A stretch of 64,000 nt of DNA from Candidatus Rhodoblastus alkanivorans (GTDB lineage: Bacteria; Pseudomonadota; Alphaproteobacteria; Rhizobiales; Beijerinckiaceae): NCBI RefSeq assembly GCF_022760755.1, contig NZ_JAIVFP010000001.1:1778001-1842000 (forward strand). The letters run 5' to 3'. The first letter of the stretch is position 1, and every line of letters starts with the position of its first letter. A model generated the notes under the pieces. It did not search any database, was not told the origin of the DNA, and worked only from the letters and a program-made list of their open reading frames with translations. Of this stretch, positions 1 to 64,000 are shown piece after piece. The position numbers were made by a program, and so were the translations under genes.

Positions 1-182
1 TTGCTGTAGGGCGGAACGCTGTCCAACGCATGGGTGAGGCTGATCGCCAGCGACACCAGGAGCGGGGCGAGGAAAAAGGCGACGAGCCACGCATAGGGCA
101 GGACCGCCGAGGGAAAGGCCTTATTTGATGCTCGCTCTGGCGTACGCCAACCGCTTGCCTTGTTGTCCGCGCCGCCGCTCAT
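1..182 (-). CDS. potH: Polyamine ABC transporter permease PotH, N-terminal part
   Basis: Inner-membrane permease subunit of a putrescine/spermidine ABC importer; only about 60 N-terminal residues are in the window. The ATG at 182 overlaps the potG stop by 4 bases (ATGA), so the genes are translationally coupled. A cytoplasmic N-terminal segment is followed by a first membrane helix (LPYAWLVAFFLAPLLVSLAI), as in PotH/PotB. Residues about 9-19 (SGWRTPERAS) are encoded by a copy of a repeat that is otherwise intergenic here, suggesting the N-terminus was extended by repeat insertion. Assignment rests on operon order and the first helix. Confidence 0.8.
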   Translation of the reverse strand, partial: MSGGADNKASGWRTPERASNKAFPSAVLPYAWLVAFFLAPLLVSLAISLTHALDSVPPYS

Positions 183-1237
183 GCCCGCAACACCGTGATG
201 GCTTCGGGCGGCCAGCAGACGCTCACGGCGTCGCCGATCTTGAAGCCCGGACCGCCGTGGACGGCGTTGAACTGCGCCGCGCGCAACAGCGCGCCGCCCT
301 CGGCGCGCACGAAATAGACGGTGTGGTCGCCATAATAGGAAAGGGCCTCGACCGCGCCATGCTCCGCATTGGCGCGCGGCAGGCAATTCGCGCGCCGGGC
401 GATGGTGATGTTTTCCGGACGAATCGAGGCCCAGAACACCCCCACGCCGAGCACCGGCGCGGCCGGGGCGAGAAAGGTCAGCACGCCCTCGCCGAGAAGG
501 CCTTCGCCGCTCGCGCGGGCGGGCAGCAGATTGGTCGCGCCGACGAAGCCGGCGACGAAACGGTTGGCGGGCCGGGCATAGAGCGCACGCGGCGTATCGA
601 CCTGTTCGATGCGTCCCGCGTTCATCACCGCGACCCGCGAGGCGAGGGTCATCGCCTCATCCTGGTCATGGGTGACGACGACGAAGGTGACGCCGGTTCT
701 CTTCTGCACCTCGAGCAAATGCATTTGCGTCGTTTCGCGCAATTTGCGGTCGAGCGCGGACAAAGGCTCGTCAAGCAGCAGAACCTTCGGCCTTTTGACG
801 ATCGCCCGCGCCAGAGCGACGCGCTGTTTCTGGCCGCCGGAAAGCTGGTGGGGCTTGCGGTCGGCGAAATCGCGCATGACGACGAGATCGAGGGCCTCGT
901 CGGCGCGCCTGCGCAGCTCGGCTCCGCGCAAACCTTCCTGGCGCAGGCCGAATTCGATGTTTTTCGCCACGCTCATATGAGGAAAGAGCGCATAGGACTG
1001 GAACATCATATTGACCGGGCGGCGATGCGGCGGCGCGTCGGTCATGTCGGCGCCGTCGATCAGGACGCGCCCTTTGTCCGGCCGCTCGAAGCCCGCGATC
1101 ATCCGCAGCAAAGTGGTCTTGCCCGAGCCCGACCCGCCGAGGATCGCGAAAAACTCGCCCGCCGCGATCGCCAGATCGACCCCCGTGACCGCCATGTCGC
1201 GGCCGAATTTCTTGGTCAGGCCCTCGACCTGGATCAT
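179..1237 (-). CDS. potG: Polyamine ABC transporter ATP-binding protein PotG/PotA
   Basis: ATPase that powers putrescine/spermidine import. The 352-residue protein has Walker A (GGSGSGKTT, near residue 40), Q-loop (MMFQSYALFPHMSV), ABC signature (LSGGQKQRVALARAI) and Walker B (VLLLDEPLSALD), then a C-terminal TOBE-like region (about 280-350), as in PotA/PotG. The start MIQVEGLTKKFG was chosen because its ATG overlaps the stop of potF; the longer open frame upstream is an out-of-frame shadow of potF. It sits between the binding protein and the permease in one minus-strand operon. Confidence 0.93.
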   Translation of the reverse strand: MIQVEGLTKKFGRDMAVTGVDLAIAAGEFFAILGGSGSGKTTLLRMIAGFERPDKGRVLIDGADMTDAPPHRRPVNMMFQSYALFPHMSVAKNIEFGLRQEGLRGAELRRRADEALDLVVMRDFADRKPHQLSGGQKQRVALARAIVKRPKVLLLDEPLSALDRKLRETTQMHLLEVQKRTGVTFVVVTHDQDEAMTLASRVAVMNAGRIEQVDTPRALYARPANRFVAGFVGATNLLPARASGEGLLGEGVLTFLAPAAPVLGVGVFWASIRPENITIARRANCLPRANAEHGAVEALSYYGDHTVYFVRAEGGALLRAAQFNAVHGGPGFKIGDAVSVCWPPEAITVLRA

Positions 1238-2370
1238 CAAAGGCCCGTCTTGATCTTGGTCCACAGCCTCGTGCGCAGCTTTTCGGTCTGGCGGCTGGTT
1301 ACGGTCAGAACGAAAAAGGTCTTTCTGACCTCGGGCGGCGGATAGATCGTCGGATCCTTGGCGATCTCGGGCAGAATATAGGGCAGGGCGGCGGCGTTGC
1401 CGCTGCGGCCGCCGACCGTATTGGCGGTGTCGGCCATCACGTCGGGGCGCATGACGTAATCGATGAAGGCGTGGGCGTCGGCGACATGAGGCGCGCCGGC
1501 GGGAATGGCGAGCGCGTCGAGATAGAGCAACGTCCCTTCCCTGGGGATGATATATTCGATGTGGAAGGGCTTTTTCGCCTCCTTCGCGCGCTTGGCGGCG
1601 ATCTTGATGTCGGTCGAGTAGCCGAAGGCGATGCAGATGTCGCCATTGGCGAGATCGTTGATATAGCCCGAAGATTCGAATTTGCGGATCGAGGGCCTGA
1701 TCGAGGTCATGACCGCGGCGGCGCGCTTGATGTCGTCGGGATTTTCGGAATTGGGGTCGAGCTTCAACCAGTTCAGGATCACCGGCAGCTCGTCGGTCGG
1801 GCTGTCGATCATCTCGACGCCGCAATCCTTGAATTTGTCGAGGATTTCCGGCTTGAAGATCAGGTCGTAGCTGTCGAACGGGGCGTCGGGCATGATCGCC
1901 TTGACCTTCTCGATATTGACCGCGATTCCATCCGTCGCGACGATCCAGGGAACGGCATATTTGTTGCCGGGATCGGATTTCGCCATAAGCTGCAAGATTT
2001 CAGGGTCGAGATTGCCCCAGTTCTTCAACAGCGACTTGTTCAGCGTCTGGTAGAGGCCGATTTTCGCGCCGCGCACGAGGAAGGGCGTGAAGGTGGGAAC
2101 GGCGACGTCATAGCCCGAATTGCCGGCCGAAAGTTTCGCCTCCAGCGTCTCGTTCTGGTCGTAGGTGTCGTAATTGACTTTTATTCCGGTCTCTTTCTCG
2201 AAGCCCGGAATGACATGAGGGCCGATATAGTCGGTCCAATTATAGACATTGACGACTTTCTGCTGCGCGTTCGCCGCGCCCGCCACGCCCAGCGCGAGCA
2301 AAATCGCGCCCGCCAATCCGCCCCAACGCGCCATTCGTGAGCCCCGTCGCCTTATCGTCCGCGCGGCCAT
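1237..2370 (-). CDS. potF: Polyamine ABC transporter periplasmic binding protein PotF
   Basis: Periplasmic solute-binding protein for putrescine/spermidine. A signal peptide (hydrophobic AGAILLALGVAGAANA, cleavage before QQK) is followed by the family-typical start VVNVYNWTDYIGPHVIPGF. Length after processing (about 340 residues) is normal. The start at 2370 is preferred because AGGGAA lies just upstream; a downstream Met at 2334 is an alternative. First gene of potF-potG-potH. Known PotF proteins bind putrescine or spermidine; specificity here is inferred. Confidence 0.93.
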   Translation of the reverse strand: MAARTIRRRGSRMARWGGLAGAILLALGVAGAANAQQKVVNVYNWTDYIGPHVIPGFEKETGIKVNYDTYDQNETLEAKLSAGNSGYDVAVPTFTPFLVRGAKIGLYQTLNKSLLKNWGNLDPEILQLMAKSDPGNKYAVPWIVATDGIAVNIEKVKAIMPDAPFDSYDLIFKPEILDKFKDCGVEMIDSPTDELPVILNWLKLDPNSENPDDIKRAAAVMTSIRPSIRKFESSGYINDLANGDICIAFGYSTDIKIAAKRAKEAKKPFHIEYIIPREGTLLYLDALAIPAGAPHVADAHAFIDYVMRPDVMADTANTVGGRSGNAAALPYILPEIAKDPTIYPPPEVRKTFFVLTVTSRQTEKLRTRLWTKIKTGL

Positions 2371-2420
2371 AATTCCCTGCTTCGCGCCGGCGCGCAACCG
2401 CTGCGTCAAGGCTTGCGGGA

Positions 2421-3488
2421 TCAGGACGCGGGGCCGGCCGCCACGGCGGTTGCGCCGAAAAGCTCCTCGATTTTCTGCGACTTTTCCGGCCGCCGCACCA
2501 CGGCGAGGCTGTCGCCGCCGCGAACCAGAGTTTCGGGATCGGGTTGCAGGAGGGTTGCGCCGTCCTTTTTTTCCAGCGCCACCACCAGGAAGGCGCCGGC
2601 GCCGAGTTGCTCGATGCGTTCGACCGTCAGGCCGGCGCAGCGGCTGCCGGCCTCGACTGTCGCAACCTCGATGTCGAGTCCCAAACCTTGGAGGTCGAAG
2701 GCGAGCCGGTCGAGATTGCCGCCGCGCGCCCTGGAGATCAGCCGCGCCACGTCCTGATGCAGCAGAAGCTCGGCGACGCGCTCGGCGCCGATTCGGGCGG
2801 GCAGGACAACGCGATTGGCGCCGGCATGGATCAGCTTGCTTTCGGTCGAGGGCAGTTCGCCGCGTGCGATGATCGTCAGGTCGTGATTGAGGTTGCGCGC
2901 GCTCAGGGTAATGAAGACATTGGCGGCGTCCTCCGGCAGAACGGTGGCGAGCGCCCGCGCCCGCATCACGCCAGCCTGCCGCATGGTCTCCTCGTCCGTC
3001 GCGTCGCCCTGGATGAAATGATAGCCGGCCTTGCGAGCGGCGGCGACGCGCTCCTCGCTATGGTCGATCACGACGAAAGGGCTGTGGCCGGCCTTGAGTT
3101 CATGGCACAGCATCTGCCCGATCCGGCCGAATCCGCAGATGACGACGTGACTGGAAAGCTTGTCGATCTCTTTCTGCATGCGTCGCGTTCCGAAAAACTG
3201 TTGAAGCTGGCTGGCGGCGATCAGCTGGAACATGCTGCCGGTCAGGAATATCATGCCGGTGCAGCCGACGATGATCAAAATTTCGGTGATGGCGCGAAGG
3301 GCCGGCGTATCGACCGGATGAACCTCGCGGTAACCGACCGAGTAAATGGTCAGCACCACCATGTAGAATGCGTCGCTTACGCTCCATCCGGCGGCAATAT
3401 AGGCAAGCGCGGCCGCCAGGCCGACGACGAGCATGAATGTGACGCCCGCGACCAGATTGCGCAATGGCGAGGCGAGCAACGGCTCCAT
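2421..3488 (-). CDS. K+ channel protein with TrkA-N/RCK domains
   Basis: Predicted inner-membrane K+ channel or K+-sensing NAD-binding protein, 355 residues. Two N-terminal helices (about 10-35 and 65-90) flank a pore loop, YSVGYREV at about 48-55. An RCK/TrkA-N Rossmann domain (HVVICGFGRIGQML, about 112-125) and a TrkA-C-like C-terminus (about 265-345) follow, the order seen in Kch/MthK-type channels. The loop departs from the consensus TVGYG: the second Gly is Arg. Selectivity or activity may differ, or this may be a sensor. It stands alone between potF and a glycosyltransferase gene. Confidence 0.8.
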   Translation of the reverse strand: MEPLLASPLRNLVAGVTFMLVVGLAAALAYIAAGWSVSDAFYMVVLTIYSVGYREVHPVDTPALRAITEILIIVGCTGMIFLTGSMFQLIAASQLQQFFGTRRMQKEIDKLSSHVVICGFGRIGQMLCHELKAGHSPFVVIDHSEERVAAARKAGYHFIQGDATDEETMRQAGVMRARALATVLPEDAANVFITLSARNLNHDLTIIARGELPSTESKLIHAGANRVVLPARIGAERVAELLLHQDVARLISRARGGNLDRLAFDLQGLGLDIEVATVEAGSRCAGLTVERIEQLGAGAFLVVALEKKDGATLLQPDPETLVRGGDSLAVVRRPEKSQKIEELFGATAVAAGPAS

Positions 3489-3565
3489 GAGATTCCCTGT
3501 TCCAGCGTGAAGAGCCTAGCGCCGCGAGCTTTGCCGCCGGATTGACCCATCGCAAAGAAGGCAAA

Positions 3566-4384
3566 TCAAATCTTCGCAAAGACCGCAAGCCGCGCCTTGA
3601 GTTCCGGGATGGCCCAGGACAGGCTGTGGTCCGCCTCGTCGTTGAGGTCGTGGGCGCGGAACATCTCGTCGGTATATTTGGTGAATTTCAGCGGGTCGGC
3701 ATTGGCCACCCGCGCGATCCCGCGCCGGCGCTTAGCGGCGTATTCTTCATAGGACTTGTCGAAATAGTGGTTCACCTGCGCGGCCGACCAGTCCAGCTCG
3801 TCGGAAAGACCGTGAGTCGCCATGGCGAGAGGCGCGCCCGAGGCGAGCGCCGAGCGCCCGACCGCGATGGTTGGGGCGTGCATGTGAACATTGGTCGCGC
3901 AGCGCGGCCGGAAGAGACATTTGACGTGGCGGTTGACGTCCGCCCGGGCCGAGGCGGCGTGCGAAAAACGCTCCAGCACCAGGCCGGGCTCGAAAGTCTT
4001 GTGGCCGGACGAGCCGAAAATGCGCCAGTTCACCGCAACGCAGGAAATGTCCGGCGCGAAGCCCGCGAGAAAGGAATTGACTGGCGCGCGCGATTTTATG
4101 TTGAGGAATTCGTCGGCGTCGAGAAACATGATCCAGTCGGTCGCGCATTTCAACGTCGCGTCGACATAGGCGCGGAACTGCGGCGAGTCGGGAACATTGC
4201 GCCATGGATTGTGCTCGTCGATGATTCCCGCCTTTTTCAGCCGGTCGAGGACTTCGGGAGTGGAATCGTCGCTGTCGTTCTCGTAAGCCACGATGCGGTC
4301 GAAGCCAATCATGCGATGGAACAAAGCCCATTCGGCGAGATAGGGCGCTTCGTTCTTGACGATGACGCAGAGCGTGCTCGACAT
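3566..4384 (-). CDS. Glycosyltransferase family 2-like protein (Glyco_tranf_2_4 type)
   Basis: Predicted cytoplasmic sugar transferase of 272 residues. It begins with the family-like strand LCVIVKNEAPYLAEWALFH, then IVAYENDSDDSTPEVL and the metal/nucleotide-sugar motif WIMFLDADEFLNI (DADE in place of DxD). No membrane segment is seen. The start at 4384 places the first strand at the N-terminus as in relatives; the open frame extends further upstream but with an unusual Arg/Pro-rich composition. Acceptor and sugar are unknown. The adjacent small secreted gene on the same strand ends 17 bases upstream. Confidence 0.8.
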   Translation of the reverse strand: MSSTLCVIVKNEAPYLAEWALFHRMIGFDRIVAYENDSDDSTPEVLDRLKKAGIIDEHNPWRNVPDSPQFRAYVDATLKCATDWIMFLDADEFLNIKSRAPVNSFLAGFAPDISCVAVNWRIFGSSGHKTFEPGLVLERFSHAASARADVNRHVKCLFRPRCATNVHMHAPTIAVGRSALASGAPLAMATHGLSDELDWSAAQVNHYFDKSYEEYAAKRRRGIARVANADPLKFTKYTDEMFRAHDLNDEADHSLSWAIPELKARLAVFAKI

Positions 4385-4401
4385 GGCGGGACCGGCTGGC
4401 G

Positions 4402-4764
4402 TCACAGGCCGGGCGACCGCTGGCGAAGCAGGCCCGGAACGATGCGGCCATAGGGGCCGAACCCGTCGAGGGCATGGTTGCAGGCGGCCGGCGCGCAATG
4501 ATAGGCCATGCCCTGCGCATGGGCGCTTGCATGAGCGAATCCGTAAACGGCGCGGTGATCGCCGCGAATGACGGCGTGGTTGGCGCGCAGGAAGGCGTCG
4601 GCGGCGGCCTGGTCCAGGCCCCAATTGACGCAAAATCCGCCCCAGGCGTCGGCTTCGGCGACCAGACGCACCGCCTCGGTCCGGGCCGAGGCGCTCGCCG
4701 CGCAGGCGGGAAGGGCGACGGTCAGCGCGGCGGCCGCGGCGGCGAAAATCGGGGTTCTTTTCAT
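4402..4764 (-). CDS. Small secreted hypothetical protein
   Basis: A 120-residue protein of unknown function. The N-terminus (MKRTPIFAAAAAALTVALPACAASA) is a clear Sec signal peptide. The mature part has three Cys residues (FCVNWG, YHCAP, AACNH) that could form a disulfide. No known domain was recognised. It ends 17 bases before the glycosyltransferase gene and may share a transcript with it. Confidence 0.6.
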   Translation of the reverse strand: MKRTPIFAAAAAALTVALPACAASASARTEAVRLVAEADAWGGFCVNWGLDQAAADAFLRANHAVIRGDHRAVYGFAHASAHAQGMAYHCAPAACNHALDGFGPYGRIVPGLLRQRSPGL

Positions 4765-4801
4765 GTGCCGGGCTCCGAGGCTGCGACGCCGGGAGCTTAT
4801 T

Positions 4802-5152
4802 TCACTTCAGCAGCATGATAAAGGTCTGGCTCTCGCCTGGCCGGCTCACGACCAGCCGGCGCAGGCCGAGATAGCGCACGAGGCGCAGTTTGTCGCCGGT
4901 CCGGAAGCGGGCGCATTGCCCCGCGGCGACCTGATCGTCGATGAATTTTTCCGCCGTCTCGCGGTCCTGATCGACGTAAAGGTCGATCCAGCGCTTGATG
5001 AGGCTCGCGTCCTTGCAGCCGAACAAAGGGCTCCGCATGACGCAGATATCGCCGATCCGGCAGCCTTCGGTCGCCAGCGCAGGCGCCGGCGAAGCAGAGG
5101 TCATGGCAATTGCGATGGCGAGGAACAGGCTTGTCTTCATCCGGCGCGTCAT
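4802..5152 (-). CDS. Small secreted hypothetical protein
   Basis: A 116-residue exported protein of unknown function. The signal peptide is MKTSLFLAIAIAMTSASPAPALA, with an N-terminal MTRR added when the start at 5152 is used; a GGGAA ribosome-binding site just upstream favours that start. The mature region contains CRIGDICVM and FGCKD, four cysteines in all with AAGQCAR, which fits a disulfide-stabilised periplasmic protein. The longer open frame upstream reads into the MITE-like element at 5226-5487 and is rejected. Confidence 0.6.
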   Translation of the reverse strand: MTRRMKTSLFLAIAIAMTSASPAPALATEGCRIGDICVMRSPLFGCKDASLIKRWIDLYVDQDRETAEKFIDDQVAAGQCARFRTGDKLRLVRYLGLRRLVVSRPGESQTFIMLLK

Positions 5153-5225
5153 GTTTCCCGCGCCGCCGGGATTGCGGCGCCAGCGTTTGATCTGCATAGC
5201 GCGCCGGGATTGCGCGAGGCTGGCG

Positions 5226-5487
5226 TTAGAGCGTTTTACGACCATATCGACGCAATCCGCCGAGGGGATTTCGCGCCGTGGCCAGGAGGGTGGCGACGGC
5301 CGTGTCGGGGACACGGCCGAGCCGGCCGACGCCGCGAAAGCCCCCGGCCCGAAGGGTTCGCTTTCGGCGGACGCCCGGCGACGCGCGCGCCTCGACCGCA
5401 TCCACAATGCGCTCTTCGGCGCGCGCTTGCCGGATCGTCTCCCCGAAAACGAACAGATTGCGTCGATATGGTCGTAAAACGCTCTAA
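5226..5487. mobile_element. MITE-like element with 32-bp perfect terminal inverted repeats
   Basis: A 262-bp segment bounded by perfect 32-bp inverted repeats (5226-5257 and 5456-5487, outer end TTAGAGCGTTTTACGACC). If the outermost TTA/TAA is target sequence, the flanks show the TA dinucleotide expected for IS630/Tc1-type non-autonomous elements (inference). The interior has a perfect 10-bp stem with GGG loop (5297-5319) and no convincing gene. The right repeat contains the stop codon of apt, so the element inserted exactly at the 3' end of that gene. Confidence 0.75.
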
Positions 5488-6023
5488 TGCCCCTCGAAGG
5501 CGATCAGCGAGCGCACCGGGACGCCGAGATCGCGGATTTTCTGCGCGCCGCCGAGTTCCGGCAGGTCGACCACGAAACAGGCGGCGACGATGTCGGCGCC
5601 CTTCTGGCGCAACAGTTTTACAGCGCCTTCGGCGGTGCCGCCGGTGGCGATCAGATCGTCCACCAGAACGACCTTTTCGCCCGATTTCACAGCGTCGTCA
5701 TGCATTTCCATCTCGTCCACGCCATATTCGAGGGAATAGGCGACCGAGACCGTCAGATGGGGCAGCTTGCCCTTCTTGCGAATCGGGATGAAGCCGGCCG
5801 AGAGCTGATGGGCCACCGCGCCGCCCAAAATGAATCCACGAGCCTCCATGCCGGCGACCTGATCGATCTTGCGGCCGGCGAAGGGCTGCACCAGCTCGTC
5901 CACCGCGCGCCGGAAGGCGCGGGCGTCGCCGAGCAAGGTGGTGATGTCGCGGAACATGATTCCCTTTTTGGGATAATCGGGAATCGTGCGGATGATGGTT
6001 TTGAGATCGGTCTCGAAAGTCAT
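5484..6023 (-). CDS. apt: Adenine phosphoribosyltransferase
   Basis: Cytosolic purine-salvage enzyme: adenine + PRPP to AMP + PPi. At 179 residues it has normal family length. It contains the PRPP-binding motif [17 protein letters not shown] (about 125-140), [14 protein letters not shown] and [10 protein letters not shown] near the N-terminus, all typical of Apt. The C-terminus and TAG stop lie inside the right repeat of the MITE-like element. Gene prs, which makes the co-substrate PRPP, lies 45-46 bases upstream on the same strand, so the two are probably co-transcribed. Confidence 0.95.
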
Positions 6024-6068
6024 GCGGCGCTCTCTTTTCGGGCGGTGGCGAAGCGGGAAGGGCGCCCC

Positions 6069-7013
6069 TCAATCGAACAGGCTGGAGACGCTTTCTTCCT
6101 TGGCGGTGCGCGCGATCGCTTCGCCGATCAATGGGGCGATGCTGATGACGCGGACGTTTTTGGAGACGCGAACCGCCTCGGTCGGCAGGATCGAATCGGT
6201 GATGACCAGTTCCTTGAGCCGCGACGACGAGATGCGCGCCACCGCCCCGCCCGAGAGCACGCCATGAGTGATATAGGCCCGCACATCCGCCGCCCCCGCC
6301 TCGATCAAGGCGTCGGCGGCGTTGCACAAGGTGCCACCGGAATCGACGATGTCGTCCACCAGAATGCAACTCTTGCCTTTCACGTCGCCGATGATGTTCA
6401 TGACTTCGGATTCGCCGGCGCGCTCGCGCCTCTTGTCCACGATGGACAGCGGCGCATTGATGCGCTTGGCGAAAGCGCGGGCGCGCACCACGCCGCCGAC
6501 ATCGGGCGACACCACCATGACATTGGCGAGATTGGAGTTCGCCTGAATGTCGCGCACCAGAACCGGCGCGGCGAACAGATTGTCGGTCGGGATGTCGAAA
6601 AAGCCCTGGATTTGTCCGGCGTGGAGATCGACGGTGAGGACGCGGTCGGCCCCGGCGCGGGTGATGAGATTGGCGACCAGTTTCGCGGAAATCGGCGTGC
6701 GGGGGCCCGGTTTGCGGTCCTGCCGGGCGTAACCGAAATAGGGGATGACGGCGGTGATGCGCCGCGCCGAGGCGCGCCGCAAGGCGTCGATCATGATCAA
6801 CGCCTCCATCAGATGGTCATTGGTCGGTGCGGAGGTGGACTGGACGACGAAAGTGTCCTGGCCGCGCACATTTTCCTGAATTTCGACGAAAATCTCCATG
6901 TCGGCGAAGCGCCGCACCTGACATTTCGTCAAAGGCATGCCGAGATAGGCGGCGATCGCTTCGGTCAGGGGCCGATTCGAATTGCCCGCCAGAATTTTCA
7001 TTGTCCCAGCCAT
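6069..7013 (-). CDS. prs: Ribose-phosphate pyrophosphokinase (PRPP synthetase)
   Basis: Cytosolic enzyme: ribose 5-phosphate + ATP to PRPP + AMP. Visible family motifs are [18 protein letters not shown] (N-terminus), [40 protein letters not shown] (ATP/ribose-binding flexible loop), [16 protein letters not shown] and the PRPP-loop [17 protein letters not shown]. Length (310-314 residues) is normal. Two starts are possible: 7013 (MAGT) or 7001 (MKIL, with GGGA upstream and closer to the usual N-terminus). Product feeds Apt and nucleotide, His and Trp synthesis. Confidence 0.95.
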
Positions 7014-7123
7014 TACGCAGCCCTTGCCAGGTCCGATTGCGCGGGCGTCTTAGCAGGGGGGGGAGCAATGAACAATACGACAGCCGAAGCTCGTCGTGAT
7101 TTTGTCAAAGACGGCTGGCGCGC

Positions 7124-7762
7124 TCAGCGATCCGCCGCATAGGACAAAGCCTGCCGCGCAGGCGTGGCGGGCGCCGCCGGCGCCGCGACGGCTTTGGCGG
7201 CGTCGCCCGCGTTCTGCGCCGTGACCGCCGCATCATGCGCGGCGGCAAGCGCCTCGGGCGTGTTGGAGAGATAGGCCGCGAGTTCGTCGGCGCTGCGCCC
7301 GGCAAGCGCGGCGAGGGCGGCGGAATCAACCAGTTGCCACGGATCCTGGGCCGAGCCGCGCAGCGCGATTTCATCGTTCAGGCGTTGCGCGCGATGGTCG
7401 TGGTGGTCGTAAATGTCCCAGACATAGGTCAGCCGGGCGCCGCCATCGACCGGAATCGCCGCGAGATAGCCCTTGGCCAGATAGCGCGCGCCGGCCGGAT
7501 TGGTCAGCGCCACGTCCGCCTTGGCCGCGTCGGCGTCGAAATAGGCCATGAACTGATTTTCGAGCGGCGAGGGCGCGCCGTGAATTCCGACCACCGCCAG
7601 GGCCGCGGGGCGAGGGCTGTAGCCCGAAGGGACGATCTGGGCGTCTTGCGCCGAGACGGCGGCGGGGCTGACGTGATCGTTGCAGCCCGAGAGCAGGAGC
7701 GCGACTGCGCCCACGCCGGCCAAGGGGAGCAAGCCGCGAAGAACCGCCGAAAATGCCGCCAT
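7124..7762 (-). CDS. Putative lipoprotein
   Basis: A 212-residue protein of unknown function with a lipoprotein signal: hydrophobic PLAGVGAVALL followed by lipobox LLSGC at about 24-28. It is predicted to be membrane-anchored through a lipidated Cys. The mature part is Ala-rich, with YVWDIYDHHDHRAQRLNDEI in the middle and an Ala/Pro-rich C-terminal tail. No enzyme motif was recognised. It is a single gene between prs and the repeat upstream of uvrC. Confidence 0.65.
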   Translation of the reverse strand: MAAFSAVLRGLLPLAGVGAVALLLSGCNDHVSPAAVSAQDAQIVPSGYSPRPAALAVVGIHGAPSPLENQFMAYFDADAAKADVALTNPAGARYLAKGYLAAIPVDGGARLTYVWDIYDHHDHRAQRLNDEIALRGSAQDPWQLVDSAALAALAGRSADELAAYLSNTPEALAAAHDAAVTAQNAGDAAKAVAAPAAPATPARQALSYAADR

Positions 7763-7904
7763 GAAGTCTCGCCCCGTCGATTATTGACGATTCATTAACG
7801 TCATAGCTAGCCGCAAATGAGGCGAAGGTCTAGCCTGCCGCGATTCCGTCGGGCCCTCCCGCCTTGGCCATCGATGATCGCGCGCGACAGCGACAGGCCT
7901 ATGC

Positions 7905-8035
7905 CACTTTTCGGAAATCGCGCTTAAGCATGAATTCGTTGGCTCGCCAACGAATTCATGCTTAGATTCTTTTGATTTAGCAGGATTTTTGTCCGAAAAC
8001 CGGTCACCACTTTTCGGAAATCCCGCTTGGATTGG
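7905..8035. repeat. Mosaic intergenic repeat with long hairpin (RIME-like)
   Basis: A repeat cluster between the lipoprotein gene and uvrC. The motif CCACTTTTCGGAAATC occurs twice (from 7904 and from 8008). Between them is a near-perfect 40-bp hairpin (7925-7964, arms of 19 bases, TC loop) and GTCCGAAAACCGGT, an inverted relative of the motif. Such CGGAAAA/GGTTTTCGG modules are familiar from intergenic repeats in Rhizobiales. The upstream part of the uvrC open frame runs through this repeat. No gene is seen in 7763-8039. Confidence 0.75.
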
Positions 8036-8039
8036 CGCC

Positions 8040-10058
8040 ATGAGTCGCTTGAAAAACCCCATTGACGCGCCGCCGCAGGGAATCTTCGAGCCCGGCGCGG
8101 CGGACGACGCCGGGCCGGCCGCGGATTTCGCCCAAGAAGCGGTCGATGAGAGCTCGAGCGTCGAGCTCGATCTCGACGCCGAGCCCGCCGCATCCTTGTT
8201 CAAGCGGGGCCTGCGCGCGATCCACGAACATTGGAAGCACGCCCCGATGGGGCCGGGCGTCTATCGCATGATCGGCGAGAACGGCGCGGTGCTTTATGTC
8301 GGCAAGGCCAAGAGCCTGCGCAGGCGCGTCGCCTCCTATACGCGGTTGACGGGCCACGCCAACCGCATTGCGCGCATGATCGCCCTTACCGAGTCGATGG
8401 TTTTCGTCTCGACCCGCACCGAGGTCGAGGCTTTGCTGCTCGAAGCCAATCTCATCAAGCAGCTTAAGCCGCGCTTCAACGTGCTGCTGCGCGACGACAA
8501 GAGCTTTCCCTATATCCTGCTGACGAAGGACGAGCGCGGCGCGCAGCTCGCCAAGCATCGCGGCGCGCGCAGCCGGAAAGGCGATTATTTCGGGCCCTTC
8601 GCCAATGTCGGGGCGGTCAACCGCACCCTGAACGTTCTGCAGCGCGCCTTTCTTCTGCGCTCCTGCGAGAATTCCTTCTTCGACAATCGCACGCGGCCCT
8701 GCCTGCTTTACCAGATCAAGCGCTGCTCGGGCCCTTGCACCGGGGAGGTTTCGGCGGAAAATTACGATGAACTGGCGCGCGAGGCGCGCGATTTCCTCGC
8801 CGGGAAATCCCGCGCCGTGCGCGAGCGCCTGGCCGAGGAGATGAACGCCGCCGCCGAAGAGCTGGAGTTCGAGCGCGCCGCAAGGCTGCGGGACCGCATC
8901 GCCGCGCTGGCTGCGATCCAGGGCCAGCAGGGGATCAACCCGCGCACGGTCGCGGAGGCCGACGTCTTCGCCCTCCATGAGGAGGCGGGGCAGTTCTGCG
9001 TCGAGGCGGTTTTTTATCGCGCCTTCCAGAACTGGGGCAATCGCGCCTATTTCCCGCGCGCCGACAAGAGTCTTTCGGCCGGCGAGGTGCTCGGCTCGTT
9101 CATCGGCCAGTTTTACGCCGAGCGGCCGGCGCCGAAACTGGTCCTGCTCTCTCACGCCATCGACGAGGCGGCCTGGCTCGCGGAGGCCCTGTCGGAGCGC
9201 CAGGAGCACAGGGTCGAGATCCTCGTCCCGCAGCGCGGCGAGAAGCGGGAAATGGTCGTGGACGCCCATAACAACGCCCGCGAGGCTTTGGGGCGGCGGC
9301 TCGCCGACAGCGCCAGCCAGATGAAACTCCTGGAGGCGCTCGGCGCCGCCTTCGGCATGGAAAAGCCGCCGCGCCGGGTCGAGGTCTATGACAATTCCCA
9401 CATCATGGGCAGTTCGGCAATCGGCGCGATGATCGTCGCCGGCCCGCTCGGCTTCATGAAGACCCATTACCGGACCTTCAATATCAAGGGCCCGGTCACG
9501 CCCGGCGACGATTACGCCATGATGCGCGAGGTCTTGTCGCGCCGCTTCGCCCGCCTGCTCAAGGAGGCGGAAACGCCGGACGCGTCAGATCCCGACGCCT
9601 TTCCCCAGGCCCCCGACCTGATCCTGATCGACGGCGGACGCGGCCAATATGACGCGGTGCGCGCCGTGCTCGACGATCTGGGCGTGACCGGCGTGACCCT
9701 CGCCGCCATCGCCAAGGGCGCCGACCGCAACGCCGGCCGCGAGAGCTTTTTCGTCGCCGGGCGCGAGCCGTTCAGACTGGCGCCGCGCGATCCCGCGCTT
9801 TATTTCGTCCAGCGCCTGCGCGACGAGGCCCATCGCTTCGCCATCGGCACGCATCGCGCGCGGCGCAAGAAGGAATTCGCCAAAAACCCGCTCGACGAGA
9901 TCGCCGGCGTCGGTCCGGCGCGCAAAAGGGCGCTGCTCCAGGCTTTCGGCACCGCCAAGGCCGTGGCGGCGGCGGCTTTGGCCGATCTCGAAAAAACGCC
10001 GGGCCTTTCCGCCGCCACCGCGAAGCTGGTGTTCGATCATTTCCACGAAAAGGGGTGA
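8040..10058 (+). CDS. uvrC: UvrABC system protein C (excinuclease)
   Basis: Dual-incision nuclease subunit of nucleotide excision repair. Domains in order: GIY-YIG nuclease (PGVYRMIG...[14 protein letters not shown], about 70-150), Cys-rich linker ([13 protein letters not shown]), UVR UvrB-binding motif ([18 protein letters not shown]), RNase-H-like nuclease ([22 protein letters not shown]) and C-terminal helix-hairpin-helix ([15 protein letters not shown]). The start at 8040 (MSRLKNP) gives 672 residues. An upstream in-frame start at 7989 would add residues encoded by the repeat and is disfavoured. An N-terminal extension of about 60 residues precedes the nuclease domain. Confidence 0.96.
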
Positions 10059-10099
10059 AGCGCCTTGACGCGGCGCGCTTAAAAAGCTTCCCTCCCGCC

Positions 10100-10696
10100 A
10101 TGTCGTTCAGCCACGCCCGCTCCGGCTCCCGCCGCGCCTTGAACCTGCCGAACATCCTCACCTTCGGCCGGGTCCTGATCGTTCCGGCCGTGGTCGCCTG
10201 CCTGTTCTGGCCGGACAATTTCACCCTGCGCTGGACCGCGCTTGGGCTGTTCGTCGTCGCGGCGGTGACCGATTTCTTCGACGGCTATCTCGCCCGCGCC
10301 TGGGAGCAGCAATCGGCCTTGGGGCGGATGCTGGACCCGATCGCCGACAAGCTTCTGGTCTCGGCGGTTTTGCTGATTCTCGTCGCCGACGGCACGATCA
10401 AGAGCTGGTCCTTATGGGCGGCCATCGTGATTCTTTGCCGCGAAATCCTGGTGTCCGGCCTGCGCGAATTTCTCGCCGAGCTGAAGGTGTCGGTGCCGGT
10501 GAGCAGGGTCGCCAAATGGAAGACGGCCATGCAGATGATCGCGCTCGGCTTTCTCATCGCCGGCCGGGCGGGGGAGGTCGTGTTGCCCGGCACCGAGCGC
10601 ATCGGCCTCGGCCTGTTGTGGCTGTCCGCGCTTTTGACGCTATATACCGGCTGGGACTATTTCCGCGCCGGCATCAAATATGTGGTCGAGGAATGA
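10100..10696 (+). CDS. pgsA: CDP-diacylglycerol-glycerol-3-phosphate 3-phosphatidyltransferase
   Basis: Inner-membrane enzyme of phosphatidylglycerol synthesis (CDP-diacylglycerol + glycerol-3-P to PG-phosphate). The CDP-alcohol phosphotransferase motif is intact: TDFFDGYLARAW followed by GRMLDPIADKLL (D..DG..AR...G...D...D), about residues 57-90. Four to five membrane helices and the N-terminal LNLPNILTFGRVL are typical. Length 198 residues is normal. The start at 10100 is 41 bases after the uvrC stop; the stop overlaps moaD by 4 bases. Confidence 0.95.
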   Translation: MSFSHARSGSRRALNLPNILTFGRVLIVPAVVACLFWPDNFTLRWTALGLFVVAAVTDFFDGYLARAWEQQSALGRMLDPIADKLLVSAVLLILVADGTIKSWSLWAAIVILCREILVSGLREFLAELKVSVPVSRVAKWKTAMQMIALGFLIAGRAGEVVLPGTERIGLGLLWLSALLTLYTGWDYFRAGIKYVVEE

Positions 10697-10941
10697 GGCT
10701 CATCTATTTCGCCTCGCTGCGCGAGCGCATCGGCAAGAATGCCGAAGAGGTCGATTTGCCGCCGCAGGTGCGCACCATCGCCGAACTGATCGCCTGGCTC
10801 GCCGCCCGCGACGAGGCCTATGCCGCGACCTTCGCCGACACAATCGTCCGCGCCGCGATCGACAAGAAACACGCCAAGCTTGAGGCAAGCGTCGTGGGCG
10901 CGCGGGAAATCGCCTTTTTCCCGCCGATGACCGGGGGCTGA
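10693..10941 (+). CDS. moaD: Molybdopterin synthase sulfur carrier subunit MoaD
   Basis: Small sulfur-carrier subunit of molybdopterin synthase, 82 residues, with the ubiquitin-like family's C-terminal Gly-Gly (FFPPMTGG), which is adenylated and thiocarboxylated. N-terminal strand MRLIYFASLRERIG and the segment VDLPPQVRTIAELIAWL match MoaD. It overlaps the pgsA stop (ATGA). Its usual partner gene moaE lies 7.4 kb downstream, beyond an accessory block, on the same strand. Confidence 0.93.
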   Translation: MRLIYFASLRERIGKNAEEVDLPPQVRTIAELIAWLAARDEAYAATFADTIVRAAIDKKHAKLEASVVGAREIAFFPPMTGG

Positions 10942-10951
10942 GGGCGAATCC

Positions 10952-11847
10952 TTAAGACCTGCGGGCCGCCCGCATGGATTCGGCCATGCGTGAACGGAGC
11001 GACCGGTTCAACATCCTGATGCTCCTGCGATGGCGCAAGGTATCGTAATCGAGGAACTTTTCCGCCGCGATCCGGATCGCGCCCATCAAAAGCATCCAGA
11101 CGATATTATAGGCCCAGACGAAGCCGATCAGGGTCCAGGAGATCGGGTGAACCGGCCAGCCGACGGCGCAGATCGCGACCGCAAGCGCCTGGGTCGCCAC
11201 GATCGCCCAGAACAGGGGCGCGGCCGGGAAAGGCCTTTCGAAGAACCATCGTTCGGTGCGGGTCACGAACAGCAGCAGATGGCCGCCGGCGACAAGCTGG
11301 AGGAACATCATGGTTTGCAACTGGGCCGTGCTCGTCAGGCCGAAGGCGGCGCTGTGGGCCGAATGGCCGAGGATTTCGAAACCGGCCAGGAGCAGGCCGA
11401 AGGATTGAACGATCGAGAAGAAGCCGAGCGTCGCGGAAACGCCCAGGAGCTTGGGCATTTGCCAACGGATGGGCCGTTCGCTGACGCGGACTTTGTCATA
11501 GGCGATGGCCATGATCGGAACGTCGTCGAGCAGGGAGATGACGACGATCATGATCGCGGTCAGCGGCTGGAAATTCAGGAAGATCGACGACAGCACGACC
11601 AGGAACATGATGTCCATCGTCAGCGCGACGCGATAGATCGTATAGCTGGTGATGCGCCCGAAGATGCGCCGCGCCTCGTCGATGGCGCTGTTGATGACCG
11701 AAAGCCCCGGCGCGGTGAGGATGAGGGAGGCCGCGCCGCGCGCCGCGTCGGTCGCGCCGGACACCGCGGTGCCGCAATCCGCCTGTTTCAGCGCCGGGAC
11801 GTCGTTCACGCAGTCGCCGGTCATCGCCACGATATGGCCGCGCGATT
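10952..11847 (-). pseudogene. 3' remnant of plasma-membrane-type P-type ATPase gene
   Basis: Only the C-terminal third (about 298 residues) of a P3A-type cation/proton ATPase remains. It starts at RGHIVAMTGD, next to the transposon end at 11848, and continues with VNDVPALKQAD, the membrane segment LVVLSSIFLNFQPLTAIMIV and DDVPIMAIAYDKV. The phosphorylation and nucleotide-binding domains are absent. The hinge motif, normally GDGVNDAP, reads GDCVNDVP, a further sign of decay. Expression as a working pump is excluded by the truncation. The missing 5' part is not on the other side of the transposon. Confidence 0.85.
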
Positions 11848-11865
11848 GGGTAGTGTCCTAATTTG
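11848..11865 (+). repeat. Left terminal inverted repeat of the transposon
   Basis: GGGTAGTGTCCTAATTTG. Read on the minus strand it supplies the AAT TAG codons that end the small gene 11858-12091. Confidence 0.8.
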
Positions 11866-12091
11866 CCTCTGGTAGAGGGTACAGCAGTCGCACCCTTTTT
11901 CCCTCCTCGGCGGCCCGAGCGATCCAACCGACAACCGCGCGGTAAAAGCGGGCTTCGTCTCCGCACGCCTTCAAATCAATTTCGTCCGGCATTAAAAACA
12001 TGCCGGACGAAATTGGTCTGTAGTCCAAGGAATAGGTTCCAGATGGATGCTTATTTATCTTAAACTCTATGATTGAGTCACTTGCTTGCAT
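11858..12091 (-). CDS. Small hypothetical protein downstream of transposase
   Basis: A 77-residue protein (MQASDSIIEFKINKHPSG...) of unknown function, starting 11 bases after the transposase stop on the same strand. It has no membrane segment and is mildly acidic. Its stop codon TAG lies inside the terminal repeat, so the coding sequence occupies the transposon exactly to its end. That fit supports its being part of the mobile unit, but no homology or function was recognised. Confidence 0.5.
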   Translation of the reverse strand: MQASDSIIEFKINKHPSGTYSLDYRPISSGMFLMPDEIDLKACGDEARFYRAVVGWIARAAEEGKRVRLLYPLPEAN

Positions 12092-12102
12092 AGACCGTCT
12101 CC

Positions 12103-12927
12103 TCACTTCGTCGTCGCCTCGACCAACTCTTCCAATGACCACAGGCGCGAGCTTACACCCGCCGCCATCGCTGGCGTAGTCCTGAGCGTCTTGTGGAGCC
12201 GGACAAAATTGTAATGAGCGAAATGCAGTCCAACCGCCGCGCGATGGTTCTCGACCTTCTTTGAGAAGCCATTCGTCAGGCGAGTGAACCGGCGCATACT
12301 CATTCGCATCGTCAGGTTTTGACGCTCAATCATGCTGGTGGGGATATGGGCACGATCCGGCGCGCCAGCGATAGCCGTCCGTTCCGACCGCCCAACCTTG
12401 GGAGGGCTGTAGCGACCGGGGCCAATGGGCTCGGCTTCGTAGAATTTAACTGCCTGCCCGTAGTCCACGTCCGCGCCGAAAGCCTGCTCAACAGCGTCAA
12501 CATAGGAGCTGAGCGCATCGGATGAAATCTGGACGCGGTTTGCCAGCCGCTCGGAGAGGTCAGTCATGAACGCGATAGCGTTGGACTTCGACCGCTTGCC
12601 GACCAAATAGGACGGGATCAGCTTCGTATCTGGATCAATGGCGACGAAGGTCCATTGATCGCCAACGCGCGTCTTGTCGTCGTCCTTACTGACTTGGCGC
12701 TGCTTCTTTCCGACGTAGGCCCAGATTTCATCGACCTGGATACGCTTGCAGGGCAAATCGTGCATTTCTTCATCCAAGAGCTTGGCGCAGCCGTTTCCGA
12801 CCTCGACCATAAGCCGCATGATCGTGTCGCGATGCGTTTCGGTCATTCGCTCCGTTGAACGGATCGAATTGCCTTCGACCAAGGCCCCGATGATCTGAGT
12901 GCGGCGAGCGAGGGAAATGCGGTTCAT
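12103..12927 (-). CDS. IS1-family transposase
   Basis: DDE transposase of 274 residues that would mobilise the 4.5-kb unit. N-terminal helix-turn-helix (SLARRTQIIGALVEGNSIRS), then IQVDEIWAYVGKKQR, with the first catalytic Asp in DEIW, VGDQWTFVAIDPDTKLI, and the conserved C-terminal block TSMIERQNLTMRMSMRRFTRLTNGFSKK. This architecture matches chromosomal IS1-family (InsAB-fused type) transposases. The start at 12927 has a GGAG site upstream; the in-frame extension to 12978 lacks family-like sequence. Length is normal, so the gene may be active. Confidence 0.85.
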   Translation of the reverse strand: MNRISLARRTQIIGALVEGNSIRSTERMTETHRDTIMRLMVEVGNGCAKLLDEEMHDLPCKRIQVDEIWAYVGKKQRQVSKDDDKTRVGDQWTFVAIDPDTKLIPSYLVGKRSKSNAIAFMTDLSERLANRVQISSDALSSYVDAVEQAFGADVDYGQAVKFYEAEPIGPGRYSPPKVGRSERTAIAGAPDRAHIPTSMIERQNLTMRMSMRRFTRLTNGFSKKVENHRAAVGLHFAHYNFVRLHKTLRTTPAMAAGVSSRLWSLEELVEATTK

Positions 12928-13038
12928 TTCGATCTCCTTCAATAACAAAAATGTACCCACAAATAACACACATATCAACTTTTAAATTGCTTTTGTGTGT
13001 CGTTTGTGGGAACAATAAGCCTTGACGGGGAAACGAGA

Positions 13039-13230
13039 ATGCAGAAAACTGAATTTATGAAGCTGCGCCTTCAAATCGATGAGAAACGAGCCTTCGAAGA
13101 ATCCGCAGAATTGGCAGGCATACCATTGTCAGCATGGGTGCGAGAGAGACTGCGCCGCGCAGCGCGTATCGAGCTTGAAGATGCCGGACGGCAGGTTCCG
13201 TTCGCTAGACTTAGACGGGACGAAAAATAA
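13039..13230 (+). CDS. Ribbon-helix-helix-like small protein
   Basis: A 63-residue protein with a ribbon-helix-helix pattern: strand KLRLQIDEKRAFEESAELAGIPLSAWVRERLRRAAR, like CopG/Arc-type and MobC-like small DNA-binding proteins. GGGGAAACGAG just upstream serves as a ribosome-binding site. The TAA stop shares a base with the ATG of the DUF262 gene, so the two are coupled. Being first in the cassette, next to the 111-bp AT-rich divergent promoter region, it is a candidate autoregulator (inference). Confidence 0.65.
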   Translation: MQKTEFMKLRLQIDEKRAFEESAELAGIPLSAWVRERLRRAARIELEDAGRQVPFARLRRDEK

Positions 13231-14927
13231 TGGATCACGCATCTACAGGGCTAAATTTTGAAGAGCGAGGAATAGCTGACGCTATCGCTCAACGAACTCT
13301 GCGCGTTCCACTCAATCAACGACCGTACGCGTGGACGGAGGAGGAGGTTCAAACTTTAGTCGATGACTTGTATCGCGCTTTTGATGAAGGAGCAACAATA
13401 TATTTTCTTGGAACTATTGTTTTGACGCGCGGAAACAATAAGCAATGGGAGGTCGCTGACGGACAGCAAAGGCTTGCAACAACATCTATTTTAATTGCTG
13501 CTGTAAGAGATTTTTTGATTGAGCTTGGAGACGACGCAGGGGCAGCAAAATACCAATCTACATTTCTCCTAGACTATGACCCAAGAAAGAAGGATTTTAG
13601 TCCAAAATTCTATTTGAATTATGAAGACCACGACTTTTTTCTATCCACAATTTTGAAGCCGCCAAAAGAACGAAAGGTCTTCGCGGGACAGCATTTTAAC
13701 TCACACGATAGATTAGCTGCCGCTGCAAAACTGGCATCCAACCATGTTCGAAAGATGGTTGCAGCTTTTCCGTTAAACGAAAAGGCATCAAGGCTATACG
13801 ATTGGATCGACTTTTTGCGCGAAGCTGCAAAAATAATTATTATCATGGTTCCTGGTAAGGTTGGCAACGCATTCAAAATGTTTGAAACGTTGAATGCGCG
13901 CGGAATGGAAGCGTCTCAACTTGATATTCTCAAAAACTTTTTATTTGACCTCGCAAAGGACAGACTTGCCGAAGTTCACCCGCGTTGGATTCAAATGATT
14001 TCAACCATCGAAGGTTTGGGAGAAGACGGACTGCTTCTAAAGTTTGTGCGACATTTTTGGATATCTCAGCACGGCCCGACAACTGAACGCGATCTTGGAT
14101 CGTCCGTGGAAGCATTTGTCAAAAGCGAGCGTCAGGCGGCTGAAATTATTACCGCACTTTCTTCTAACGCTTCCGATTACGTTGCAATCCTAAAGCCGCG
14201 CGATCATCCACGATGGAATGAACTTAGTCGAACAGCTAAGGGCTCTCTTTACACCATTAGCCATGAATTGGGTGGCGAACAAATAAGGCCTTTAATCCTT
14301 GCTGTCGCCAGGAATTTTCCAGCCAAAGAGGCCGAGAAGGCCTTTGAAATAATGGTATCGTGGTCCGTTCGCTTTCTCATAGCAGGGGGCGGCGGCGGTG
14401 GCGTTTTAGATAAGAATTATGGATCTAGAGCGCGTGAAATAACAAAAGGCGAGCTCACGACGGCTAAACAGCTTAAAGAAAGAATGTCTGAGGTTGTTCC
14501 AAACGATGAAGTATTTAAACGGGCGTTTTCAAGCGCGACTGTTCGAAAGAACAACCTAGCGAGATATTATCTAAAAGCGTTAGAGTTATATGTTAAGGAT
14601 GAAACTCGGCCGCAATTACTACCGAATGAGGACACATCAGCAGTGAATCTTGAGCATGTATTGCCCGTCACACCATCTGAGGATTGGGATATCGAACCAG
14701 ATATCGCCAGTGCATATTATAAGCGCATCGGAAACATGGCACTCCTAAATTCTAGGCAAAACGTCGATTTGGGAAACAAGTCATTTGTCGAAAAAAAGCC
14801 GATCTTAAAAATAAGTCCGTTTATATTAACTAGTGAAATTGCAAAACAAAGAACTTGGGGACCAAAACAAATCGAAAAACGACAGGCCGAACTTGCCGAA
14901 TTTGCCGTGAAGGTATGGCCAATATGA
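13230..14927 (+). CDS. DUF262/DUF1524 (GmrSD-like) nuclease-type protein
   Basis: A 565-residue cytosolic protein. The N-terminal DUF262 domain shows VPLNQRPYAW (26-35), DGQQRL (77-82) and FETLNARGMEASQLDILKN (about 218-236). The C-terminal DUF1524 HNH-like domain shows NLEHVLPVTPSEDW (about 472-485) and GNMALLNSRQNVDLGNKSF (about 502-520). These are the residues expected in GmrSD-type modification-dependent restriction enzymes, where DUF262 uses nucleotides and DUF1524 cuts DNA. The family role in phage defence is known; the role here is inferred. It overlaps both neighbouring genes (1 base and 4 bases). Confidence 0.85.
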   Translation: MDHASTGLNFEERGIADAIAQRTLRVPLNQRPYAWTEEEVQTLVDDLYRAFDEGATIYFLGTIVLTRGNNKQWEVADGQQRLATTSILIAAVRDFLIELGDDAGAAKYQSTFLLDYDPRKKDFSPKFYLNYEDHDFFLSTILKPPKERKVFAGQHFNSHDRLAAAAKLASNHVRKMVAAFPLNEKASRLYDWIDFLREAAKIIIIMVPGKVGNAFKMFETLNARGMEASQLDILKNFLFDLAKDRLAEVHPRWIQMISTIEGLGEDGLLLKFVRHFWISQHGPTTERDLGSSVEAFVKSERQAAEIITALSSNASDYVAILKPRDHPRWNELSRTAKGSLYTISHELGGEQIRPLILAVARNFPAKEAEKAFEIMVSWSVRFLIAGGGGGGVLDKNYGSRAREITKGELTTAKQLKERMSEVVPNDEVFKRAFSSATVRKNNLARYYLKALELYVKDETRPQLLPNEDTSAVNLEHVLPVTPSEDWDIEPDIASAYYKRIGNMALLNSRQNVDLGNKSFVEKKPILKISPFILTSEIAKQRTWGPKQIEKRQAELAEFAVKVWPI

Positions 14928-15229
14928 AAGACGAAGATATTTATCAGCTTCGCTTGACCGTTGAATCCCAACACGGCGGAACGGCGATTCATGTCCAATC
15001 GGTTCCGGTCAAAGAGACTTTCTCTGGCCAAACTGTCTGGGAAGGCGTCGTGCATGTCTTCGACCTCGCCGACAATCCTAAGGCCACGCGCGCCTATGCG
15101 TGGTCTTCGCCGATCGAGGGAAGCGACAAGCGAAGGTTCTTTACCGTGCTACATATGGGCGGCATAAGGTCGCCAGCGGATGCGGTGAGGGCCGCGATCG
15201 TGGCAGAGGCGAGGGCTAAGAATGGCTGA
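14924..15229 (+). CDS. Small hypothetical protein of the DUF262 cassette
   Basis: A 101-residue protein of unknown function (MKDEDIYQLRLTVESQHGG...). Its ATG overlaps the DUF262 stop (ATGA) and its stop overlaps the next gene by 8 bases, so it is an integral member of the operon. It is predicted mainly beta (VWEGVVHVFDLAD, RAYAWSSPIEG) with a C-terminal helix (SPADAVRAAIVAEARAK). No known domain was recognised. It may be a partner or immunity-type component of the upstream enzyme (inference). Confidence 0.6.
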   Translation: MKDEDIYQLRLTVESQHGGTAIHVQSVPVKETFSGQTVWEGVVHVFDLADNPKATRAYAWSSPIEGSDKRRFFTVLHMGGIRSPADAVRAAIVAEARAKNG

Positions 15230-15254
15230 TAGAGTGGATTACTATCGAGGCTAT

Positions 15255-16187
15255 GAGCCTGACCTGAAATTGGTTGACCGGCCTCGCGGCCCTTGATTCC
15301 CTTGGTTTGCAACAACTTTGGGAGATTCGCGATGCCGTGGAGCGAGGCCGATCGCGCGAAGTATGAAGTCATTCGGGCGCGCTATTCAAGCGATATGTCG
15401 GAGGCCGAACTGGCGCTGATTTCGCCGCTGTTGCCGCCGCCCAAACGGCGCGGACGCAAGCCGACAGATGCCCAGATCATTCTCAACGCCTTGTTTTATT
15501 TGATCCGCTGCGGCTGCCCATGGCGATATCTGCCGAAGGATTTTCCGCCGTTCACGACCGTGCAAAACCGCTTCTACGCGTGGCGCGACAGCGGCGTGTG
15601 GGCGCAAATCATCAGCGTTCTCGTGATGGACGCCCGCGAAGCGGAAAGCCGTGAGGCCGCGCCGACGGCTGTCGTCGTCGACAGCCAATCTGTCAAGACG
15701 ACGGAAGCCGGCGGCCCCCGTGGTTTCGATGCGGGCAAGAAGGTCAAGGGGCGCAAGCGCCATCTCGCCGTCGACACGATCGGTCTGCCCATCGAATGCC
15801 AGATCACGACCGCCGACGTGCAGGACCGCGACGCTCTCGCGCCGTTGCTGAAGGCCGTGCATCGCAAGAGCCCGTGGGTGAAAATGTCCTTCGTCGACGG
15901 GGGTTATCAGGGTGATGAAGCCAAGCGCGCAGCCTTCGAGGCGAGCCGCATTTCCATCACCGTCGTCAAGCGAACCGATAAAGAGGTGAAAGGATTTACG
16001 GTGCTGCCGAAACGCTGGGTCGTCGAAAGGACGCTCGGTTGGATCAATCGCGCGCGCCGTCTGTCAAAAGACTTCGAGGCGACCATCGAATCCGCCCTCG
16101 CGTGGCTGCAATTGGCCCTGGCTTTCCTTCTCATGCGAAGGCTGGCGAGGGCAAAAGCCAGTCAGAATTGAAATTCGAGTCGGGTTC
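15255..16187 (+). mobile_element. 933-bp IS5-family element, copy A
   Basis: Ends GAGCCTGACCTGAAATT and GAATTGAAATTCGAGTCGGG-TTC form an imperfect inverted repeat of about 17 bp. Three-base target duplication TAT is present on both sides. Sequence is the same as copies B, C and D as judged from identical translations in several frames. It disrupts the fourth cassette gene. Confidence 0.9.
15332..16171 (+). CDS. IS5-family transposase (copy A)
   Basis: DDE transposase of 279 residues. N-terminal DUF4096-like part (MPWSEADRAKYEVIR, ISPLLPPPKRRGRKPTDAQI, CPWRYLPKDFPPFTTVQNRF) is followed by the DDE domain with VVVDSQSVKTTEAGGPRGFD (first Asp), VDGGYQGDEAK (second Asp) and WVVERTLGWINRARRLSKDFE (catalytic Glu in VVERT). 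ATG at 15332 follows GGGAG; a TTG 39 bases upstream is less likely. The coding region is intact, so this copy could still move. Confidence 0.9.
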   Translation: MPWSEADRAKYEVIRARYSSDMSEAELALISPLLPPPKRRGRKPTDAQIILNALFYLIRCGCPWRYLPKDFPPFTTVQNRFYAWRDSGVWAQIISVLVMDAREAESREAAPTAVVVDSQSVKTTEAGGPRGFDAGKKVKGRKRHLAVDTIGLPIECQITTADVQDRDALAPLLKAVHRKSPWVKMSFVDGGYQGDEAKRAAFEASRISITVVKRTDKEVKGFTVLPKRWVVERTLGWINRARRLSKDFEATIESALAWLQLALAFLLMRRLARAKASQN

Positions 16188-16350
16188 TATGACATAGCTC
16201 TTTACTACCTTCACCGGCCAAAAGCGCGTGCGCAAATCCGTGAAGGGGACGGGCTGCCCCCGATCCATGATGGGCCGCTGGAAAAAACCCCAGAACTCGC
16301 TCTGCAAAAAGCGAAGGAGATTATTGACGAGAAACTCGCCACCTTGAAAT

Positions 16351-16368
16351 CAAATTAGGACACTACCC
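16351..16368 (-). repeat. Right terminal inverted repeat of the transposon
   Basis: CAAATTAGGACACTACCC, exact complement of the left end. It supplies the AAT TAG codons ending the plus-strand gene 15222-16358. Confidence 0.8.
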
Positions 16369-16415
16369 AATTTGCGCTTCGCTTGCGGTAACTCGGGGCA
16401 GGGGGACGCAGGGGG

Positions 16416-18104
16416 ATGGGGTTCAGCATTCTGGGAGGCCTTTTGCCGCTGAAACGCCGCGAGGCTTTGAAGGACGCCTTCGCGGGCCTGACTCTTGCCT
16501 CGATGAACGCGCCGCAGGTTCTCGGATATACGCGAATCGCAGGAACGCCGGTCGTCACCGGGCTCTATACCGTTCTGCTGCCGCTCGTCGGCTTCGCGCT
16601 GTTCGGATCGTCGCGCCATCTGGTGGTGGCCGCGGATTCCGCCACCGCCGCGATCTTCTCCAGCTCGCTGTCGCGCATGGCGCCGGCGGCAAGCGAGAAA
16701 TATATGGCGCTCGTCGGCATGCTGACCTTGCTGACGGCGCTCCTGCTGCTGCTCGCCCGAATTTTCAAGCTGGGATTCCTCGCGGATTTCCTGTCCCGCA
16801 CGGCTTTGGTCGGCTTCCTGACGGGCGTCGGAATCCAGGTCGGGGTCGCCATGCTGCCCGACATGCTGGGCGTCAAGGCGGAGTCCCACCGCACGCTCGT
16901 CCAGTTCTGGGACGTCCTGCTCGGCCTGCCGCGGCTCAATCAGTTCGATCTTGGCCTGTCGGTTCTGGTTGTCGGCGCGATCCTGCTGGGCAAGCGCTTC
17001 ACACCGCATTTCCCGGTCGCGATGATCGTCGTCCTCGGCATGATCGCGGCCAGCGCGGGTTTCGATTTCGCCAGCCATGGCGTGGCTTTGATCGGCCCGG
17101 TTCCCGGCGGCCTGCCGTCTTTGCGCTGGCCCGACGTGTCCTTGCAGGAGACGCTCGCGCTTCTGCCCGTCGCGGGCTCCTGTTTCGTGATGATCATCGC
17201 GCAAAGCGCTGCGACCTCGCGCGTCTATGCCCTGCGTCACAAGGAGCGGGTGGACGAAAACGCCGACATTCTCGGCCTCGCCGCGGCCAATGCCGGCGCC
17301 GCGCTCACGGGCGCCTTCGTCGTCAACGGCAGCCCGACCCAGACCGCGATGGCCGACAATGCCGGAGCCCGCAGCCAGGTCGCGCAGCTGACCTTCGCCG
17401 CGATCGTCGCCGTCGTGCTGGTCGCCCTGACCGGCCCGCTGCAATATCTGCCGCATTGCGTGCTGGCGAGCATCGTCTTCACCATCGCCGTCGGCATGGT
17501 GGACATCAAGGGTCTCAAGGCGATTCTGAAGGAGGACGCCGGCGAGTTCCGCCTCGCCGCGCTGACCGCGGCGGCCGTTCCCGGAATCGGGGTCGAGCAG
17601 GGCATCCTGCTGGCGATCGCGCTGTCGCTGGTCCGCCACGTCCGGCATTCCTACCGGCCGCAAATTTCGATCCTGGCGCCTAACGCCCTCGGACGCTGGG
17701 AGCCGACGCGGGCAAGGCCCGGCCTGCAAACGGCGCCGGGCCTGATCGTCTACCGCTTCGCGGCCGATCTGTTCTACGCCAATGTCGATCGTTTCGCCGA
17801 CGAGGCGCGCGACCTCATCGCCGCGGCGCCGTCGCCGATCCGCCATTTCGTGATCGACGCTGGCGCGCTGACCGATATCGACTTCTCCGCCGCGCGAAGC
17901 CTTCGCGATCTGCTCGCCGAACTCGCGACCAAAAACGTCGAAGTCGTCATGGGCCGCGTCAGCGCGGACCTGCGCAATGATCTCGATCGTCACGGGATCG
18001 TGGAGGCGCTCGGCGCCGACAGGATTTTCTCCACGCTGCATCAGGCGCTGACGGCTGTTGGAATCGATCCGAATGCGATGGAGCGCGCCAATACGCGCCC
18101 ATGA
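16416..18104 (+). CDS. SulP-family anion transporter with STAS domain
   Basis: Inner-membrane transporter of 562 residues. It has an N-terminal SulP signature region (DAFAGLTLASMNAPQVLGYTRIAGTPVVTGLYTVLLP split over about 22-60), 10-12 membrane helices to about residue 410, and a C-terminal STAS domain (about 430-545; HFVIDAGALTDIDFSAARSL). Substrate could be sulfate, bicarbonate or another anion. It begins 47 bases after the transposon end and is co-oriented with moaE. SulP genes next to a P-type ATPase suggest an ion-homeostasis block broken by the transposon (inference). Confidence 0.9.
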   Translation: MGFSILGGLLPLKRREALKDAFAGLTLASMNAPQVLGYTRIAGTPVVTGLYTVLLPLVGFALFGSSRHLVVAADSATAAIFSSSLSRMAPAASEKYMALVGMLTLLTALLLLLARIFKLGFLADFLSRTALVGFLTGVGIQVGVAMLPDMLGVKAESHRTLVQFWDVLLGLPRLNQFDLGLSVLVVGAILLGKRFTPHFPVAMIVVLGMIAASAGFDFASHGVALIGPVPGGLPSLRWPDVSLQETLALLPVAGSCFVMIIAQSAATSRVYALRHKERVDENADILGLAAANAGAALTGAFVVNGSPTQTAMADNAGARSQVAQLTFAAIVAVVLVALTGPLQYLPHCVLASIVFTIAVGMVDIKGLKAILKEDAGEFRLAALTAAAVPGIGVEQGILLAIALSLVRHVRHSYRPQISILAPNALGRWEPTRARPGLQTAPGLIVYRFAADLFYANVDRFADEARDLIAAAPSPIRHFVIDAGALTDIDFSAARSLRDLLAELATKNVEVVMGRVSADLRNDLDRHGIVEALGADRIFSTLHQALTAVGIDPNAMERANTRP

Positions 18105-18300
18105 CCCGGAGGTTCATGCTCTCTTTTGCCGCCCATGGCATGAGCGCGGCCGGAGGAATGAACGGTTCTCGTGGTCGAAACGACGGTCGAGGCGACGCCT
18201 TGCTGGTTTCATCCCGACCGAATTGGTCTTTCCGCGGGCGATGCGCCGGCTATAAACTGCGCCAGACCTTTCCCTCTCTCCCGGGCCAAGCAAAGATCGC

Positions 18301-18765
18301 ATGCCTCGCCATAATGTTCGCGTCCAGCCGCAAGATTTCGACGCCGCCGCCGAGAGCGCGGCGCTGACGCGGGGGCGCGCCGATATCGGCGCCGTCGTCA
18401 GTTTCATCGGCCTGTGCCGCGACGAGGCCGGGACGCTCGAAGCGCTGGAGCTTGAGCATTATCCAGGCATGGCGGAGGAGGAGATCGACCGCATCGTCGA
18501 CGAGGCCGAGAGCCGCTGGCCGTTGCTCGGCGTCACCGTGATCCATCGCACCGGCAAGATCCTGCCCGGCGAGCAGATCGTGCTCGTTCTCTGCGCCAGC
18601 GCCCATCGCGCGGCGGCTTTCGCGGCGGCGGAGTTCCTGATGGATTTCCTCAAAAGCCGCGCGCCATTCTGGAAAAAGACGCATCGCGCCGACGGCAGTC
18701 AGGGAGACTGGGTCGCGGCGAAGGACGACGACGAGGCCGCGTTGAAGCGCTGGAGCCCAGAATAG
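18301..18765 (+). CDS. moaE: Molybdopterin synthase catalytic subunit MoaE
   Basis: Catalytic subunit that, with MoaD thiocarboxylate, converts precursor Z to molybdopterin. The 154-residue protein shows GAVVSFIGLCRDE, LELEHYPGMAEEEI, IHRTGKILPGEQIVLVLCAS, HRAAAFAAAEFLMDFLKSRAPFWKK (family-typical; Lys of FWKK contacts substrate) in order. Length is normal. It would usually follow moaD directly; here 7.4 kb separate them. The 196 bp upstream hold no recognised gene. Confidence 0.94.
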   Translation: MPRHNVRVQPQDFDAAAESAALTRGRADIGAVVSFIGLCRDEAGTLEALELEHYPGMAEEEIDRIVDEAESRWPLLGVTVIHRTGKILPGEQIVLVLCASAHRAAAFAAAEFLMDFLKSRAPFWKKTHRADGSQGDWVAAKDDDEAALKRWSPE

Positions 18766-18885
18766 CGAGCCGTTGGCGTATGCCAGAGCGAGCGGACCAA
18801 GCTTAGCGAGCGGTTGGCGCATGCCAGAACGAGCGTTGACCAAGAACCTCGAGCGGTTGGCGCATGCCAGAGCGAGCGTTGACCG
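18764..18885. repeat. Three tandem ~42-bp repeats (GAGCGGTTGGCG family)
   Basis: Copies begin near 18767, 18808 and 18851, each containing GAGC[C/G]GTTGGCG[T/C]ATGCCAGA followed by GCGAGCG. Related sequence occurs at 127-160 inside potH and, more degenerate, at 40785-40860. They lie between moaE and the convergent PadR gene. Confidence 0.75.
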
Positions 18886-18906
18886 GCGCCCGGGCGCCGG
18901 CCCGCC

Positions 18907-19539
18907 TTAAAGCCGCTCGATCTTGCGGGCCGCTTCGTCGATGATGTCGGCGACCTCGAACAGGAGCTTCTTGTCCGCCGCTTCCGCGAGGCGCTGCTGC
19001 AAAGCCGTGCGCAGATTGTTCATGGCGCGGGCGACAGGGCCGGCCTCCATCGGCATGACACGCTCGCCGACGGCGTCGAGCCGCGCCAGAACCGCGTTGG
19101 CCTCGGTCCGGTTTTCGTCGAGGAACGCCTTGCCGGCTTCGGTCAGGCGAAATTGCCTTTTGGCGCCTTCGGATGCTTGAGCCTCGATCTGGCCGGTTTC
19201 CTCCAGCAGAGCAAGCGTCGGATAGACGATGCCGGGGCTTGGCGCATAGGCGCCGCCGGTGCGGGTTTCGATTTCGCGGATCAGGTCATAGCCGTGGCGC
19301 GGCTCGGTCTCCATGAGTGCCAGGAAGACGAGCTTCAGCGCGCCGCCCTCGAACATCCGGCGCTTCTCGCCGCGCCCGAAGCCATGGCGTCCGAGCGACC
19401 CTTCGGCCCCCTCGAACATCTGGCGGCCGCGCCGGAAATGACGGCCGAACGGCCCCTCGCTCATGCCCTGTTCCCTTTCGCCGAATTCCGGTCCGCCGCG
19501 CTGAAAGCCATGGCCGCGGCCCTTGAATTGTCCGAGCAT
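18907..19539 (-). CDS. PadR-family transcriptional regulator
   Basis: DNA-binding repressor-type regulator of 210 residues. A Gly/Arg/Phe-rich N-terminal extension (about 1-62) precedes the PadR winged helix (LKLVFLALMETEPRHGYDLIREIE...APSPGIVYPTLALLEETGQI, about 66-110) and a C-terminal dimerisation helix region. Two ATATATCTT-type sites lie upstream of its start, one inside the leader, so autoregulation is likely. Effector and targets are not evident; no divergent target gene exists, the next gene being ilvE convergently spaced upstream on the same strand. Confidence 0.88.
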   Translation of the reverse strand: MLGQFKGRGHGFQRGGPEFGEREQGMSEGPFGRHFRRGRQMFEGAEGSLGRHGFGRGEKRRMFEGGALKLVFLALMETEPRHGYDLIREIETRTGGAYAPSPGIVYPTLALLEETGQIEAQASEGAKRQFRLTEAGKAFLDENRTEANAVLARLDAVGERVMPMEAGPVARAMNNLRTALQQRLAEAADKKLLFEVADIIDEAARKIERL

Positions 19540-19550
19540 GTATTATCTCC

Positions 19551-19675
19551 GATATATCTTTTTGAGGTGGATGAAAAGCCGGTGCGCGCCCAATTCCTTC
19601 ATGGGGCCGGCGCCGGACCCAGAGCGGAATGTTCTATTCCGCTTTAGATAGGTAAAGATATATCTTAGATATAAA
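19551..19675. promoter_or_regulatory. Operator-like palindromes upstream of padR
   Basis: GATATATCTT at 19551-19560 (11 bases before the padR ATG) and AGATATATCT, a perfect 10-bp palindrome, at 19656-19665 within AGATATATCTTAGATATAA. PadR proteins often bind such AT-rich palindromes; binding by this one is inferred. Confidence 0.5.
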
Positions 19676-19696
19676 CGCCGTCAAGGGCCGGACAAA

Positions 19697-19727
19697 GAAA
19701 AACGGCCGCCCGAACGGACGGCCGCCT
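19697..19727 (-). terminator. Rho-independent terminator of ilvE
   Basis: On the minus strand: GC-rich hairpin CGGCCGTCC / GGGCGGCCG with TTCG loop followed by TTTTTC, 28 bases after the ilvE stop. Confidence 0.8.
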
Positions 19728-19754
19728 TACACATGCAAATTTCGCTGGTGCGCC

Positions 19755-20654
19755 TTATCGGGCCAGGGCTTCCGCCGCCACCTTGGGCTGGACTTCGTCG
19801 GTATAGGCCTCGATCAGGCCGCGCGAGATCGCGCCCGGAACGAAATTATAGGGGCCGATTTCGGAAACCGGGGTGACCTCGGCGCCCGTGCCGCAAATGA
19901 AACATTCCTCGAAGCCCGAAAGCTCCTCCGGCATGATCCGGCGCTCGTTGACCTTGATTCCCTTGGCCTTGGCGAGGCCGATCACGGTCTGGCGGGTGAT
20001 GCCGTCCAGAAAGCAGTCGGCGATCGGGGTGTGGATTTCGCCATCCTTGGTGAAGAAAATATTGGCGCCGGTGCATTCGGCGACGCGGCCCTGCCAGTCG
20101 AGCATCATGGCGTCGGCATAGCCGCGGCGCTCGGCGCGATGCTTGGAGATGGTGCAGATCATATAGAGGCCGGCGGCCTTGGAATGGCACGGCGCGGTCA
20201 TCGGATCGGGGCGGCGGTATTCGGCGACGTCGAGCTTGATGCCCTTCATCTTGGTCGCGATGTCGAACATCGACGGCCAGTCCCACACCGCGATCGCGAC
20301 ATGGATCGTGGCGTGCTGGGCGGCGACCGCCATCATTTCCGAGCCGCGCCAGGCGACCGGGCGGACATAGCAGTTCTTGAGGTTGTTTTTGGCGACGACC
20401 AGATCCTTGGCCGCGATCAGCTCCTCGACCGAATAGGGAACGGCGAAATCGAGCAGCTGGGCGGAATTCTTGAATCGCTCGGAATGTTCGCGCGATTTGA
20501 AGATGACGCCGCCATAGGCGCGCTCGCCCTCGAACACGCAGGAGGCGTAATGCAGGCCGTGGGACAGGACATGAAGCTTGGCGTCCTTCCACTCGACCAG
20601 CGCGCCGTTCATCCAGATATAGCCGTCGCGTTGGTCGAAGGGCAGCACAGACAT
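19755..20654 (-). CDS. ilvE: Branched-chain amino acid aminotransferase
   Basis: Class IV PLP aminotransferase, 299 residues, interconverting Leu/Ile/Val and their 2-keto acids in the cytosol. Visible features are SHGLHYASCVFEGERAYGG near residue 31, HSKAAGLYM containing the expected PLP-lysine Lys (about 163), DAMMLDWQGRVAECTGANIFF and FICGTGAEVTPVSEIGPY, as in IlvE. Length is normal. It is divergent from a MarR gene with a palindrome between them, which suggests shared control, and ends in a clear terminator. Confidence 0.95.
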   Translation of the reverse strand: MSVLPFDQRDGYIWMNGALVEWKDAKLHVLSHGLHYASCVFEGERAYGGVIFKSREHSERFKNSAQLLDFAVPYSVEELIAAKDLVVAKNNLKNCYVRPVAWRGSEMMAVAAQHATIHVAIAVWDWPSMFDIATKMKGIKLDVAEYRRPDPMTAPCHSKAAGLYMICTISKHRAERRGYADAMMLDWQGRVAECTGANIFFTKDGEIHTPIADCFLDGITRQTVIGLAKAKGIKVNERRIMPEELSGFEECFICGTGAEVTPVSEIGPYNFVPGAISRGLIEAYTDEVQPKVAAEALAR

Positions 20655-20710
20655 GGCGGAATCCTCGAAATCGTCCCGATAGGAAGGCTTGACGACTAAA
20701 CCCCGACCTG

Positions 20711-20737
20711 AAATATGTCAATAGACCTGACGTATTT
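20711..20737. promoter_or_regulatory. Operator-like inverted repeat between ilvE and marR
   Basis: AAATATGTCA-N7-TGACGTATTT: 10-base arms with one mismatch, centred in the divergent ilvE/marR intergenic region. Likely binding site of the MarR protein encoded at 20763 (inference). Confidence 0.55.
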
Positions 20738-20762
20738 CGACCGGGCTCGGGAGGACGGCCGC

Positions 20763-21293
20763 ATGACGGACGCTTTGCAGCGCAGGGGCGCGTCGCCCGC
20801 GCGCCCCGAGCTTAAGGCGGGTTCGGGGCCGATGTTCGACCTGATCGAGCTTTTTTTCTTCGCCTATCGCGATTTCGTCGGCGACGCCGATCGTCTGCTC
20901 ATGCGTTATAATTTCGGCCGCGCCCATCATCGCGTGCTTTATTTCGTGGATCGCCGGCCGGGCCTTTCGGTTGCCGAACTGCTCGACCTCTTGAAAATCA
21001 CCAAGCAGAGCCTGTCTCGGGTGCTGAAGGACCTGCTCGACCAGAATTACATCGAACAGCGGCCGGGCCTGCTCGACCGCCGCCAGCGCCTGATGTTTCC
21101 GACCGCGAAGGGCGAGGCTTTGGCGCTGGAGCTGGCGGAGCTGCAATCGCGCCGTTTCGCCCGGGCGCTCGCCACTTTGCCCGAAGGCGCGCGCGCACAG
21201 GCGGCGGCCTTTCTCGCCGCCGTGCGGGACCCGGAAAATCGCGACCGCGCGCCAAAGGAATCGCCAAGAGAGGCGCCAGGAGAGCCCAGATGA
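20763..21293 (+). CDS. MarR-family transcriptional regulator
   Basis: Winged-helix regulator of 176 residues. The core is FDLIELFFFAYRDFVGDADRLL, ARHHRVLYFV-like helix, then LSVAELLDLLKITKQSLSRVLKDLLDQNYIEQ (recognition helix) and GLLDRRQRLMFPTAKGEALA (wing), a standard MarR layout. The start at 20763 has GGGAGG eight bases upstream; the TTG/ATG at 20715 lies in the operator. The ATG of the response-regulator gene overlaps its stop, so it is first gene of a three-gene operon with a two-component system. Confidence 0.88.
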   Translation: MTDALQRRGASPARPELKAGSGPMFDLIELFFFAYRDFVGDADRLLMRYNFGRAHHRVLYFVDRRPGLSVAELLDLLKITKQSLSRVLKDLLDQNYIEQRPGLLDRRQRLMFPTAKGEALALELAELQSRRFARALATLPEGARAQAAAFLAAVRDPENRDRAPKESPREAPGEPR

Positions 21294-22024
21294 ACGATGC
21301 GGAACTCCACCCCCTGGCGGACGACGCCCTCCACCTGCTGATCGTGGACGACGACCGCCGCATCCGGCAATTGCTGAAACGCTATCTGCAAGGCGAGGGC
21401 TATCGGGTGACGGCCGCGGAAAGCGCCGAGGCCGCCTATGACCATCTGCGCGGGCTCCATTTCGATCTCATCATTCTCGATGTGATGATGCCCGGGCAGA
21501 GCGGCGTGGAATTCGCGGCGAAAATCCGCGCCGAAAACACGCCGCTCGCGGAAGCGCCGATCTTGATGCTCACCGCGCGCTCCGACACCGAGGACCGCGT
21601 CAAGGGCCTCGAAGCCGGGGCCGACGACTACATGGCCAAGCCTTTCGAGCCGCGCGAGCTGGCTTTGCGCGTCGCTTCGATTTTGCGCCGCGCCGCGCCG
21701 CGCGCGCCCGCCCAGACCGCTCCGGGCAAGAACGCCGTGCGCTTCGGCGAATACACCTTCGATCCCGACCGCGGCGAATTGCGCCAGGGCGACGATGTGA
21801 TCCGGATTACGGAACGCGAGCGCGAAATGCTGCGAATCCTGGTGGAAAAGCCCGGCGAGACGGTGTCGCGCGAGGCGCTCGGCGGCGGAGGTGGCGCGGC
21901 GAATGAGCGCACCGTGGACGTGCAGGTCAACCGCCTGCGCCGCAAGGTCGAGACCGACCCCACCAATCCCCTGCATCTCCAGACCGTGCGCGGCCTCGGC
22001 TACAAGCTGGCGATCGAAAGATGA
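21290..22024 (+). CDS. OmpR-family response regulator
   Basis: Two-component response regulator of 244 residues. The receiver domain (about 13-135) carries LLIVDDD, phospho-acceptor Asp in LIILDVMMPG, MLTARSD and the Lys of KPFEPRE; the C-terminal winged helix (about 150-240) has ITEREREMLRILVEKPGETV, VDVQVNRLRRKVE and VRGLGYKL. It overlaps marR upstream and the kinase gene downstream by four bases each, so kinase and regulator are a cognate pair. Regulon unknown. Confidence 0.93.
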   Translation: MNDAELHPLADDALHLLIVDDDRRIRQLLKRYLQGEGYRVTAAESAEAAYDHLRGLHFDLIILDVMMPGQSGVEFAAKIRAENTPLAEAPILMLTARSDTEDRVKGLEAGADDYMAKPFEPRELALRVASILRRAAPRAPAQTAPGKNAVRFGEYTFDPDRGELRQGDDVIRITEREREMLRILVEKPGETVSREALGGGGGAANERTVDVQVNRLRRKVETDPTNPLHLQTVRGLGYKLAIER

Positions 22025-23388
22025 ATTCGGCCTGGCGGGTCTTTTTTCCGGCGTTGCGGCTATGGCGGATGTTCACGCGCATGCTCGCGGGGGTCATGCC
22101 GAAGGGGCTTTACGCGCGCTCGCTGCTCATCGTCATCCTGCCCATGGTTCTGCTGCAATCGGCGGTGGCTTTGGTCTTCATGGAGCGCCACTGGCAGATG
22201 GTGACCTTTCGCCTCTCCAACGCGGTGACCCAGGACATCGCCGCTTTGATCGACATCTATCGCGATTTCCATAGCCTCGATCCCGACAACAGCAAGCTGG
22301 AGGACATAGCGCGCCGGCGCCTCAAGCTCGACGCCGAAATCCTCCCGCCCGGGCCGCTGCCGCCGGCTCTTCCAAAGCCCTTTTTCTCACTGGTCGATCG
22401 CGCCATGTCGAGCGAGATCCAGAAACAAATCCACCTGCCGTTCTGGATCGACACGGTGGGGCGCTCGGATTTCATCGAGGTGCGCGTGGACATGGGCGAC
22501 GCCATCCTGCGGGTCGTGGCGCTGCGCAGCCAGGCCTATGCCTCCAACACCCATATTTTCATCATCTGGATGGTCGGCACGTCGCTCGTGCTGATCACGG
22601 TCGCGATTCTGTTCCTGCGCAACCAGATCAGGCCGATTCTCGCGCTTGCCGACGCGGCGGAGGAATTCGGCAAGGGCCGCGAGATCGAATTCCGCCCGCG
22701 CGGGGCGCGAGAGGTGCGGCGCGCGGCCTATGCTTTCCTGGAAATGAAGCGGCGCATCGAGCGCGCCATGGAGCAGCGCACCACCATGCTCAACGGGGTG
22801 AGCCACGATCTGCGCACCATCCTCACCCGCTTCAAGCTTTCCCTCGCCCTGCTTGGCGACGACGCGGAGGCGGAGGAACTGACCGCCGACGTCAATGAAA
22901 TGCAGCGCATGCTCGAAGCCTATCTCGCCTTCGCCCGCGGCGACATCGGCGAGGGCGCGGCCCCGACCGATATTCCGGCCATGCTTGAAACTTTGCGCCA
23001 GGAGGGCGAGCGCCTTGGTCATGACACGGAAGTTCTCTACTCTGGCGAACCGGTCGCCACGGTGCGGCCCGACGCCTTCAAGCGTTGCCTCGCCAATCTG
23101 CTCAACAATGCGGCGCGCCATGGCGACCGCATTCGTCTCGAAGGCTCATGCGACACGAAATTCCTGCAAATTCATATCGATGACGACGGGCCGGGCATTC
23201 CGGCCGGGGCTCGGGAGGACGTGTTCCGGCCGTTTGTCCGCCTCGACGAGGCACGAAACCAGGACGAGGGCGGCACCGGCCTCGGCCTCGCCATCGCGCG
23301 CGACATCGCCCGCTCGCATGGCGGTGAAATCTTTCTCTCCACCAGCCCGCTCGGCGGCCTGCGGGCCAGCGTCCGGGTTCCGGTATAA
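22021..23388 (+). CDS. EnvZ-like sensor histidine kinase
   Basis: Membrane sensor kinase of 455 residues: TM1 (about 35-57), periplasmic domain, TM2 (about 178-200), HAMP ([19 protein letters not shown]), dimerisation H-box with His262 ([20 protein letters not shown]), and HATPase_c with N-box ([12 protein letters not shown]), G1 (DDDGPGIP) and G2 ([14 protein letters not shown]). The Pro usually following HDLRT is Ile. Forms a pair with the overlapping OmpR-type gene. EnvZ-like by layout; stimulus unknown. Confidence 0.92.
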
Positions 23389-23399
23389 GGCATAATTCC

Positions 23400-24248
23400 A
23401 TGAATTTGGTCGAAATCGCTCTGAACGATCTTTCCGGCGCGGAAACCTTTCCGCTCGACGCCTTGATGACGCTTCGCCAGAAATGGGCCGAGGCGAGGGG
23501 GCCGCTCCTCGAAGCGCTGAACCTTTTCGCCTCGGGCGCCGATCGCAGCCCGGAAAACGCTGAAAAGGTCTTTTTCGGCCTTCATCTCATGGCCGAAAAA
23601 CGCGAGACCGAGGCATGGGCGCCCCTGCTCGCCGTGGCGATGGAGCGCGAGATTCTCTACGATATGATCGGCGACGCGACCTCGGAAACGCTCCCCGCTA
23701 TCCTGCTCAGCCTTTATCCGGGCGATCTCGACGGGCTGAAAAAGCTGATCGAGGCGCCGCAGGCCGACGATTGGGGCCGCGTCGCGGCGCTCGAATGTTT
23801 TTCGGCTATCGCCGCGGATGGCCAGATTCCGATGGACGAGGCCGTGGCTTTTCTTTCCAAATGTTTCGAGACGCTGCAGCCCCGCGAAAACCACCCGGTC
23901 TGGTATGGCTGGCAGGGCTGCGTCGCGCTGCTGGGCCTGAGCGAACTGGAGCCGTCGGTCGCGCGCGCCTTCCGCCAGGGCCTGGTGGAGAAGAATGTCC
24001 TGACCTTCGAGGATTTCCAGGCCGATCTGCGCGCTAGCCGCGCCGCCGCCGACCGTCGCGAGCTTTTCGAAGAGCGGGGGATCAAGCCGATCGACGATGC
24101 GTTGGACGCCCTGGCCGTTTTCGACGTGGACGAGGACGACCTGCCCGAGGCGCCGGCGGAAAACCCCCTGAAGAATGTCGGCCGTAACGACCCTTGCCCC
24201 TGCGGTAGTGGCAAGAAATACAAAAAGTGCTGTTTGGCTGCGGAATGA
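23400..24248 (+). CDS. DUF1186 protein with C-terminal SEC-C zinc motif
   Basis: A 282-residue protein. Residues about 1-215 form an all-helical DUF1186-like region ([42 protein letters not shown]). The C-terminus is a SEC-C zinc-binding motif ([20 protein letters not shown]), as found at the tail of SecA and many unrelated proteins. No catalytic motif was seen. It starts 11 bases after the kinase gene and could share its transcript. Function unknown. Confidence 0.85.
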
Positions 24249-24270
24249 GACGCGGCTTTCAAATCGAACG

Positions 24271-24370
24271 ATGAGGCCATCATTGCGAGCAGATCTAAGC
24301 AATCCGTCGTCGTGTTTTGGCGGACTGAGTGGCGGATTGCTTCGTTACCGCCGTAATGACGGCCTTATTT
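24271..24370. repeat. Dispersed palindromic intergenic element
   Basis: Imperfect 100-bp inverted repeat: ATGAGGCCATCATTGCGAGC at the left pairs with CCGTAATGACGGCCTTA at the right, and inner AGCAATCCG pairs with CGGATTGCTT. CATTGCGAG/GCAATCC modules are characteristic of widespread short repeats in proteobacteria. The remainder of the 251-bp gap 24249-24499 holds no gene. Confidence 0.6.
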
Positions 24371-24499
24371 GGTCGCGATAGTGACGATCTATTATTGATT
24401 TGTCTTATAGGGCATTTCCCCGGCTCGTTCCTTGCCTTCCGGCACGATCCTTGGCCTGGAACTTGCTTCAATCTTAGGCAAATTCATCCGGGGACCCAT

Positions 24500-24736
24500 A
24501 TGCCGCTTTATTCCTACAAATGCGCCGATTGCGGGAAGGAATCCGAACTTCTGATGCGTTCGGACGACAAAGCTGTCTGTCCGGCCTGCGGCGGCGAGAA
24601 GATGGAGCGCCTGCCCTCCTGGCTGGCGCCGGAGCTGAAATCCGACGCCATTCGCAAGTCATGGCGCGCGGCGGCGGCGCGCGAGGGCGACGCCAGCAAT
24701 TTCAGCAAGGCGGAGCGCAACACTTTCAAGAAGTGA
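24500..24736 (+). CDS. FmdB-family zinc-ribbon protein
   Basis: A 78-residue protein beginning MPLYSYKCADCGKESELLM with a second CPACGG pair: a four-Cys zinc ribbon typical of FmdB/CxxC_CxxC_SSSS regulatory proteins. A short helix-rich tail (SWRAAAAREGDASNFSKAERN) follows. The family was named from formamide/amidase regulation, but most members have no proven role. It converges on the EF-G-like gene, 16 bases away. Confidence 0.85.
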   Translation: MPLYSYKCADCGKESELLMRSDDKAVCPACGGEKMERLPSWLAPELKSDAIRKSWRAAAAREGDASNFSKAERNTFKK

Positions 24737-24752
24737 CGCCGCCGCTCCCTGT

Positions 24753-26825
24753 TCAGTGCGCCGGGGCCTTCGCGCCATAATGATGGGCGACGATGGCGTC
24801 GGCGGTCTTGCCGACAATTTCCGCCAGATGGTCGAATTTCTGGGTGAATGAGCCGACGCCCGCCGTCGCCGAGCGCAATTCGACGATCAGCCCGTCCATT
24901 TCCGCCTCCGGGATCAGGGCGTTGAGCACGTCCCAGCCGTCCCAGCCCGGCCTTGCGTCATAGCCGAGGATCTGGCCGCGCCGGCCGGAAACGATCGCGG
25001 TCACGCGCGACAGGGCGTCGCTCGGCGTCGCGATTTCCACTTTCAGAATCGGCTCCAGCAGGACCGGACCGGCCTTGGCCAAAGCCTCCGACATGCCAAT
25101 GCGGGCGGCGGTGCGGAAGGCCATGTCGGAGGAATCGACGGTGTGATAGGAGCCGTCGGTGAGGGTCACGGCGACGTCCACCACCGGGAAGCCCAGCGGT
25201 CCCTTCTCCATCGCGTCCTTGCAGCCTTCCTCGATGGCGCCGAAATAATTCCTCGGCACGGCGCCGCCATGGACGGTCTCGCTGAAGGAAAAACCCTCGC
25301 CGCGGGGCAAAGGCGCGACATCCAGGGCCACGTCGCCGAACTGGCCGTGGCCGCCGGACTGCTTCTTGTGGCGTCCGCGCGTGGACACCGCGTGGCGGAT
25401 CGTCTCTCGATAGCCGACGCCGGGCTTGCGCGCCTCGACGGTGACGCCGAAGCGCGCGGCCAGCCGCTCCAGGGCGACCCGCAGGTGCATCTCGCCCTGG
25501 CCGTATAATTTCAATTCGCCCGCATCCTGGTCCTGCACGAAGGAGAGCGAGGGATCCTCATCGCTGAGCTTGGCCATGGCGGCGGCGAGACGCACCTCGT
25601 CCTTGCGGTCCTTCACGCTCAGGGCGACGCAATGGGTCGGCGGCGGCGGCGCGGCCGCCGCGACGGCGGGCGCCGGGTCGCTGTTTTTGGCGTCGCCGAA
25701 GGCGTCGCCCGTCGCGACATGCTCCAGCCGGCCGAAGGCGACGCAATCGCCTTCCTCGACCTTGCCCTGCTTCGACGCCGTGAGGCCCATCAGACGGGAG
25801 AGGCCGGAAATGCGATCCTCGCCCGCGCCGCTCCGGACCAGCGCGCCGTCGGTGAACGAACCGCGCAGCACCCGGGCGAAACTGAGCTTGCCGCCATGGG
25901 CGGTGTGGATGGTCTTGACCGCCTGGGCGAGCGCGGGACCGTCGTCGGCGAGATGGAGACGGGCGCGCAGCCTGGCGAGCCCGGGCGATTCGTGGCGCAG
26001 AGCCTTGAGCAGGCGGGTGACGCCGTGACCGGCCTCCGCAGAGCCGATCAGCACCGGCGCCACCAGTCCCTCCCGCAGGTCGCGGGTGAGGTCGTCGAAA
26101 ATCTGGTCGCGCGGCGGCTCGATGTCGGCGATCAGTTCTTCCATCAAGGCGTCATCATAATCGGCGAGGCGCTCCAGCATGGTATAGCGCGCCTCCTTCT
26201 CGCGCGGCATCTCGCCCGCCGGCACGTCCACGACGACGGAAGGCGCGTGCTCGCGATAGACGAAGGCCCGTTCGAGAGCGAGATCGATGAAGCCGGTGAC
26301 GATGTCGTTCTGCCAGAGCGGGATTTGCCGCAACAGCAGCGGAGTTTGCGAGGCCGGCTGAAGCATGGCGAGAATCTCGCGTATGCGCACCGCCGTCTGG
26401 TCGATCTTGTTGAGAAACAGGATGCGCGGCACGCGAAGATCTTCGAGTTCGCGCAGGATTATGCGCAAAGCCGGCAGTTTGCGCTCATCCGCCTCGCAGA
26501 CCACGATTGCGGCGTCGCACAGGGGCAGGACATTGCGCGCCTCGTGAGCGAATTCGACGGAGCCGGGCAGGTCGATGAAAGTGTAGCGGTCGCCGAGATA
26601 ATCGACCGAGGCGATATTGGCCTCGACGCTCGCGGCGTGGGCGCGGGCCTCGGCGGTGCTGTCGCCGACCGAGGAGCCGTCGCGCACCGAGCCCTGGCGC
26701 GACAGCGCGCCCGCCCGGGTCAGCAGGCATTCGAGCAGGGTGGTCTTGCCGCTCTGGAACGGGCCGACGATCGCGAAGAGCCGCGGCCCGCTGACGCGTC
26801 TGTCGCCATTTGCGTTCTCGCCCAT
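24753..26825 (-). CDS. Divergent elongation factor G-like GTPase
   Basis: A 690-residue translational-GTPase-like protein with the five-domain EF-G plan. The G domain has P-loop GPFQSGKTT (about 21-29), DLPGS (normally DTPGH), NKID (G4), then domain II (DGALVRSGAGEDRISGL), III (SFVQDQDAGELKLYGQGEMHL), IV (SGGHGQFGDVALDV; GSYHTVDSSDMAF) and V (EPILKVEIATPSDALSRVTAIVSGRRG). The catalytic His after DTPG is replaced by Ser. This suggests an accessory factor rather than the main EF-G. The start at 26825 follows GGAGGAGCGGGAC. Confidence 0.85.
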   Translation of the reverse strand: MGENANGDRRVSGPRLFAIVGPFQSGKTTLLECLLTRAGALSRQGSVRDGSSVGDSTAEARAHAASVEANIASVDYLGDRYTFIDLPGSVEFAHEARNVLPLCDAAIVVCEADERKLPALRIILRELEDLRVPRILFLNKIDQTAVRIREILAMLQPASQTPLLLRQIPLWQNDIVTGFIDLALERAFVYREHAPSVVVDVPAGEMPREKEARYTMLERLADYDDALMEELIADIEPPRDQIFDDLTRDLREGLVAPVLIGSAEAGHGVTRLLKALRHESPGLARLRARLHLADDGPALAQAVKTIHTAHGGKLSFARVLRGSFTDGALVRSGAGEDRISGLSRLMGLTASKQGKVEEGDCVAFGRLEHVATGDAFGDAKNSDPAPAVAAAAPPPPTHCVALSVKDRKDEVRLAAAMAKLSDEDPSLSFVQDQDAGELKLYGQGEMHLRVALERLAARFGVTVEARKPGVGYRETIRHAVSTRGRHKKQSGGHGQFGDVALDVAPLPRGEGFSFSETVHGGAVPRNYFGAIEEGCKDAMEKGPLGFPVVDVAVTLTDGSYHTVDSSDMAFRTAARIGMSEALAKAGPVLLEPILKVEIATPSDALSRVTAIVSGRRGQILGYDARPGWDGWDVLNALIPEAEMDGLIVELRSATAGVGSFTQKFDHLAEIVGKTADAIVAHHYGAKAPAH

Positions 26826-26998
26826 GTCCCGCTCCTCCATTCGTTTCGGATCGGCCTGTCGCAAATATTTCACGCAGCGCGCGAAATGCCAATGTTTTAG
26901 TGGAGCCGGTCAGGCTCTCCTGTCCTGCGTCAAATTATCAGTTGACTAATTTGCTATAATTTCCAAACTTAATCAGTTTCTCGAGATGGAGGGGCTCC

Positions 26999-27787
26999 AT
27001 GTTGGCCGGACATTTCATCCAGTTTCACTATACGATCGCCGGGATCGCCGTCGGATCGCTGGTGGGGCTGACGGGCGTGGGCGGCGGCTCGCTGATGACG
27101 CCTTTGCTCGTTCTGCTGTTCGGCGTCCATCCGGCGGTCGCCGTGGGCACCGACCTGCTCTATGCCGGGATCACCAAGATCAGTGGCTCCGCCGTTCATC
27201 ACGCCAATGGCTCGATCGACTGGAAAGTGGTGCGGCGCCTGGCGGCAGGCTCGGCGCCGGCGGCGCTCCTGACGCTGGCGAGTCTGTCGCATTTCGGCGT
27301 GGTCTCGTCGCAGTCGAGCCGGGCCATTACCCTGATTCTGGGCTATACGCTCCTGCTGACGGCGGTCATCCTGCTGTTCCGGTCCTGGCTGGTGGCGAAG
27401 ACCCAGCCGTTCTTCGAGAAAATGTCCGACGAGAGGATCGGCGCCCTCACCGTGGTCCTCGGCGTTGTGCTTGGCGTTATGGTCACCATGTCGTCGATCG
27501 GGGCCGGCGCCATTGGCGTCACGGCTCTTCTGATGCTTTATCCGCGCATGTCCACCCTGCAAATCGTCGGCTCGGACATCGCTCATGCGGTTCCCCTGAC
27601 CCTGATCGCCGGCGCGGGCCATTGGATGATCGGTTCGGTCGATTGGTCGATGCTGGTTTCGCTGTTGCTCGGCTCCATTCCGGGAATCATGATCGCAAGC
27701 CATTTCGCCGCCCGCGCCCCAGACCGCGTTTTACGCACGCTTCTGGCCCTCTCGCTGGTTTTCGCGGGAGCCAGGCTAGCGCTTTGA
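26999..27787 (+). CDS. TSUP-family (TauE/SafE) sulfite/sulfonate exporter-like permease
   Basis: Inner-membrane permease of 262 residues with eight predicted helices. The duplicated TSUP signatures GLTGVGGGSLMTPLL (about 23-37) and VTMSSIGAGAIGVTALLML (about 162-180) are both present. Family members move sulfite, sulfoacetate, taurine or similar C2/sulfur anions; substrate here is not determined. It stands alone, preceded by an AT-rich promoter region (26874-26998). Confidence 0.88.
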   Translation: MLAGHFIQFHYTIAGIAVGSLVGLTGVGGGSLMTPLLVLLFGVHPAVAVGTDLLYAGITKISGSAVHHANGSIDWKVVRRLAAGSAPAALLTLASLSHFGVVSSQSSRAITLILGYTLLLTAVILLFRSWLVAKTQPFFEKMSDERIGALTVVLGVVLGVMVTMSSIGAGAIGVTALLMLYPRMSTLQIVGSDIAHAVPLTLIAGAGHWMIGSVDWSMLVSLLLGSIPGIMIASHFAARAPDRVLRTLLALSLVFAGARLAL

Positions 27788-27968
27788 GGGGGTTGCAAAA
27801 AACATTTTATGTTATGACATACGCCCGCCGCCGATTGATGTTCGGCAGACAAATTAGAAGTTTTCTAAAGATTGGAATTCCGGTTTGGATCCGGGTCGCC
27901 GTGGCCTATGGCTGATCGTCACAGAGGCTGCGTAAAATCGTCGCGCCGCGGATCAGTTGGGGGCATTT

Positions 27969-28997
27969 ATGAATTCGGGCAAGGTCTTGCGTAGAGGCGT
28001 GTGCGCGACGGCGATTGCGGTCCTGGTCGCCGGCCCGCATGCCGCTTTCGCGGACGAGGGTGGAACCAGCTATTGGGTGCCCGGGTCGTTTGGCAGCATG
28101 GCGGCTGTCCCGACCGCTCCGGGCTGGTCCGTGTCGACCTGGTTCTATTATGTCAACGCTCAGATGAACGCGCCTGGGATTTTCTCGCGGGATCCCGTGC
28201 TCGGGGCCTTGCCGGCCAATGTGGCCGCCATCCCCTACGCCACGCAATATAACACGGCCTATCAGGGCTATATCTCGCCAACTTACACGTTCAAGGATCC
28301 CGTTCTCTGGGGCCAACTCGCCTTGAACGTCACCGCCCAGGTGACGCAGTCGTCATCGACGGTCGGCGGACATTGGTTGGGATTTGCTTCGACTCCCTCG
28401 GGCGTTCAGCCCTATACGCAATATGGCGTGGGCGGCGACACGATTTCAGGTCTCGGCGACATTGCGCCGGAGGCCAGTCTGAAATGGGCCTCCGGCGTGC
28501 ACAACTTTCTCGCCTATGCCGGGTTCAATATTCCAGCCGGATTGTTCAACGCCGCCCGGTTCTCCAATATCGGGATCGGTCATTGGGCGATCGACGCCGG
28601 CGGCGGCTATACCTATTTCAATCAGAAGACCGGATGGGAGTATTCCGGCGTCGTCGGCTTTACCTATAGTTTCATCAATCCATCGACGCAGTACCGTGAC
28701 GGCGTCGACATCCATTTCGATTGGGCGGCGTCCTATACATTCAACGACAAGATCTCGGCGGGTGTGGTCGGCTATTTCTTCCACCAGCTTAACTGCGACA
28801 GCGGTTCGGGCGCCTTCGACGGCTGCGATATTTCCCAGGCTTTTGGCGTCGGTCCGCAGCTTACCTACAATTTTCCAGTGAATGACTGGCAGGGTTCGCT
28901 GAATTTCAAGGCATACAAGGAATTCTGGGCCGAAAACCGCCCGGCGAACTGGAATGGTTGGATCACGCTGACGATCTCGCCGCCCTCGCCGAGCTGA
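27969..28997 (+). CDS. Outer-membrane channel, phenol-MetA-pathway (SphA-like) family
   Basis: Predicted outer-membrane beta-barrel of 342 residues with signal peptide (GVCATAIAVLVAGPHAAFADEGG). Alternating aromatic/hydrophobic strands and the segments YISPTYTFKDPVLWGQLALN, HNFLAYAGFNIPAG, GWEYSGVVGFTYSFINPST and DGVDIHFDWAASY resemble the MetA-pathway phenol-degradation family, thought to transport hydrophobic compounds. Substrate unknown. ATG 27969 follows GGGGG; it precedes a convergent TolC gene. Confidence 0.75.
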   Translation: MNSGKVLRRGVCATAIAVLVAGPHAAFADEGGTSYWVPGSFGSMAAVPTAPGWSVSTWFYYVNAQMNAPGIFSRDPVLGALPANVAAIPYATQYNTAYQGYISPTYTFKDPVLWGQLALNVTAQVTQSSSTVGGHWLGFASTPSGVQPYTQYGVGGDTISGLGDIAPEASLKWASGVHNFLAYAGFNIPAGLFNAARFSNIGIGHWAIDAGGGYTYFNQKTGWEYSGVVGFTYSFINPSTQYRDGVDIHFDWAASYTFNDKISAGVVGYFFHQLNCDSGSGAFDGCDISQAFGVGPQLTYNFPVNDWQGSLNFKAYKEFWAENRPANWNGWITLTISPPSPS

Positions 28998-29037
28998 ACG
29001 CGGGCTTCTGGAAATTCTTCGTTCCACGCCGGCTGCG

Positions 29038-30426
29038 TCAGCGGCCATCGGGCGTGTCGACGCCGATGAAGCGATCTCTCGTCTGATCGTAATGAGTCCT
29101 CGGATCGTATGTCGTCACGGCAAGGCCGAGACGCTGCGCCGACAGGAGGCCGGACGCCGTCATCACGGCGTAGGACGCAACGACCCGGTCATATTGCGCG
29201 GTCAGCAATCTTATCCGAGAGTTGAGCAGGGCCTGATGGGCGTTGAGAATGTCGAGAGTTGTCCTCAATCCGTCCTTGGCCTCCTCGCGCAGGCCCATCA
29301 ATGAGAATTCGTCCGCTCTGACGGTCGCCTCGTCGGCGGGGATCGTCGCACGCGCGGCCACAAGCCGGCCCCAGGCCGTGGAAAGCCGCGCGCGGACGGC
29401 TGCCCGTTGGGACTCCACGGCGAGGCGCGCCTCGGCCAAATGTTGTCGCGCCTGCCTGATCGCGGCATATTCCGCACCACCCTGGTAGATGGGAATGTTG
29501 ATCTGGCCCCCGACGCTCGCGAAGGAAACGACATTGTCGGGAGGGCCTGTGAAGTCGGTCGGCTGCTGGGCCGCGCCCTGGGCGACGACGGTCGGGAGCA
29601 GGGCGCTTTCGGCGACCTTGACCGCGGCCTCGGCGACGGCTGCCTGATGCAGCGCGCCAATGATCGCCGGATGTTGCGCCATCGCGGCCGCGATCGCCAG
29701 CCGCAGGCTGCCCGGAAGCAGTTTTTCGATGGGACGCGCCGGCTGCAGCTGCTCGGGCGCGACTCCCACCACACGACGATAGTTGGCGATGTTGGCCTCC
29801 AGATTGGATCGCGCCATCGCCAGATCGGCGCGCGCGACGGCCAGGAAGGTTTGAGCTTGCGCGACGTCGGTCCACATTACCTCATTGGCGTCGAAACGGG
29901 CGCGCGCATCTACCAGTTCGACCTTCAGCGCCTCGACATATCCCTGCCGCAGGTTGAGGATCGCGGTGTCGCGCATGACGTTCATATAAGCGGTCGCCGC
30001 AGTCTGAAGCGTGTTCGATTCGGTTTGGCGCAGTAGCGCGCGCGCCGCAAGCACGCTGCTTTCGGCTTCGCTCACGGAATTTGCGGTGCGCCCACCATCG
30101 AAAAGGTTCTGCGTCAAGCCGACTTCATAGGTCGCCGCCGGCGCCTTCGACACGTCTTTCGCCGGCGACGTCGGATCGCCAATGGTGACGCTATATTGAG
30201 GGCCGTCGCCGACGCTCCCGTTGATTTTCGGACGCCAACCGGATTTGGCTTGCGGCACGCTTTCGTCGCTGGCGCGGACGGCGGCGCGCTGTTCGTTGAG
30301 TTCCGGATTGTTTCGATAGGCGCGCCCCAGGGCGCCCGAAATCGTCTCCGCCGCGACTTCCAAGGCGCTGCTCGAGATCGCGGCCGCGAGCAGCGCGACA
30401 AGGCAAAATCGCGCGCGAGGGGTCAT
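29038..30426 (-). CDS. TolC-family outer-membrane efflux protein
   Basis: Outer-membrane exit duct of the adjacent RND pump. The 462-residue protein has a signal peptide (ending near SALEVAAE) and two OEP repeats. The first shows RAYRNNPELNEQRAAVRASDE and YEVGLTQNLFDGGRTANSVSEAES, the second INIPIYQGGAEYAAIRQARQ, as in TolC. Start 30426 (MTPRARFCLV) gives a normal leader; the upstream open frame is rejected. It is last in a minus-strand set: adaptor, pump, DUF3240, TolC. Confidence 0.92.
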   Translation of the reverse strand: MTPRARFCLVALLAAAISSSALEVAAETISGALGRAYRNNPELNEQRAAVRASDESVPQAKSGWRPKINGSVGDGPQYSVTIGDPTSPAKDVSKAPAATYEVGLTQNLFDGGRTANSVSEAESSVLAARALLRQTESNTLQTAATAYMNVMRDTAILNLRQGYVEALKVELVDARARFDANEVMWTDVAQAQTFLAVARADLAMARSNLEANIANYRRVVGVAPEQLQPARPIEKLLPGSLRLAIAAAMAQHPAIIGALHQAAVAEAAVKVAESALLPTVVAQGAAQQPTDFTGPPDNVVSFASVGGQINIPIYQGGAEYAAIRQARQHLAEARLAVESQRAAVRARLSTAWGRLVAARATIPADEATVRADEFSLMGLREEAKDGLRTTLDILNAHQALLNSRIRLLTAQYDRVVASYAVMTASGLLSAQRLGLAVTTYDPRTHYDQTRDRFIGVDTPDGR

Positions 30427-30520
30427 GCGAGCGTCCCCGTGATATCGCTGACGCTCGCAATCGGCCGCTCTCGCCGCGCAAAGGCGTAGGCGTCGGTCAT
30501 CGGAAGATGGTTCGCCCTGT

Positions 30521-30832
30521 TCATTTGAATTGTCCAAATTGTTCGACCGGCTCCACCCAATAGGCGAGATTGGGCACGGCGATCCGCTCGAGCAATTCGG
30601 CGAGGAGGCTCTCCAGCCTCGCGCGGTCGAGGACGATGAAGACCAGGCGTCGTTCGATCCGGCCGCGAACCATTTCGCGCGGCGAGGCGTTTTCGAATCC
30701 AGCGCCGTGTCCTTCGACGCGCAGGCTGGTGAACCCCGGCAGGGCCGGCCGGGAATCGAGCAGGAAATCCAGGATCTGGTCTTCCGCCGTCACCGGAAAG
30801 ACTAGGTTCAGCTTGCAGAGGTCGTGATCCAT
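30521..30832 (-). CDS. DUF3240 family protein
   Basis: A 103-residue cytosolic protein with PII-like character (KLNLVFPVTAEDQILDFLLD, LRVEGHGAG, RLVFIVLDRARLESLLAEL). DUF3240 genes are commonly found beside CusA/CzcA-type pumps, and this gene overlaps the 3' end of the pump gene by 25 bases. A metal-linked regulatory role is plausible but not shown. Confidence 0.8.
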   Translation of the reverse strand: MDHDLCKLNLVFPVTAEDQILDFLLDSRPALPGFTSLRVEGHGAGFENASPREMVRGRIERRLVFIVLDRARLESLLAELLERIAVPNLAYWVEPVEQFGQFK

Positions 30833-33800
30833 TGCGGTTTCCGCGATTTATCCGAGGCGGAACGGTTCTCCTCCCCGAAGCGTCTGAAAAAGATGGGCAG
30901 CAGCACCAGCGTCAGCAGAGTCGAGGTGATGAGCCCGCCGATCACCACGACCGCGAGCGGCTTCTGGATCTCGGAGCCGGGACCCGACGCGAAAAGCAGC
31001 GGAACGAGGCCAAGCGCCGCGATGGTGGCCGTCATCAGCACCGGACGCAGCCGCCGCAGCGCGCCGTCGAACACGGCGCTCTCGATCGGCGCTCCGGCCG
31101 CCAGGAGCTGGTTGAAATAGCTGACCAGCACAAGGCCGTTGAGCACCGCGATGCCGAGCAGGGCGATGAAGCCCACCGAGGCGGGCACGGACAGATATTG
31201 ACCGGAAATCCACAGCGCGATGAGTCCGCCGACCAAAGCGAAGGGCACATTGGCCAGGATCAGCAGAGCCTGCCGGATCGAGCCGAGGGTGGCGAAGAGC
31301 ACGACGAAGATCAGGCCGAGCGCAATCGGGACGACGATGGCGAGCCGCGCCATCGCGCGTTGCTGGTTTTCGAATTCGCCGCCCCAGACGAGCCGGTAGC
31401 CGGGCGGAAGCGGAATCTGCGCCGCCACCGCCTTCTGGGCGTCGTCGACGAAGCCGACGAGGTCGCGGCCGCTGACATAGGTCTGCACGATCGAGAAGCG
31501 CGATCCATCCTCGCGGTCGATCTTCACCGCGCCCGCCGTTCTGGAGAGCTGCGCCACATCCCGGCTGCGGATCAATCCGCCGTCGCCCGACGCCAGCTGC
31601 ATGTCGGCAAAGGCTTCCGGCGACTCGCGGAGGTCCTTCGGGCCGCGGACGACAATACCGGTTCGGCGGTTGGGCTCGATGACCAGGCCGGCGGGGGCGC
31701 CTTCGAGCAGCGAGCGCAACTCGTCCTCGATTCGATTCACCGACAATTTGGCGCGTCCGAGCGCCATACGGTCGAGCTTGACCTGAAAGTAATCGACCGC
31801 CCCTGCCGAGGGCGTCATCACCTCGGCGGCGCCCCTGACCTTGGAAATGACCGATTTGATCCGGTTGGCGAGCGTCGAAAGGGTGTCGAGGTCCGGTCCG
31901 AAAATCTTGACCGCGAGATTGCCGCGCGACCCGGTCAGCATTTCCGAGGTGCGCATTTCGATGGGCTGGGTGAAGGCGAATTCGACGCCGGGGAAACCGG
32001 ACATAGCCTCGCGCAATTGTCCCAGCAGCCATTCCTTGTCGGGCACGCGCCACTGCTCCCGCGGCTTGAGCACGAGGAAATTGTCCGCTTCGTTGAGCCC
32101 CATCGGGTCGAGTCCGAGTTCGTCGGCGCCGACGCGCGTGACGATGCGCTCGACTTCCGGAACCGATTTGAGCACTTGCCGTTGCAGCAGAAGGTCAAGC
32201 TCGACGCTGTGGGCCAGATTGATCGACGGCAACTTCGTCGTCTGCATGATGATGGCCCCTTCGTCCATGGTCGGCATGAAGGCCTTGCCGACAGCGCCAT
32301 AGGCGAAGGCCGCGGCGACAAGTCCGCTCGTTGCGACCAGGATGATGGGCAGCGGGCGCCGAAGGGCGAAGCCCAGGACCTTTCTGTAGGCGGGGTTCAG
32401 AATTCGCATCAGCCACGGTTCGTGATGCCCCGTGACGTTCAGGACCATCGACGCGAGGACCGGAATCAGGGTCAGCGACAGGAGAAGCGATCCACTCAAG
32501 GCGAAGATGATGGTGAGCGCCACCGGCGCGAACATCTTGCCTTCGAGCCCCTGGAGCGAAAGCAGCGGCAGGAACACCAGGCAGATGATGAGAATGCCGG
32601 ACGCGACCGGCGTCGCAACCTCCGCGGTCGATTGATAAATGTGGTGCAGCCGCGGCGTCTGGCTGTGGCTGGCCCGGCCGAGCCGGTCGACATTGTTCTC
32701 GACGACGACGACAGCGGCGTCCACGATGAGGCCGATGGCGATCGCCAGGCCGCCAAGACTCATGAGATTGGCCGACATGTCGAACCAACGCATGATCACG
32801 AACGTCACCAGGGCCGCCATGGGCAGGGTGATCGCGACGACGATTGCCGCGCGGAGATCGCCGAGGAAAAGCAGGAGAAGGATGATGACCAGGACGGTGG
32901 CTTCGATCAGGGACTTCTTGACCGTTCCGACCGCCTTGTGAATGAGGTCGGCGCGGTCGTAGAAGACGCTGACGGAGACGCCGGGCGGAAAGCTCGACTT
33001 CAACTCGGCGAGTCGTTCGCGCACGGCTTTGACAACCGCGCTGGCGTCGGCGCCGCGCAAGCCGATCACAAGGCCCTCGACAGCCTCGCCCTTGCCGTTT
33101 TGCGTGACCGCGCCATAGCGCGTCAGGGCGCCGATGCGGACCGTCGCAACGTCTGAAACGCGCAAGATCCGGCCGCCCTCGATCTTCAAAACGATCTGTT
33201 CGAGATCCTGCGGCGTCTTGATCGCCCCTTCCGAGCGCACGACAAGCGCCTTCTCGCCGTCGACCAGGCGACCGGCGCCGTCATTGCGATTATTCACTGA
33301 AATCGCCTCGACGAGATCGGCGACGCCGAGGCCCGCCGCGGCGAGGAGCCGCGAATCGGGAACGACCTCGAAGGTGCGGACAAAGCCGCCCAGGGCGTTG
33401 ACGTCGGCCACGCCGGGAATCGTCCGCAGCGCCGGCCGGATGGTCCAGTCGAGCAGCGTGCGCTTTTCCTCGAGCGACAGGCTGTCGCCCTCGACGGTGA
33501 ACATGAACACGTCTGAAAGCGGCGTCGAGATCGGCGCGAGACCGCCGGAAATATTGGTTGGCAGGTCGCCGCGGACCGCGGCGAGACGCTCGGCCACCTG
33601 CTGGCGCGCCCAATAGATGTCGGTTCCGTCCTCGAAATCGATCGTCACGTCGGCGATAGCATATTTCGCCGACGAGCGCAGGATGGTTTTGCCGGGAATG
33701 CCGAGCAGTTCCATTTCGAGCGGCGTAACGACGCGTGTCTCGACCTCTTCCGGGGTCATCCCTGGCGCCTTCAGGATGATCTTGACCTGCACCTGGGCAA

Positions 33801-33924
33801 TGTTTGGGAAAGCGTCGATCGGGATGCGCATGAACGCATAGACGCCGAACCCGGCGATCAACCCGGCGACCAGCAGGGTGAACAGACGCTGCGACAGCGA
33901 GAATTCGACGAGACGTCGTAGCAT
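30808..33924 (-). CDS. Heavy-metal efflux RND transporter (CusA/CzcA family)
   Basis: Inner-membrane proton-driven pump of 1038 residues, normal HME-RND length. It begins MLRRLVEFSLSQRLFTLLVAG and has IPIDAFPNIAQVQVKI, EEVETRVVTPLEMELLGIPG, the TM4 proton-relay region LAIGLIVDAAVVVVENN and FIALLGIAVLNGLVLVSYFN in TM11. Substrate is probably a divalent or monovalent metal ion (Cu, Zn, Co, Cd). Two bases separate its start from the adaptor stop. Confidence 0.93.
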   Translation of the reverse strand: MLRRLVEFSLSQRLFTLLVAGLIAGFGVYAFMRIPIDAFPNIAQVQVKIILKAPGMTPEEVETRVVTPLEMELLGIPGKTILRSSAKYAIADVTIDFEDGTDIYWARQQVAERLAAVRGDLPTNISGGLAPISTPLSDVFMFTVEGDSLSLEEKRTLLDWTIRPALRTIPGVADVNALGGFVRTFEVVPDSRLLAAAGLGVADLVEAISVNNRNDGAGRLVDGEKALVVRSEGAIKTPQDLEQIVLKIEGGRILRVSDVATVRIGALTRYGAVTQNGKGEAVEGLVIGLRGADASAVVKAVRERLAELKSSFPPGVSVSVFYDRADLIHKAVGTVKKSLIEATVLVIILLLLFLGDLRAAIVVAITLPMAALVTFVIMRWFDMSANLMSLGGLAIAIGLIVDAAVVVVENNVDRLGRASHSQTPRLHHIYQSTAEVATPVASGILIICLVFLPLLSLQGLEGKMFAPVALTIIFALSGSLLLSLTLIPVLASMVLNVTGHHEPWLMRILNPAYRKVLGFALRRPLPIILVATSGLVAAAFAYGAVGKAFMPTMDEGAIIMQTTKLPSINLAHSVELDLLLQRQVLKSVPEVERIVTRVGADELGLDPMGLNEADNFLVLKPREQWRVPDKEWLLGQLREAMSGFPGVEFAFTQPIEMRTSEMLTGSRGNLAVKIFGPDLDTLSTLANRIKSVISKVRGAAEVMTPSAGAVDYFQVKLDRMALGRAKLSVNRIEDELRSLLEGAPAGLVIEPNRRTGIVVRGPKDLRESPEAFADMQLASGDGGLIRSRDVAQLSRTAGAVKIDREDGSRFSIVQTYVSGRDLVGFVDDAQKAVAAQIPLPPGYRLVWGGEFENQQRAMARLAIVVPIALGLIFVVLFATLGSIRQALLILANVPFALVGGLIALWISGQYLSVPASVGFIALLGIAVLNGLVLVSYFNQLLAAGAPIESAVFDGALRRLRPVLMTATIAALGLVPLLFASGPGSEIQKPLAVVVIGGLITSTLLTLVLLPIFFRRFGEENRSASDKSRKPQWITTSAS

Positions 33925-33926
33925 GC

Positions 33927-35015
33927 CTATTCCCCGGACATCATTTTTTCCAGCTGCGCGAGGCCGCTGACCGCGAGTTTCTGGCCTTGCCGCAGGTCGC
34001 CCTCCACCGTCGCGATCGCGGCCGTGCGGCCCTTGACGACGATCGGCGTCGGGGTGAAGCCGCCTGTGGTTTGAATGAAAACATGAGCCTTCCCGCCGAT
34101 CCATGAAATGGCGTCGGACGCGATTTCGAATTGCTTGCTCGAGGATTGCTTGACGACGGTGATTGACGTCGTCTGCCCGGAAATATGCTCAGGGCTCGCT
34201 GGAATTTTCGCGATCAGCATGGTCGAACGCGTCACCGGATCGAGCGCGATCCCGACCGAGATCACCTTGCCGGCGTCGCCATTGGGCAATTCGATCTTGT
34301 CCCCGACCGCCACCGCGCCGATCATGTTTCCGGGCAGCTGCGCCTGCAGCCAAAGCTCGTGGCTGGTGTCGATGATCACGGCCGCGTCCATGGCCTGCAA
34401 GGCGACGCCGGGCGCGGCCTTGACTTCGACGACGCGGCCGTCCTTCGGCGCGGTCAGGCTGTAACCGCCGTCGGCGTTGAGCTTGATGTCGCCGATGGCC
34501 AGAAGGCGTTGGCTCTGGCTGACCAGCGCGCGGATTTTCTCGACCTGGGATTCGGCCTCGCCGACCTTGCTCACCGAAACCAGCTTTTTATCGAACAGCT
34601 GGCGTTGACGGCGCGCGATGGCTTCGGCCGCGTGCAGATCGGCTTCCGCCTGCTTGAGACGGACGACGGCCTCCATGACGTCGCGGCTCGCCAGAACGAC
34701 AAGCGGTTCGCCCTGATGGACGGTCTGGCCTGGCAGGACCTTCACGGCGACGACGGTCCCCGAGAACGGCGCTGTGATCGCAATGCGGGTGTTGAGCGGC
34801 GGGATAATGGTGGCGGGCAGGGTGGCGACGATGCTCTTGGTCGCGACCCCGACGTCTGTGAGCTTGATGTCGAGTTGTTTGATCTGCTCGGGCGTCAGGG
34901 TGAGTTCATTCGCGACGGAAGCAGATGGCGGAATGCCGCCGATCAGGGCCGCCGCAGCCAGAACCGTCGCGCAACGCCGGAACGGTGAGGGGCCGAAGCC
35001 AATCCGAGCCATCAT
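33927..35015 (-). CDS. RND periplasmic adaptor (CusB/CzcB family)
   Basis: Membrane-fusion protein linking the RND pump to the TolC duct, about 362 residues. Signal-peptide region (ATVLAAAALIGGIPPSASVA), split lipoyl domain (ITAPFSGTVVAVKVLPGQTVHQGEPL and LTAPKDGRVVEVKAAPGVALQ), a coiled-coil hairpin (VRLKQAEADLHAAEAIARRQRQLF) and a barrel domain follow in the usual order. MM at 35015/35012 are equivalent starts. No metal-binding His/Met cluster is obvious at the N-terminus, so the metal remains open. Confidence 0.9.
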   Translation of the reverse strand: MMARIGFGPSPFRRCATVLAAAALIGGIPPSASVANELTLTPEQIKQLDIKLTDVGVATKSIVATLPATIIPPLNTRIAITAPFSGTVVAVKVLPGQTVHQGEPLVVLASRDVMEAVVRLKQAEADLHAAEAIARRQRQLFDKKLVSVSKVGEAESQVEKIRALVSQSQRLLAIGDIKLNADGGYSLTAPKDGRVVEVKAAPGVALQAMDAAVIIDTSHELWLQAQLPGNMIGAVAVGDKIELPNGDAGKVISVGIALDPVTRSTMLIAKIPASPEHISGQTTSITVVKQSSSKQFEIASDAISWIGGKAHVFIQTTGGFTPTPIVVKGRTAAIATVEGDLRQGQKLAVSGLAQLEKMMSGE

Positions 35016-35380
35016 TGACCACCGCTCAGGCTTGGGCGACCGGCGCGCCCGCCGTGCGGACATTCCCGTCGAAGGGGGATCGATCGCGGCGCGGTCTTCC
35101 GCTCGACGGCGAAAGCCGCTCGTCCGACGGCGTCATCGCGACAGTATCGAATGCGCCTCGCGCCTGCCAGCACCATTTGAAAGTCCTCGGACAAAGAATT
35201 ACCCTCATCTGGTTTCTGACGCCCCGGCGTCTTGCCAGTCAACCGGACGCCGGCGACAGTCGTCGATCGGCGCAGGCTTGCCGCGCCGGGCCGCCGCCGC
35301 CGGGTTCGTTCCCATCGCACATTCAAGCTGACAGTTTGCTGACGGGCGCGCGCGGGGACCGTCCGGCGCACCCCTGGGGA
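35016..35380. other. Intergenic region without recognised gene
   Basis: 365 bases upstream of the efflux operon. Open frames here are Arg/Pro-rich shadows. The promoter of the metal-efflux operon should lie here, but no clear metal-regulator site was recognised. Confidence 0.5.
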
Positions 35381-35881
35381 TCAGCGCGTCGCGTTGAAGA
35401 CGTGCTCTTCCAGCAGATATTTCAGGCCGCGGTTCCAGGAGAGGTCGTCGTTGCCCCGGATATCGACGCTGCCGCCCTTGATCGGCGCGCCGGTGGCGGC
35501 GTCGACGATGCGGATGTTCATGTTCAGGATCAGATTGCTGACCTTCTGGACCCAGGCGACCACGGCCACCTGCGCGCCGGCCTTTTTGGCGAGATCCGCC
35601 TCGCATCCGTTGCAGTCGTGGACGTCCCGCACCGCGTCGACCTCGGGCTTGATCGAGGCGACGTCGATCACATGATATTGGCCCGACTTGTCCAGCGCCT
35701 GTTTCAATTGCGCGGTCAATCTGGCGATCCGCGCCTTTTCTTCGGGCGTCGTCGGCTGCGGCGAGGAATTGACGAAGACCGCGTCGAACACGGCGGCGGT
35801 GCGGACCGTTTCCGCGCGGGCGGCCGTCGTCGCGAGCAGAACGAAAACGGCGTAGAGGAGGGAAGGCAGCAATCTGGTCAC
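35381..35881 (-). CDS. DUF2380/DUF3280-type periplasmic protein
   Basis: A 166-residue exported protein. The signal peptide (LLYAVFVLLATTAARA) is followed by TAAVFDAVFVNSSPQ, SGQYHVIDVASIKPEVDAV, the Cys motif DCNGCEADLAKKAGAQVAVVAWVQKVSNLILNM (interrupted here at about 91-122) and VDIRGNDDLSWNRGLKYLL. These match an uncharacterised family seen in methylotrophs and related alphaproteobacteria. Function unknown; it is single-gene, divergent from a thioesterase. Confidence 0.7.
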   Translation of the reverse strand: MTRLLPSLLYAVFVLLATTAARAETVRTAAVFDAVFVNSSPQPTTPEEKARIARLTAQLKQALDKSGQYHVIDVASIKPEVDAVRDVHDCNGCEADLAKKAGAQVAVVAWVQKVSNLILNMNIRIVDAATGAPIKGGSVDIRGNDDLSWNRGLKYLLEEHVFNATR

Positions 35882-36001
35882 GCGCGGGGCCTCTCGAGGC
35901 TATGTCGTTGCACGCGCGCAGGTTAGCACGGGCGCGCGTGGTCGCAACATCGCGCGAAACCAGCTAGACTCAGGCGAGTCGCGTCAGCCGAGCGAGTTTC
36001 C

Positions 36002-36463
36002 ATGTCGGACAAGCCTTCCACCGCTTCACCCGGTCCCGGTCCCGGCGCCGCGCCCGCGCTGACGGATTTCCCCTTCCGAACGCGCGACAAGCTGCGCTAC
36101 GGCGACACCGACCGCCAGGGTCATGTCAACAACGCCGCTTTCGCGACCTTTCTGGAAACCGGGCGGGTCGACATGCTGATCGGCGGCGACGTCGATCTGA
36201 TGGGGCTGAACGGCGCCTTCGTCCTGGCGCGGCGGCTGCTGGATTACCGGCGCGAGGTCAACTGGCCGGGCGAGGTCGAAATCGGCACGCGCGTCGCCTC
36301 GGTCGGGCGCAGCTCGCTCAAGCTGGCGCAGGCGGTGTTCCAGAACGGCGAATGTGTCGCGACCGGGGAATCCACCGTCGTGCTCACCGACGTGGCGACG
36401 CGGCGCTCCAAACCCTTTTCCGACGAGGCGCGGGCCTTTCTGGAACAGGCCCGCGCCCCATGA
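36002..36463 (+). CDS. Acyl-CoA thioesterase, 4HBT hot-dog fold
   Basis: A 153-residue cytosolic hydrolase of the 4-hydroxybenzoyl-CoA thioesterase superfamily. The signature YGDTDRQGHVNNAAFATFLE (about 35-54), with Asp as likely catalytic residue, and WPGEVEIGTRVASVGRSSLKL are typical of FadM/YbgC-like enzymes. A Pro/Ala-rich N-terminal tail precedes the fold. The substrate acyl-CoA is not defined. Converges on the next gene, six bases away. Confidence 0.85.
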   Translation: MSDKPSTASPGPGPGAAPALTDFPFRTRDKLRYGDTDRQGHVNNAAFATFLETGRVDMLIGGDVDLMGLNGAFVLARRLLDYRREVNWPGEVEIGTRVASVGRSSLKLAQAVFQNGECVATGESTVVLTDVATRRSKPFSDEARAFLEQARAP

Positions 36464-36469
36464 GCCCTC

Positions 36470-37570
36470 TCAGGGCGCGAGGGCTTCCACGCCGCTGACG
36501 GCCTTGGGATAGGGCAGGTCGCCGACCAGCTTCGACATCGGCTTCGTCTGCGCGAAGATCTGGTTGAGATCGATGGTCAGATAATGCAGGCGATGGTTGT
36601 AATCGGCGAAGGTCAGGCGGTTGTGGGTCAGGTCCTTGATCGCGACCCATTGGGTGTAATCCGAGATCAGCGAGCCGTCCTTCTCGCGCGACTGGGCGAC
36701 TCCGATGGGAATATCGACCGTGTTGAGAACATGCGCGACGGCCTCGGTCGCCTCGTCGCCGGTCTTCGGTTGCGCGATTCCGTGCCGCAGGAAGGTCGCG
36801 CGCACGAAGCGCGACGGCGGCGTGTAATCGCCCGGAAGGCCGACGAGGCCGCCGCCCTGGCCGATGGCGGTGACGTCCACCGAGCCGATCTGCCGGCTCG
36901 ACACGCCGACCGTGGACAGGCTGAGATAATTCCGCACATTGAGCAGGTGCCAGGGATAGGTCGGCGCATTGGTCAGAACATGGGCGACATTGTCGTGGAT
37001 CTGGACCTTGCCGCCCACATATTCGACGATGATGCCCGCGCCGCTGCGGTCGGTGAAGACGAAATGGAGCAGCGGCGGGGTGGGGCCGGTCTCTGCGGTG
37101 GGATCGGACCAGACCTTCGTTTCCTGAAGCGCGGCGCGCAGATCCTTGACATTGGCGAAACGCCCGAGCGCCCAGTCTCCGAAGCTGAGAATTTCGACAT
37201 AGGAATTATCCTGCGGCGTCACGCTTTGATAGGTCGTGAAGCCCGGCAGGAAATTGGCGCTCATGCCCAACCCTGCCGAATTCTGTCCCTCCAGCAGCGG
37301 CGCGCCCGGCAGGATGCCGACGCCGACGCCGACGACCGGATAAAGAGTCTCGATCTCCTTGGCCGGCAGTCCGGAGCTCTTGGGCGCCGCAAGCGTCAGC
37401 TTCGAGCCTTTCGGCAGGCTGACAAGCTCCCATTTCATGTCGAAGGCCCATTCCATGGTCCGTCCCGCGATCACGGTTTTATCGGCGGCGACCATATCGA
37501 CAGCGGTGCAGGCGAGTGTGGGGAGGCCGGCGCCCAACAGGGCGACGGAGGCAAGAATTGCGCGCAACAT
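36470..37570 (-). CDS. Choloylglycine hydrolase-family (linear amide C-N) hydrolase
   Basis: Ntn-type hydrolase of 366 residues. The signal peptide ends LLGAGLPTLA, exposing Cys21 as the N-terminal nucleophile (CTAVDMVAADKTVIAGRTMEW), with Arg in GRTMEW and Asn in LEGQNSAGLGMS as in penicillin V acylase/bile-salt hydrolase relatives. A later LTNAPTYPWHLLNVRNYL matches the conserved Asn/Arg pair. Likely periplasmic amide hydrolysis, for example of acyl-homoserine lactones or acyl amides; substrate inferred only. Confidence 0.85.
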   Translation of the reverse strand: MLRAILASVALLGAGLPTLACTAVDMVAADKTVIAGRTMEWAFDMKWELVSLPKGSKLTLAAPKSSGLPAKEIETLYPVVGVGVGILPGAPLLEGQNSAGLGMSANFLPGFTTYQSVTPQDNSYVEILSFGDWALGRFANVKDLRAALQETKVWSDPTAETGPTPPLLHFVFTDRSGAGIIVEYVGGKVQIHDNVAHVLTNAPTYPWHLLNVRNYLSLSTVGVSSRQIGSVDVTAIGQGGGLVGLPGDYTPPSRFVRATFLRHGIAQPKTGDEATEAVAHVLNTVDIPIGVAQSREKDGSLISDYTQWVAIKDLTHNRLTFADYNHRLHYLTIDLNQIFAQTKPMSKLVGDLPYPKAVSGVEALAP

Positions 37571-37659
37571 GTATTAATTCTCCCGAAACTGGGCGATGAA
37601 ACGCGGCTACAATCGGGAGCAAAAATGAAGAAAGCGACAACCGCGCGCGCTGAATTGTC

Positions 37660-38718
37660 CTAGCCCAGCTTCGTCCGGTGAACGGTGGCCATGGCCAGCA
37701 CCATCATGGCGAAGGCCTGATGCGCCATGGCGATGGGCAGGGGCACGACCAGCAGCAGGGTCGCAACGCCGAGGACGATCTGGATCAGCACCAGCGCGAC
37801 CAGCGCGCGCGCCCGGCGCTTCGCCCGCTTCGCCAATGTTTCCCGGCCGATGTGCAAGGCGTGCAACAAGGCCGCCGCCAACACGGCATAGGCGACCATA
37901 CGATGCTGGAACTGCACCAAAGTGACATTATTGACGAAATTGGCGGTCCACGGCTTCAGGCGGAACAGGTCGGCGAGCGGCGGGATGAAGCGGCCGTCCA
38001 TCAAGGGCCAAGTGTTATAGGTATATCCGGCGCGCAAGCCCGCGACCAGCCCGCCGAGCCCGATCTGCGCCAGGACCAGAACCAGCAAAGCGGTCGCCTC
38101 GGGGCGGAAGGTTTTGGCGTCGCGGCCGAGCGGGTCGCGGTAATTCGGGGCGAGGCCGGTGGCGGTCCAGATGACGGCGGCGTAGGTCACCGAAGCGAGC
38201 AGAAGGTGGATCGCCAGCCGCTGCGGGGCGACTTCGACGCGGTGGACGAGGCCGGACGACACCATCCACCAGCCGACGAAACCCTGAAGCCCGCCGAGCG
38301 CGAAAATACCCGCGAGCCGCCAGCGCAACCCGCCGGTGATTTTGCCGCGCGCCAGGAACCACAGGAAGGGGACGGCGAACAGCACGCCGATCAGCCGGCC
38401 GAGCAAGCGGTGGCTCCATTCCCAGGCATAGATGGACTTGAACCGGGCGAGGTCCATGTCCGGGAATAACTGGTGATATTGCGGAATCTGCTTGTATTTT
38501 TCGAAGGCGTCGGCCCATTGCGCCGCATTGAGCGGCGGCAGCGCCCCGGTGACCGGCTTCCATTCGGTGATGGAGAGGCCCGATTCCGTCAGCCGCGTCG
38601 CCCCACCGACGACGACCATGGCGAAAATGCTTAACGCCACGAGCCAAAGCCAGATTCTTACGGCGCGGTCGGGGTCGGCGGTCTGGACGATGGTTTCAGG
38701 ACGTTGGCGATGCAGCAT
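37660..38718 (-). CDS. ctaA: Heme A synthase (COX15/CtaA)
   Basis: Integral-membrane enzyme that oxidises heme O to heme A for aa3-type oxidases. The 352-residue protein has eight helices and the expected His motifs: GGATRLTESGLSITEWKPVTG, YAWEWSHRLLGRLIG, APQRLAIHLLLA, LVQFQHRMVAYAVL and AMAHQAFAMMVL. Order and spacing fit the alphaproteobacterial class lacking the disulfide loop. Two Spy/CpxP-like genes lie just upstream on the same strand. Confidence 0.95.
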   Translation of the reverse strand: MLHRQRPETIVQTADPDRAVRIWLWLVALSIFAMVVVGGATRLTESGLSITEWKPVTGALPPLNAAQWADAFEKYKQIPQYHQLFPDMDLARFKSIYAWEWSHRLLGRLIGVLFAVPFLWFLARGKITGGLRWRLAGIFALGGLQGFVGWWMVSSGLVHRVEVAPQRLAIHLLLASVTYAAVIWTATGLAPNYRDPLGRDAKTFRPEATALLVLVLAQIGLGGLVAGLRAGYTYNTWPLMDGRFIPPLADLFRLKPWTANFVNNVTLVQFQHRMVAYAVLAAALLHALHIGRETLAKRAKRRARALVALVLIQIVLGVATLLLVVPLPIAMAHQAFAMMVLAMATVHRTKLG

Positions 38719-38846
38719 TGCGGTTCCGAGCCTTCTTCCCTGATTTTAGCCCGGCGCGGATAAGCTGCAAAGTTGAATGGCCGCAGGCTGCGAAAAGAAA
38801 GCCGCGGCGGGGGGCGCCGCCGCGGCCGATCGGCATTTCCGAGCGA

Positions 38847-39572
38847 TCAATGCGAGGTTGGACCGCCGGCCGGGGCGCCCGGCGCGCCCATGTCGCCGGG
38901 ACGACCCATCGGGCAATGCATGCCGTCCGGACCCGTCGGGCAGTGCATGCCGCCTCGGCCCATCTGGCCGCGCATGCCGCCTGGGCCCATCGGGCCGTGC
39001 ATGCCGCCGGGTTCGCCCGAACCGCCCATGTCCTCCATTTCATGTTCCATCATCGGCTCGTGAAAATACAGGATCATATGCAACATCATGCCGAGCCGCA
39101 TGTCGTCGAAAACCACTTTCTGCTTGTCACTGAGGCCGTTGTAAAAGGCGATGGCCTTGTCCGTCACCGCCTTGCGGGCGTCGAGGCGCTGCTGCATCAT
39201 CTGCATGCGGAAGTTGAGCCGGTTAGGGAAGGTCGAGAGATCGGGCTTCTTGGCGCAAAAAGCGGCTTTGACATCGGCGAACGCTTTTACGCGCGCGTTC
39301 ACCACATCTTTCAGCGCCGCCATCTGGGATTCGTTCAACTGCAAGAGTTGGGCGAAATGCTGGGCGCGACGCTCGATGAAGGACGGGTCCGGCGCGGCCA
39401 TATTGGCGACCTCGCACATGTGATCGATCCATTCCTGCGGGCCGGACACCGGCTGCGGCTGAGCCTGCGCCTGCGCCTGAGAAGACGGGGCCTGCTGCTG
39501 AGCCTGCGCCGGAAGAGCAAATCCTCCCGCAAAAACCGCCAAAGCCAGCGCCGAAATTTTCAAATTGCGCAT
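38847..39572 (-). CDS. Spy/CpxP-like LTXXQ-motif protein with Met/Gly/Cys-rich tail
   Basis: Exported protein of 241 residues. The signal peptide (LALAVFAGGFALPAQA) and a Gln-rich linker are followed by a helical Spy/CpxP-like domain (QLLQLNESQMAALKDVVNARV; FYNGLSDKQKVVFDDMRLGM), with LTXXQ-type motifs as LNESQ and LSDKQ. The C-terminal 60 residues are Gly/Met/His/Cys repeats (GGMHGPMGPGGMRGQMG; GMHCPMG), a plausible soft-metal-binding tail. Paralogous to the next gene; a periplasmic chaperone or copper-handling role is inferred. Confidence 0.8.
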   Translation of the reverse strand: MRNLKISALALAVFAGGFALPAQAQQQAPSSQAQAQAQPQPVSGPQEWIDHMCEVANMAAPDPSFIERRAQHFAQLLQLNESQMAALKDVVNARVKAFADVKAAFCAKKPDLSTFPNRLNFRMQMMQQRLDARKAVTDKAIAFYNGLSDKQKVVFDDMRLGMMLHMILYFHEPMMEHEMEDMGGSGEPGGMHGPMGPGGMRGQMGRGGMHCPTGPDGMHCPMGRPGDMGAPGAPAGGPTSH

Positions 39573-39863
39573 TTTAACTCTCCCCAATGTTTTTTTCGTC
39601 GCCGCGCAGTCGACGGCGTCGCCAGATTTTTGCGCTTGCGCGCGCGAACTTGAATTGAATTTAGCGCGCTTGGCGGGATTGCGAAACCAGGGACATTCCG
39701 CACGTGGCGCTTGAGATCAGTAATTTATTTTAATTTCAATAGGATACTTATTTTTGAGAGGCCGGCTGCGAGTCTCCGCGGCTCGGGCCCGCGAAGATCG
39801 GCGCGCCAAGGAAAAGCCGCGGCGGAGGACCGCCGCGGCGAAACATTATCGCGTGGAAGGGGC

Positions 39864-40439
39864 TTATTCCTGGTCCGGTCCGCCCATGCCGCCGGGGCCG
39901 CCCATCATTCCCGGGCCGCCCATCATCCCGGGGCCGCGCATGCCGCCATGGCCGCGCCCCATCATCCGCTCGCGCATATGCATCAGCATTCCGCCGCGCA
40001 TTGCGTCGAAGGCGCCTTTCTGCTTGGCGTCGAGACTGTTGTAAAACGCGAGGAGCTTCGGCGTTTCCGCCTTAACGACGTCGAGGCGGTGTTGCAGCAT
40101 TTTCTCGCGGAAGGCGAGGCGGTCCGGGAAATTCGCAAGGTCGGGCTTGCTGGCGCAGATCGAAGCCTTGAAATCCGCGCGCTCCTTGGCGCGGGCGTCC
40201 ATGATGTCCTTGAGCGACGCCTTCTGGGTGTCGGTGAGTTGCAGAATGGTGGCGAAGCGCTGGACGCGCCGCTCCATGAAGGCGGCGAACTTGTCGCCTT
40301 TCGCGTCGGGGGAGCACATGCGATTGATCCATGCCCCGGGCGCCTTGGGCGGCGCCGGCGGTTCGGCCTGCGCCTGCGAAAGAGCGAGGCCGCCTATGAC
40401 GCAGGCCAGGGCGAGCGTGGAAATTTTCAAGATGCGCAT
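39864..40439 (-). CDS. Spy/CpxP-like LTXXQ-motif protein with Met/Gly-rich tail
   Basis: Paralogue of 38847-39572, 191 residues. It has a signal peptide (STLALACVIGGLALSQAQA), the same domain (FATILQLTDTQKASLKDIMD; FYNSLDAKQKGAFDAMRGGM) with LTDTQ as LTXXQ motif, and a short tail of GGM/GPGMMGGP repeats without the Cys residues of its neighbour. The two genes are 291 bases apart, a tandem duplication. The gap 39573-39863 is AT-rich near 39715-39750 and holds no gene, probably a promoter. Confidence 0.8.
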   Translation of the reverse strand: MRILKISTLALACVIGGLALSQAQAEPPAPPKAPGAWINRMCSPDAKGDKFAAFMERRVQRFATILQLTDTQKASLKDIMDARAKERADFKASICASKPDLANFPDRLAFREKMLQHRLDVVKAETPKLLAFYNSLDAKQKGAFDAMRGGMLMHMRERMMGRGHGGMRGPGMMGGPGMMGGPGGMGGPDQE

Positions 40440-40552
40440 TGCAATTCTCCAGGATGACCTGAGACGCCGCGCGATTGCGGGCATCGCTTGAGATTTGCGC
40501 CCCCCCGCCTGAACTTGATATGAACGCATGCAAGGCGCGGGAGGGAACCAAT

Positions 40553-40762
40553 ATGCGCAGCCGCCAACGGAAACTCATCGGCGCGATCTTCATGGTCTTT
40601 TTCGTCATCGTCTATGCGCTGGTCGCGATGGTCCTGGCGCAGGCGACGGCGCTCCAGGTCAATAATGCGGCGCTGCGGCTGTTGATCTTCGCCGCCCTCG
40701 GCCTCGGCTGGGCGATTCCCATCATCCCGCTCATCAGCTGGATGGAGCGCGGGGACGATTGA
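40553..40762 (+). CDS. DUF2842 small membrane protein
   Basis: A 69-residue inner-membrane protein with two helices (FMVFFVIVYALVAMVLAQA; LLIFAALGLGWAIPIIPLI) and a basic N-terminus (MRSRQRKLIG), ending MERGDD. It matches the DUF2842 family, common in alphaproteobacteria and without assigned function. GGGAGGGA lies upstream of the ATG. Confidence 0.8.
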   Translation: MRSRQRKLIGAIFMVFFVIVYALVAMVLAQATALQVNNAALRLLIFAALGLGWAIPIIPLISWMERGDD

Positions 40763-40784
40763 GGCCGCGAGCTCGTGGGATTTT

Positions 40785-40862
40785 TGCGCGCCCGCTCCGG
40801 CCTACGCCAAAAGCTCGCGAGTTCCTGATCGTTCGCTCTGGCCACGCCAAAATCTCGTGGGG
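40785..40862. repeat. Two degenerate copies of the TGGCG..CGCCA intergenic repeat
   Basis: CGCTCCGGCCTACGCCAAAAGCTCG and CGCTCTGGCCACGCCAAAATCTCG (each shown here only as related to CGCTCTGGCGTACGCCAACC) lie 46 bases apart; same family as 127-160 and 18764-18885. Confidence 0.5.
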
Positions 40863-40869
40863 ATGATGC

Positions 40870-41919
40870 TCAGCCGACATTGAGGCGCCGGCCGGCGTTC
40901 CATAGAGCGAAGGGCGCGCCCGACAGCAGGACGTCGAAACTGGCGAGGTCCTGCCACAGCCCGTTCACGGAAAGGCGCGGCAAGGCGAAGAGATGGCCGG
41001 CATGTTCCGGGAAGATCATGCCTGGTCGAGTCGTCACCGCCGTTGCAAAGCCGGTTTCGGCGGCGAGCGTGAATTCGCGCGGACCCGCCGAATCGGCGGC
41101 GCCGTAAGGATAAGCGAAATGCCGGACGGTCTGGCCGAGTTCGCTTTCGAGCCGGTCGCGGCTTTCCGCCATTTCACGCCGCGCCGCCTCGACCGGAAGG
41201 CTCGAAAGGCGCGGATGGGTCATCGAATGGGCGCCGATCGTCGCCAGATCATGCGCCGCCAGTTCCCGCAACCCTTCCCAGTCGAGGCAATTGGCCTCGA
41301 CCACGGCGCGGGCCTCGATTTCCGCCTTCGCGCTCAGTTCCGTCACCGCGGCGAGGAGGCGCTCGTCGCCGCCGCCGCGCAACAGCCGATAGACGCGCTC
41401 GAAGGCCACGCTTTTTTCGTCGTCGCCGCCCGCCGGCAAGGAGAGGCGGGCGCCGTCGAGTTCGAGTTCGATCCGGTCCAGGCGGAGTATCGCCTCTTCG
41501 AGCTCCACCCACCACAGGCGCGCGGTCCGATCCGCCAGACCCGGCGCGAGATAAAAGGCCGCCGGCGCGTCATGACGCTCCAGTGCGGGCAGGACATCGT
41601 CGAGAATGTCGCGGAAACCGTCATCGAAGGTCAGCGCGGCGAATGGGCCGCCCTCGCCGCTCACCAGCCGGAACATGGCCTCGTCGAGCGACACCAGCGC
41701 GAAGCCGCTCTCGCGCAGTCTGGTGAGGACGGCGTCGAAAAATTCCGGCGTGATTTCCAGCAGGGCGTTGGGCGCGAAGCCCGTCTGCGGTGCGGGGCGC
41801 ACGCGATGGAAGGTCAGGAGGACGCCGCGCCCGCGAAAAAGCTCTCCGGCGAAGCGGTGCAGCCGGGTGGCGCGGAACAGGCCGAAACCGGCAGAAATTG
41901 CGTTCTTCTTCCAGTTCAT
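40870..41919 (-). CDS. Polysaccharide deacetylase family protein
   Basis: NodB-like carbohydrate esterase family 4 protein of 349 residues. The core motifs are LLTFHRV, FAALTFDDGFRDILDDVLP (TFDDG, catalytic Asp and metal Asp), IGAHSMTHPRLSSL (HSxTHP metal ligands) and FAYPYGAADSAG. No signal peptide is evident, suggesting cytosolic or membrane-associated action. It is divergent from the acyltransferase-like gene, the usual context of exopolysaccharide or cell-envelope loci. Confidence 0.88.
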   Translation of the reverse strand: MNWKKNAISAGFGLFRATRLHRFAGELFRGRGVLLTFHRVRPAPQTGFAPNALLEITPEFFDAVLTRLRESGFALVSLDEAMFRLVSGEGGPFAALTFDDGFRDILDDVLPALERHDAPAAFYLAPGLADRTARLWWVELEEAILRLDRIELELDGARLSLPAGGDDEKSVAFERVYRLLRGGGDERLLAAVTELSAKAEIEARAVVEANCLDWEGLRELAAHDLATIGAHSMTHPRLSSLPVEAARREMAESRDRLESELGQTVRHFAYPYGAADSAGPREFTLAAETGFATAVTTRPGMIFPEHAGHLFALPRLSVNGLWQDLASFDVLLSGAPFALWNAGRRLNVG

Positions 41920-42020
41920 CGCGGTCGAGGGCCCGGGTTTGAGACGGAACGCCAGATTAGCAAGTAAGAATTGACCTTTTATTGATAGGTAAGGAACGGT
42001 TCGCCTGCAGGAAAGGCTCG

Positions 42021-43193
42021 ATGTCCGTCGCCGCGCCGCAAAGCATGTCATCTTCAGCGCCGCGGGCCGAGGCCCCGGCGCGGTCGCCTTTCGCGCGCGT
42101 CGAGACCTACGACGATCCCGCGCGGGCGCTTCGGGCCTGGCGCGACCTGTCGCCAGAATCGCCCGGCTCGTATTACCAGACCGAGCCTTTCTTGCTGGCT
42201 TGGCTCGAAATCTTCGCGCCGCGCCGCAAGGCGACGCCCTTTTTCGTCGTCGCCTATGACGCCGCCGGCGCGCCGCTCGCCTTCCTGCCGCTCGGCCTGT
42301 TCCGTTTCGGCCCGTTGCGGGTGGCGCAATTTCTGGGCGGAAAACATTCCAACTACAATCTCGGCCTGTTTCGCGCCGGCGCCGATTTTTCGGCGCAAGA
42401 TCTGCGGCGACTGCTGCGCGCGGCGGCCCATTCCACGCCCGGCGGACCCCATCTCTATCGCCTCCTGAATCTGCCGCTGCTTTGGCGCGGCGCCGTCAAT
42501 CCTCTGACATGGCTCGATCACCAGCCCGCCGCAAGCCGCGCCCACGCCGCGCATTTGCCGGCGGACGGCGACGCCTTTCTCGCCAGCCGCCTTTCGACCG
42601 ACACGCGGAAAAAATTGCGCAAGAAGGAAAAACGCCTCGCCGCTATGGGCGCCCTGCATTATTTCCGCGCCCGGGACCCGCAAGAAAAGCGGTATGTTCT
42701 CGACGCCTTTTTCCGGCACAAGATCGGGCGCCCGGAATTCGCCCTGCCGGAAGCCGAACTCGACGCGACGCGGCGCTTTTATCGCGCGCTTGCGTCAGGC
42801 GAAAGCGGCGCCGAGCTTCACGCGCTCGCCCTCGACGACCGCATCATCGCCGTTCTCGGGGCCGGCGCGGCCGGCTCCCGCCTGCAGGGCATGTTCATTT
42901 CCTACGATCCCGATCCCGAGATCGCGAAGTCGAGCCCCGGCGAAATCCTGCTCACTCATGTCCTGCGCGACGCCTGCGCCCGCAAATTCGCCGCTTTCGA
43001 CCTCGGTGTCGGCGACGCGCGCTACAAGGCGTCCTTTTGCGACGAGGCCGAACCGCTCGCCGACGCGCTCTACGCGCCGACAGCCGGGGGGCGGCTGGCG
43101 CTACCCTTTTTCACGCTCGCCGCCGCCGCGAAACGAATAATCAAACGCAACCCGAAACTCCTCGCCCTCGCCGAAAAAATCCAGCGCCGCTGA
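42021..43193 (+). CDS. CelD/BcsL-like GNAT acyltransferase
   Basis: A 390-residue cytosolic protein with the FemAB/CelD-type double-GNAT fold: SYYQTEPFLLAWLEIF near residue 45, LGLFRFGPLRVAQFLGG, STDTRKKLRKKEKRL in the middle (about 195-210), HALALDDRIIAVLGAG and AFDLGVGDARYKASFCDEAEPL near 330. Such proteins acylate sugars or lipids in exopolysaccharide and cellulose gene sets. Divergent from the deacetylase gene with 101 bases between. ATG 42021 follows GGAAAG. Confidence 0.75.
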   Translation: MSVAAPQSMSSSAPRAEAPARSPFARVETYDDPARALRAWRDLSPESPGSYYQTEPFLLAWLEIFAPRRKATPFFVVAYDAAGAPLAFLPLGLFRFGPLRVAQFLGGKHSNYNLGLFRAGADFSAQDLRRLLRAAAHSTPGGPHLYRLLNLPLLWRGAVNPLTWLDHQPAASRAHAAHLPADGDAFLASRLSTDTRKKLRKKEKRLAAMGALHYFRARDPQEKRYVLDAFFRHKIGRPEFALPEAELDATRRFYRALASGESGAELHALALDDRIIAVLGAGAAGSRLQGMFISYDPDPEIAKSSPGEILLTHVLRDACARKFAAFDLGVGDARYKASFCDEAEPLADALYAPTAGGRLALPFFTLAAAAKRIIKRNPKLLALAEKIQRR

Positions 43194-43282
43194 CCATTTC
43201 GCGCCTTGCCGATGAGGAAAACGCGACAACGAACTATTGACCAAGCCCCCGAAGCCCTGTACTTCCCCACACGCCCATGAGG

Positions 43283-43358
43283 GAGCGCGTAGCTCAGCCG
43301 GTAGAGCATCTGACTTTTAATCAGAGGGTCCAGGGTTCGAGTCCCTGCGCGCTCACCA
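43283..43358 (+). tRNA. tRNA-Lys (anticodon TTT)
   Basis: Complete 76-nt cloverleaf with CCA encoded: acceptor GAGCGCG/CGCGCTC, D-arm GCTC..GAGC, anticodon arm TCTGA-CTTTTAA-TCAGA, T-arm CAGGG-TTCGAGT-CCCTG. It is the integration target of the island to its right; the 3' part is the left attachment site. Confidence 0.97.
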
Positions 43359-43360
43359 AG
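43313..43360 (+). repeat. attL-like repeat within tRNA-Lys
   Basis: Starts ACTTTTAATCAGAGGGTCC and runs through the CCA end plus AG. Matches 56665-56712 at 46 of 48 positions. Confidence 0.85.
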
Positions 43361-43394
43361 TTAAATCAAAGACTTGGCTTGTATTTTTAAAGAG

Positions 43395-43438
43395 CGTGCT
43401 TCCCAAAAGTTCGATTTGGGCAGCACCCGGGAAGCACG
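43395..43438. repeat. Nested inverted repeat next to attL
   Basis: CGTGCTTCCC (43395-43404) pairs perfectly with GGGAAGCACG (43429-43438), with inner CCCAAA/TTTGGG. Could be a recombinase or excisionase site or a transcription terminator; no T-run is present. Confidence 0.45.
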
Positions 43439-43888
43439 ATGACGATTTTTTACGCTTTCTAGCCCAACAAGTCCCGTCAGCATCGTCCATCGCCGGATCG
43501 CCCCGTTCATAGGCGTCCCAACCGTAGCGGGCACTGCCACCCAATTTACTCGCGACCGCCTCCCAGCGCGCCTTGCGCCTGATCATGACGGTGGGGCGTG
43601 GAGGCCCGGCTTCATAGCGTCATGGCCTTCGCCATCACCCACCTCTGGCCTGATCTTCCTTCGATCTCGTTGGGTCGTTGGCGCGTCGCGCTCGTCCAAA
43701 GGCGCTGCCGAAGTGAGTAATTCTTTTTTCGGCAGGGCCGCCTCAGAGGGGGGAATTTGAATGCAGAGGGGTCGGGGGCTTCCATGGTCGCCCAAAGAAT
43801 TTTTTGGATTTTTCAGCGGAGCATTATCCATCAACATATTTAACGTTGCTTTCGCTGATCTGCCCCGCGATTGCTCGTGGAACTCCGG
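43439..43888. other. Region without recognised gene
   Basis: No convincing coding sequence on either strand. One minus-strand open frame here begins in the antisense of the tRNA-Thr fragment and is rejected. Confidence 0.45.
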
Positions 43889-43936
43889 CTGATTTGTAAT
43901 CAGTAGGTCGCGAGTTCGATCCTTGCAACCGCACCA
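43889..43936 (+). pseudogene. 3' fragment of tRNA-Thr (TGT)
   Basis: CTGATTTGTAATCAG anticodon arm (loop TTTGTAA, anticodon TGT), variable AGGTC, T-arm with GTTCGAT, and encoded CCA at 43934-43936. A normal D-arm is missing upstream, so it is not a whole tRNA. Probably a relic attachment site. Confidence 0.65.
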
Positions 43937-44091
43937 AATTCGCAAATAAAATAAATGGTTTGTTCGTCAGCGTGTTGATAGGAACATGGTCGGGTTCCCG
44001 GCTTGGGAAACGTTGGGGAAACGCGCATTAGAGCTTCAGGGAAGCCCGTAGAGCGGTCTTGATCGGTTCGGACTAGTCGGCAGGGAAAATT

Positions 44092-44808
44092 ATGCCCGGC
44101 AATAATCTTACCGTACCCCCGCAAGAGGCCGCCGACAGAGGCAAATTCACAACCTCGATTTTGACCGCCGTTGCCGCCACGATCTTTCCGCAGGCCGCCC
44201 TACTCGCCGGACTGTCGCAAGCGGCTTTAACGTTCGCGTTCGACAAGTACGCGAGGCGCGCCCAAGAGGTTATAGAAGCCGAAACCGCGCGGCTCAATTT
44301 GGCCTCGCTCAGTGTTGAACAGCAGGCCGCCTTTGTCCCGATGGTAGTTCGCTATTTCGAGGCCGCGAGACAAGGCGAATACGAACATACGTTGGAGGTC
44401 CTAGCCGCCTTCATTGCAGGCGAAATGAAAAAGGACGAACCGAAACCCGGACACGTCGCAAGGATGGCGCGACGGATTGAAGGATTGTCTAAGCGAGATT
44501 TGAAAGTGATTGCGCTGATGAACGATTTGGCGAACAGGCCGCCACCAAATCCGCCGCCAATACCAAGCAAAGGTGGGATTTCCGTCATGGACGTGCTCAC
44601 TTCGTTCAGCGAAGCGGGAGAAATGGGTTTCGCCGCTGTATGGGAAAGCCTTTCCGAGCTTTCAAATCGGTCGCTACTGCTTATGACCCACGTTTCCGGC
44701 TACGGCGTGTCGGAAGGCGTATTCGTAACGACAGAAGCATTCCGCGATTTGATCGAAAACGCCGAAACGAAATTCGCGCGGGGCGAGGCGGAAAGCGAAA
44801 CGCCCTGA
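44092..44808 (+). CDS. Hypothetical island protein
   Basis: A 238-residue protein of unknown function. A possible membrane-proximal hydrophobic stretch (TAVAATIFPQAALLAGLSQAALTFAF, about 25-50, broken here) is followed by a helical domain (VVRYFEAARQGEYEHTLEVL) and a winged-helix-like second half (GLSKRDLKVIALMNDLANR; ISVMDVLTSFSEAGEMGF; GYGVSEGVFVTTEAFRDL). The Pro-rich linker RPPPNPPPIP separates the two. Composition is less GC-rich than the chromosome, consistent with transfer. No family recognised. Confidence 0.6.
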   Translation: MPGNNLTVPPQEAADRGKFTTSILTAVAATIFPQAALLAGLSQAALTFAFDKYARRAQEVIEAETARLNLASLSVEQQAAFVPMVVRYFEAARQGEYEHTLEVLAAFIAGEMKKDEPKPGHVARMARRIEGLSKRDLKVIALMNDLANRPPPNPPPIPSKGGISVMDVLTSFSEAGEMGFAAVWESLSELSNRSLLLMTHVSGYGVSEGVFVTTEAFRDLIENAETKFARGEAESETP

Positions 44809-44858
44809 CTTCTAACTCGAACGCCCTCCCGTCCGCAAAAGGGCGAAGCGGCATATAG

Positions 44859-44954
44859 GTGGGCGATCTGTTCGAGAAGCGCAGGCAGCTTATGGCGGAT
44901 TGGTCCGAGTTCTGTGCGTCCAAGGTCGAATTGGACGTTGAGGCGTTGAGCTAA
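44859..44954 (+). pseudogene. C-terminal remnant of a tyrosine recombinase
   Basis: A 31-codon open stretch (VGDLFEKRRQLMADWSEFCA...) ending in TAA resembles the C-terminal tail of phage-type integrases (HGDLFEKRRxLMxxWAxFC). The in-frame codon before it is a stop, and no catalytic motif remains. It may be the residue of an older element's integrase. Confidence 0.4.
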
Positions 44955-45008
44955 ACGCCCTCCGGTAAGCAGGATTTAACGCTACGCTTGCGCATCATTG
45001 CGCTGGAC

Positions 45009-46406
45009 GGTAGCGTCCACGAAGGTGGTGGAGATTTCTGAGTGAAGCCGGCGGGCGGAGCTCCGCTTAGCGGAGCCCGCCGGCGGGCCGGGGCGGTCAC
45101 CGCGCCCTCTTTGGTTATGGTCGAGTTGCTGAAGCTTGACCCCACCGAAACGAGGACATGATGACCGACGACACAATGGCATTTCTTCATCAACTGCGCG
45201 AGCGCGGCGGGGAGGACCTCCTGAAGGACCTCGCCGAAGCGGTGTTGCAGAAGCTGATGGATTTTGACGTCGACAACCTGATCGGCGCCGGACGCTACGA
45301 GCGTTCAGATGTGCGCACGACGCAGCGCAACGGCTATCGCCCGCGCGAACTCGACACCCGGCTCGGCACGCTGGAACTCAAAATCCCGAAGCTGCGCAAG
45401 GGCAGCTATTTTCCTGGCTTCCTCGAACCGCGCAAGACCGCCGAGCGCGCGCTTGTCGCCGTCATTCAGGAGGCCTGGATCCAGGGCGTTTCGACACGCA
45501 AGGTCGACGATCTCGTTCAGGCGATGGGCATGTCGGGCATCTCGAAAAGCCAGGTGTCGAAGCTCTGCGAGGACATCGACGAGCGGGTGAACTCGTTCCT
45601 CGATCGCAAGCTCGAAGGCGAGTGGCCCTATCTTTGGCTCGACGCGACCTATCTGAAAGTGCGCGAGAACGGCCGGATCGTCTCGGTCGCCGCAATAATA
45701 GCCACAGCGGTGAACGGCGAAGGGCGGCGTGAGATCATTGGGCTCGGGCTGGGGCCGTCGGAGGCGGCGGTGTTTTGGCTCGGCTTCCTGCGCTCGCTGG
45801 AAAGCCGCGGCCTCAAGGGCGTCAAGCTGGTCATCTCCGATGCGCATGAAGGCCTGAAAGCGGCTATCGCCCAAGTCTTCAAGGCGAGTTGGCAGCGTTG
45901 CCGGGTGCACTTCATGCGCAATGCGCTCGCTCATGTTTCCAAAGCGCATCATGGCATGGTGTCGGCGGCGATCCGCTCCGTCTTTGCCCAGGAGGATCAG
46001 GCCGCTGCGTCACGGACCTGGCGCCAGGTCGCCGACCAATTGCGGGCGCGATTTTCGCGGCTGGCCGATATGCTGGACGCCGCCGAGGCCGACGTGCTCG
46101 CCTTCATGGCGTTTCCCCGCGCGCATTGGCCGAAGCTGCATTCCACCAACCCGATCGAGCGCCTCAACAAGGAGGTGAAACGGCGCGCCGACGTGGTCGG
46201 CATTTTCCCCAACGAAACTTCGATCAGGCGGCTCCTCGGCGCCATCCTGCTCGAACAAAATGATGAGTGGCAATTACAGCATCGCTACATGAGCCTGGAG
46301 ACGATGGCCGGCCTCGCCGACGAAGCCGCCGCGCCGCCAAAAATCGCAGCCTGAGAAAAGGCGCAACGACCGCCCCACAATTTCCACCACCTTGACGGAC
46401 GTGACC
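45009..46406 (+). mobile_element. IS256-family insertion sequence
   Basis: 1,398-bp element with terminal inverted repeats (GGTAGCGTCCACGAAGGTGG at left; GGTCACGTCCGTCAAGGTGG read inward from the right, 28 bp with six mismatches or fewer). Perfect 8-bp target duplication CGCTGGAC at 45001-45008 and 46407-46414. A strong GC hairpin (GCCGGCGGGC../..GCCCGCCGGC) lies at about 45047-45086 between the left end and the transposase. Confidence 0.92.
45158..46354 (+). CDS. IS256-family (mutator type) transposase
   Basis: DDE transposase of 398 residues. N-terminal region LLKDLAEAVLQKLMDFDVDNLIGAGRYERS, then RNGYRPRELDTRLGTLELKIPKLRKGSYFP (split motif), the first Asp in YLWLDATYLKVREN, second in LVISDAHEGLKAAI, and the Glu-bearing HSTNPIERLNKEVKRR. 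Length is normal and the frame uninterrupted, so the element is likely active. The start is one of two adjacent ATG codons (45158/45161). Confidence 0.93.
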   Translation: MMTDDTMAFLHQLRERGGEDLLKDLAEAVLQKLMDFDVDNLIGAGRYERSDVRTTQRNGYRPRELDTRLGTLELKIPKLRKGSYFPGFLEPRKTAERALVAVIQEAWIQGVSTRKVDDLVQAMGMSGISKSQVSKLCEDIDERVNSFLDRKLEGEWPYLWLDATYLKVRENGRIVSVAAIIATAVNGEGRREIIGLGLGPSEAAVFWLGFLRSLESRGLKGVKLVISDAHEGLKAAIAQVFKASWQRCRVHFMRNALAHVSKAHHGMVSAAIRSVFAQEDQAAASRTWRQVADQLRARFSRLADMLDAAEADVLAFMAFPRAHWPKLHSTNPIERLNKEVKRRADVVGIFPNETSIRRLLGAILLEQNDEWQLQHRYMSLETMAGLADEAAAPPKIAA

Positions 46407-46630
46407 CGCTGGACGTCGGTCCATGGGCTAAAGCATTAGCCCGCTAAAAGAGCACGCACGTCCATCGATTGATATTGAATATCATGGAGGTGGGAATGTT
46501 CGGCTTGCTTCGTAGGAAACGGCAACCATGATTAGATGCAGAAATAGACGAAACAAGAAAGCATTGCGTATTTGTCTTCGCTAAAACATGGCGCGATTTA
46601 AATCCGAGGGTCGAAACACCTGAAGACTTA

Positions 46631-47563
46631 GAGCCTGACCTGAAATTGGTTGACCGGCCTCGCGGCCCTTGATTCCCTTGGTTTGCAACAACTTTGGGAG
46701 ATTCGCGATGCCGTGGAGCGAGGCCGATCGCGCGAAGTATGAAGTCATTCGGGCGCGCTATTCAAGCGATATGTCGGAGGCCGAACTGGCGCTGATTTCG
46801 CCGCTGTTGCCGCCGCCCAAACGGCGCGGACGCAAGCCGACAGATGCCCAGATCATTCTCAACGCCTTGTTTTATTTGATCCGCTGCGGCTGCCCATGGC
46901 GATATCTGCCGAAGGATTTTCCGCCGTTCACGACCGTGCAAAACCGCTTCTACGCGTGGCGCGACAGCGGCGTGTGGGCGCAAATCATCAGCGTTCTCGT
47001 GATGGACGCCCGCGAAGCGGAAAGCCGTGAGGCCGCGCCGACGGCTGTCGTCGTCGACAGCCAATCTGTCAAGACGACGGAAGCCGGCGGCCCCCGTGGT
47101 TTCGATGCGGGCAAGAAGGTCAAGGGGCGCAAGCGCCATCTCGCCGTCGACACGATCGGTCTGCCCATCGAATGCCAGATCACGACCGCCGACGTGCAGG
47201 ACCGCGACGCTCTCGCGCCGTTGCTGAAGGCCGTGCATCGCAAGAGCCCGTGGGTGAAAATGTCCTTCGTCGACGGGGGTTATCAGGGTGATGAAGCCAA
47301 GCGCGCAGCCTTCGAGGCGAGCCGCATTTCCATCACCGTCGTCAAGCGAACCGATAAAGAGGTGAAAGGATTTACGGTGCTGCCGAAACGCTGGGTCGTC
47401 GAAAGGACGCTCGGTTGGATCAATCGCGCGCGCCGTCTGTCAAAAGACTTCGAGGCGACCATCGAATCCGCCCTCGCGTGGCTGCAATTGGCCCTGGCTT
47501 TCCTTCTCATGCGAAGGCTGGCGAGGGCAAAAGCCAGTCAGAATTGAAATTCGAGTCGGGTTC
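46631..47563 (+). mobile_element. 933-bp IS5-family element, copy B
   Basis: Same ends and length as copy A; 3-bp target duplication TTA on both sides. Inserted in the small gene at 46496-47754. Confidence 0.9.
46708..47547 (+). CDS. IS5-family transposase (copy B)
   Basis: 279 residues, amino-acid identical to copy A at 15332-16171, with all DDE motifs intact (VVVDSQSVK, VDGGYQGDE, VVERTLGW). Direct orientation relative to copy C, 0.95 kb away, so the stretch between them can be lost by recombination. Confidence 0.9.
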   Translation: MPWSEADRAKYEVIRARYSSDMSEAELALISPLLPPPKRRGRKPTDAQIILNALFYLIRCGCPWRYLPKDFPPFTTVQNRFYAWRDSGVWAQIISVLVMDAREAESREAAPTAVVVDSQSVKTTEAGGPRGFDAGKKVKGRKRHLAVDTIGLPIECQITTADVQDRDALAPLLKAVHRKSPWVKMSFVDGGYQGDEAKRAAFEASRISITVVKRTDKEVKGFTVLPKRWVVERTLGWINRARRLSKDFEATIESALAWLQLALAFLLMRRLARAKASQN

Positions 47564-47754
47564 TTAGCAAATGAGATTGAGCGATTTGCACCGGATGCAT
47601 TCCGGTTCAGGTTCACCAAGTTTCCAATTACAAAAAATGCTCCCGTAAAGGGGGGTGGCTCATCGTCTTTGAAGCCGTCAATGAAGCCGGAACTCATTCC
47701 GAGGCGCTTGTAACGAAAGCTGTCGAGATAATTCGCTCCAAATATGCAAACTAG

Positions 47755-48198
47755 AGCAACTAAGGCTTCCCACTTGTAGCCCATCGCCCTTGACGCCGAA
47801 CCCCAATGCGTTCATGCCTTGTTCTCTCATACGAACCGGACCTGAACGCGTGACCGTTCCGCCACTCGACGCCCCGTTGTCGCTGCTAGCCGGCTATTGG
47901 CTGGAGACGAATTGCAAGCGCCGCCAGAGCTACACGCCTATCAAGCTACTCGCCTAAGCGCGTCGGATCGCAGACCCGCCTTAGCGACATTCTGCCGCGC
48001 CTGCGGTGCGATCGATGCAAGGAACGGCCTAACGAGGTCGCGTTGGTTGACGATCCGGCTGCGGGCGCGAATGGGGTTCCGGGCGGAGGGAAACTGGTTC
48101 GGGTTGTGTTGGGGGTGGATAGTGCAGGCGGGCAGTCGTGACGCCAGATTGGCGCGGCATGAAAGCGCCGGGTGCGGGCGGGTTTTGAAGGGGCAGCC
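47755..48198. other. Region without recognised gene
   Basis: 444 bases, GC-rich with a long G-biased stretch (about 48050-48190). Open frames on both strands have no recognisable protein character. Confidence 0.4.
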
Positions 48199-48515
48199 TC
48201 AATTTTGATATTTCGCAACGAACTCGGAAATAGAATTTTTGTTTGATTTAAAGTTTGCTGCCTCTGCCGCATCGAAATCGCTAATGAACGTTATTGCGTC
48301 CTTCGTGTAGCCCTTTCTCGCTAAACAAGAAGCGAACATCTTTTCAATGTACGCAGAGAATTTATCCAGCTTATCACGCTCATCAGCAGTGAGCGCGTCC
48401 GCAAAAATAGCCTCTTTCATATTTTTCCTAAGCATCTCAGGCGATAACGACGCATCGTCTTCATATACGAAATTATGTTGTATTTCAATAATTTTGTCTT
48501 TCGCTGCAATCCTTA
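48199..48515 (-). pseudogene. Hypothetical gene truncated by IS copy C
   Basis: The C-terminal 105 residues or so of a minus-strand gene (LRIAAKDKIIEIQHNFVYED ... SISEFVAKYQN) whose 5' end is cut by the IS left end at 48516. The AT-rich codon use differs from the chromosome. The sequence beyond the IS does not continue the frame, so the N-terminus is lost. Highly charged and helical; no family recognised. Confidence 0.55.
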
Positions 48516-49448
48516 GAGCCTGACCTGAAATTGGTTGACCGGCCTCGCGGCCCTTGATTCCCTTGGTTTGCAACAACTTTGGGAGATTCGCGATGCCGTG
48601 GAGCGAGGCCGATCGCGCGAAGTATGAAGTCATTCGGGCGCGCTATTCAAGCGATATGTCGGAGGCCGAACTGGCGCTGATTTCGCCGCTGTTGCCGCCG
48701 CCCAAACGGCGCGGACGCAAGCCGACAGATGCCCAGATCATTCTCAACGCCTTGTTTTATTTGATCCGCTGCGGCTGCCCATGGCGATATCTGCCGAAGG
48801 ATTTTCCGCCGTTCACGACCGTGCAAAACCGCTTCTACGCGTGGCGCGACAGCGGCGTGTGGGCGCAAATCATCAGCGTTCTCGTGATGGACGCCCGCGA
48901 AGCGGAAAGCCGTGAGGCCGCGCCGACGGCTGTCGTCGTCGACAGCCAATCTGTCAAGACGACGGAAGCCGGCGGCCCCCGTGGTTTCGATGCGGGCAAG
49001 AAGGTCAAGGGGCGCAAGCGCCATCTCGCCGTCGACACGATCGGTCTGCCCATCGAATGCCAGATCACGACCGCCGACGTGCAGGACCGCGACGCTCTCG
49101 CGCCGTTGCTGAAGGCCGTGCATCGCAAGAGCCCGTGGGTGAAAATGTCCTTCGTCGACGGGGGTTATCAGGGTGATGAAGCCAAGCGCGCAGCCTTCGA
49201 GGCGAGCCGCATTTCCATCACCGTCGTCAAGCGAACCGATAAAGAGGTGAAAGGATTTACGGTGCTGCCGAAACGCTGGGTCGTCGAAAGGACGCTCGGT
49301 TGGATCAATCGCGCGCGCCGTCTGTCAAAAGACTTCGAGGCGACCATCGAATCCGCCCTCGCGTGGCTGCAATTGGCCCTGGCTTTCCTTCTCATGCGAA
49401 GGCTGGCGAGGGCAAAAGCCAGTCAGAATTGAAATTCGAGTCGGGTTC
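48516..49448 (+). mobile_element. 933-bp IS5-family element, copy C
   Basis: Same ends and length as copy A. Flanking triplets differ (TTA left, TGA right), so no target duplication; a deletion or recombination involved this copy. In inverted orientation to copy D. Confidence 0.88.
48593..49432 (+). CDS. IS5-family transposase (copy C)
   Basis: 279 residues, identical to copies A, B and D; DDE motifs intact. Confidence 0.9.
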   Translation: MPWSEADRAKYEVIRARYSSDMSEAELALISPLLPPPKRRGRKPTDAQIILNALFYLIRCGCPWRYLPKDFPPFTTVQNRFYAWRDSGVWAQIISVLVMDAREAESREAAPTAVVVDSQSVKTTEAGGPRGFDAGKKVKGRKRHLAVDTIGLPIECQITTADVQDRDALAPLLKAVHRKSPWVKMSFVDGGYQGDEAKRAAFEASRISITVVKRTDKEVKGFTVLPKRWVVERTLGWINRARRLSKDFEATIESALAWLQLALAFLLMRRLARAKASQN

Positions 49449-50102
49449 TGAGCGCGGGCTGCTATCCACGCCCCATAGGATCTATTTGGAAGTTGGAGCC
49501 TCCGGCAAACCCGGCGCAGTTCAGACCGAAGCTGGGAAAGTCCGCTGACGGCGTTGCACCGGCCATTGCGAGACAAGCTTGAAAGGGGCGTTCGAGCCGA
49601 TTTGCGTCTTCCTGCGGACGCGCTAAAAATGGTCAAATGCGCTTGAAGGGCTCGCTGACGGCTTTTTGAGACTATATGCGCTTTACGCATCCTTACAGGC
49701 CACGCGCGAAAAAAAAACGCGGCGCCGAATGGGGCCTCGCGACGAGCGGCTGGCGCGTCGCGGCGATCACCATGAAGCTACTCGTCGGCGGGGGCGCGGC
49801 GATCGCCAGCGGGATCATCCGCACGAGCGGCGAAATTGGCTGGCAGCGATCGAGCCGGCTCGGCGAAGCTCTGACGGTGGAAAGCGAGATCCCAGGTGTG
49901 AAGCCGTCGCGTTCAAAGCCGGTTCATGGCATGGTCGCGCTGCGGAGCGAGACTCGCAACCATTGCGGTGATCTGGCGCAGATGTTCACCGCGAAATTGG
50001 TCGCGGCGCGGCGCCAAGTTTGCCGCCTGAAGTGGCCGCTGCCCATCCGGGCAGTGGCGGCGCGCCTTGGGAAGACACAGATTTGGGGAAAGGAGTTTTT
50101 CC
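49449..50102. other. Region without recognised gene, upstream of protease cassette
   Basis: 654 bases. A long plus-strand open frame from 49676 runs through here but continues as a shadow of the protease gene; its first 140 residues resemble no family seen. The promoter for the cassette should lie in the last 100 bases, before AAGGAG at 50090. Confidence 0.4.
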
Positions 50103-50990
50103 ATGCCCCAAGTGTCTCTCGAAGTGTCTCTCGAAGCCTTCTCGAATTCGCTCGCCGACCTCGTCGCCGCCGCCTCCGAGAGCGTCGTCCGCCTGTCCTC
50201 CGAACGCGCACAATCGACTGGCTTTTTCTGGCGGCCCGACACGATCGTGACTTCCGACGAAGCCCTGGCGGAAGAGGGCGACGTTTCTGTTGTCCTCCCC
50301 GGCGGAGAAGTCCGGCCGGCCACAGTGCTCGGCCGCGATTCGACCACCGACATCGCGCTGCTACGTGTCGAGGGGGCGAAAATTCCGCCGGTCGTATTCA
50401 GCGAGACCCCGATCCGCGCCGGCGCCCTGGCGCTCGTCGTCGGCGCGGCCGCCGAGGGCGCGCTCGCAGCGGTCGGATCCGTGGCCGCCGTGGGACCGTC
50501 CTGGCTGTCGGTGCGCGGCGGCAAAATCGACTCGCGCATCGAGCTGGATCTGCGTCTGCGCCGCGCCGCGCAAGGCGGCGTCGCGCTCGACGCCTCCGGT
50601 CGCGCCATCGGCATGGCGACTTTCGGGCCACGACGCCGTGTCCTGGTCATTCCCGCGGCGACGATCGCAAGGGTGGCGAGCGTTTTGGTGAGCGAGGGGC
50701 GCGTCCCGCGCGGATTTCTCGGCCTCGGCTTGCAGCCCGTGCGTCTCGACGGCATGGACGGCGTCGGCGCGATCATTACCGGGATCGTCAAGGACGGACC
50801 CGGAGAAAAGGCCGGCGCGCGCCAGGGCGATGTCATCGTCGCCTGGAACGGCGCGCCTTTGCATGGGGTCTATTCGCTGCTGCGAACGCTCGGGCCCGAC
50901 AGCGTCGGCCAGAACGTGACGCTCGGCTTGCGCCGCGGCGGCGAACCACTCGATCTGGCGCTGACCATTAGCGAAAGGCCGCGGCATTGA
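50103..50990 (+). CDS. HtrA/S1C-like pseudoprotease with PDZ domain
   Basis: A 295-residue trypsin-like/PDZ protein lacking two of three catalytic residues. Compared with the intact paralogue at 51365, TNSHVV becomes VTSDEAL (about 48-54, no His), DSDLALLRA becomes TTDIALLRV (Asp kept) and NPGNSGGPL becomes AAQGGVAL (about 155, no Ser). The PDZ domain (about 205-290; GAIITGIVKDGPGEKAGARQ) is intact. No signal peptide is present. AAGGAG lies 7 bases before the ATG. It overlaps the LuxR gene by 4 bases. Likely a regulatory or scaffolding partner (inference). Confidence 0.8.
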   Translation: MPQVSLEVSLEAFSNSLADLVAAASESVVRLSSERAQSTGFFWRPDTIVTSDEALAEEGDVSVVLPGGEVRPATVLGRDSTTDIALLRVEGAKIPPVVFSETPIRAGALALVVGAAAEGALAAVGSVAAVGPSWLSVRGGKIDSRIELDLRLRRAAQGGVALDASGRAIGMATFGPRRRVLVIPAATIARVASVLVSEGRVPRGFLGLGLQPVRLDGMDGVGAIITGIVKDGPGEKAGARQGDVIVAWNGAPLHGVYSLLRTLGPDSVGQNVTLGLRRGGEPLDLALTISERPRH

Positions 50991-51358
50991 AGGACTATGG
51001 CCCCCTGACCATCTCGCTTGAGATCGGCGACCCCGCCCTCGCCGAACGCGTCGCCGCGTCATTGCGCGAGGCGGGCGGCCTGCGGGTCGCGGCGGCGGGC
51101 GAAGCCGCCGATCTCATCATTATCGAGGCGAGGCCGTCTGAACGCGCGCCCGAAGGGGATGCGCTTTTGACGCAACGCGAGCTGGAAGTGCTGCGCCTGC
51201 TCGCCGAAGGCTCGTCGAACAAGACCATCGCCCGGCGGCTCGGCATTTCGGCCCACACCGCCAAGTTCCACGTCGGACGTCTGCTCGACAAACTTGACGC
51301 CAATGGGCGCGCGGATGCGGTCGCGCATGCCGCGCGGCTCGGCGTCCTTCATTTGTAG
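50987..51358 (+). CDS. Mini LuxR-family regulator
   Basis: A 123-residue protein. The C-terminal half is a GerE/LuxR helix-turn-helix (LTQRELEVLRLLAEGSSNKTIARRLGISAHTAKFHVGRLL, split here at about 60-100). The first half (EIGDPALAERVAASLREAGG, AADLIIIEARP) resembles a shortened response-regulator receiver without a phospho-acceptor Asp motif. It sits between two HtrA-like genes, overlapping the first and 6 bases from the second, so it probably controls this operon. Phosphorylation-independent action is inferred. Confidence 0.8.
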   Translation: MKDYGPLTISLEIGDPALAERVAASLREAGGLRVAAAGEAADLIIIEARPSERAPEGDALLTQRELEVLRLLAEGSSNKTIARRLGISAHTAKFHVGRLLDKLDANGRADAVAHAARLGVLHL

Positions 51359-51364
51359 GCCAAA

Positions 51365-52294
51365 ATGGAAAACGTTCTCGACGCTTATTCGAAGGCGGTT
51401 GTTGACGTCGCGGAGACGGTCGGGCCGGCGGTGGTTCGCGTGGCGCCTCTGAGCCGGCGCGGCGGCGTCGGTTCGGGCGTGGTCATTTCGCCCGACGGCC
51501 TTGTCGTCACCAACAGCCATGTTGTCGGCGGCGCCAGAAAACTGCGCCTGTCCTTTGCCGAAGGCGGCGAAACCGACGCGCTGCTGTTGGGCGACGATCC
51601 CGATTCCGATCTCGCCTTGCTGCGCGCCGAATTGCCGCGCGGCGCTTCGATCGCGCGCCTGGGCGATTCCAAGACGCTGAAGCGCGGCCAATTGGTGATC
51701 GCCATCGGCAATCCGCTTGGCTTCGAGTCGACGGTGACGGCGGGCGTCGTCTCGGCGCTCGGCCGCTCGTTACGCTCACGCGGCGGCCGGCTGATCGACG
51801 ACGTGATCCAGACCGACGCGGCGCTCAATCCCGGCAATTCTGGCGGCCCGCTGGTTTCGGCGAGCGGCGAGGTGATGGGGATCAACACCGCCATGATCGC
51901 GGGAGCGCAAAATCTGTGTTTCGCCGTGTCCAGCAATACCGCGACTTTCGTCATCAGCGAATTCATCGCCCATGGCCGGGTGCGACGCGCCCATCTCGGC
52001 ATCGCCGCGCAAACTATCCCCCTCCCGCGCCGTCTCGTCGTGGCGACGGGCGCGGCGCCGCGGGCGGCGCGGGTCGGCGAAGTCGAGCCAGGCGGTCCGG
52101 CCGAGCGCGGCGGTCTTCATGTCGGCGACATCGTGCTGAGCCTTGACGGCCTCGCCATCGACGGGGCCGACGATCTGATTCGGCTCCTGGGCCGCGAGCG
52201 TATCGGTCGGCCGACGATCTTGCGGGTCATTCAGGGCGGAAAGCTGAACGAGGTCGAGGTCGTTCCGATCGAGCGGCCGGCCAAGGCGGCGTGA
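51365..52294 (+). CDS. HtrA-like S1C serine protease with PDZ domain, no signal peptide
   Basis: A 309-residue serine protease with an intact triad: His in TNSHVVGG (about 52), Asp in DSDLALLRA (about 81) and Ser in NPGNSGGPLVSA (about 159). One PDZ domain follows (about 215-300; VGEVEPGGPAERGGLHVGDI). Unlike DegP/DegQ there is no signal peptide or membrane helix, so it should act in the cytosol. Third gene of the cassette. Confidence 0.85.
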   Translation: MENVLDAYSKAVVDVAETVGPAVVRVAPLSRRGGVGSGVVISPDGLVVTNSHVVGGARKLRLSFAEGGETDALLLGDDPDSDLALLRAELPRGASIARLGDSKTLKRGQLVIAIGNPLGFESTVTAGVVSALGRSLRSRGGRLIDDVIQTDAALNPGNSGGPLVSASGEVMGINTAMIAGAQNLCFAVSSNTATFVISEFIAHGRVRRAHLGIAAQTIPLPRRLVVATGAAPRAARVGEVEPGGPAERGGLHVGDIVLSLDGLAIDGADDLIRLLGRERIGRPTILRVIQGGKLNEVEVVPIERPAKAA

Positions 52295-52459
52295 AGCGTC
52301 AAAAGGCGCCGCCGCTGCGATCCTTTTCCGAGCGCATGGCGTTTGGCGAACCTCCGTTAAGACGGAGCGGCGACAGGCGCGCGCTCGGCGTCAAAGTTGC
52401 ATTCCGCCGGCGGCCGTGGAAAGACGCGGCGAGCCGATCGCGCGTAAGGACCTCTTCCC

Positions 52460-53488
52460 ATGGCCTTCTGGTTGGAAATAGCATCCTTCGCCCTGAAAGC
52501 CGTTCTTATCGTTGCGGCGCTCAGCGCCCTCGCGCTGCTCGTCGCGCGCCTGACGCGCCGCGACGCAGGGCGCGGGCGCGAAATCGAGGTCCGCTCGCTC
52601 AACGAGCGCTACGACCGGATGCGCGACGAACTCGACGCGGAAATCCTCGACAGCAAGGAGCGACGGTCGCTCGCCAGGGCCCGCAAGCGCGAGGCCAAGG
52701 CGCGCGCGGCGGCTCCGGCCGGCAAGCGCGTTTATGTGCTCGGCTTCAAGGGCGACTTGGTGGCGTCGGCCGTCAAGCGCCTGGCCCGGGAGATCGACGC
52801 TGTGCTTACCGTCGCCCGGCCGGAGACAGACGAGGTCGTGTTGCGCCTGCAAAGCTCCGGCGGCACGGTGACCGGCTACGGCCTCGCCGCCGCCGAAATC
52901 TCGCGTCTTCGTGACCGCAAGATCAGGGTCACGGTCTCCGTCGATCAGGTCGCGGCGAGCGGCGGCTACATGATGGCCTGCGCGGGGGACAAAATCGTCG
53001 CCGCGCCTTTCGCGCTCATCGGCTCGATCGGCGTCGTGGCGCAGGTGCCGAACCTCCATCGCCTTCTCAAGAAGAACGATATCGACTTCGAGGAGCTGAC
53101 GGCGGGCGAATTCAAGCGGTCCGTCTCGGTGCTCGGAGAGATCACGCCGGCCGGCCGCGAGCATTTCCGCGGCAAGATCGAGGACACGCATGCCGCCTTC
53201 AAGAGCTTCGTCGCCGATCGCCGCCCGGCCGCCGACCTCGCCAAGGTCGCCACCGGCGACGTGTGGCTGGCGAGCGAGGCCGTGGGCCTCGGCCTCGTGG
53301 ACGCCTTGTCGACCGGCGACGATCTCATCTTCCGCTTGAAGGACGAGGCGCGCCTCTTCGAAGTCGCAACCGCGGCGCGCAGGACGCTCCTGCAACAGCT
53401 TCTCGGCGGCCTCGGCTTCGACGGGCCATCGGCGCTCGCGCCGCTTGGCGCGATCGCCAAAGCGTTCAGCGCCGTTCGTAGCAATTGA
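52460..53488 (+). CDS. SohB-like S49 family peptidase
   Basis: Membrane-anchored serine peptidase of 342 residues. One N-terminal helix (IASFALKAVLIVAALSALALLVA) and a charged linker (about 35-85) precede the S49 domain, with the catalytic Ser in VAASGGYMMACAGD (about 167) and Lys in LTAGEFKRSVSVLGE (about 219), the Ser-Lys dyad of SohB/SppA. GIVVAQ-like SIGVVAQVPN follows the Ser. It lies 165 bases after the second HtrA-like gene, same strand. Confidence 0.85.
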   Translation: MAFWLEIASFALKAVLIVAALSALALLVARLTRRDAGRGREIEVRSLNERYDRMRDELDAEILDSKERRSLARARKREAKARAAAPAGKRVYVLGFKGDLVASAVKRLAREIDAVLTVARPETDEVVLRLQSSGGTVTGYGLAAAEISRLRDRKIRVTVSVDQVAASGGYMMACAGDKIVAAPFALIGSIGVVAQVPNLHRLLKKNDIDFEELTAGEFKRSVSVLGEITPAGREHFRGKIEDTHAAFKSFVADRRPAADLAKVATGDVWLASEAVGLGLVDALSTGDDLIFRLKDEARLFEVATAARRTLLQQLLGGLGFDGPSALAPLGAIAKAFSAVRSN

Positions 53489-53509
53489 CGGCGACGCGAG
53501 GACTGCGCG

Positions 53510-53713
53510 TCAGTCGTGGAGCGCCGCGCATTGGACGAGGCAGGTCTTGTCCTTGCGGCGGAACAGCACGAGCGAGGATCGATTGTCGTAGCCTCTGACC
53601 TAGCCGGCGAGGCCCCAGCTGTCGGCGAGCGCCTTTTCGATCGTCAACGGCGGCTTGGCGAACGCGACGCCGACCCCGAGGAGCGCGAGCCAAAGGCCAA
53701 GGACGACGCGCAT
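53510..53713 (-). pseudogene. Small secreted protein gene with in-frame TAG
   Basis: GGAGGAGAAGA precedes ATG 53713. The product begins with a signal peptide (MRVVLGLWLALLGVGVAFAK) and runs to ...SWGLAG, then TAG at 53602-53600, then continues in the same frame VRGYDNRSSLVLFRRKDKTC to TGA at 53510. The continued part looks like real protein (CLVQCAALHD, two Cys). One base change explains the break. Function unknown. Confidence 0.6.
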
Positions 53714-53839
53714 TCTTCTCCTCCCGGGCCGAGCCGCAGCGCCAAGCGGGCGCAGCGAAGGCCCGCAACGTGGCGGAATTGCGGATCGAGGCGGGATGCC
53801 CGCTTTGTCACCCCAGCGCGCCCTGCTGTCTCGCTGTCC

Positions 53840-54010
53840 ACGCTCGACCTCGACAAGGTCGCCAACGGCGACATCTGGCCCGTCCGCGAGACGATGGCGC
53901 TCGCCCTCGTCGACGAGCTGTCGACCAACTGCATCGTCGCCATCATCGGCCCCAATACCATCATTCGGCCAAGGGCCGCTTTTCGCCTCTTCGAGCCGAT
54001 GGCTTTTCCA
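53840..54010 (+). pseudogene. Remnant of a second S49 peptidase gene
   Basis: LDKVANGDIWPVRETMALALVDELST and RPRAAFRLFEPM (both shown in part) align with LAKVATGDVWLASEAVGLGLVDALST and RLKDEARLFEVA of the intact SohB-like protein (about residues 250-300). No start, Ser or Lys motif remains; the rest of 53714-54306 holds no recognised gene. It appears to be the tail of a duplicated or displaced gene. Confidence 0.6.
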
Positions 54011-54306
54011 GGTGCGAAAGACCGCCATGGGTCACGAACGCCAGTTCATTTCGTTTTCGGAACGTCCGCTGAGTGTGCGGCAGCTGCTGGCGGGACCTTT
54101 ATGAGGTAGGGCCGCAAAGTGTTGAACACACCCAATCGCCAATGACAGAGGGGGCACGCCTTTGCCAATCAAACGCCGTCAAAAGTAATCCTCAGGAAAG
54201 GGACGCTGCGAGCCGCGATTCTGTGGCAGGAAATAGCAAGCTATTGATAGGTCTGCGGCAAAGGAAAACTCGCAGGGCCAAGCAAGTGTAATTTTCGCAA
54301 TCTACA

Positions 54307-55069
54307 CTATGAGCCGCTTTCAACGCTCTCGTTCTCTCCCGCGTCCGCGCCGTCCTCACGCAGCTCTGTTTTTTCTCCGCTGAGCGACGCCGCGATCGCC
54401 GCGCCGATCGTGTTGATGGCGGCAAGGGCGGGATCAATGTCGACATGCGCATAGCGTTGCGTCGTCGCCGCCTGCGTATGGCCAAGAAGCCGGCCAATGA
54501 CGGGCAGATTGAGTCCGCTCGCGACGCCGATGCTCGCCGCTGTATGGCGCAAGTCGTGAATCCGGACGTCTTCGACGCCGGCGCGCTTGCGTATGAGCGC
54601 CCACGGCTTGGCAAGATTGACGAGAGGCTTTTTTGCAAGCCTCCCCTCGATGACATGGGGGTTATCCGATCCTTCCGCCGCCGCCTTTCTGACGCGCAGC
54701 AATTCGATTGCTTGATCGCTCAAAAACAGCGGCTTTGCGCCTGTCTTGCTCTCGGGCAGGGCGATCACGCGCCGATTCCAGTCAACCCATTCCCAGCGCG
54801 CGCCCAGTATTTCTGAAACGCGAGCGCCGGTCAGAAGAAGTAGTCGTATTGCGGCGTCCATGTGGGCGTTGATTTCGCCGGCGTCGAGCGCAACGGCTAG
54901 CGCTTGGCCGACGCGGACAAGCTCATCGGGTGAGAGGTATCTTTGTCGCGCTTGTTCGCGATATTTCACGATGTGGCGACAGGGGTTGCTGCCGTCTGGC
55001 CTATAGCCCCAAACCTCGGCCATGATCATCATTTTCGACAGAAGCGCGATGCTTCGATTGGCCTGATAA
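54307..55069 (-). pseudogene. Tyrosine recombinase, C-terminal fragment
   Basis: C-terminal catalytic part of the island integrase: RIRxx-type ALLLTGARVSEILG (catalytic Arg), the HxxR box IHDLRHTAASIGVASG, and GHTQAATTQRYAHVD with the Tyr nucleophile. The N-terminal fragment lies beyond IS copy D. The frame begins right at the IS end (YQANRSIALLSKMM); about 15-20 residues normally linking the two fragments appear missing. Enzyme is therefore inactive. Confidence 0.85.
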
Positions 55070-56002
55070 GAACCCGACTCGAATTTCAATTCTGACTGGC
55101 TTTTGCCCTCGCCAGCCTTCGCATGAGAAGGAAAGCCAGGGCCAATTGCAGCCACGCGAGGGCGGATTCGATGGTCGCCTCGAAGTCTTTTGACAGACGG
55201 CGCGCGCGATTGATCCAACCGAGCGTCCTTTCGACGACCCAGCGTTTCGGCAGCACCGTAAATCCTTTCACCTCTTTATCGGTTCGCTTGACGACGGTGA
55301 TGGAAATGCGGCTCGCCTCGAAGGCTGCGCGCTTGGCTTCATCACCCTGATAACCCCCGTCGACGAAGGACATTTTCACCCACGGGCTCTTGCGATGCAC
55401 GGCCTTCAGCAACGGCGCGAGAGCGTCGCGGTCCTGCACGTCGGCGGTCGTGATCTGGCATTCGATGGGCAGACCGATCGTGTCGACGGCGAGATGGCGC
55501 TTGCGCCCCTTGACCTTCTTGCCCGCATCGAAACCACGGGGGCCGCCGGCTTCCGTCGTCTTGACAGATTGGCTGTCGACGACGACAGCCGTCGGCGCGG
55601 CCTCACGGCTTTCCGCTTCGCGGGCGTCCATCACGAGAACGCTGATGATTTGCGCCCACACGCCGCTGTCGCGCCACGCGTAGAAGCGGTTTTGCACGGT
55701 CGTGAACGGCGGAAAATCCTTCGGCAGATATCGCCATGGGCAGCCGCAGCGGATCAAATAAAACAAGGCGTTGAGAATGATCTGGGCATCTGTCGGCTTG
55801 CGTCCGCGCCGTTTGGGCGGCGGCAACAGCGGCGAAATCAGCGCCAGTTCGGCCTCCGACATATCGCTTGAATAGCGCGCCCGAATGACTTCATACTTCG
55901 CGCGATCGGCCTCGCTCCACGGCATCGCGAATCTCCCAAAGTTGTTGCAAACCAAGGGAATCAAGGGCCGCGAGGCCGGTCAACCAATTTCAGGTCAGGC
56001 TC
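55070..56002 (-). mobile_element. 933-bp IS5-family element, copy D
   Basis: Inverted relative to copies A-C; same length and ends. Flanking triplets in element orientation are TAA and TTA, so no target duplication. Splits the island integrase gene. Confidence 0.88.
55086..55925 (-). CDS. IS5-family transposase (copy D)
   Basis: 279 residues, identical to copies A-C; DDE motifs intact. Confidence 0.9.
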   Translation of the reverse strand: MPWSEADRAKYEVIRARYSSDMSEAELALISPLLPPPKRRGRKPTDAQIILNALFYLIRCGCPWRYLPKDFPPFTTVQNRFYAWRDSGVWAQIISVLVMDAREAESREAAPTAVVVDSQSVKTTEAGGPRGFDAGKKVKGRKRHLAVDTIGLPIECQITTADVQDRDALAPLLKAVHRKSPWVKMSFVDGGYQGDEAKRAAFEASRISITVVKRTDKEVKGFTVLPKRWVVERTLGWINRARRLSKDFEATIESALAWLQLALAFLLMRRLARAKASQN

Positions 56003-56467
56003 TTAGCGAAGTGGGAGTGCCTGTCCGGCGACTTTAAGTCGCCCGAGGGCTGGCAACAAATGCGCCGAGGCGATCTGGCGGTAGCCAGCGGCCGATCTCG
56101 GCTTTTTCCGCGGGAGATGTTCGTCCTCAAACCTTTTCCAAAGATCAGCGACCGTTGGAGCGGTGCGGAGTGATTCCTTTTGGCCTTGCGGATCTTCGCC
56201 GCGAGCCACGGCGGCTAGCACTTGGGTGGCGATTTCGCGCGCTTGCTCGCACGTCAGCTGTCCGTGCGCGCCAACCGCATACCACCGAGGTCGCCCCGTG
56301 CGACCACCGCCCACGCGATATTTGACGATATATTTTTTCTTTCCGGTCGGCAGAATCTTGACGCCGAAACCGCTCAGCTGATCGTCCCATGCATAGCTGG
56401 CTTCAGACGCGGAGGGGAGGGCGTCAACAAGCTTTTTGGTAAGGCGGGGCATGGCGTAGCGGCTCAT
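56003..56467 (-). pseudogene. Tyrosine recombinase, N-terminal fragment
   Basis: N-terminal DUF4102-type arm-binding domain (MPRLTKKLVDALP; WDDQLSGFGVKILPTGKKKYIVKYRVGGGR split) and the start of the core-binding domain (PTVADLWKRFEDEHLPRKK; ASAHLLPALGRLKVA), as in P4-type integrases. After LKVA the sequence GQALPLR leads to a stop at the IS end. Start 56467 lies 198 bases inside the right attachment site, the usual position for a tRNA-targeting integrase. Confidence 0.85.
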
Positions 56468-56664
56468 GGGCGACGTGCAATCATCGAACGGCTCGGCAAA
56501 AATAGCAACCACCTAGCAACCACCAAAACGGGAAGCCGCGTGATCGACGGGGGCTACGAATGAAATGTGCGACATTCATAACTTGCTGAAAATAACGGCA
56601 TTATATGACAATTTCAGTATCAGAGAGTTATGGCGGGAAATCGTGGGAAACAGCGTTTTTCATA

Positions 56665-56712
56665 ACTTTTAATCAGAGGGTCCTGGGTTCGAGTCCCAGC
56701 GCGCTCACCAAG
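56665..56712 (+). repeat. attR-like repeat, displaced 3' end of tRNA-Lys
   Basis: Same 48 bases as in the tRNA except two positions that form a compensated T-stem pair (T-A here, A-T in the intact tRNA). No 5' half of a tRNA is present. Confidence 0.85.
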
Positions 56713-57004
56713 GAAAACAATAAGTTGTTGCGGAAAGCCCGGCTGGATTGTCGGGATTTTTCGTTTTTGGGCAATGAATGGGGCGAACTGGATTGACTTT
56801 CGCGCCGCCTTGTTACGGCCGATGTATGTTTGCATCAAATTCGTCGCCAAGGGCAGGCGCTGAAAACAGGCCGCAGGACGTTCGCGAGACGCGCATCGAG
56901 ACGGGCGTCAGAGTCCGCTGACCGCTGGCGAGGCCGGCGCGATCCGCTTTGGTCTTGGCCGGAATCGCTTTGCACGCGGCGACGCAGCGCATAGGCTGGG
57001 CCGG
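56713..57004. other. Intergenic region between attR and aapJ
   Basis: About 290 bases without a recognised gene; should contain the aap promoter. Small open frames overlapping the tRNA fragment are rejected. Confidence 0.4.
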
Positions 57005-58060
57005 ATGGAACAAACGGACATGCGCAAATCTGTCAAACCGAAACTCAATTTCGCGGCGATCGGCTTTGCCTTCTTTTTTTTGGCTTTTTTCGCGGCGCGG
57101 GCGGTTCGGGCCGATACGCTCGACGAGACGCGCAGGCGCGGTTTTGTCGTCTGCGGCGTGAATATTGGGCTTGCCGGCTTCGGCTTGCCGGATGATCGCG
57201 GCGCGTGGCGGGGCTTCGACATCGATTATTGCCGCGCGGTCGCGGCGGCCATATTTGACGATCCAGCGAAAGTGACGTTCATCCCGCTTTCCGCCAAAGA
57301 CCGTTTCACCGCTTTGCAATCGGGCGAGGTGGACATTCTCTCGCGCAACACCACGTGGACGGAATCGCGCGAGGTGGGGCAGGGGCTGCTGTTCACCGGA
57401 ATCAATTATTTTGACGGCCAGGGTTTCATGGTTCGCAAGAGCCTCGGGATCACCTCCGCCTTGCGGCTCAACGGCGCCTCGATCTGCGCCCAGCAGGGCA
57501 CCACGACAGAACTCAATCTCGCGGATTTCTTCCGCTCGCATGGCATGAAGGCGGAATCGGTGGTGTTCGCGAGCGCCGACGAGGCGATCAAGGCCTATGA
57601 TTCAGGCCGTTGCGACGCCTTTACCACCGACGGCTCCGCGCTCTATGCCCAGCGCCTGAAACTGACCCATCCGGAAGACCATGTCGTGCTGAAGGAAACG
57701 ATTTCCAAGGAGCCGTTCAGCCCGGCGGTGCGGCAGGGCGACGACCGTTGGTTCAATCTGGTGAAATGGACGGAATTCGCGCTGCTCGACGCCGAGGAGC
57801 TGGGCGTGACCTCGAAGAGTGTCGAGGAGATGAAGACGTCGAGCAATCCCGCCATCCGCCGCCTGCTTGGCGTCGAGGGCGATTTCGGCGCGGGGCTCGG
57901 CCTGACGCCGGACTGGGCGGCGCGGATCGTCAAGGCGGTCGGCAATTACGGCGAAATTTTCGATCGCAATCTCGGCAAGGATTCAGCCCTCAAAATTCCA
58001 CGCGGGCTCAACGCGCTGTGGCGCGATGGCGGGCTCCATTACGCCCCTCCGGTGCGATGA
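57005..58060 (+). CDS. aapJ: General L-amino acid ABC transporter substrate-binding protein
   Basis: Periplasmic amino-acid-binding protein of 351 residues, AapJ/BztA type. The hydrophobic leader (IGFAFFFLAFFAARAVRADT) is followed by RGFVVCGVNIGLAGFGLPDD, WRGFDIDYCRAVAAAIF, DILSRNTTWTESREVG, ICAQQGTTTELNLADFF and DAFTTDGSALYAQR, all family-typical. MRKS at 57020 is an alternative start. aapQ overlaps its stop (ATGA). Rhizobial Aap imports a broad range of amino acids. Confidence 0.93.
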   Translation: MEQTDMRKSVKPKLNFAAIGFAFFFLAFFAARAVRADTLDETRRRGFVVCGVNIGLAGFGLPDDRGAWRGFDIDYCRAVAAAIFDDPAKVTFIPLSAKDRFTALQSGEVDILSRNTTWTESREVGQGLLFTGINYFDGQGFMVRKSLGITSALRLNGASICAQQGTTTELNLADFFRSHGMKAESVVFASADEAIKAYDSGRCDAFTTDGSALYAQRLKLTHPEDHVVLKETISKEPFSPAVRQGDDRWFNLVKWTEFALLDAEELGVTSKSVEEMKTSSNPAIRRLLGVEGDFGAGLGLTPDWAARIVKAVGNYGEIFDRNLGKDSALKIPRGLNALWRDGGLHYAPPVR

Positions 58061-59040
58061 CGGCGCGCGCCGCGCGACGCTGGGCGATTCAGGCCCCGCT
58101 GCTGCTCGCGGTCGGCGGTCTGTTCGTCTTCGCTTATCTCAACGCCCGCGACAACCTGCGGGCCCTGGGAATCCCGACGTCCTTCGCCTTTCTCGACGAC
58201 GTCGCCGGCTTCAGCATCAACCAGAGTCTCATTCCCTATTCGCCCTTGTCGTCCTATGGCCGGGCGCTGCTGGTCGGTCTGCTCAATACCCTGATGGTTT
58301 CGGCGCTGTCCGGTCTTTTCGCGACGCTCATCGGCTTCGCCATGGGCTTTGCGCGGCTGTCGCGAAATCTGGCGCTGTCGCGGCTTGCGGGCGCCTATGT
58401 CGCGATCGTGCGCAACCTGCCGCTGCTGCTGCAGATCCTGTTCTGGTATGTCGCGGTGCTGGCGCCGCTGCCGGGGCCGGCGGATTCCTATCATTTCGCC
58501 GGCTTTTACCTCAACAACCGCGGCTTGAGTGGGCCAGCCCTTTCTTTTGCCCATGGCTGGCCCGTGGCGGACTGGCCCGTGTTCGATTCGGCGGTGAACC
58601 CTTTCAATGTCGCGGGCGGCTGGCGCCTCGCGCCCGAGGCCTGCGCCCTGATCCTTGGCCTGTCGATCTATACCGGCTCCTATATCGCCGAAATCGTGCG
58701 GGCCGGGGTGCAAAGCGTGCCGCAAGGCCAGAGCGAGGCGGCGGCGGCTTTGGGCCTGAGCGCGTCGCAGGCGCGGCGGCTGGTGATCCGGCCCCAGGCG
58801 ATGCGGGTGATCCTGCCGCCGCTCATCAGCCAATATCTGGCGATGACGAAGAATTCTTCGCTTGCCGCCTTCGTCGGCTTCGCCGATCTGATGCAGGTCT
58901 CGGGCACGATCCTCAACCAGACCGGCGCAGCCTTGCAGGTCATCGCGCTGGTCATGGCGCTCTATCTCGGCCTGTCGCTGGCGACCCTTGTTCTGGTGCG
59001 GCTCTACGAGCGCCGGCTGCGCTGGGGAGGGCGGACATGA
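58057..59040 (+). CDS. aapQ: General L-amino acid ABC transporter permease AapQ
   Basis: Inner-membrane permease of 327 residues. The early GFSINQSLIPYSPLSSYGRALLVGLLNTL segment (about 50-80), LARAYVAIVRNLPLLLQILFWY-like loop with RNLPLLLQ and the EAA motif VPQGQSEAAAALGLSASQARRLVI (about 225-248) are typical. It lies between aapJ and aapM with 4-base overlaps at both ends. Confidence 0.93.
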   Translation: MTARAARRWAIQAPLLLAVGGLFVFAYLNARDNLRALGIPTSFAFLDDVAGFSINQSLIPYSPLSSYGRALLVGLLNTLMVSALSGLFATLIGFAMGFARLSRNLALSRLAGAYVAIVRNLPLLLQILFWYVAVLAPLPGPADSYHFAGFYLNNRGLSGPALSFAHGWPVADWPVFDSAVNPFNVAGGWRLAPEACALILGLSIYTGSYIAEIVRAGVQSVPQGQSEAAAALGLSASQARRLVIRPQAMRVILPPLISQYLAMTKNSSLAAFVGFADLMQVSGTILNQTGAALQVIALVMALYLGLSLATLVLVRLYERRLRWGGRT

Positions 59041-60167
59041 CGGACTTTTTGCGCGCGGCGCCGGCGCCGCAACGCCCGCCGCCGAAAATCGTGCGGCCAT
59101 TCCGGGCGGTCGTGCGGGAAAATCTGTTCGCGGATTGGACGTCCGCCCTGATCACGCTCGCTGTCGCCGCCTTGCTGGCGCTGGGGCTGGGGCCTTTGTG
59201 GCGTTTCCTCGTCGCCGACGCCGTGTGGCGGGCGTCCGACGGCGTCCCATGCCGGGCGCCGGGCGCGGGCGCGTGCTGGGCCTTCATCGCCGCCAAGGCG
59301 CCATTCTTCATTTACGGCTCCTACCCGCCCGACCAGCGCTGGCGCGTCGATCTCGCCTTCGCCCTCGCCGCCGCGCTGATTGTCTGGCTGCTGTGGCCGC
59401 GAGCGAAGCGCAAGGGCGTCGCCGCTCTCGGCTTTTTCGTCGCTCTTCCCGCGGTTGGTTTCGCGCTGCTCAGCGGGGCGCCGGCGCTCGGTCTGCCGCG
59501 GGTTGGGACCAATCTGTGGGGCGGCGCTATGGTGACGCTGCTGGTCGCGCTGACGGGCATTGTCGTCGCCTTGCCGGGCGGGGTGCTGCTCGCGCTGGGG
59601 CGGCGCTCCGACCTGCCGGCGGTGCGAGCTCTATGCGTGGGGCTGATCGAATTCGTGCGCGGCGCGCCTTTGATCGCGGTGCTGTTCATGGCCAACGCCA
59701 TGCTGCCGTTGTTCCTGCCGCCGGACTGGGCGCCGGACCGTTTGCTGCGGCCCCTGATCGGCATCGCTTTATTCGCCTCCGCCTATATGGCGGAGGTCGC
59801 GCGCGCGGGGCTCAACGCCGTGCCGCGCGGTCAGGGGGAGGCGGCGCAGGCCCTGGGGCTCGGCCGGATCGCGACCCTGCGCTTCGTCATTCTGCCGCAG
59901 GCGCTGGCGGCGGTGATCCCCGCGATCGTCAATAATTTCGTGGCTTTATTCAAGGACACGACCCTGGTGGCGATCGTCGGCATCTTCGACTTCCTGCACA
60001 CGGTGGACGTGGCGCGGGTCGATCCGCGCTGGGCCGGGCCGAATATCGCCGTCACGGCCTATGCCTTCGCCGGCCTGTTCTATCTGGGCTTCTGCCTCGC
60101 CATGTCGGCCTATGCGCGCGGCGTCGAGCGGCGGCTGGCGGCGGGCCGTCATCAAACTCGCATGTGA
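59037..60167 (+). CDS. aapM: General L-amino acid ABC transporter permease AapM
   Basis: Second inner-membrane permease, 376 residues. NLFADWTSALITLAVAALL near residue 30, NLWGGAMVTLLVALTGIVVALPGG, EFVRGAPLIAVLFMANAMLPLFLP and EAA motif VPRGQGEAAQALGLGRIATLRFVILPQ follow the AapM plan. The expected ATPase gene aapP does not follow; an aquaporin gene comes next after 114 bases. The ATPase may be encoded elsewhere. Confidence 0.93.
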   Translation: MTDFLRAAPAPQRPPPKIVRPFRAVVRENLFADWTSALITLAVAALLALGLGPLWRFLVADAVWRASDGVPCRAPGAGACWAFIAAKAPFFIYGSYPPDQRWRVDLAFALAAALIVWLLWPRAKRKGVAALGFFVALPAVGFALLSGAPALGLPRVGTNLWGGAMVTLLVALTGIVVALPGGVLLALGRRSDLPAVRALCVGLIEFVRGAPLIAVLFMANAMLPLFLPPDWAPDRLLRPLIGIALFASAYMAEVARAGLNAVPRGQGEAAQALGLGRIATLRFVILPQALAAVIPAIVNNFVALFKDTTLVAIVGIFDFLHTVDVARVDPRWAGPNIAVTAYAFAGLFYLGFCLAMSAYARGVERRLAAGRHQTRM

Positions 60168-60281
60168 AGATGGAAAGCTGAAGCGCAGCTGAGGCTCGGG
60201 ACCTCCCGTGCGAAAAGTCACTTGGCGCACAGAAGACAGCGACTAAGCTGGCGTCGCCATTCTGGCTTGGGGGAGGTCAAT

Positions 60282-60980
60282 ATGAAAAAATATATTGCGG
60301 AAGTCATAGGGACCGCGGCTCTGGTCTTTTTTGGCTGCGGCTCGGTCACCTTCGCGGGAATGGGCGATCTGCTCGGCTCGTCCACGCCTTTCGCGCCGCT
60401 CGCGGTCATCGCCATTTCCATGGCCTTCGGCCTCACCTTGGCGGCGATGGCCTATGGGGTCGGCCCGGTGTCCGGCTGTCATGTCAATCCGGCGGTTTCG
60501 GTCGGGGTCTGGGTCGCGGGCCGGCTTTCGACCGCCGACCTCGTCGGCTACATCATTTCCCAATGCATTGGCGCGATCATCGGCGCCGGCGTGCTCTACC
60601 TCATCCTGTCGGGACATCAGGGCGGCTGGGACCTCGCCAAGAGCGGCCTCGGTCAGAACGGCTGGTCCGAATATTCGACGACCTCGGCCTTTATCGCCGA
60701 ATTCGTCGGGACTTTCTTTTTCCTGGTCGTGATCCTCGGCGCGACTTCGGAGAAAGGCGTTACGCCGGTCGCCGGCGTGGCGATCGGCGTGGCCTTGCTC
60801 GTCATTCACATCAACCTGATCCGCGTCACCGGCACGTCGGTCAATCCGGCGCGCTCGCTGGGCCCGGCTTTGTTCGTCGGCGGCAAGGCGCTGGCGCAGC
60901 TCTGGCTGTTTATCGTCGCGCCGATTGCGGGCGCGGTCGCGGCGGGCGCCCTGTTCCGCGCCAAAGTCATCGAGCCATAG
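60282..60980 (+). CDS. aqpZ: Aquaporin Z
   Basis: Inner-membrane water channel of 232 residues, MIP family. Six helices and both NPA boxes are present: GCHVNPAVSVGVWVAGR (about 65-81) and VTGTSVNPARSLGPALF (about 183-199), the latter with the selectivity-filter Arg. The start MKKYIAEVIGTAALVFFGCG matches AqpZ and follows GGGAGGTCA. Likely promotes osmotic water flux. Confidence 0.93.
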   Translation: MKKYIAEVIGTAALVFFGCGSVTFAGMGDLLGSSTPFAPLAVIAISMAFGLTLAAMAYGVGPVSGCHVNPAVSVGVWVAGRLSTADLVGYIISQCIGAIIGAGVLYLILSGHQGGWDLAKSGLGQNGWSEYSTTSAFIAEFVGTFFFLVVILGATSEKGVTPVAGVAIGVALLVIHINLIRVTGTSVNPARSLGPALFVGGKALAQLWLFIVAPIAGAVAAGALFRAKVIEP

Positions 60981-60999
60981 AGGCCGGACTCGTAACCAG

Positions 61000-61187
61000 C
61001 GCCTGACCGCGGGCGCTCGAGGAGCCGTTCGGGCAACGCCGCGGCCGCCGTGCAATCGGCGGCTTGCCTGCTGGTCAGCATGAAGCGGGCGGCATTGGGC
61101 GTCCGTCAACGCATGGATCGTCGTCTTGCGCCCGCCGCCGAGCGACGGGCTTTGATCGCCGAACTGTCGATCAGGACTTGCGTTGGC
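61000..61187 (-). pseudogene. Decayed IS5-type transposase fragment
   Basis: Minus-strand pieces in different frames read VLIDSSAIKARRSA, GGGRKTTIHALTDAQCRPL and LTSRQAADCTAAAALPERLL, which together are the central DDE region of an IS5/IS427-type transposase (IDSS, RTTKIHALTD, LTGGQxxD). At least two frameshifts; no ends recognised. It is unrelated in sequence to the four intact 933-bp copies. Confidence 0.65.
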
Positions 61188-61301
61188 TGCGCGCCGGCTC
61201 GCGCAAGCGCGTGAAATAGCTCGGCGCGCCGCCTTTCTTCGCCCGGTGGACGACGCCATTGTCGAGCGTCTTCCTCGGTCCGTTTTTCGGGTGGCGCGTG
61301 T

Positions 61302-62411
61302 TCAGGCGCGGTTCTGGTTCGTCGCTCTCACAGATGTCGCTTCGCCGATGTCGCGCCTTTCGGCTGCCGCCGCGGGCCGGGGAATGGGCGGGCGTGTGGC
61401 GCCGGGCGCGGAATTGCGCGGGGCGCCGGCCATGGCTTCGATCATCCGCAGGGCGACGCGGCGCGGAACGGTTTTGATCAGGCGCATTTCGCGGTCGAAG
61501 GATTCGGGTGACAGAGCGATTTTGGGAAAGGCGACCAGGAGAATGCGCGCGGCGACATCCGCCGGCAGGCCGATGGCGACGAAGGCGATGGCCAATGCGT
61601 CGCCGATTTCGTCGTCCACGATGCGCCGCGCCGTCATCGCGTCGCATTTCAGCAGTTCGGCCATGGCCAGCGCGAAGCTCGCCCGCTTCTGCCTTATCGC
61701 TGACGCTTCGATTCGCCCGGCCGTCTCCGCGTCGAGGGCCGCGCTGGGTTCGGGTCGGCCCGCGTGGATCAGATTGGCGTCGAGCGCCAGGGCGAGCAGC
61801 CGCGTCCGCTCCCGCGCATCGGCGCAAAGATAAAGCGGCAGGCAGTCGAGGGTCGGATCGCCGCGATCAAGCAGGGCGCGCGCCAGCGCGGAATCGTCGC
61901 GCCCGCGCGCCGCGAGCAGGCGAATGTCCTCGGGCCACAAGGGCGCCTTGGGATTGGCGGCAAGGGCGCGCAAGACTTCGCGCTCCGGCCGGGCGGCGAG
62001 GATTCGGACGATCTCGCGGTCGAGGTCGCCGCGTCCCGCCACCGCGCAGGCCTGGTCGCAGGCGCCGCTCGAAGCGATCTGGCGCAGGTCGCGCCACCCG
62101 ATCTTCGCGCCCCTCAGCAGGATTTCCCGGGCCGGCTCGCCGCCGCGCGCGCGGATGCGCTGGATCAGGGCGGGCGGGGCGTCGAGGCAGCGTCCCAATT
62201 TACGCGCGACATTGGTGAGGGTGGTCTCGTCGGCGTTGTCGATCAACTGGCCCGCCATCTCCTCGTAAAGGCGGATTTCCTCGCTGGTGTGCAGCGGGCG
62301 CAGGGCGAAGAGGTCGGTTGTGACGCGCAGCAGCACCGGGCGCATTTCTTCCGGATTGGCCTCGGCTGAAGCAGCGAGGTCGCGCAGGCGGGCGTATATG
62401 TCGGTCGGCAT
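61302..62411 (-). CDS. DUF2336 domain-containing protein
   Basis: A 369-residue, almost wholly helical cytosolic protein (MPTDIYARLRDLAASAEANP; VLLRVTTDLFALRPLHTSEEIRLYEEMAGQLI split; DIRLLAARGRDDSALARALL; HEAT-like repeats) matching DUF2336, a family common in Rhizobiales and some Caulobacterales with no firm role. The C-terminal 35 residues are Pro/Ala/Arg-rich. It is single-gene; upstream lies an AT-rich divergent region shared with the gene at 62598. Confidence 0.8.
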   Translation of the reverse strand: MPTDIYARLRDLAASAEANPEEMRPVLLRVTTDLFALRPLHTSEEIRLYEEMAGQLIDNADETTLTNVARKLGRCLDAPPALIQRIRARGGEPAREILLRGAKIGWRDLRQIASSGACDQACAVAGRGDLDREIVRILAARPEREVLRALAANPKAPLWPEDIRLLAARGRDDSALARALLDRGDPTLDCLPLYLCADARERTRLLALALDANLIHAGRPEPSAALDAETAGRIEASAIRQKRASFALAMAELLKCDAMTARRIVDDEIGDALAIAFVAIGLPADVAARILLVAFPKIALSPESFDREMRLIKTVPRRVALRMIEAMAGAPRNSAPGATRPPIPRPAAAAERRDIGEATSVRATNQNRA

Positions 62412-62597
62412 GACGGGCCCCGAAATTTTTCGGACGACGCGAACCTAGGCGAGCTTTATTGACGCTTCATTAACCATCACATCCCATTAATCGAACAGGT
62501 GAAATTCAACGGTGAATTTTTAACGGATGCGACTGTTCAATTTTCGCGGCCACCGGGACGAGGCGATTCGGTCGGAGGCCTAAAGAGGTCAAGCGCC

Positions 62598-62786
62598 ATG
62601 GGCGAAATCGTGCCGTTCCGTATCGCCAGTCGGCCCCGCGCCGTCGACGCGCCGCCGCAGGGACCGGCGCAGATCCTGTTCTTTCTCGGCGTCCGCTATG
62701 TCCGCGACGACGGCGAGAAGGGCGGGCCGAAAAACCGCAAATCCGACGCCGGCGCGCGCCGGACCCGCCGCGGGAAGCGCGCCTGA
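62598..62786 (+). CDS. Small basic hypothetical protein
   Basis: A 62-residue protein (MGEIVPFRIASRPRAVDAPP, then ILFFLGVRYVRDD and a Lys/Arg-rich tail ending RRTRRGKRA). GAGGTCAAG precedes the ATG. The highly basic tail suggests nucleic-acid or ribosome contact, but no family was recognised. The AT-rich 62412-62597 region with TTAAC-type boxes is a probable promoter. Confidence 0.55.
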   Translation: MGEIVPFRIASRPRAVDAPPQGPAQILFFLGVRYVRDDGEKGGPKNRKSDAGARRTRRGKRA

Positions 62787-62804
62787 GTTTTGCCGCCGCG
62801 CCGG

Positions 62805-63512
62805 TCAGCGCGTTGGCTTCTCCATGGAACATTGTGCGCTCGCCAGCGCGGCCGCGGCGGCGTCATAGTCGCCCTCGCGCAGGCTGAGGACGCGAAAAAC
62901 CGCGAAGCCCCTCGGGCTCGGCGACACCAGCCGCAATTCATCGCCCGGGCCGGGAGTCGGCGCCGCATCCTGGCCCGATCCTTGGCCGGATCCTTGGCCC
63001 GATGCTTGGCCTGATCCTTGGTCGGCGTCCTGGTTCGTATCCTGGGACGGGTCCAGGGCGTCGGCCTGCGCCTGGCTGACGATCAGGATGTTGAACGTCC
63101 CGCCCGGCGTCTGGCGATCGTTGCCGGAATAGATGATCGTGCCGTCGGTCAGCCGCACCGAAACCGAAAAGGGCCGGTCGCCATCGGCCTGCGCCCGCAG
63201 CCGCAAGGGGCCGCGGGACAAATCGAACCGGCAGACAGCCAAAGCCGCGAAGGGATCGGAAAAGGCCGTGCCCTGGCCTCCGACCGCGGGCCGGGGCAGC
63301 GTTGCCTTTTGGCCGAGCGCGAGACGGGAGGCGAGCACGCGATAGGGCGCGCCCGGCCAGAGGGTCGGCAAGGCAAGAATGGTCAGTAGGTGGATGGCGA
63401 CAGCGCCGAACAGCGCGCCGAGCGCCCAGGGCGCAACGCCAATCGCGCGGTCGATCCAGGCAAGGCGCGACGCTTTCGAGAAGCTCGCGGGGCGGGAGAG
63501 AAGCTCGCTCAT
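62805..63512 (-). CDS. DUF1254-type membrane protein
   Basis: A 235-residue protein with one N-terminal membrane helix (WALGALFGAVAIHLLTILAL) and an extracytoplasmic domain (LRAQADGDRPFSVSVRLTDG; GTFNILIVSQAQADALDP) like the small DUF1254 partner found before DUF1214 genes in Rhizobiales. Residues about 160-185 are a low-complexity run of SGQ/GSGQ/DQ repeats encoded by 12-bp tandem repeats. Its start overlaps the DUF1214 stop by 4 bases, so the two are coupled. Confidence 0.75.
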   Translation of the reverse strand: MSELLSRPASFSKASRLAWIDRAIGVAPWALGALFGAVAIHLLTILALPTLWPGAPYRVLASRLALGQKATLPRPAVGGQGTAFSDPFAALAVCRFDLSRGPLRLRAQADGDRPFSVSVRLTDGTIIYSGNDRQTPGGTFNILIVSQAQADALDPSQDTNQDADQGSGQASGQGSGQGSGQDAAPTPGPGDELRLVSPSPRGFAVFRVLSLREGDYDAAAAALASAQCSMEKPTR

Positions 63513-64000
63513 GAGCAGCCGTTCCGGACGATGGACGGGACCTCCATCCCTTCATAGGCATATCCGACCGCGGTGGTCGCCGCCTGATAAGCGCGCAAAA
63601 TCAGAATGAAGCGGCTCTTTTCGTCCAGAGGCAGCCAGTTGCCGGGCCGCGCCTCCCGCGCCGCCGCAATCCGGAAATCTCCATTGGCGTCGCGCAGCAA
63701 GGCGGTGGAGGTCAGGCCATAGCGATGGGCGGCGTTTGGCCGCAATTTGCCGTCGACGTCATAGACGCTCAACGTCCAGAAGCGGGCGGACGGCGCCGAG
63801 CCGGATATGAGATAGTCGCAGCGGGCGTCGAGCGGCGCGCCCATATCGTCCGTCTTGGCGATGAAGGCCAGGCCCTCGCCGGAGCCGAGCGGCAAGGCGC
63901 CGTCCACCGCGAGACTCGCCCGCGCGTAGGGATCGATGTCGGAATTGCCGATCTGCGGCCAGGTCGTCCAAGCTCCGATCTGGATGGCGCCGAAGCCGGG
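63509..64000 (-). CDS. DUF1214 domain protein, C-terminal part
   Basis: The gene runs off the window end; about 163 C-terminal residues are visible. The region IGNSDIDPYARASLAVDGALPLG, GLAFIAKTDDMGAPLDARCDYLISG split, WTLSVYDVDGKL, NPTA-like NAAHRYGLTST and PGNWLPLDEKSRFILILRAY is the DUF1214 signature. The domain resembles a beta-sandwich of unknown role in the envelope. Overlaps the next gene by 4 bases. Confidence 0.85.
   Translation of the reverse strand, partial: PGFGAIQIGAWTTWPQIGNSDIDPYARASLAVDGALPLGSGEGLAFIAKTDDMGAPLDARCDYLISGSAPSARFWTLSVYDVDGKLRPNAAHRYGLTSTALLRDANGDFRIAAAREARPGNWLPLDEKSRFILILRAYQAATTAVGYAYEGMEVPSIVRNGCS

Follow-up and report, generated by a model that had tools for sequence, protein, structure and literature searches.

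Genes that overlap inside a transposon may form one functional unit or may be separate passengers of a mobile element. This question is raised by a stretch of 64,000 nucleotides from Candidatus Rhodoblastus alkanivorans (the window), in which a ribbon-helix-helix gene (A), a DUF262/DUF1524 nuclease gene (B) and two small genes (C and D) were taken in an earlier note for a candidate new defence system. The reading preferred here, with a probability of about 0.7, is that positions 11849-16367 are a cargo-carrying IS1-like transposon (a 'transporter IS') with interchangeable defence modules, in this copy a GmrSD nuclease, and that C is a gene of the transposon lineage.

Structure of the element

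The span is a single transposon copy with perfect inverted ends GGTAGTGTCCTAATTTG on both sides (Table 1), which bears out the claim that the cassette lies inside a transposon. A 12-base word of these ends, with up to one mismatch, occurs in the window at the two ends only (chance expectation 0.10), and the 17-base end word has a single occurrence on each strand of the entire genome. No target duplication was found around the window copy, no RNA elements were detected within the transposon at gathering thresholds, and ORF E matched no family in any of four profile libraries.

Table 1. Features of the transposon, with positions counted from the first letter of the window.
Feature	Position	Strand	Remarks
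Left terminal inverted repeat (TIR) GGTAGTGTCCTAATTTG	11849..11865	+	outward reading gives the stop codon of adjoining ORF E
Passenger ORF E	11858..12094	-	about 78 aa from internal ATG; 94 aa from GTG at 12142; stop inside left TIR
IS1-like DDE transposase, 280 aa	12103..12945	-	DDE_Tnp_IS1 and sub-cut-off NF033558 match
A: ribbon-helix-helix (RHH) protein, 63 aa, NikA/RelB-like	13039..13230	+	profile matches
B: GmrSD-type DUF262 + DUF1524 protein, HEC-06, 565 aa	13230..14927	+	PADLOC and Pfam
C: 101-aa protein, predicted a-bbbb-a fold	14924..15229	+	no family match
D, 5' part of small ORF, interrupted	15222..15254	+	
IS5-type insertion sequence inside D	15255..16187	+	its transposase at 15332-16171
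D, 3' part	16188..16358	+	stop codon inside right TIR
Right terminal inverted repeat GGTAGTGTCCTAATTTG	16351..16367	-	

The transposase matches DDE_Tnp_IS1 (PF03400) at 39.6 bits, above the Pfam cut-off of 24.1. Its score against the NCBI equivalog model of IS1 transposase, NF033558, is 58.9 bits and thus under the cut-off of 100, and for this reason the element is called IS1-like rather than a member of IS1. Target duplications in the IS1 family are 8-9 bp long.

Relatives of the element are IS1-like, mostly 2.6-4.4 kb long, and have GGTAGTG ends and 8-bp target duplications. An exact 8-bp duplication with matching inverted ends is present in all seven two-ended loci inspected (L003, L007, L008, L010, L014, L017 and L019) and also in L034. 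With a script that sought duplications of 8 bp only, such duplications and ends were found at 21 of 29 transposase loci in genomes of the class (2610-4021 bp, median 3339) and at 28 of 58 in viral contigs (median 2985 bp, two under 1.5 kb). The relatives are true transposition units.

The nuclease and its neighbours

Protein B aligns almost end to end with the PADLOC HEC-06 model (PDLC04157, E 1.1e-163; residues 7-564 against model positions 6-556 of 558). Both GmrSD domains score above their Pfam cut-offs, GmrSD_N (DUF262) at 104.6 bits and GmrSD_C (DUF1524) at 85 bits. The motifs QR, DGQQR and FxxxN, described in PMC11411939, are readable in B by eye, as is an EHVLP stretch that fits a His-Me finger. 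Judged by these matches, the GmrSD-like nuclease named in the earlier note is supported, and B is of an already known type (GmrSD/HEC-06). Among plasmids, 8 records contain a relative of B at a limit of E 1e-40, with 27-38% identity; in the two inspected by eye (L036 and L037) no RHH gene was seen directly before B. No relatives of B were found in viral contigs by the pattern method.

Protein A has a NikA-like match of 27.1 bits, just above the Pfam cut-off of 27, which agrees with its description as a ribbon-helix-helix protein, and a weak RelB match (E 0.0011) far below cut-off. It is probably an autoregulator.

One alternative is that A, B and C, with or without D, are a single new defence system in which C is a functional subunit of the DUF262 nuclease. 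The overlaps in the window speak for it: A and B share 1 base, B and C share 4, and C and D share 8. The order and the overlaps are thus as earlier described, but D is not an intact gene. An IS5-type element, flanked by the 3-bp duplication TAT (15252-15254 and 16188-16190) and present in 10 further full-length copies in the same genome, sits in D, and D therefore stops after 24 codons. A search of the viral contigs with the 3' part of D found no homologue, and in relatives the slot after C is filled by dissimilar proteins. The proposal that D (about 67 residues) is a functional partner is not supported; D, now broken by the IS5-type element, would be a dispensable end passenger.

The single-system reading also draws on two loci elsewhere. 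In L032, a diverged locus in another genome (G004), homologues of A (70% identity), B (52%) and C (60%) keep their order and their overlapping junctions, and in L008 a decayed B lies directly upstream of C. Some tie between B and C may therefore persist, and the comparison supports a linkage of A, B and C that is not pure chance. Against this, C is found with other cargoes and alone, and its neighbours elsewhere are P63C, XRE-ImmA, RloAB or no cargo. Of the 19 loci retrieved with C as query, only one (L008, decayed) has a B homologue beside C, and several end at a contig edge shortly before C. In a search of 396 other genomes of the order, three have C without B, three have B without C, and one has both (B limit E 1e-60). 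Co-occurrence of C with DUF262 genes, the check that had been suggested, is thus real in L032 and L008 but not specific. In the best C tree, from which hits under 75 residues and duplicates were left out, the C copies beside B are not grouped, and a tree that forces the three into one clade is less favoured, though the test does not reject it (AU p 0.065). HEC-06 proteins are, moreover, said in PMC11411939 to function independently. With B of a known type, C not specific to it and D broken, the evidence does not support a new defence system of four parts, and a subunit role for C is improbable. The tight overlaps, from which partnership had been argued, were misleading.

Protein C

Protein C is represented by 26 distinct copies, window copy included, and of 36 pairs compared, the 18 whose dS is below 1.6 have a dN/dS of 0.11-0.27. 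These values indicate a real protein under purifying selection, and the conservation that was to be checked for the small ORFs holds for C. Its predicted fold is compact and confident. No match was found in four profile libraries, defence and antitoxin families included. An identity as an antitoxin, a dsRNA-binding protein or another known fold was rejected on the lack of a profile match and of any PDB fold match under E 0.001; the best fold matches, at E 0.24, are adhiron/affimer proteins, which are cystatin-like. A search of 72,556 plasmid records at E 1e-5 yielded no match to C. C is not universal in elements with these ends either: the end sequence alone retrieved 52 viral loci, most of them read from one end only, and 8 of these show it.

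C could instead be a selfish or defence cargo gene, such as an antitoxin or anti-restriction gene, carried along near the transposon end irrespective of the other cargo. Its purifying selection and its compact fold are consistent with this, as are three short elements that hold C and have no transposase match: one of 790 bp with C intact (L003), one of 1281 bp in which C adjoins a DUF262-like remnant by eye (L010), and one of 528 bp in which C is missing its N-terminal part (L017). The lack of any matching defence or antitoxin family and of a fold match argues against a cargo gene, as does the restriction of C to one transposase clade described below, and this reading is rather unlikely.

Transposase ancestry, C and cargo

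The transposase tree comprises 85 proteins. Loci had to give a hit of 225 residues or more to be included, and identical proteins were removed, which excludes the C-bearing locus L202. All 10 rows with C lie within one clade of 18 rows, and the same clade holds L117, which has a distant C and was unlabelled in the count. This restriction also weighs against C as a subunit of the nuclease. C requires 4 changes on the tree against a shuffled mean of 9.65, and none of 200 shuffles is as low. Among the 74 rows found by transposase alone, 4 of them with C, it requires 3 changes against 3.96, with 7 of 200 shuffles as low; the tie is weaker here because it relies on rows that the C search contributed, and the argument against C as cargo weakens with it. 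Confidence in the preferred reading is slightly lower on this account.

Cargo type behaves differently from C. It requires 16 changes over 39 labelled rows against a shuffled mean of 16.6 (43% of 200 shuffles as low), and 14 changes against 13.2 when the count is limited to the 34 labelled rows that the transposase search retrieved by itself. One genome has two elements with transposases 96.3% identical, one of which carries an nSTAND ATPase and the other a P63C protein. Cargo is swapped irrespective of transposase ancestry, and C appears, from these trees, to belong to the transposon lineage rather than to B.

Content of the cargo

The cargo ORFs (65) match 33 PADLOC families, whereas the same number of flanking ORFs from the same loci match 3, with one member each; these are counts per family and not of distinct matching ORFs, and the cargo set probably includes some spurious ORFs. 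Both sets exclude ORFs under 120 aa and seven elements that are short or one-ended. Among the 25 of 33 cargo families listed, RosmerTA RmrA occurs 6 times, capP 5 times and PD-Lambda-2_B 4 times. Pfam families in the cargo include HTH_3 (9), M78 (6), P63C (3) and SocA_Panacea (2), and the 25 of 62 flank families listed are mostly metabolic, transport and other housekeeping families. By these profile matches, the cargo is defence-like and, where recognisable, mostly of toxin-antitoxin and phage-defence types.

An ordinary insertion sequence that trapped neighbouring host genes by chance would lack such enrichment. This explanation could account for the 15 of 40 singly scanned cargo proteins without a Pfam match, and for two elements that hold a metabolic-looking ORF by eye. 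It is very improbable in view of the PADLOC difference and the housekeeping character of the listed flanks. All 21 delimited genome elements, at 2.6-4.0 kb, are also too long for a transposase alone.

A second small protein, named for its KGPKG motif, matches 46 of 88 transposase loci by tblastn, flanks included, some of these matches possibly being the similar N-terminus of P63C proteins. It is not universal, since it forms a separate ORF in 30 of 88 loci by a rough motif.

Proposed mechanism and implications

In the preferred reading, that of a transporter IS with exchangeable modules, the transposase would move the element at its GGTAGTG ends and insert it with an 8-bp target duplication, as seen in relatives and absent from the window copy. 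Between the ends would lie interchangeable modules, here the GmrSD/HEC-06 nuclease B. By analogy with its family, the DUF262 domain of B would hydrolyse NTP, and the DUF1524 His-Me domain would cut modified invading DNA. A, ahead of B, probably represses its own operon. C would be an accessory protein of the element, perhaps for transposition or element retention, and may be translated along with whichever module stands upstream. The carrier would spread the defence gene among genomes and gain by protection of the host.

A wider proposal is more tentative. A widespread, minimal IS1-like family may be a dedicated defence shuttle, in which each element combines a transposase with one defence or toxin-antitoxin module that is freely exchanged, often together with a single small accessory protein specific to the lineage. 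The accessory would be C in the TCCTAATTTG clade and the KGPKG protein mainly with other ends, such as TCTCAGTTTG; the ends would supply the stop codons of the terminal genes, and both accessory proteins would be new factors of transposition or module exchange. A literature search of titles and abstracts found no IS1-like carrier family enriched in defence or toxin-antitoxin genes. If the preferred reading is right, cargo genes without a family in these short, readable-ended elements are candidates for new defence systems. The elements show a possible route by which single defence modules pass from one genome to another without large islands or Tn7-like transposons. A further lesson is that overlapping frames and proximity within a transposon are no proof that genes work together; the transposase tree makes it easier to tell the gene of the carrier itself (C) from cargo (B).

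Comparison with known systems

GmrSD/HEC-06: B has both domains and the nearly full-length alignment of this type. It differs in setting, as its gene is cargo of an IS1-like transposon behind an RHH gene, while the HEC-06 genes reported in PMC11411939 are embedded in Hma loci.

RosmerTA and PD-Lambda-2: Cargo of sister elements matches the RmrA, RmrT (RosmerTA, or RmrTA) and PD-Lambda-2_B models. PD-Lambda-2 consists of a HigB-like toxin, an Xre-peptidase and a third protein, and the same gene order is seen by eye in L072 and L082. Unlike B, these systems are not cargo of the window copy.

Tn7-like and Tn3-family transposons: Defence cargo in Tn7-like transposons (PMC8649781) and toxin-antitoxin pairs in Tn3-family transposons (PMC7157771) are comparable in kind. 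The transposases belong to different families, and the elements described here, mostly 2.6-4.4 kb long, have a single transposase gene and usually a single module that can be recognised.

Transporter IS: The term (tIS) is used in PMC3129680 and PMC7986276, which both cite a 2009 paper by Siguier and colleagues. The present elements resemble the tIS of the IS1/IS1595 group in that an IS-like element has, between its inverted ends, passenger genes with no role in transposition. In contrast to those tIS, cargo is here the rule rather than the exception, and it is enriched in defence and toxin-antitoxin modules.

Layout and state of the window copy

The window copy is an IS1-like transposon whose perfect inverted ends enclose A, B, C and D. 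The earlier note proposed these four genes as a candidate new defence system, with the overlaps as a sign of partnership. The sequence confirms how the ORFs are arranged and that they overlap by 1, 4 and 8 bases, but D is not an intact fourth gene, as it is disrupted by an IS5-type element with 10 other full-length copies in the genome. The inverted-end word is absent elsewhere in the window and occurs once per strand genome-wide; a genome-wide search, at the limits used, gave one copy each of the transposase and B. G+C is 45% across the two kilobases holding A and most of B, and 59-70% in most of the window. A target duplication was looked for at this copy and is absent. The left flank is a P-type ATPase cut to its C-terminal 292 residues (the best of 20 relatives, in G782, has an 873-codon frame), and a gene start on the right resembles, by eye, a sulfate permease. 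Together these suggest a deletion beside the element, and a deletion or rearrangement there after insertion is likely.

Features of the window copy and of loci (L) fetched from other genomes, plasmids and viral contigs
Feature	Location	Remark
Carrier transposon	11849-16367	IS1-like
Inverted ends	11849-11865, 16351-16367	perfect
P-type ATPase piece	10952-11830	left flank
A	13039-13230	63 aa, ribbon-helix-helix (RHH)
B	13230-14927	565 aa, DUF262/DUF1524
C	14924-15229	101 aa
D	from 15222	small ORF, split
IS5-type element	15255-16187	disrupts D
Facing transposon-like ends	L032:9598-9644	genome G004, just past A-B-C
A-like RHH proteins	L150:6107-6319, L104:3358-3582, L222:3962-4183	
A-like RHH proteins	L166:6833-7045, L117:2478-2696	by eye
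TrpC-like ORFs	L117:1277-2137, L166:4610-5617	by eye
DNA methyltransferase-like	L164:3275-4297, L150:3170-4786	by eye; the first beside C
KGPKG-type protein	L096:9169-9438	~80 aa, example

The carrier transposon

The carrier is a mobile unit with defined ends. Its transposase is found in 26 of 385 genomes of the class (31 copies) and at 58 viral-contig loci. Inverted ends with an exact 8-bp duplication delimit 21 of 29 genome loci (window and L034 left out) and 28 of the 58 viral loci; at the genome loci L072, L082 and L083 the ends pair and the duplication is not exact. All 21 delimited genome elements measure 2.6-4.0 kb and thus have room for cargo (genes unrelated to transposition), and two delimited viral elements are under 1.5 kb. 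Five of 385 genomes contain the end word that belongs to the clade of the window copy, and none contains the reversed control. The end, TCAAATTAG or TCAAACTGA, reads outward as Ser-Asn-stop. With transposase genes ending there counted, 49 of 122 ends have this frame open for at least 80 codons, while the other two frames reach 12 and 16 ends; in the window copy, passengers at both ends terminate through it. L003 (790 bp, on the same contig as L143), L108 (789 bp) and L114 (773 bp) are short, have their ends and 8-bp duplication intact but lack a full transposase, and are possible non-autonomous carriers; one of them carries C alone.

Cargo content

Forty cargo proteins were scanned singly against Pfam, and 15 had no match at E 0.001. 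XRE with an ImmA/IrrE peptidase was found in nine elements (L007, L068, L072, L076, L082, L090, L092, L093, L096), the peptidase score being barely above cut-off in L076, L082 and L090. P63C occurs in four (L013, L014, L034, L074), SocA/Panacea in two (L073, L083), and GmrSD_N, AAA_21 with RloB, GNAT, nSTAND, Bro-N, DUF6941 and an HTH protein in one each; HARE-HTH and SlyX matches fall below cut-off. A rule-based set of 65 cargo ORFs from 28 elements matched 33 PADLOC families versus 3 for 65 flanking ORFs of the same loci, a contrast that counts members per family rather than ORFs with any match. The highest cargo counts are RmrA (6), capP (5) and PD-Lambda-2_B (4), with at most 1 in the flanks; the capP and RmrA models probably match the same ImmA-type proteins. 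RosmerTA (PMC10440598) and PD-Lambda-2 (PMC9519451) are described as tested defence systems.

The ORF of two C-bearing elements that resembles TrpC (indole-3-glycerol phosphate synthase) by eye would be an unexpected metabolic cargo, and DNA methyltransferase-like cargo was also noted by eye in relatives. A protein of about 80 residues, MPKGPKGEKRPADVIG...GGKARAxxLTPEQRAEIAKKAAxxRW, is carried by many elements whose ends differ from TCCTAATTTG; it looks like a counterpart of C. It has tblastn matches at 46/88 transposase loci, and its L096 member has no Pfam match. A motif at the N-terminus of the P63C cargo resembles it by eye.

Association of C with B and with the transposase

Purifying selection acts on C: dN/dS is 0.11-0.27 in 18 of 36 pairs, those with dS under 1.6. 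The protein has a confident predicted fold (pLDDT 92.5) and no match among profile families and solved folds. As query it found 2 viral and at least 17 genome loci, with 19 loci among the matches listed. The end word lies 3' of C in 16 of these 19, and B adjoins C in one (L008, B decayed), several others reaching a contig edge shortly before C. Ahead of C lie XRE-ImmA (L007), a GmrSD_N from a different subfamily, encoded on the opposite strand (L009), P63C (L013, L014), AAA_21 with RloB (L016) or nothing (L003). The slot after C holds dissimilar small proteins, several overlapping its stop by 4 bases.

In a set of 396 further genomes of the order, B and C occur together in one (G004). Three have C but no B (G147, G065 and, as a fragment, G240), and three have B (at E 1e-60) but no C. 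G004 keeps A, B and C in that order, with identities of 70, 52 and 60% and junctions that overlap, and has a transposon-like right end (2 mismatches) 3' of C; a left end was searched for at this cassette and not found. Two transposon-like ends face each other there, 11 bases apart, as if elements lay side by side. Outside the window, C and B stand together in the A-B-C of G004 and the decayed B-C of L008; elsewhere C accompanies other cargo or none. RHH proteins similar to A also turn up in further elements and in a phage contig where no neighbouring DUF262 gene was seen, which makes A-like proteins non-specific to B.

On a quick tree of 85 transposases (weak support on 29 of its 82 inner branches), the cargo label (39 rows with, 46 without) changes 16 times versus a shuffled mean of 16.6, not fewer than shuffled. 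C changes 4 times versus 9.65 (0/200 shuffles as low), all C rows lying within one starred clade of 18; with L117's distant C, missed in the first labelling, the figures are 3 versus 10.6. Because several C rows came from the C search or end word, the test was redone on 74 transposase-only rows. Cargo changes 14 times versus 13.2 (34 labelled rows). C, in only four rows (L034, L164, L165, L166), all in the same clade, points in the same direction with a weak signal, at 3 changes versus 3.96 (7/200 shuffles as low). One genome has two elements with transposases 96.3% identical and different cargo. The cargo is exchanged and varies independently of the transposase; the tie of C to the transposase lineage is supported less strongly, and C is probably inherited along with it.

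Proposed role and comparison with known systems

B may restrict modified phage DNA, A may autoregulate and C may assist the element, which would benefit by protecting its host. Eight plasmid records carry more distant homologues of B, at 27-38% identity, and so do three genomes of the order, at 30-33%. C was not found on any plasmid record, nor at those three genome loci, fetched with roughly 1.5 kb or less per side.

Among the titles and abstracts listed, Tn7-like and Tn3 precedents appear, as do papers using the transporter-IS concept, but none of those listed describes an IS1-like element family with defence-enriched cargo. B matches both GmrSD Pfam domains, and a sequence comparison with solved structures relates it to DUF262 proteins and SspE. 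Its residues 7-564 align with the PADLOC model of HEC-06 (E 1.1e-163), and HEC-06 is said to act independently (PMC11411939).
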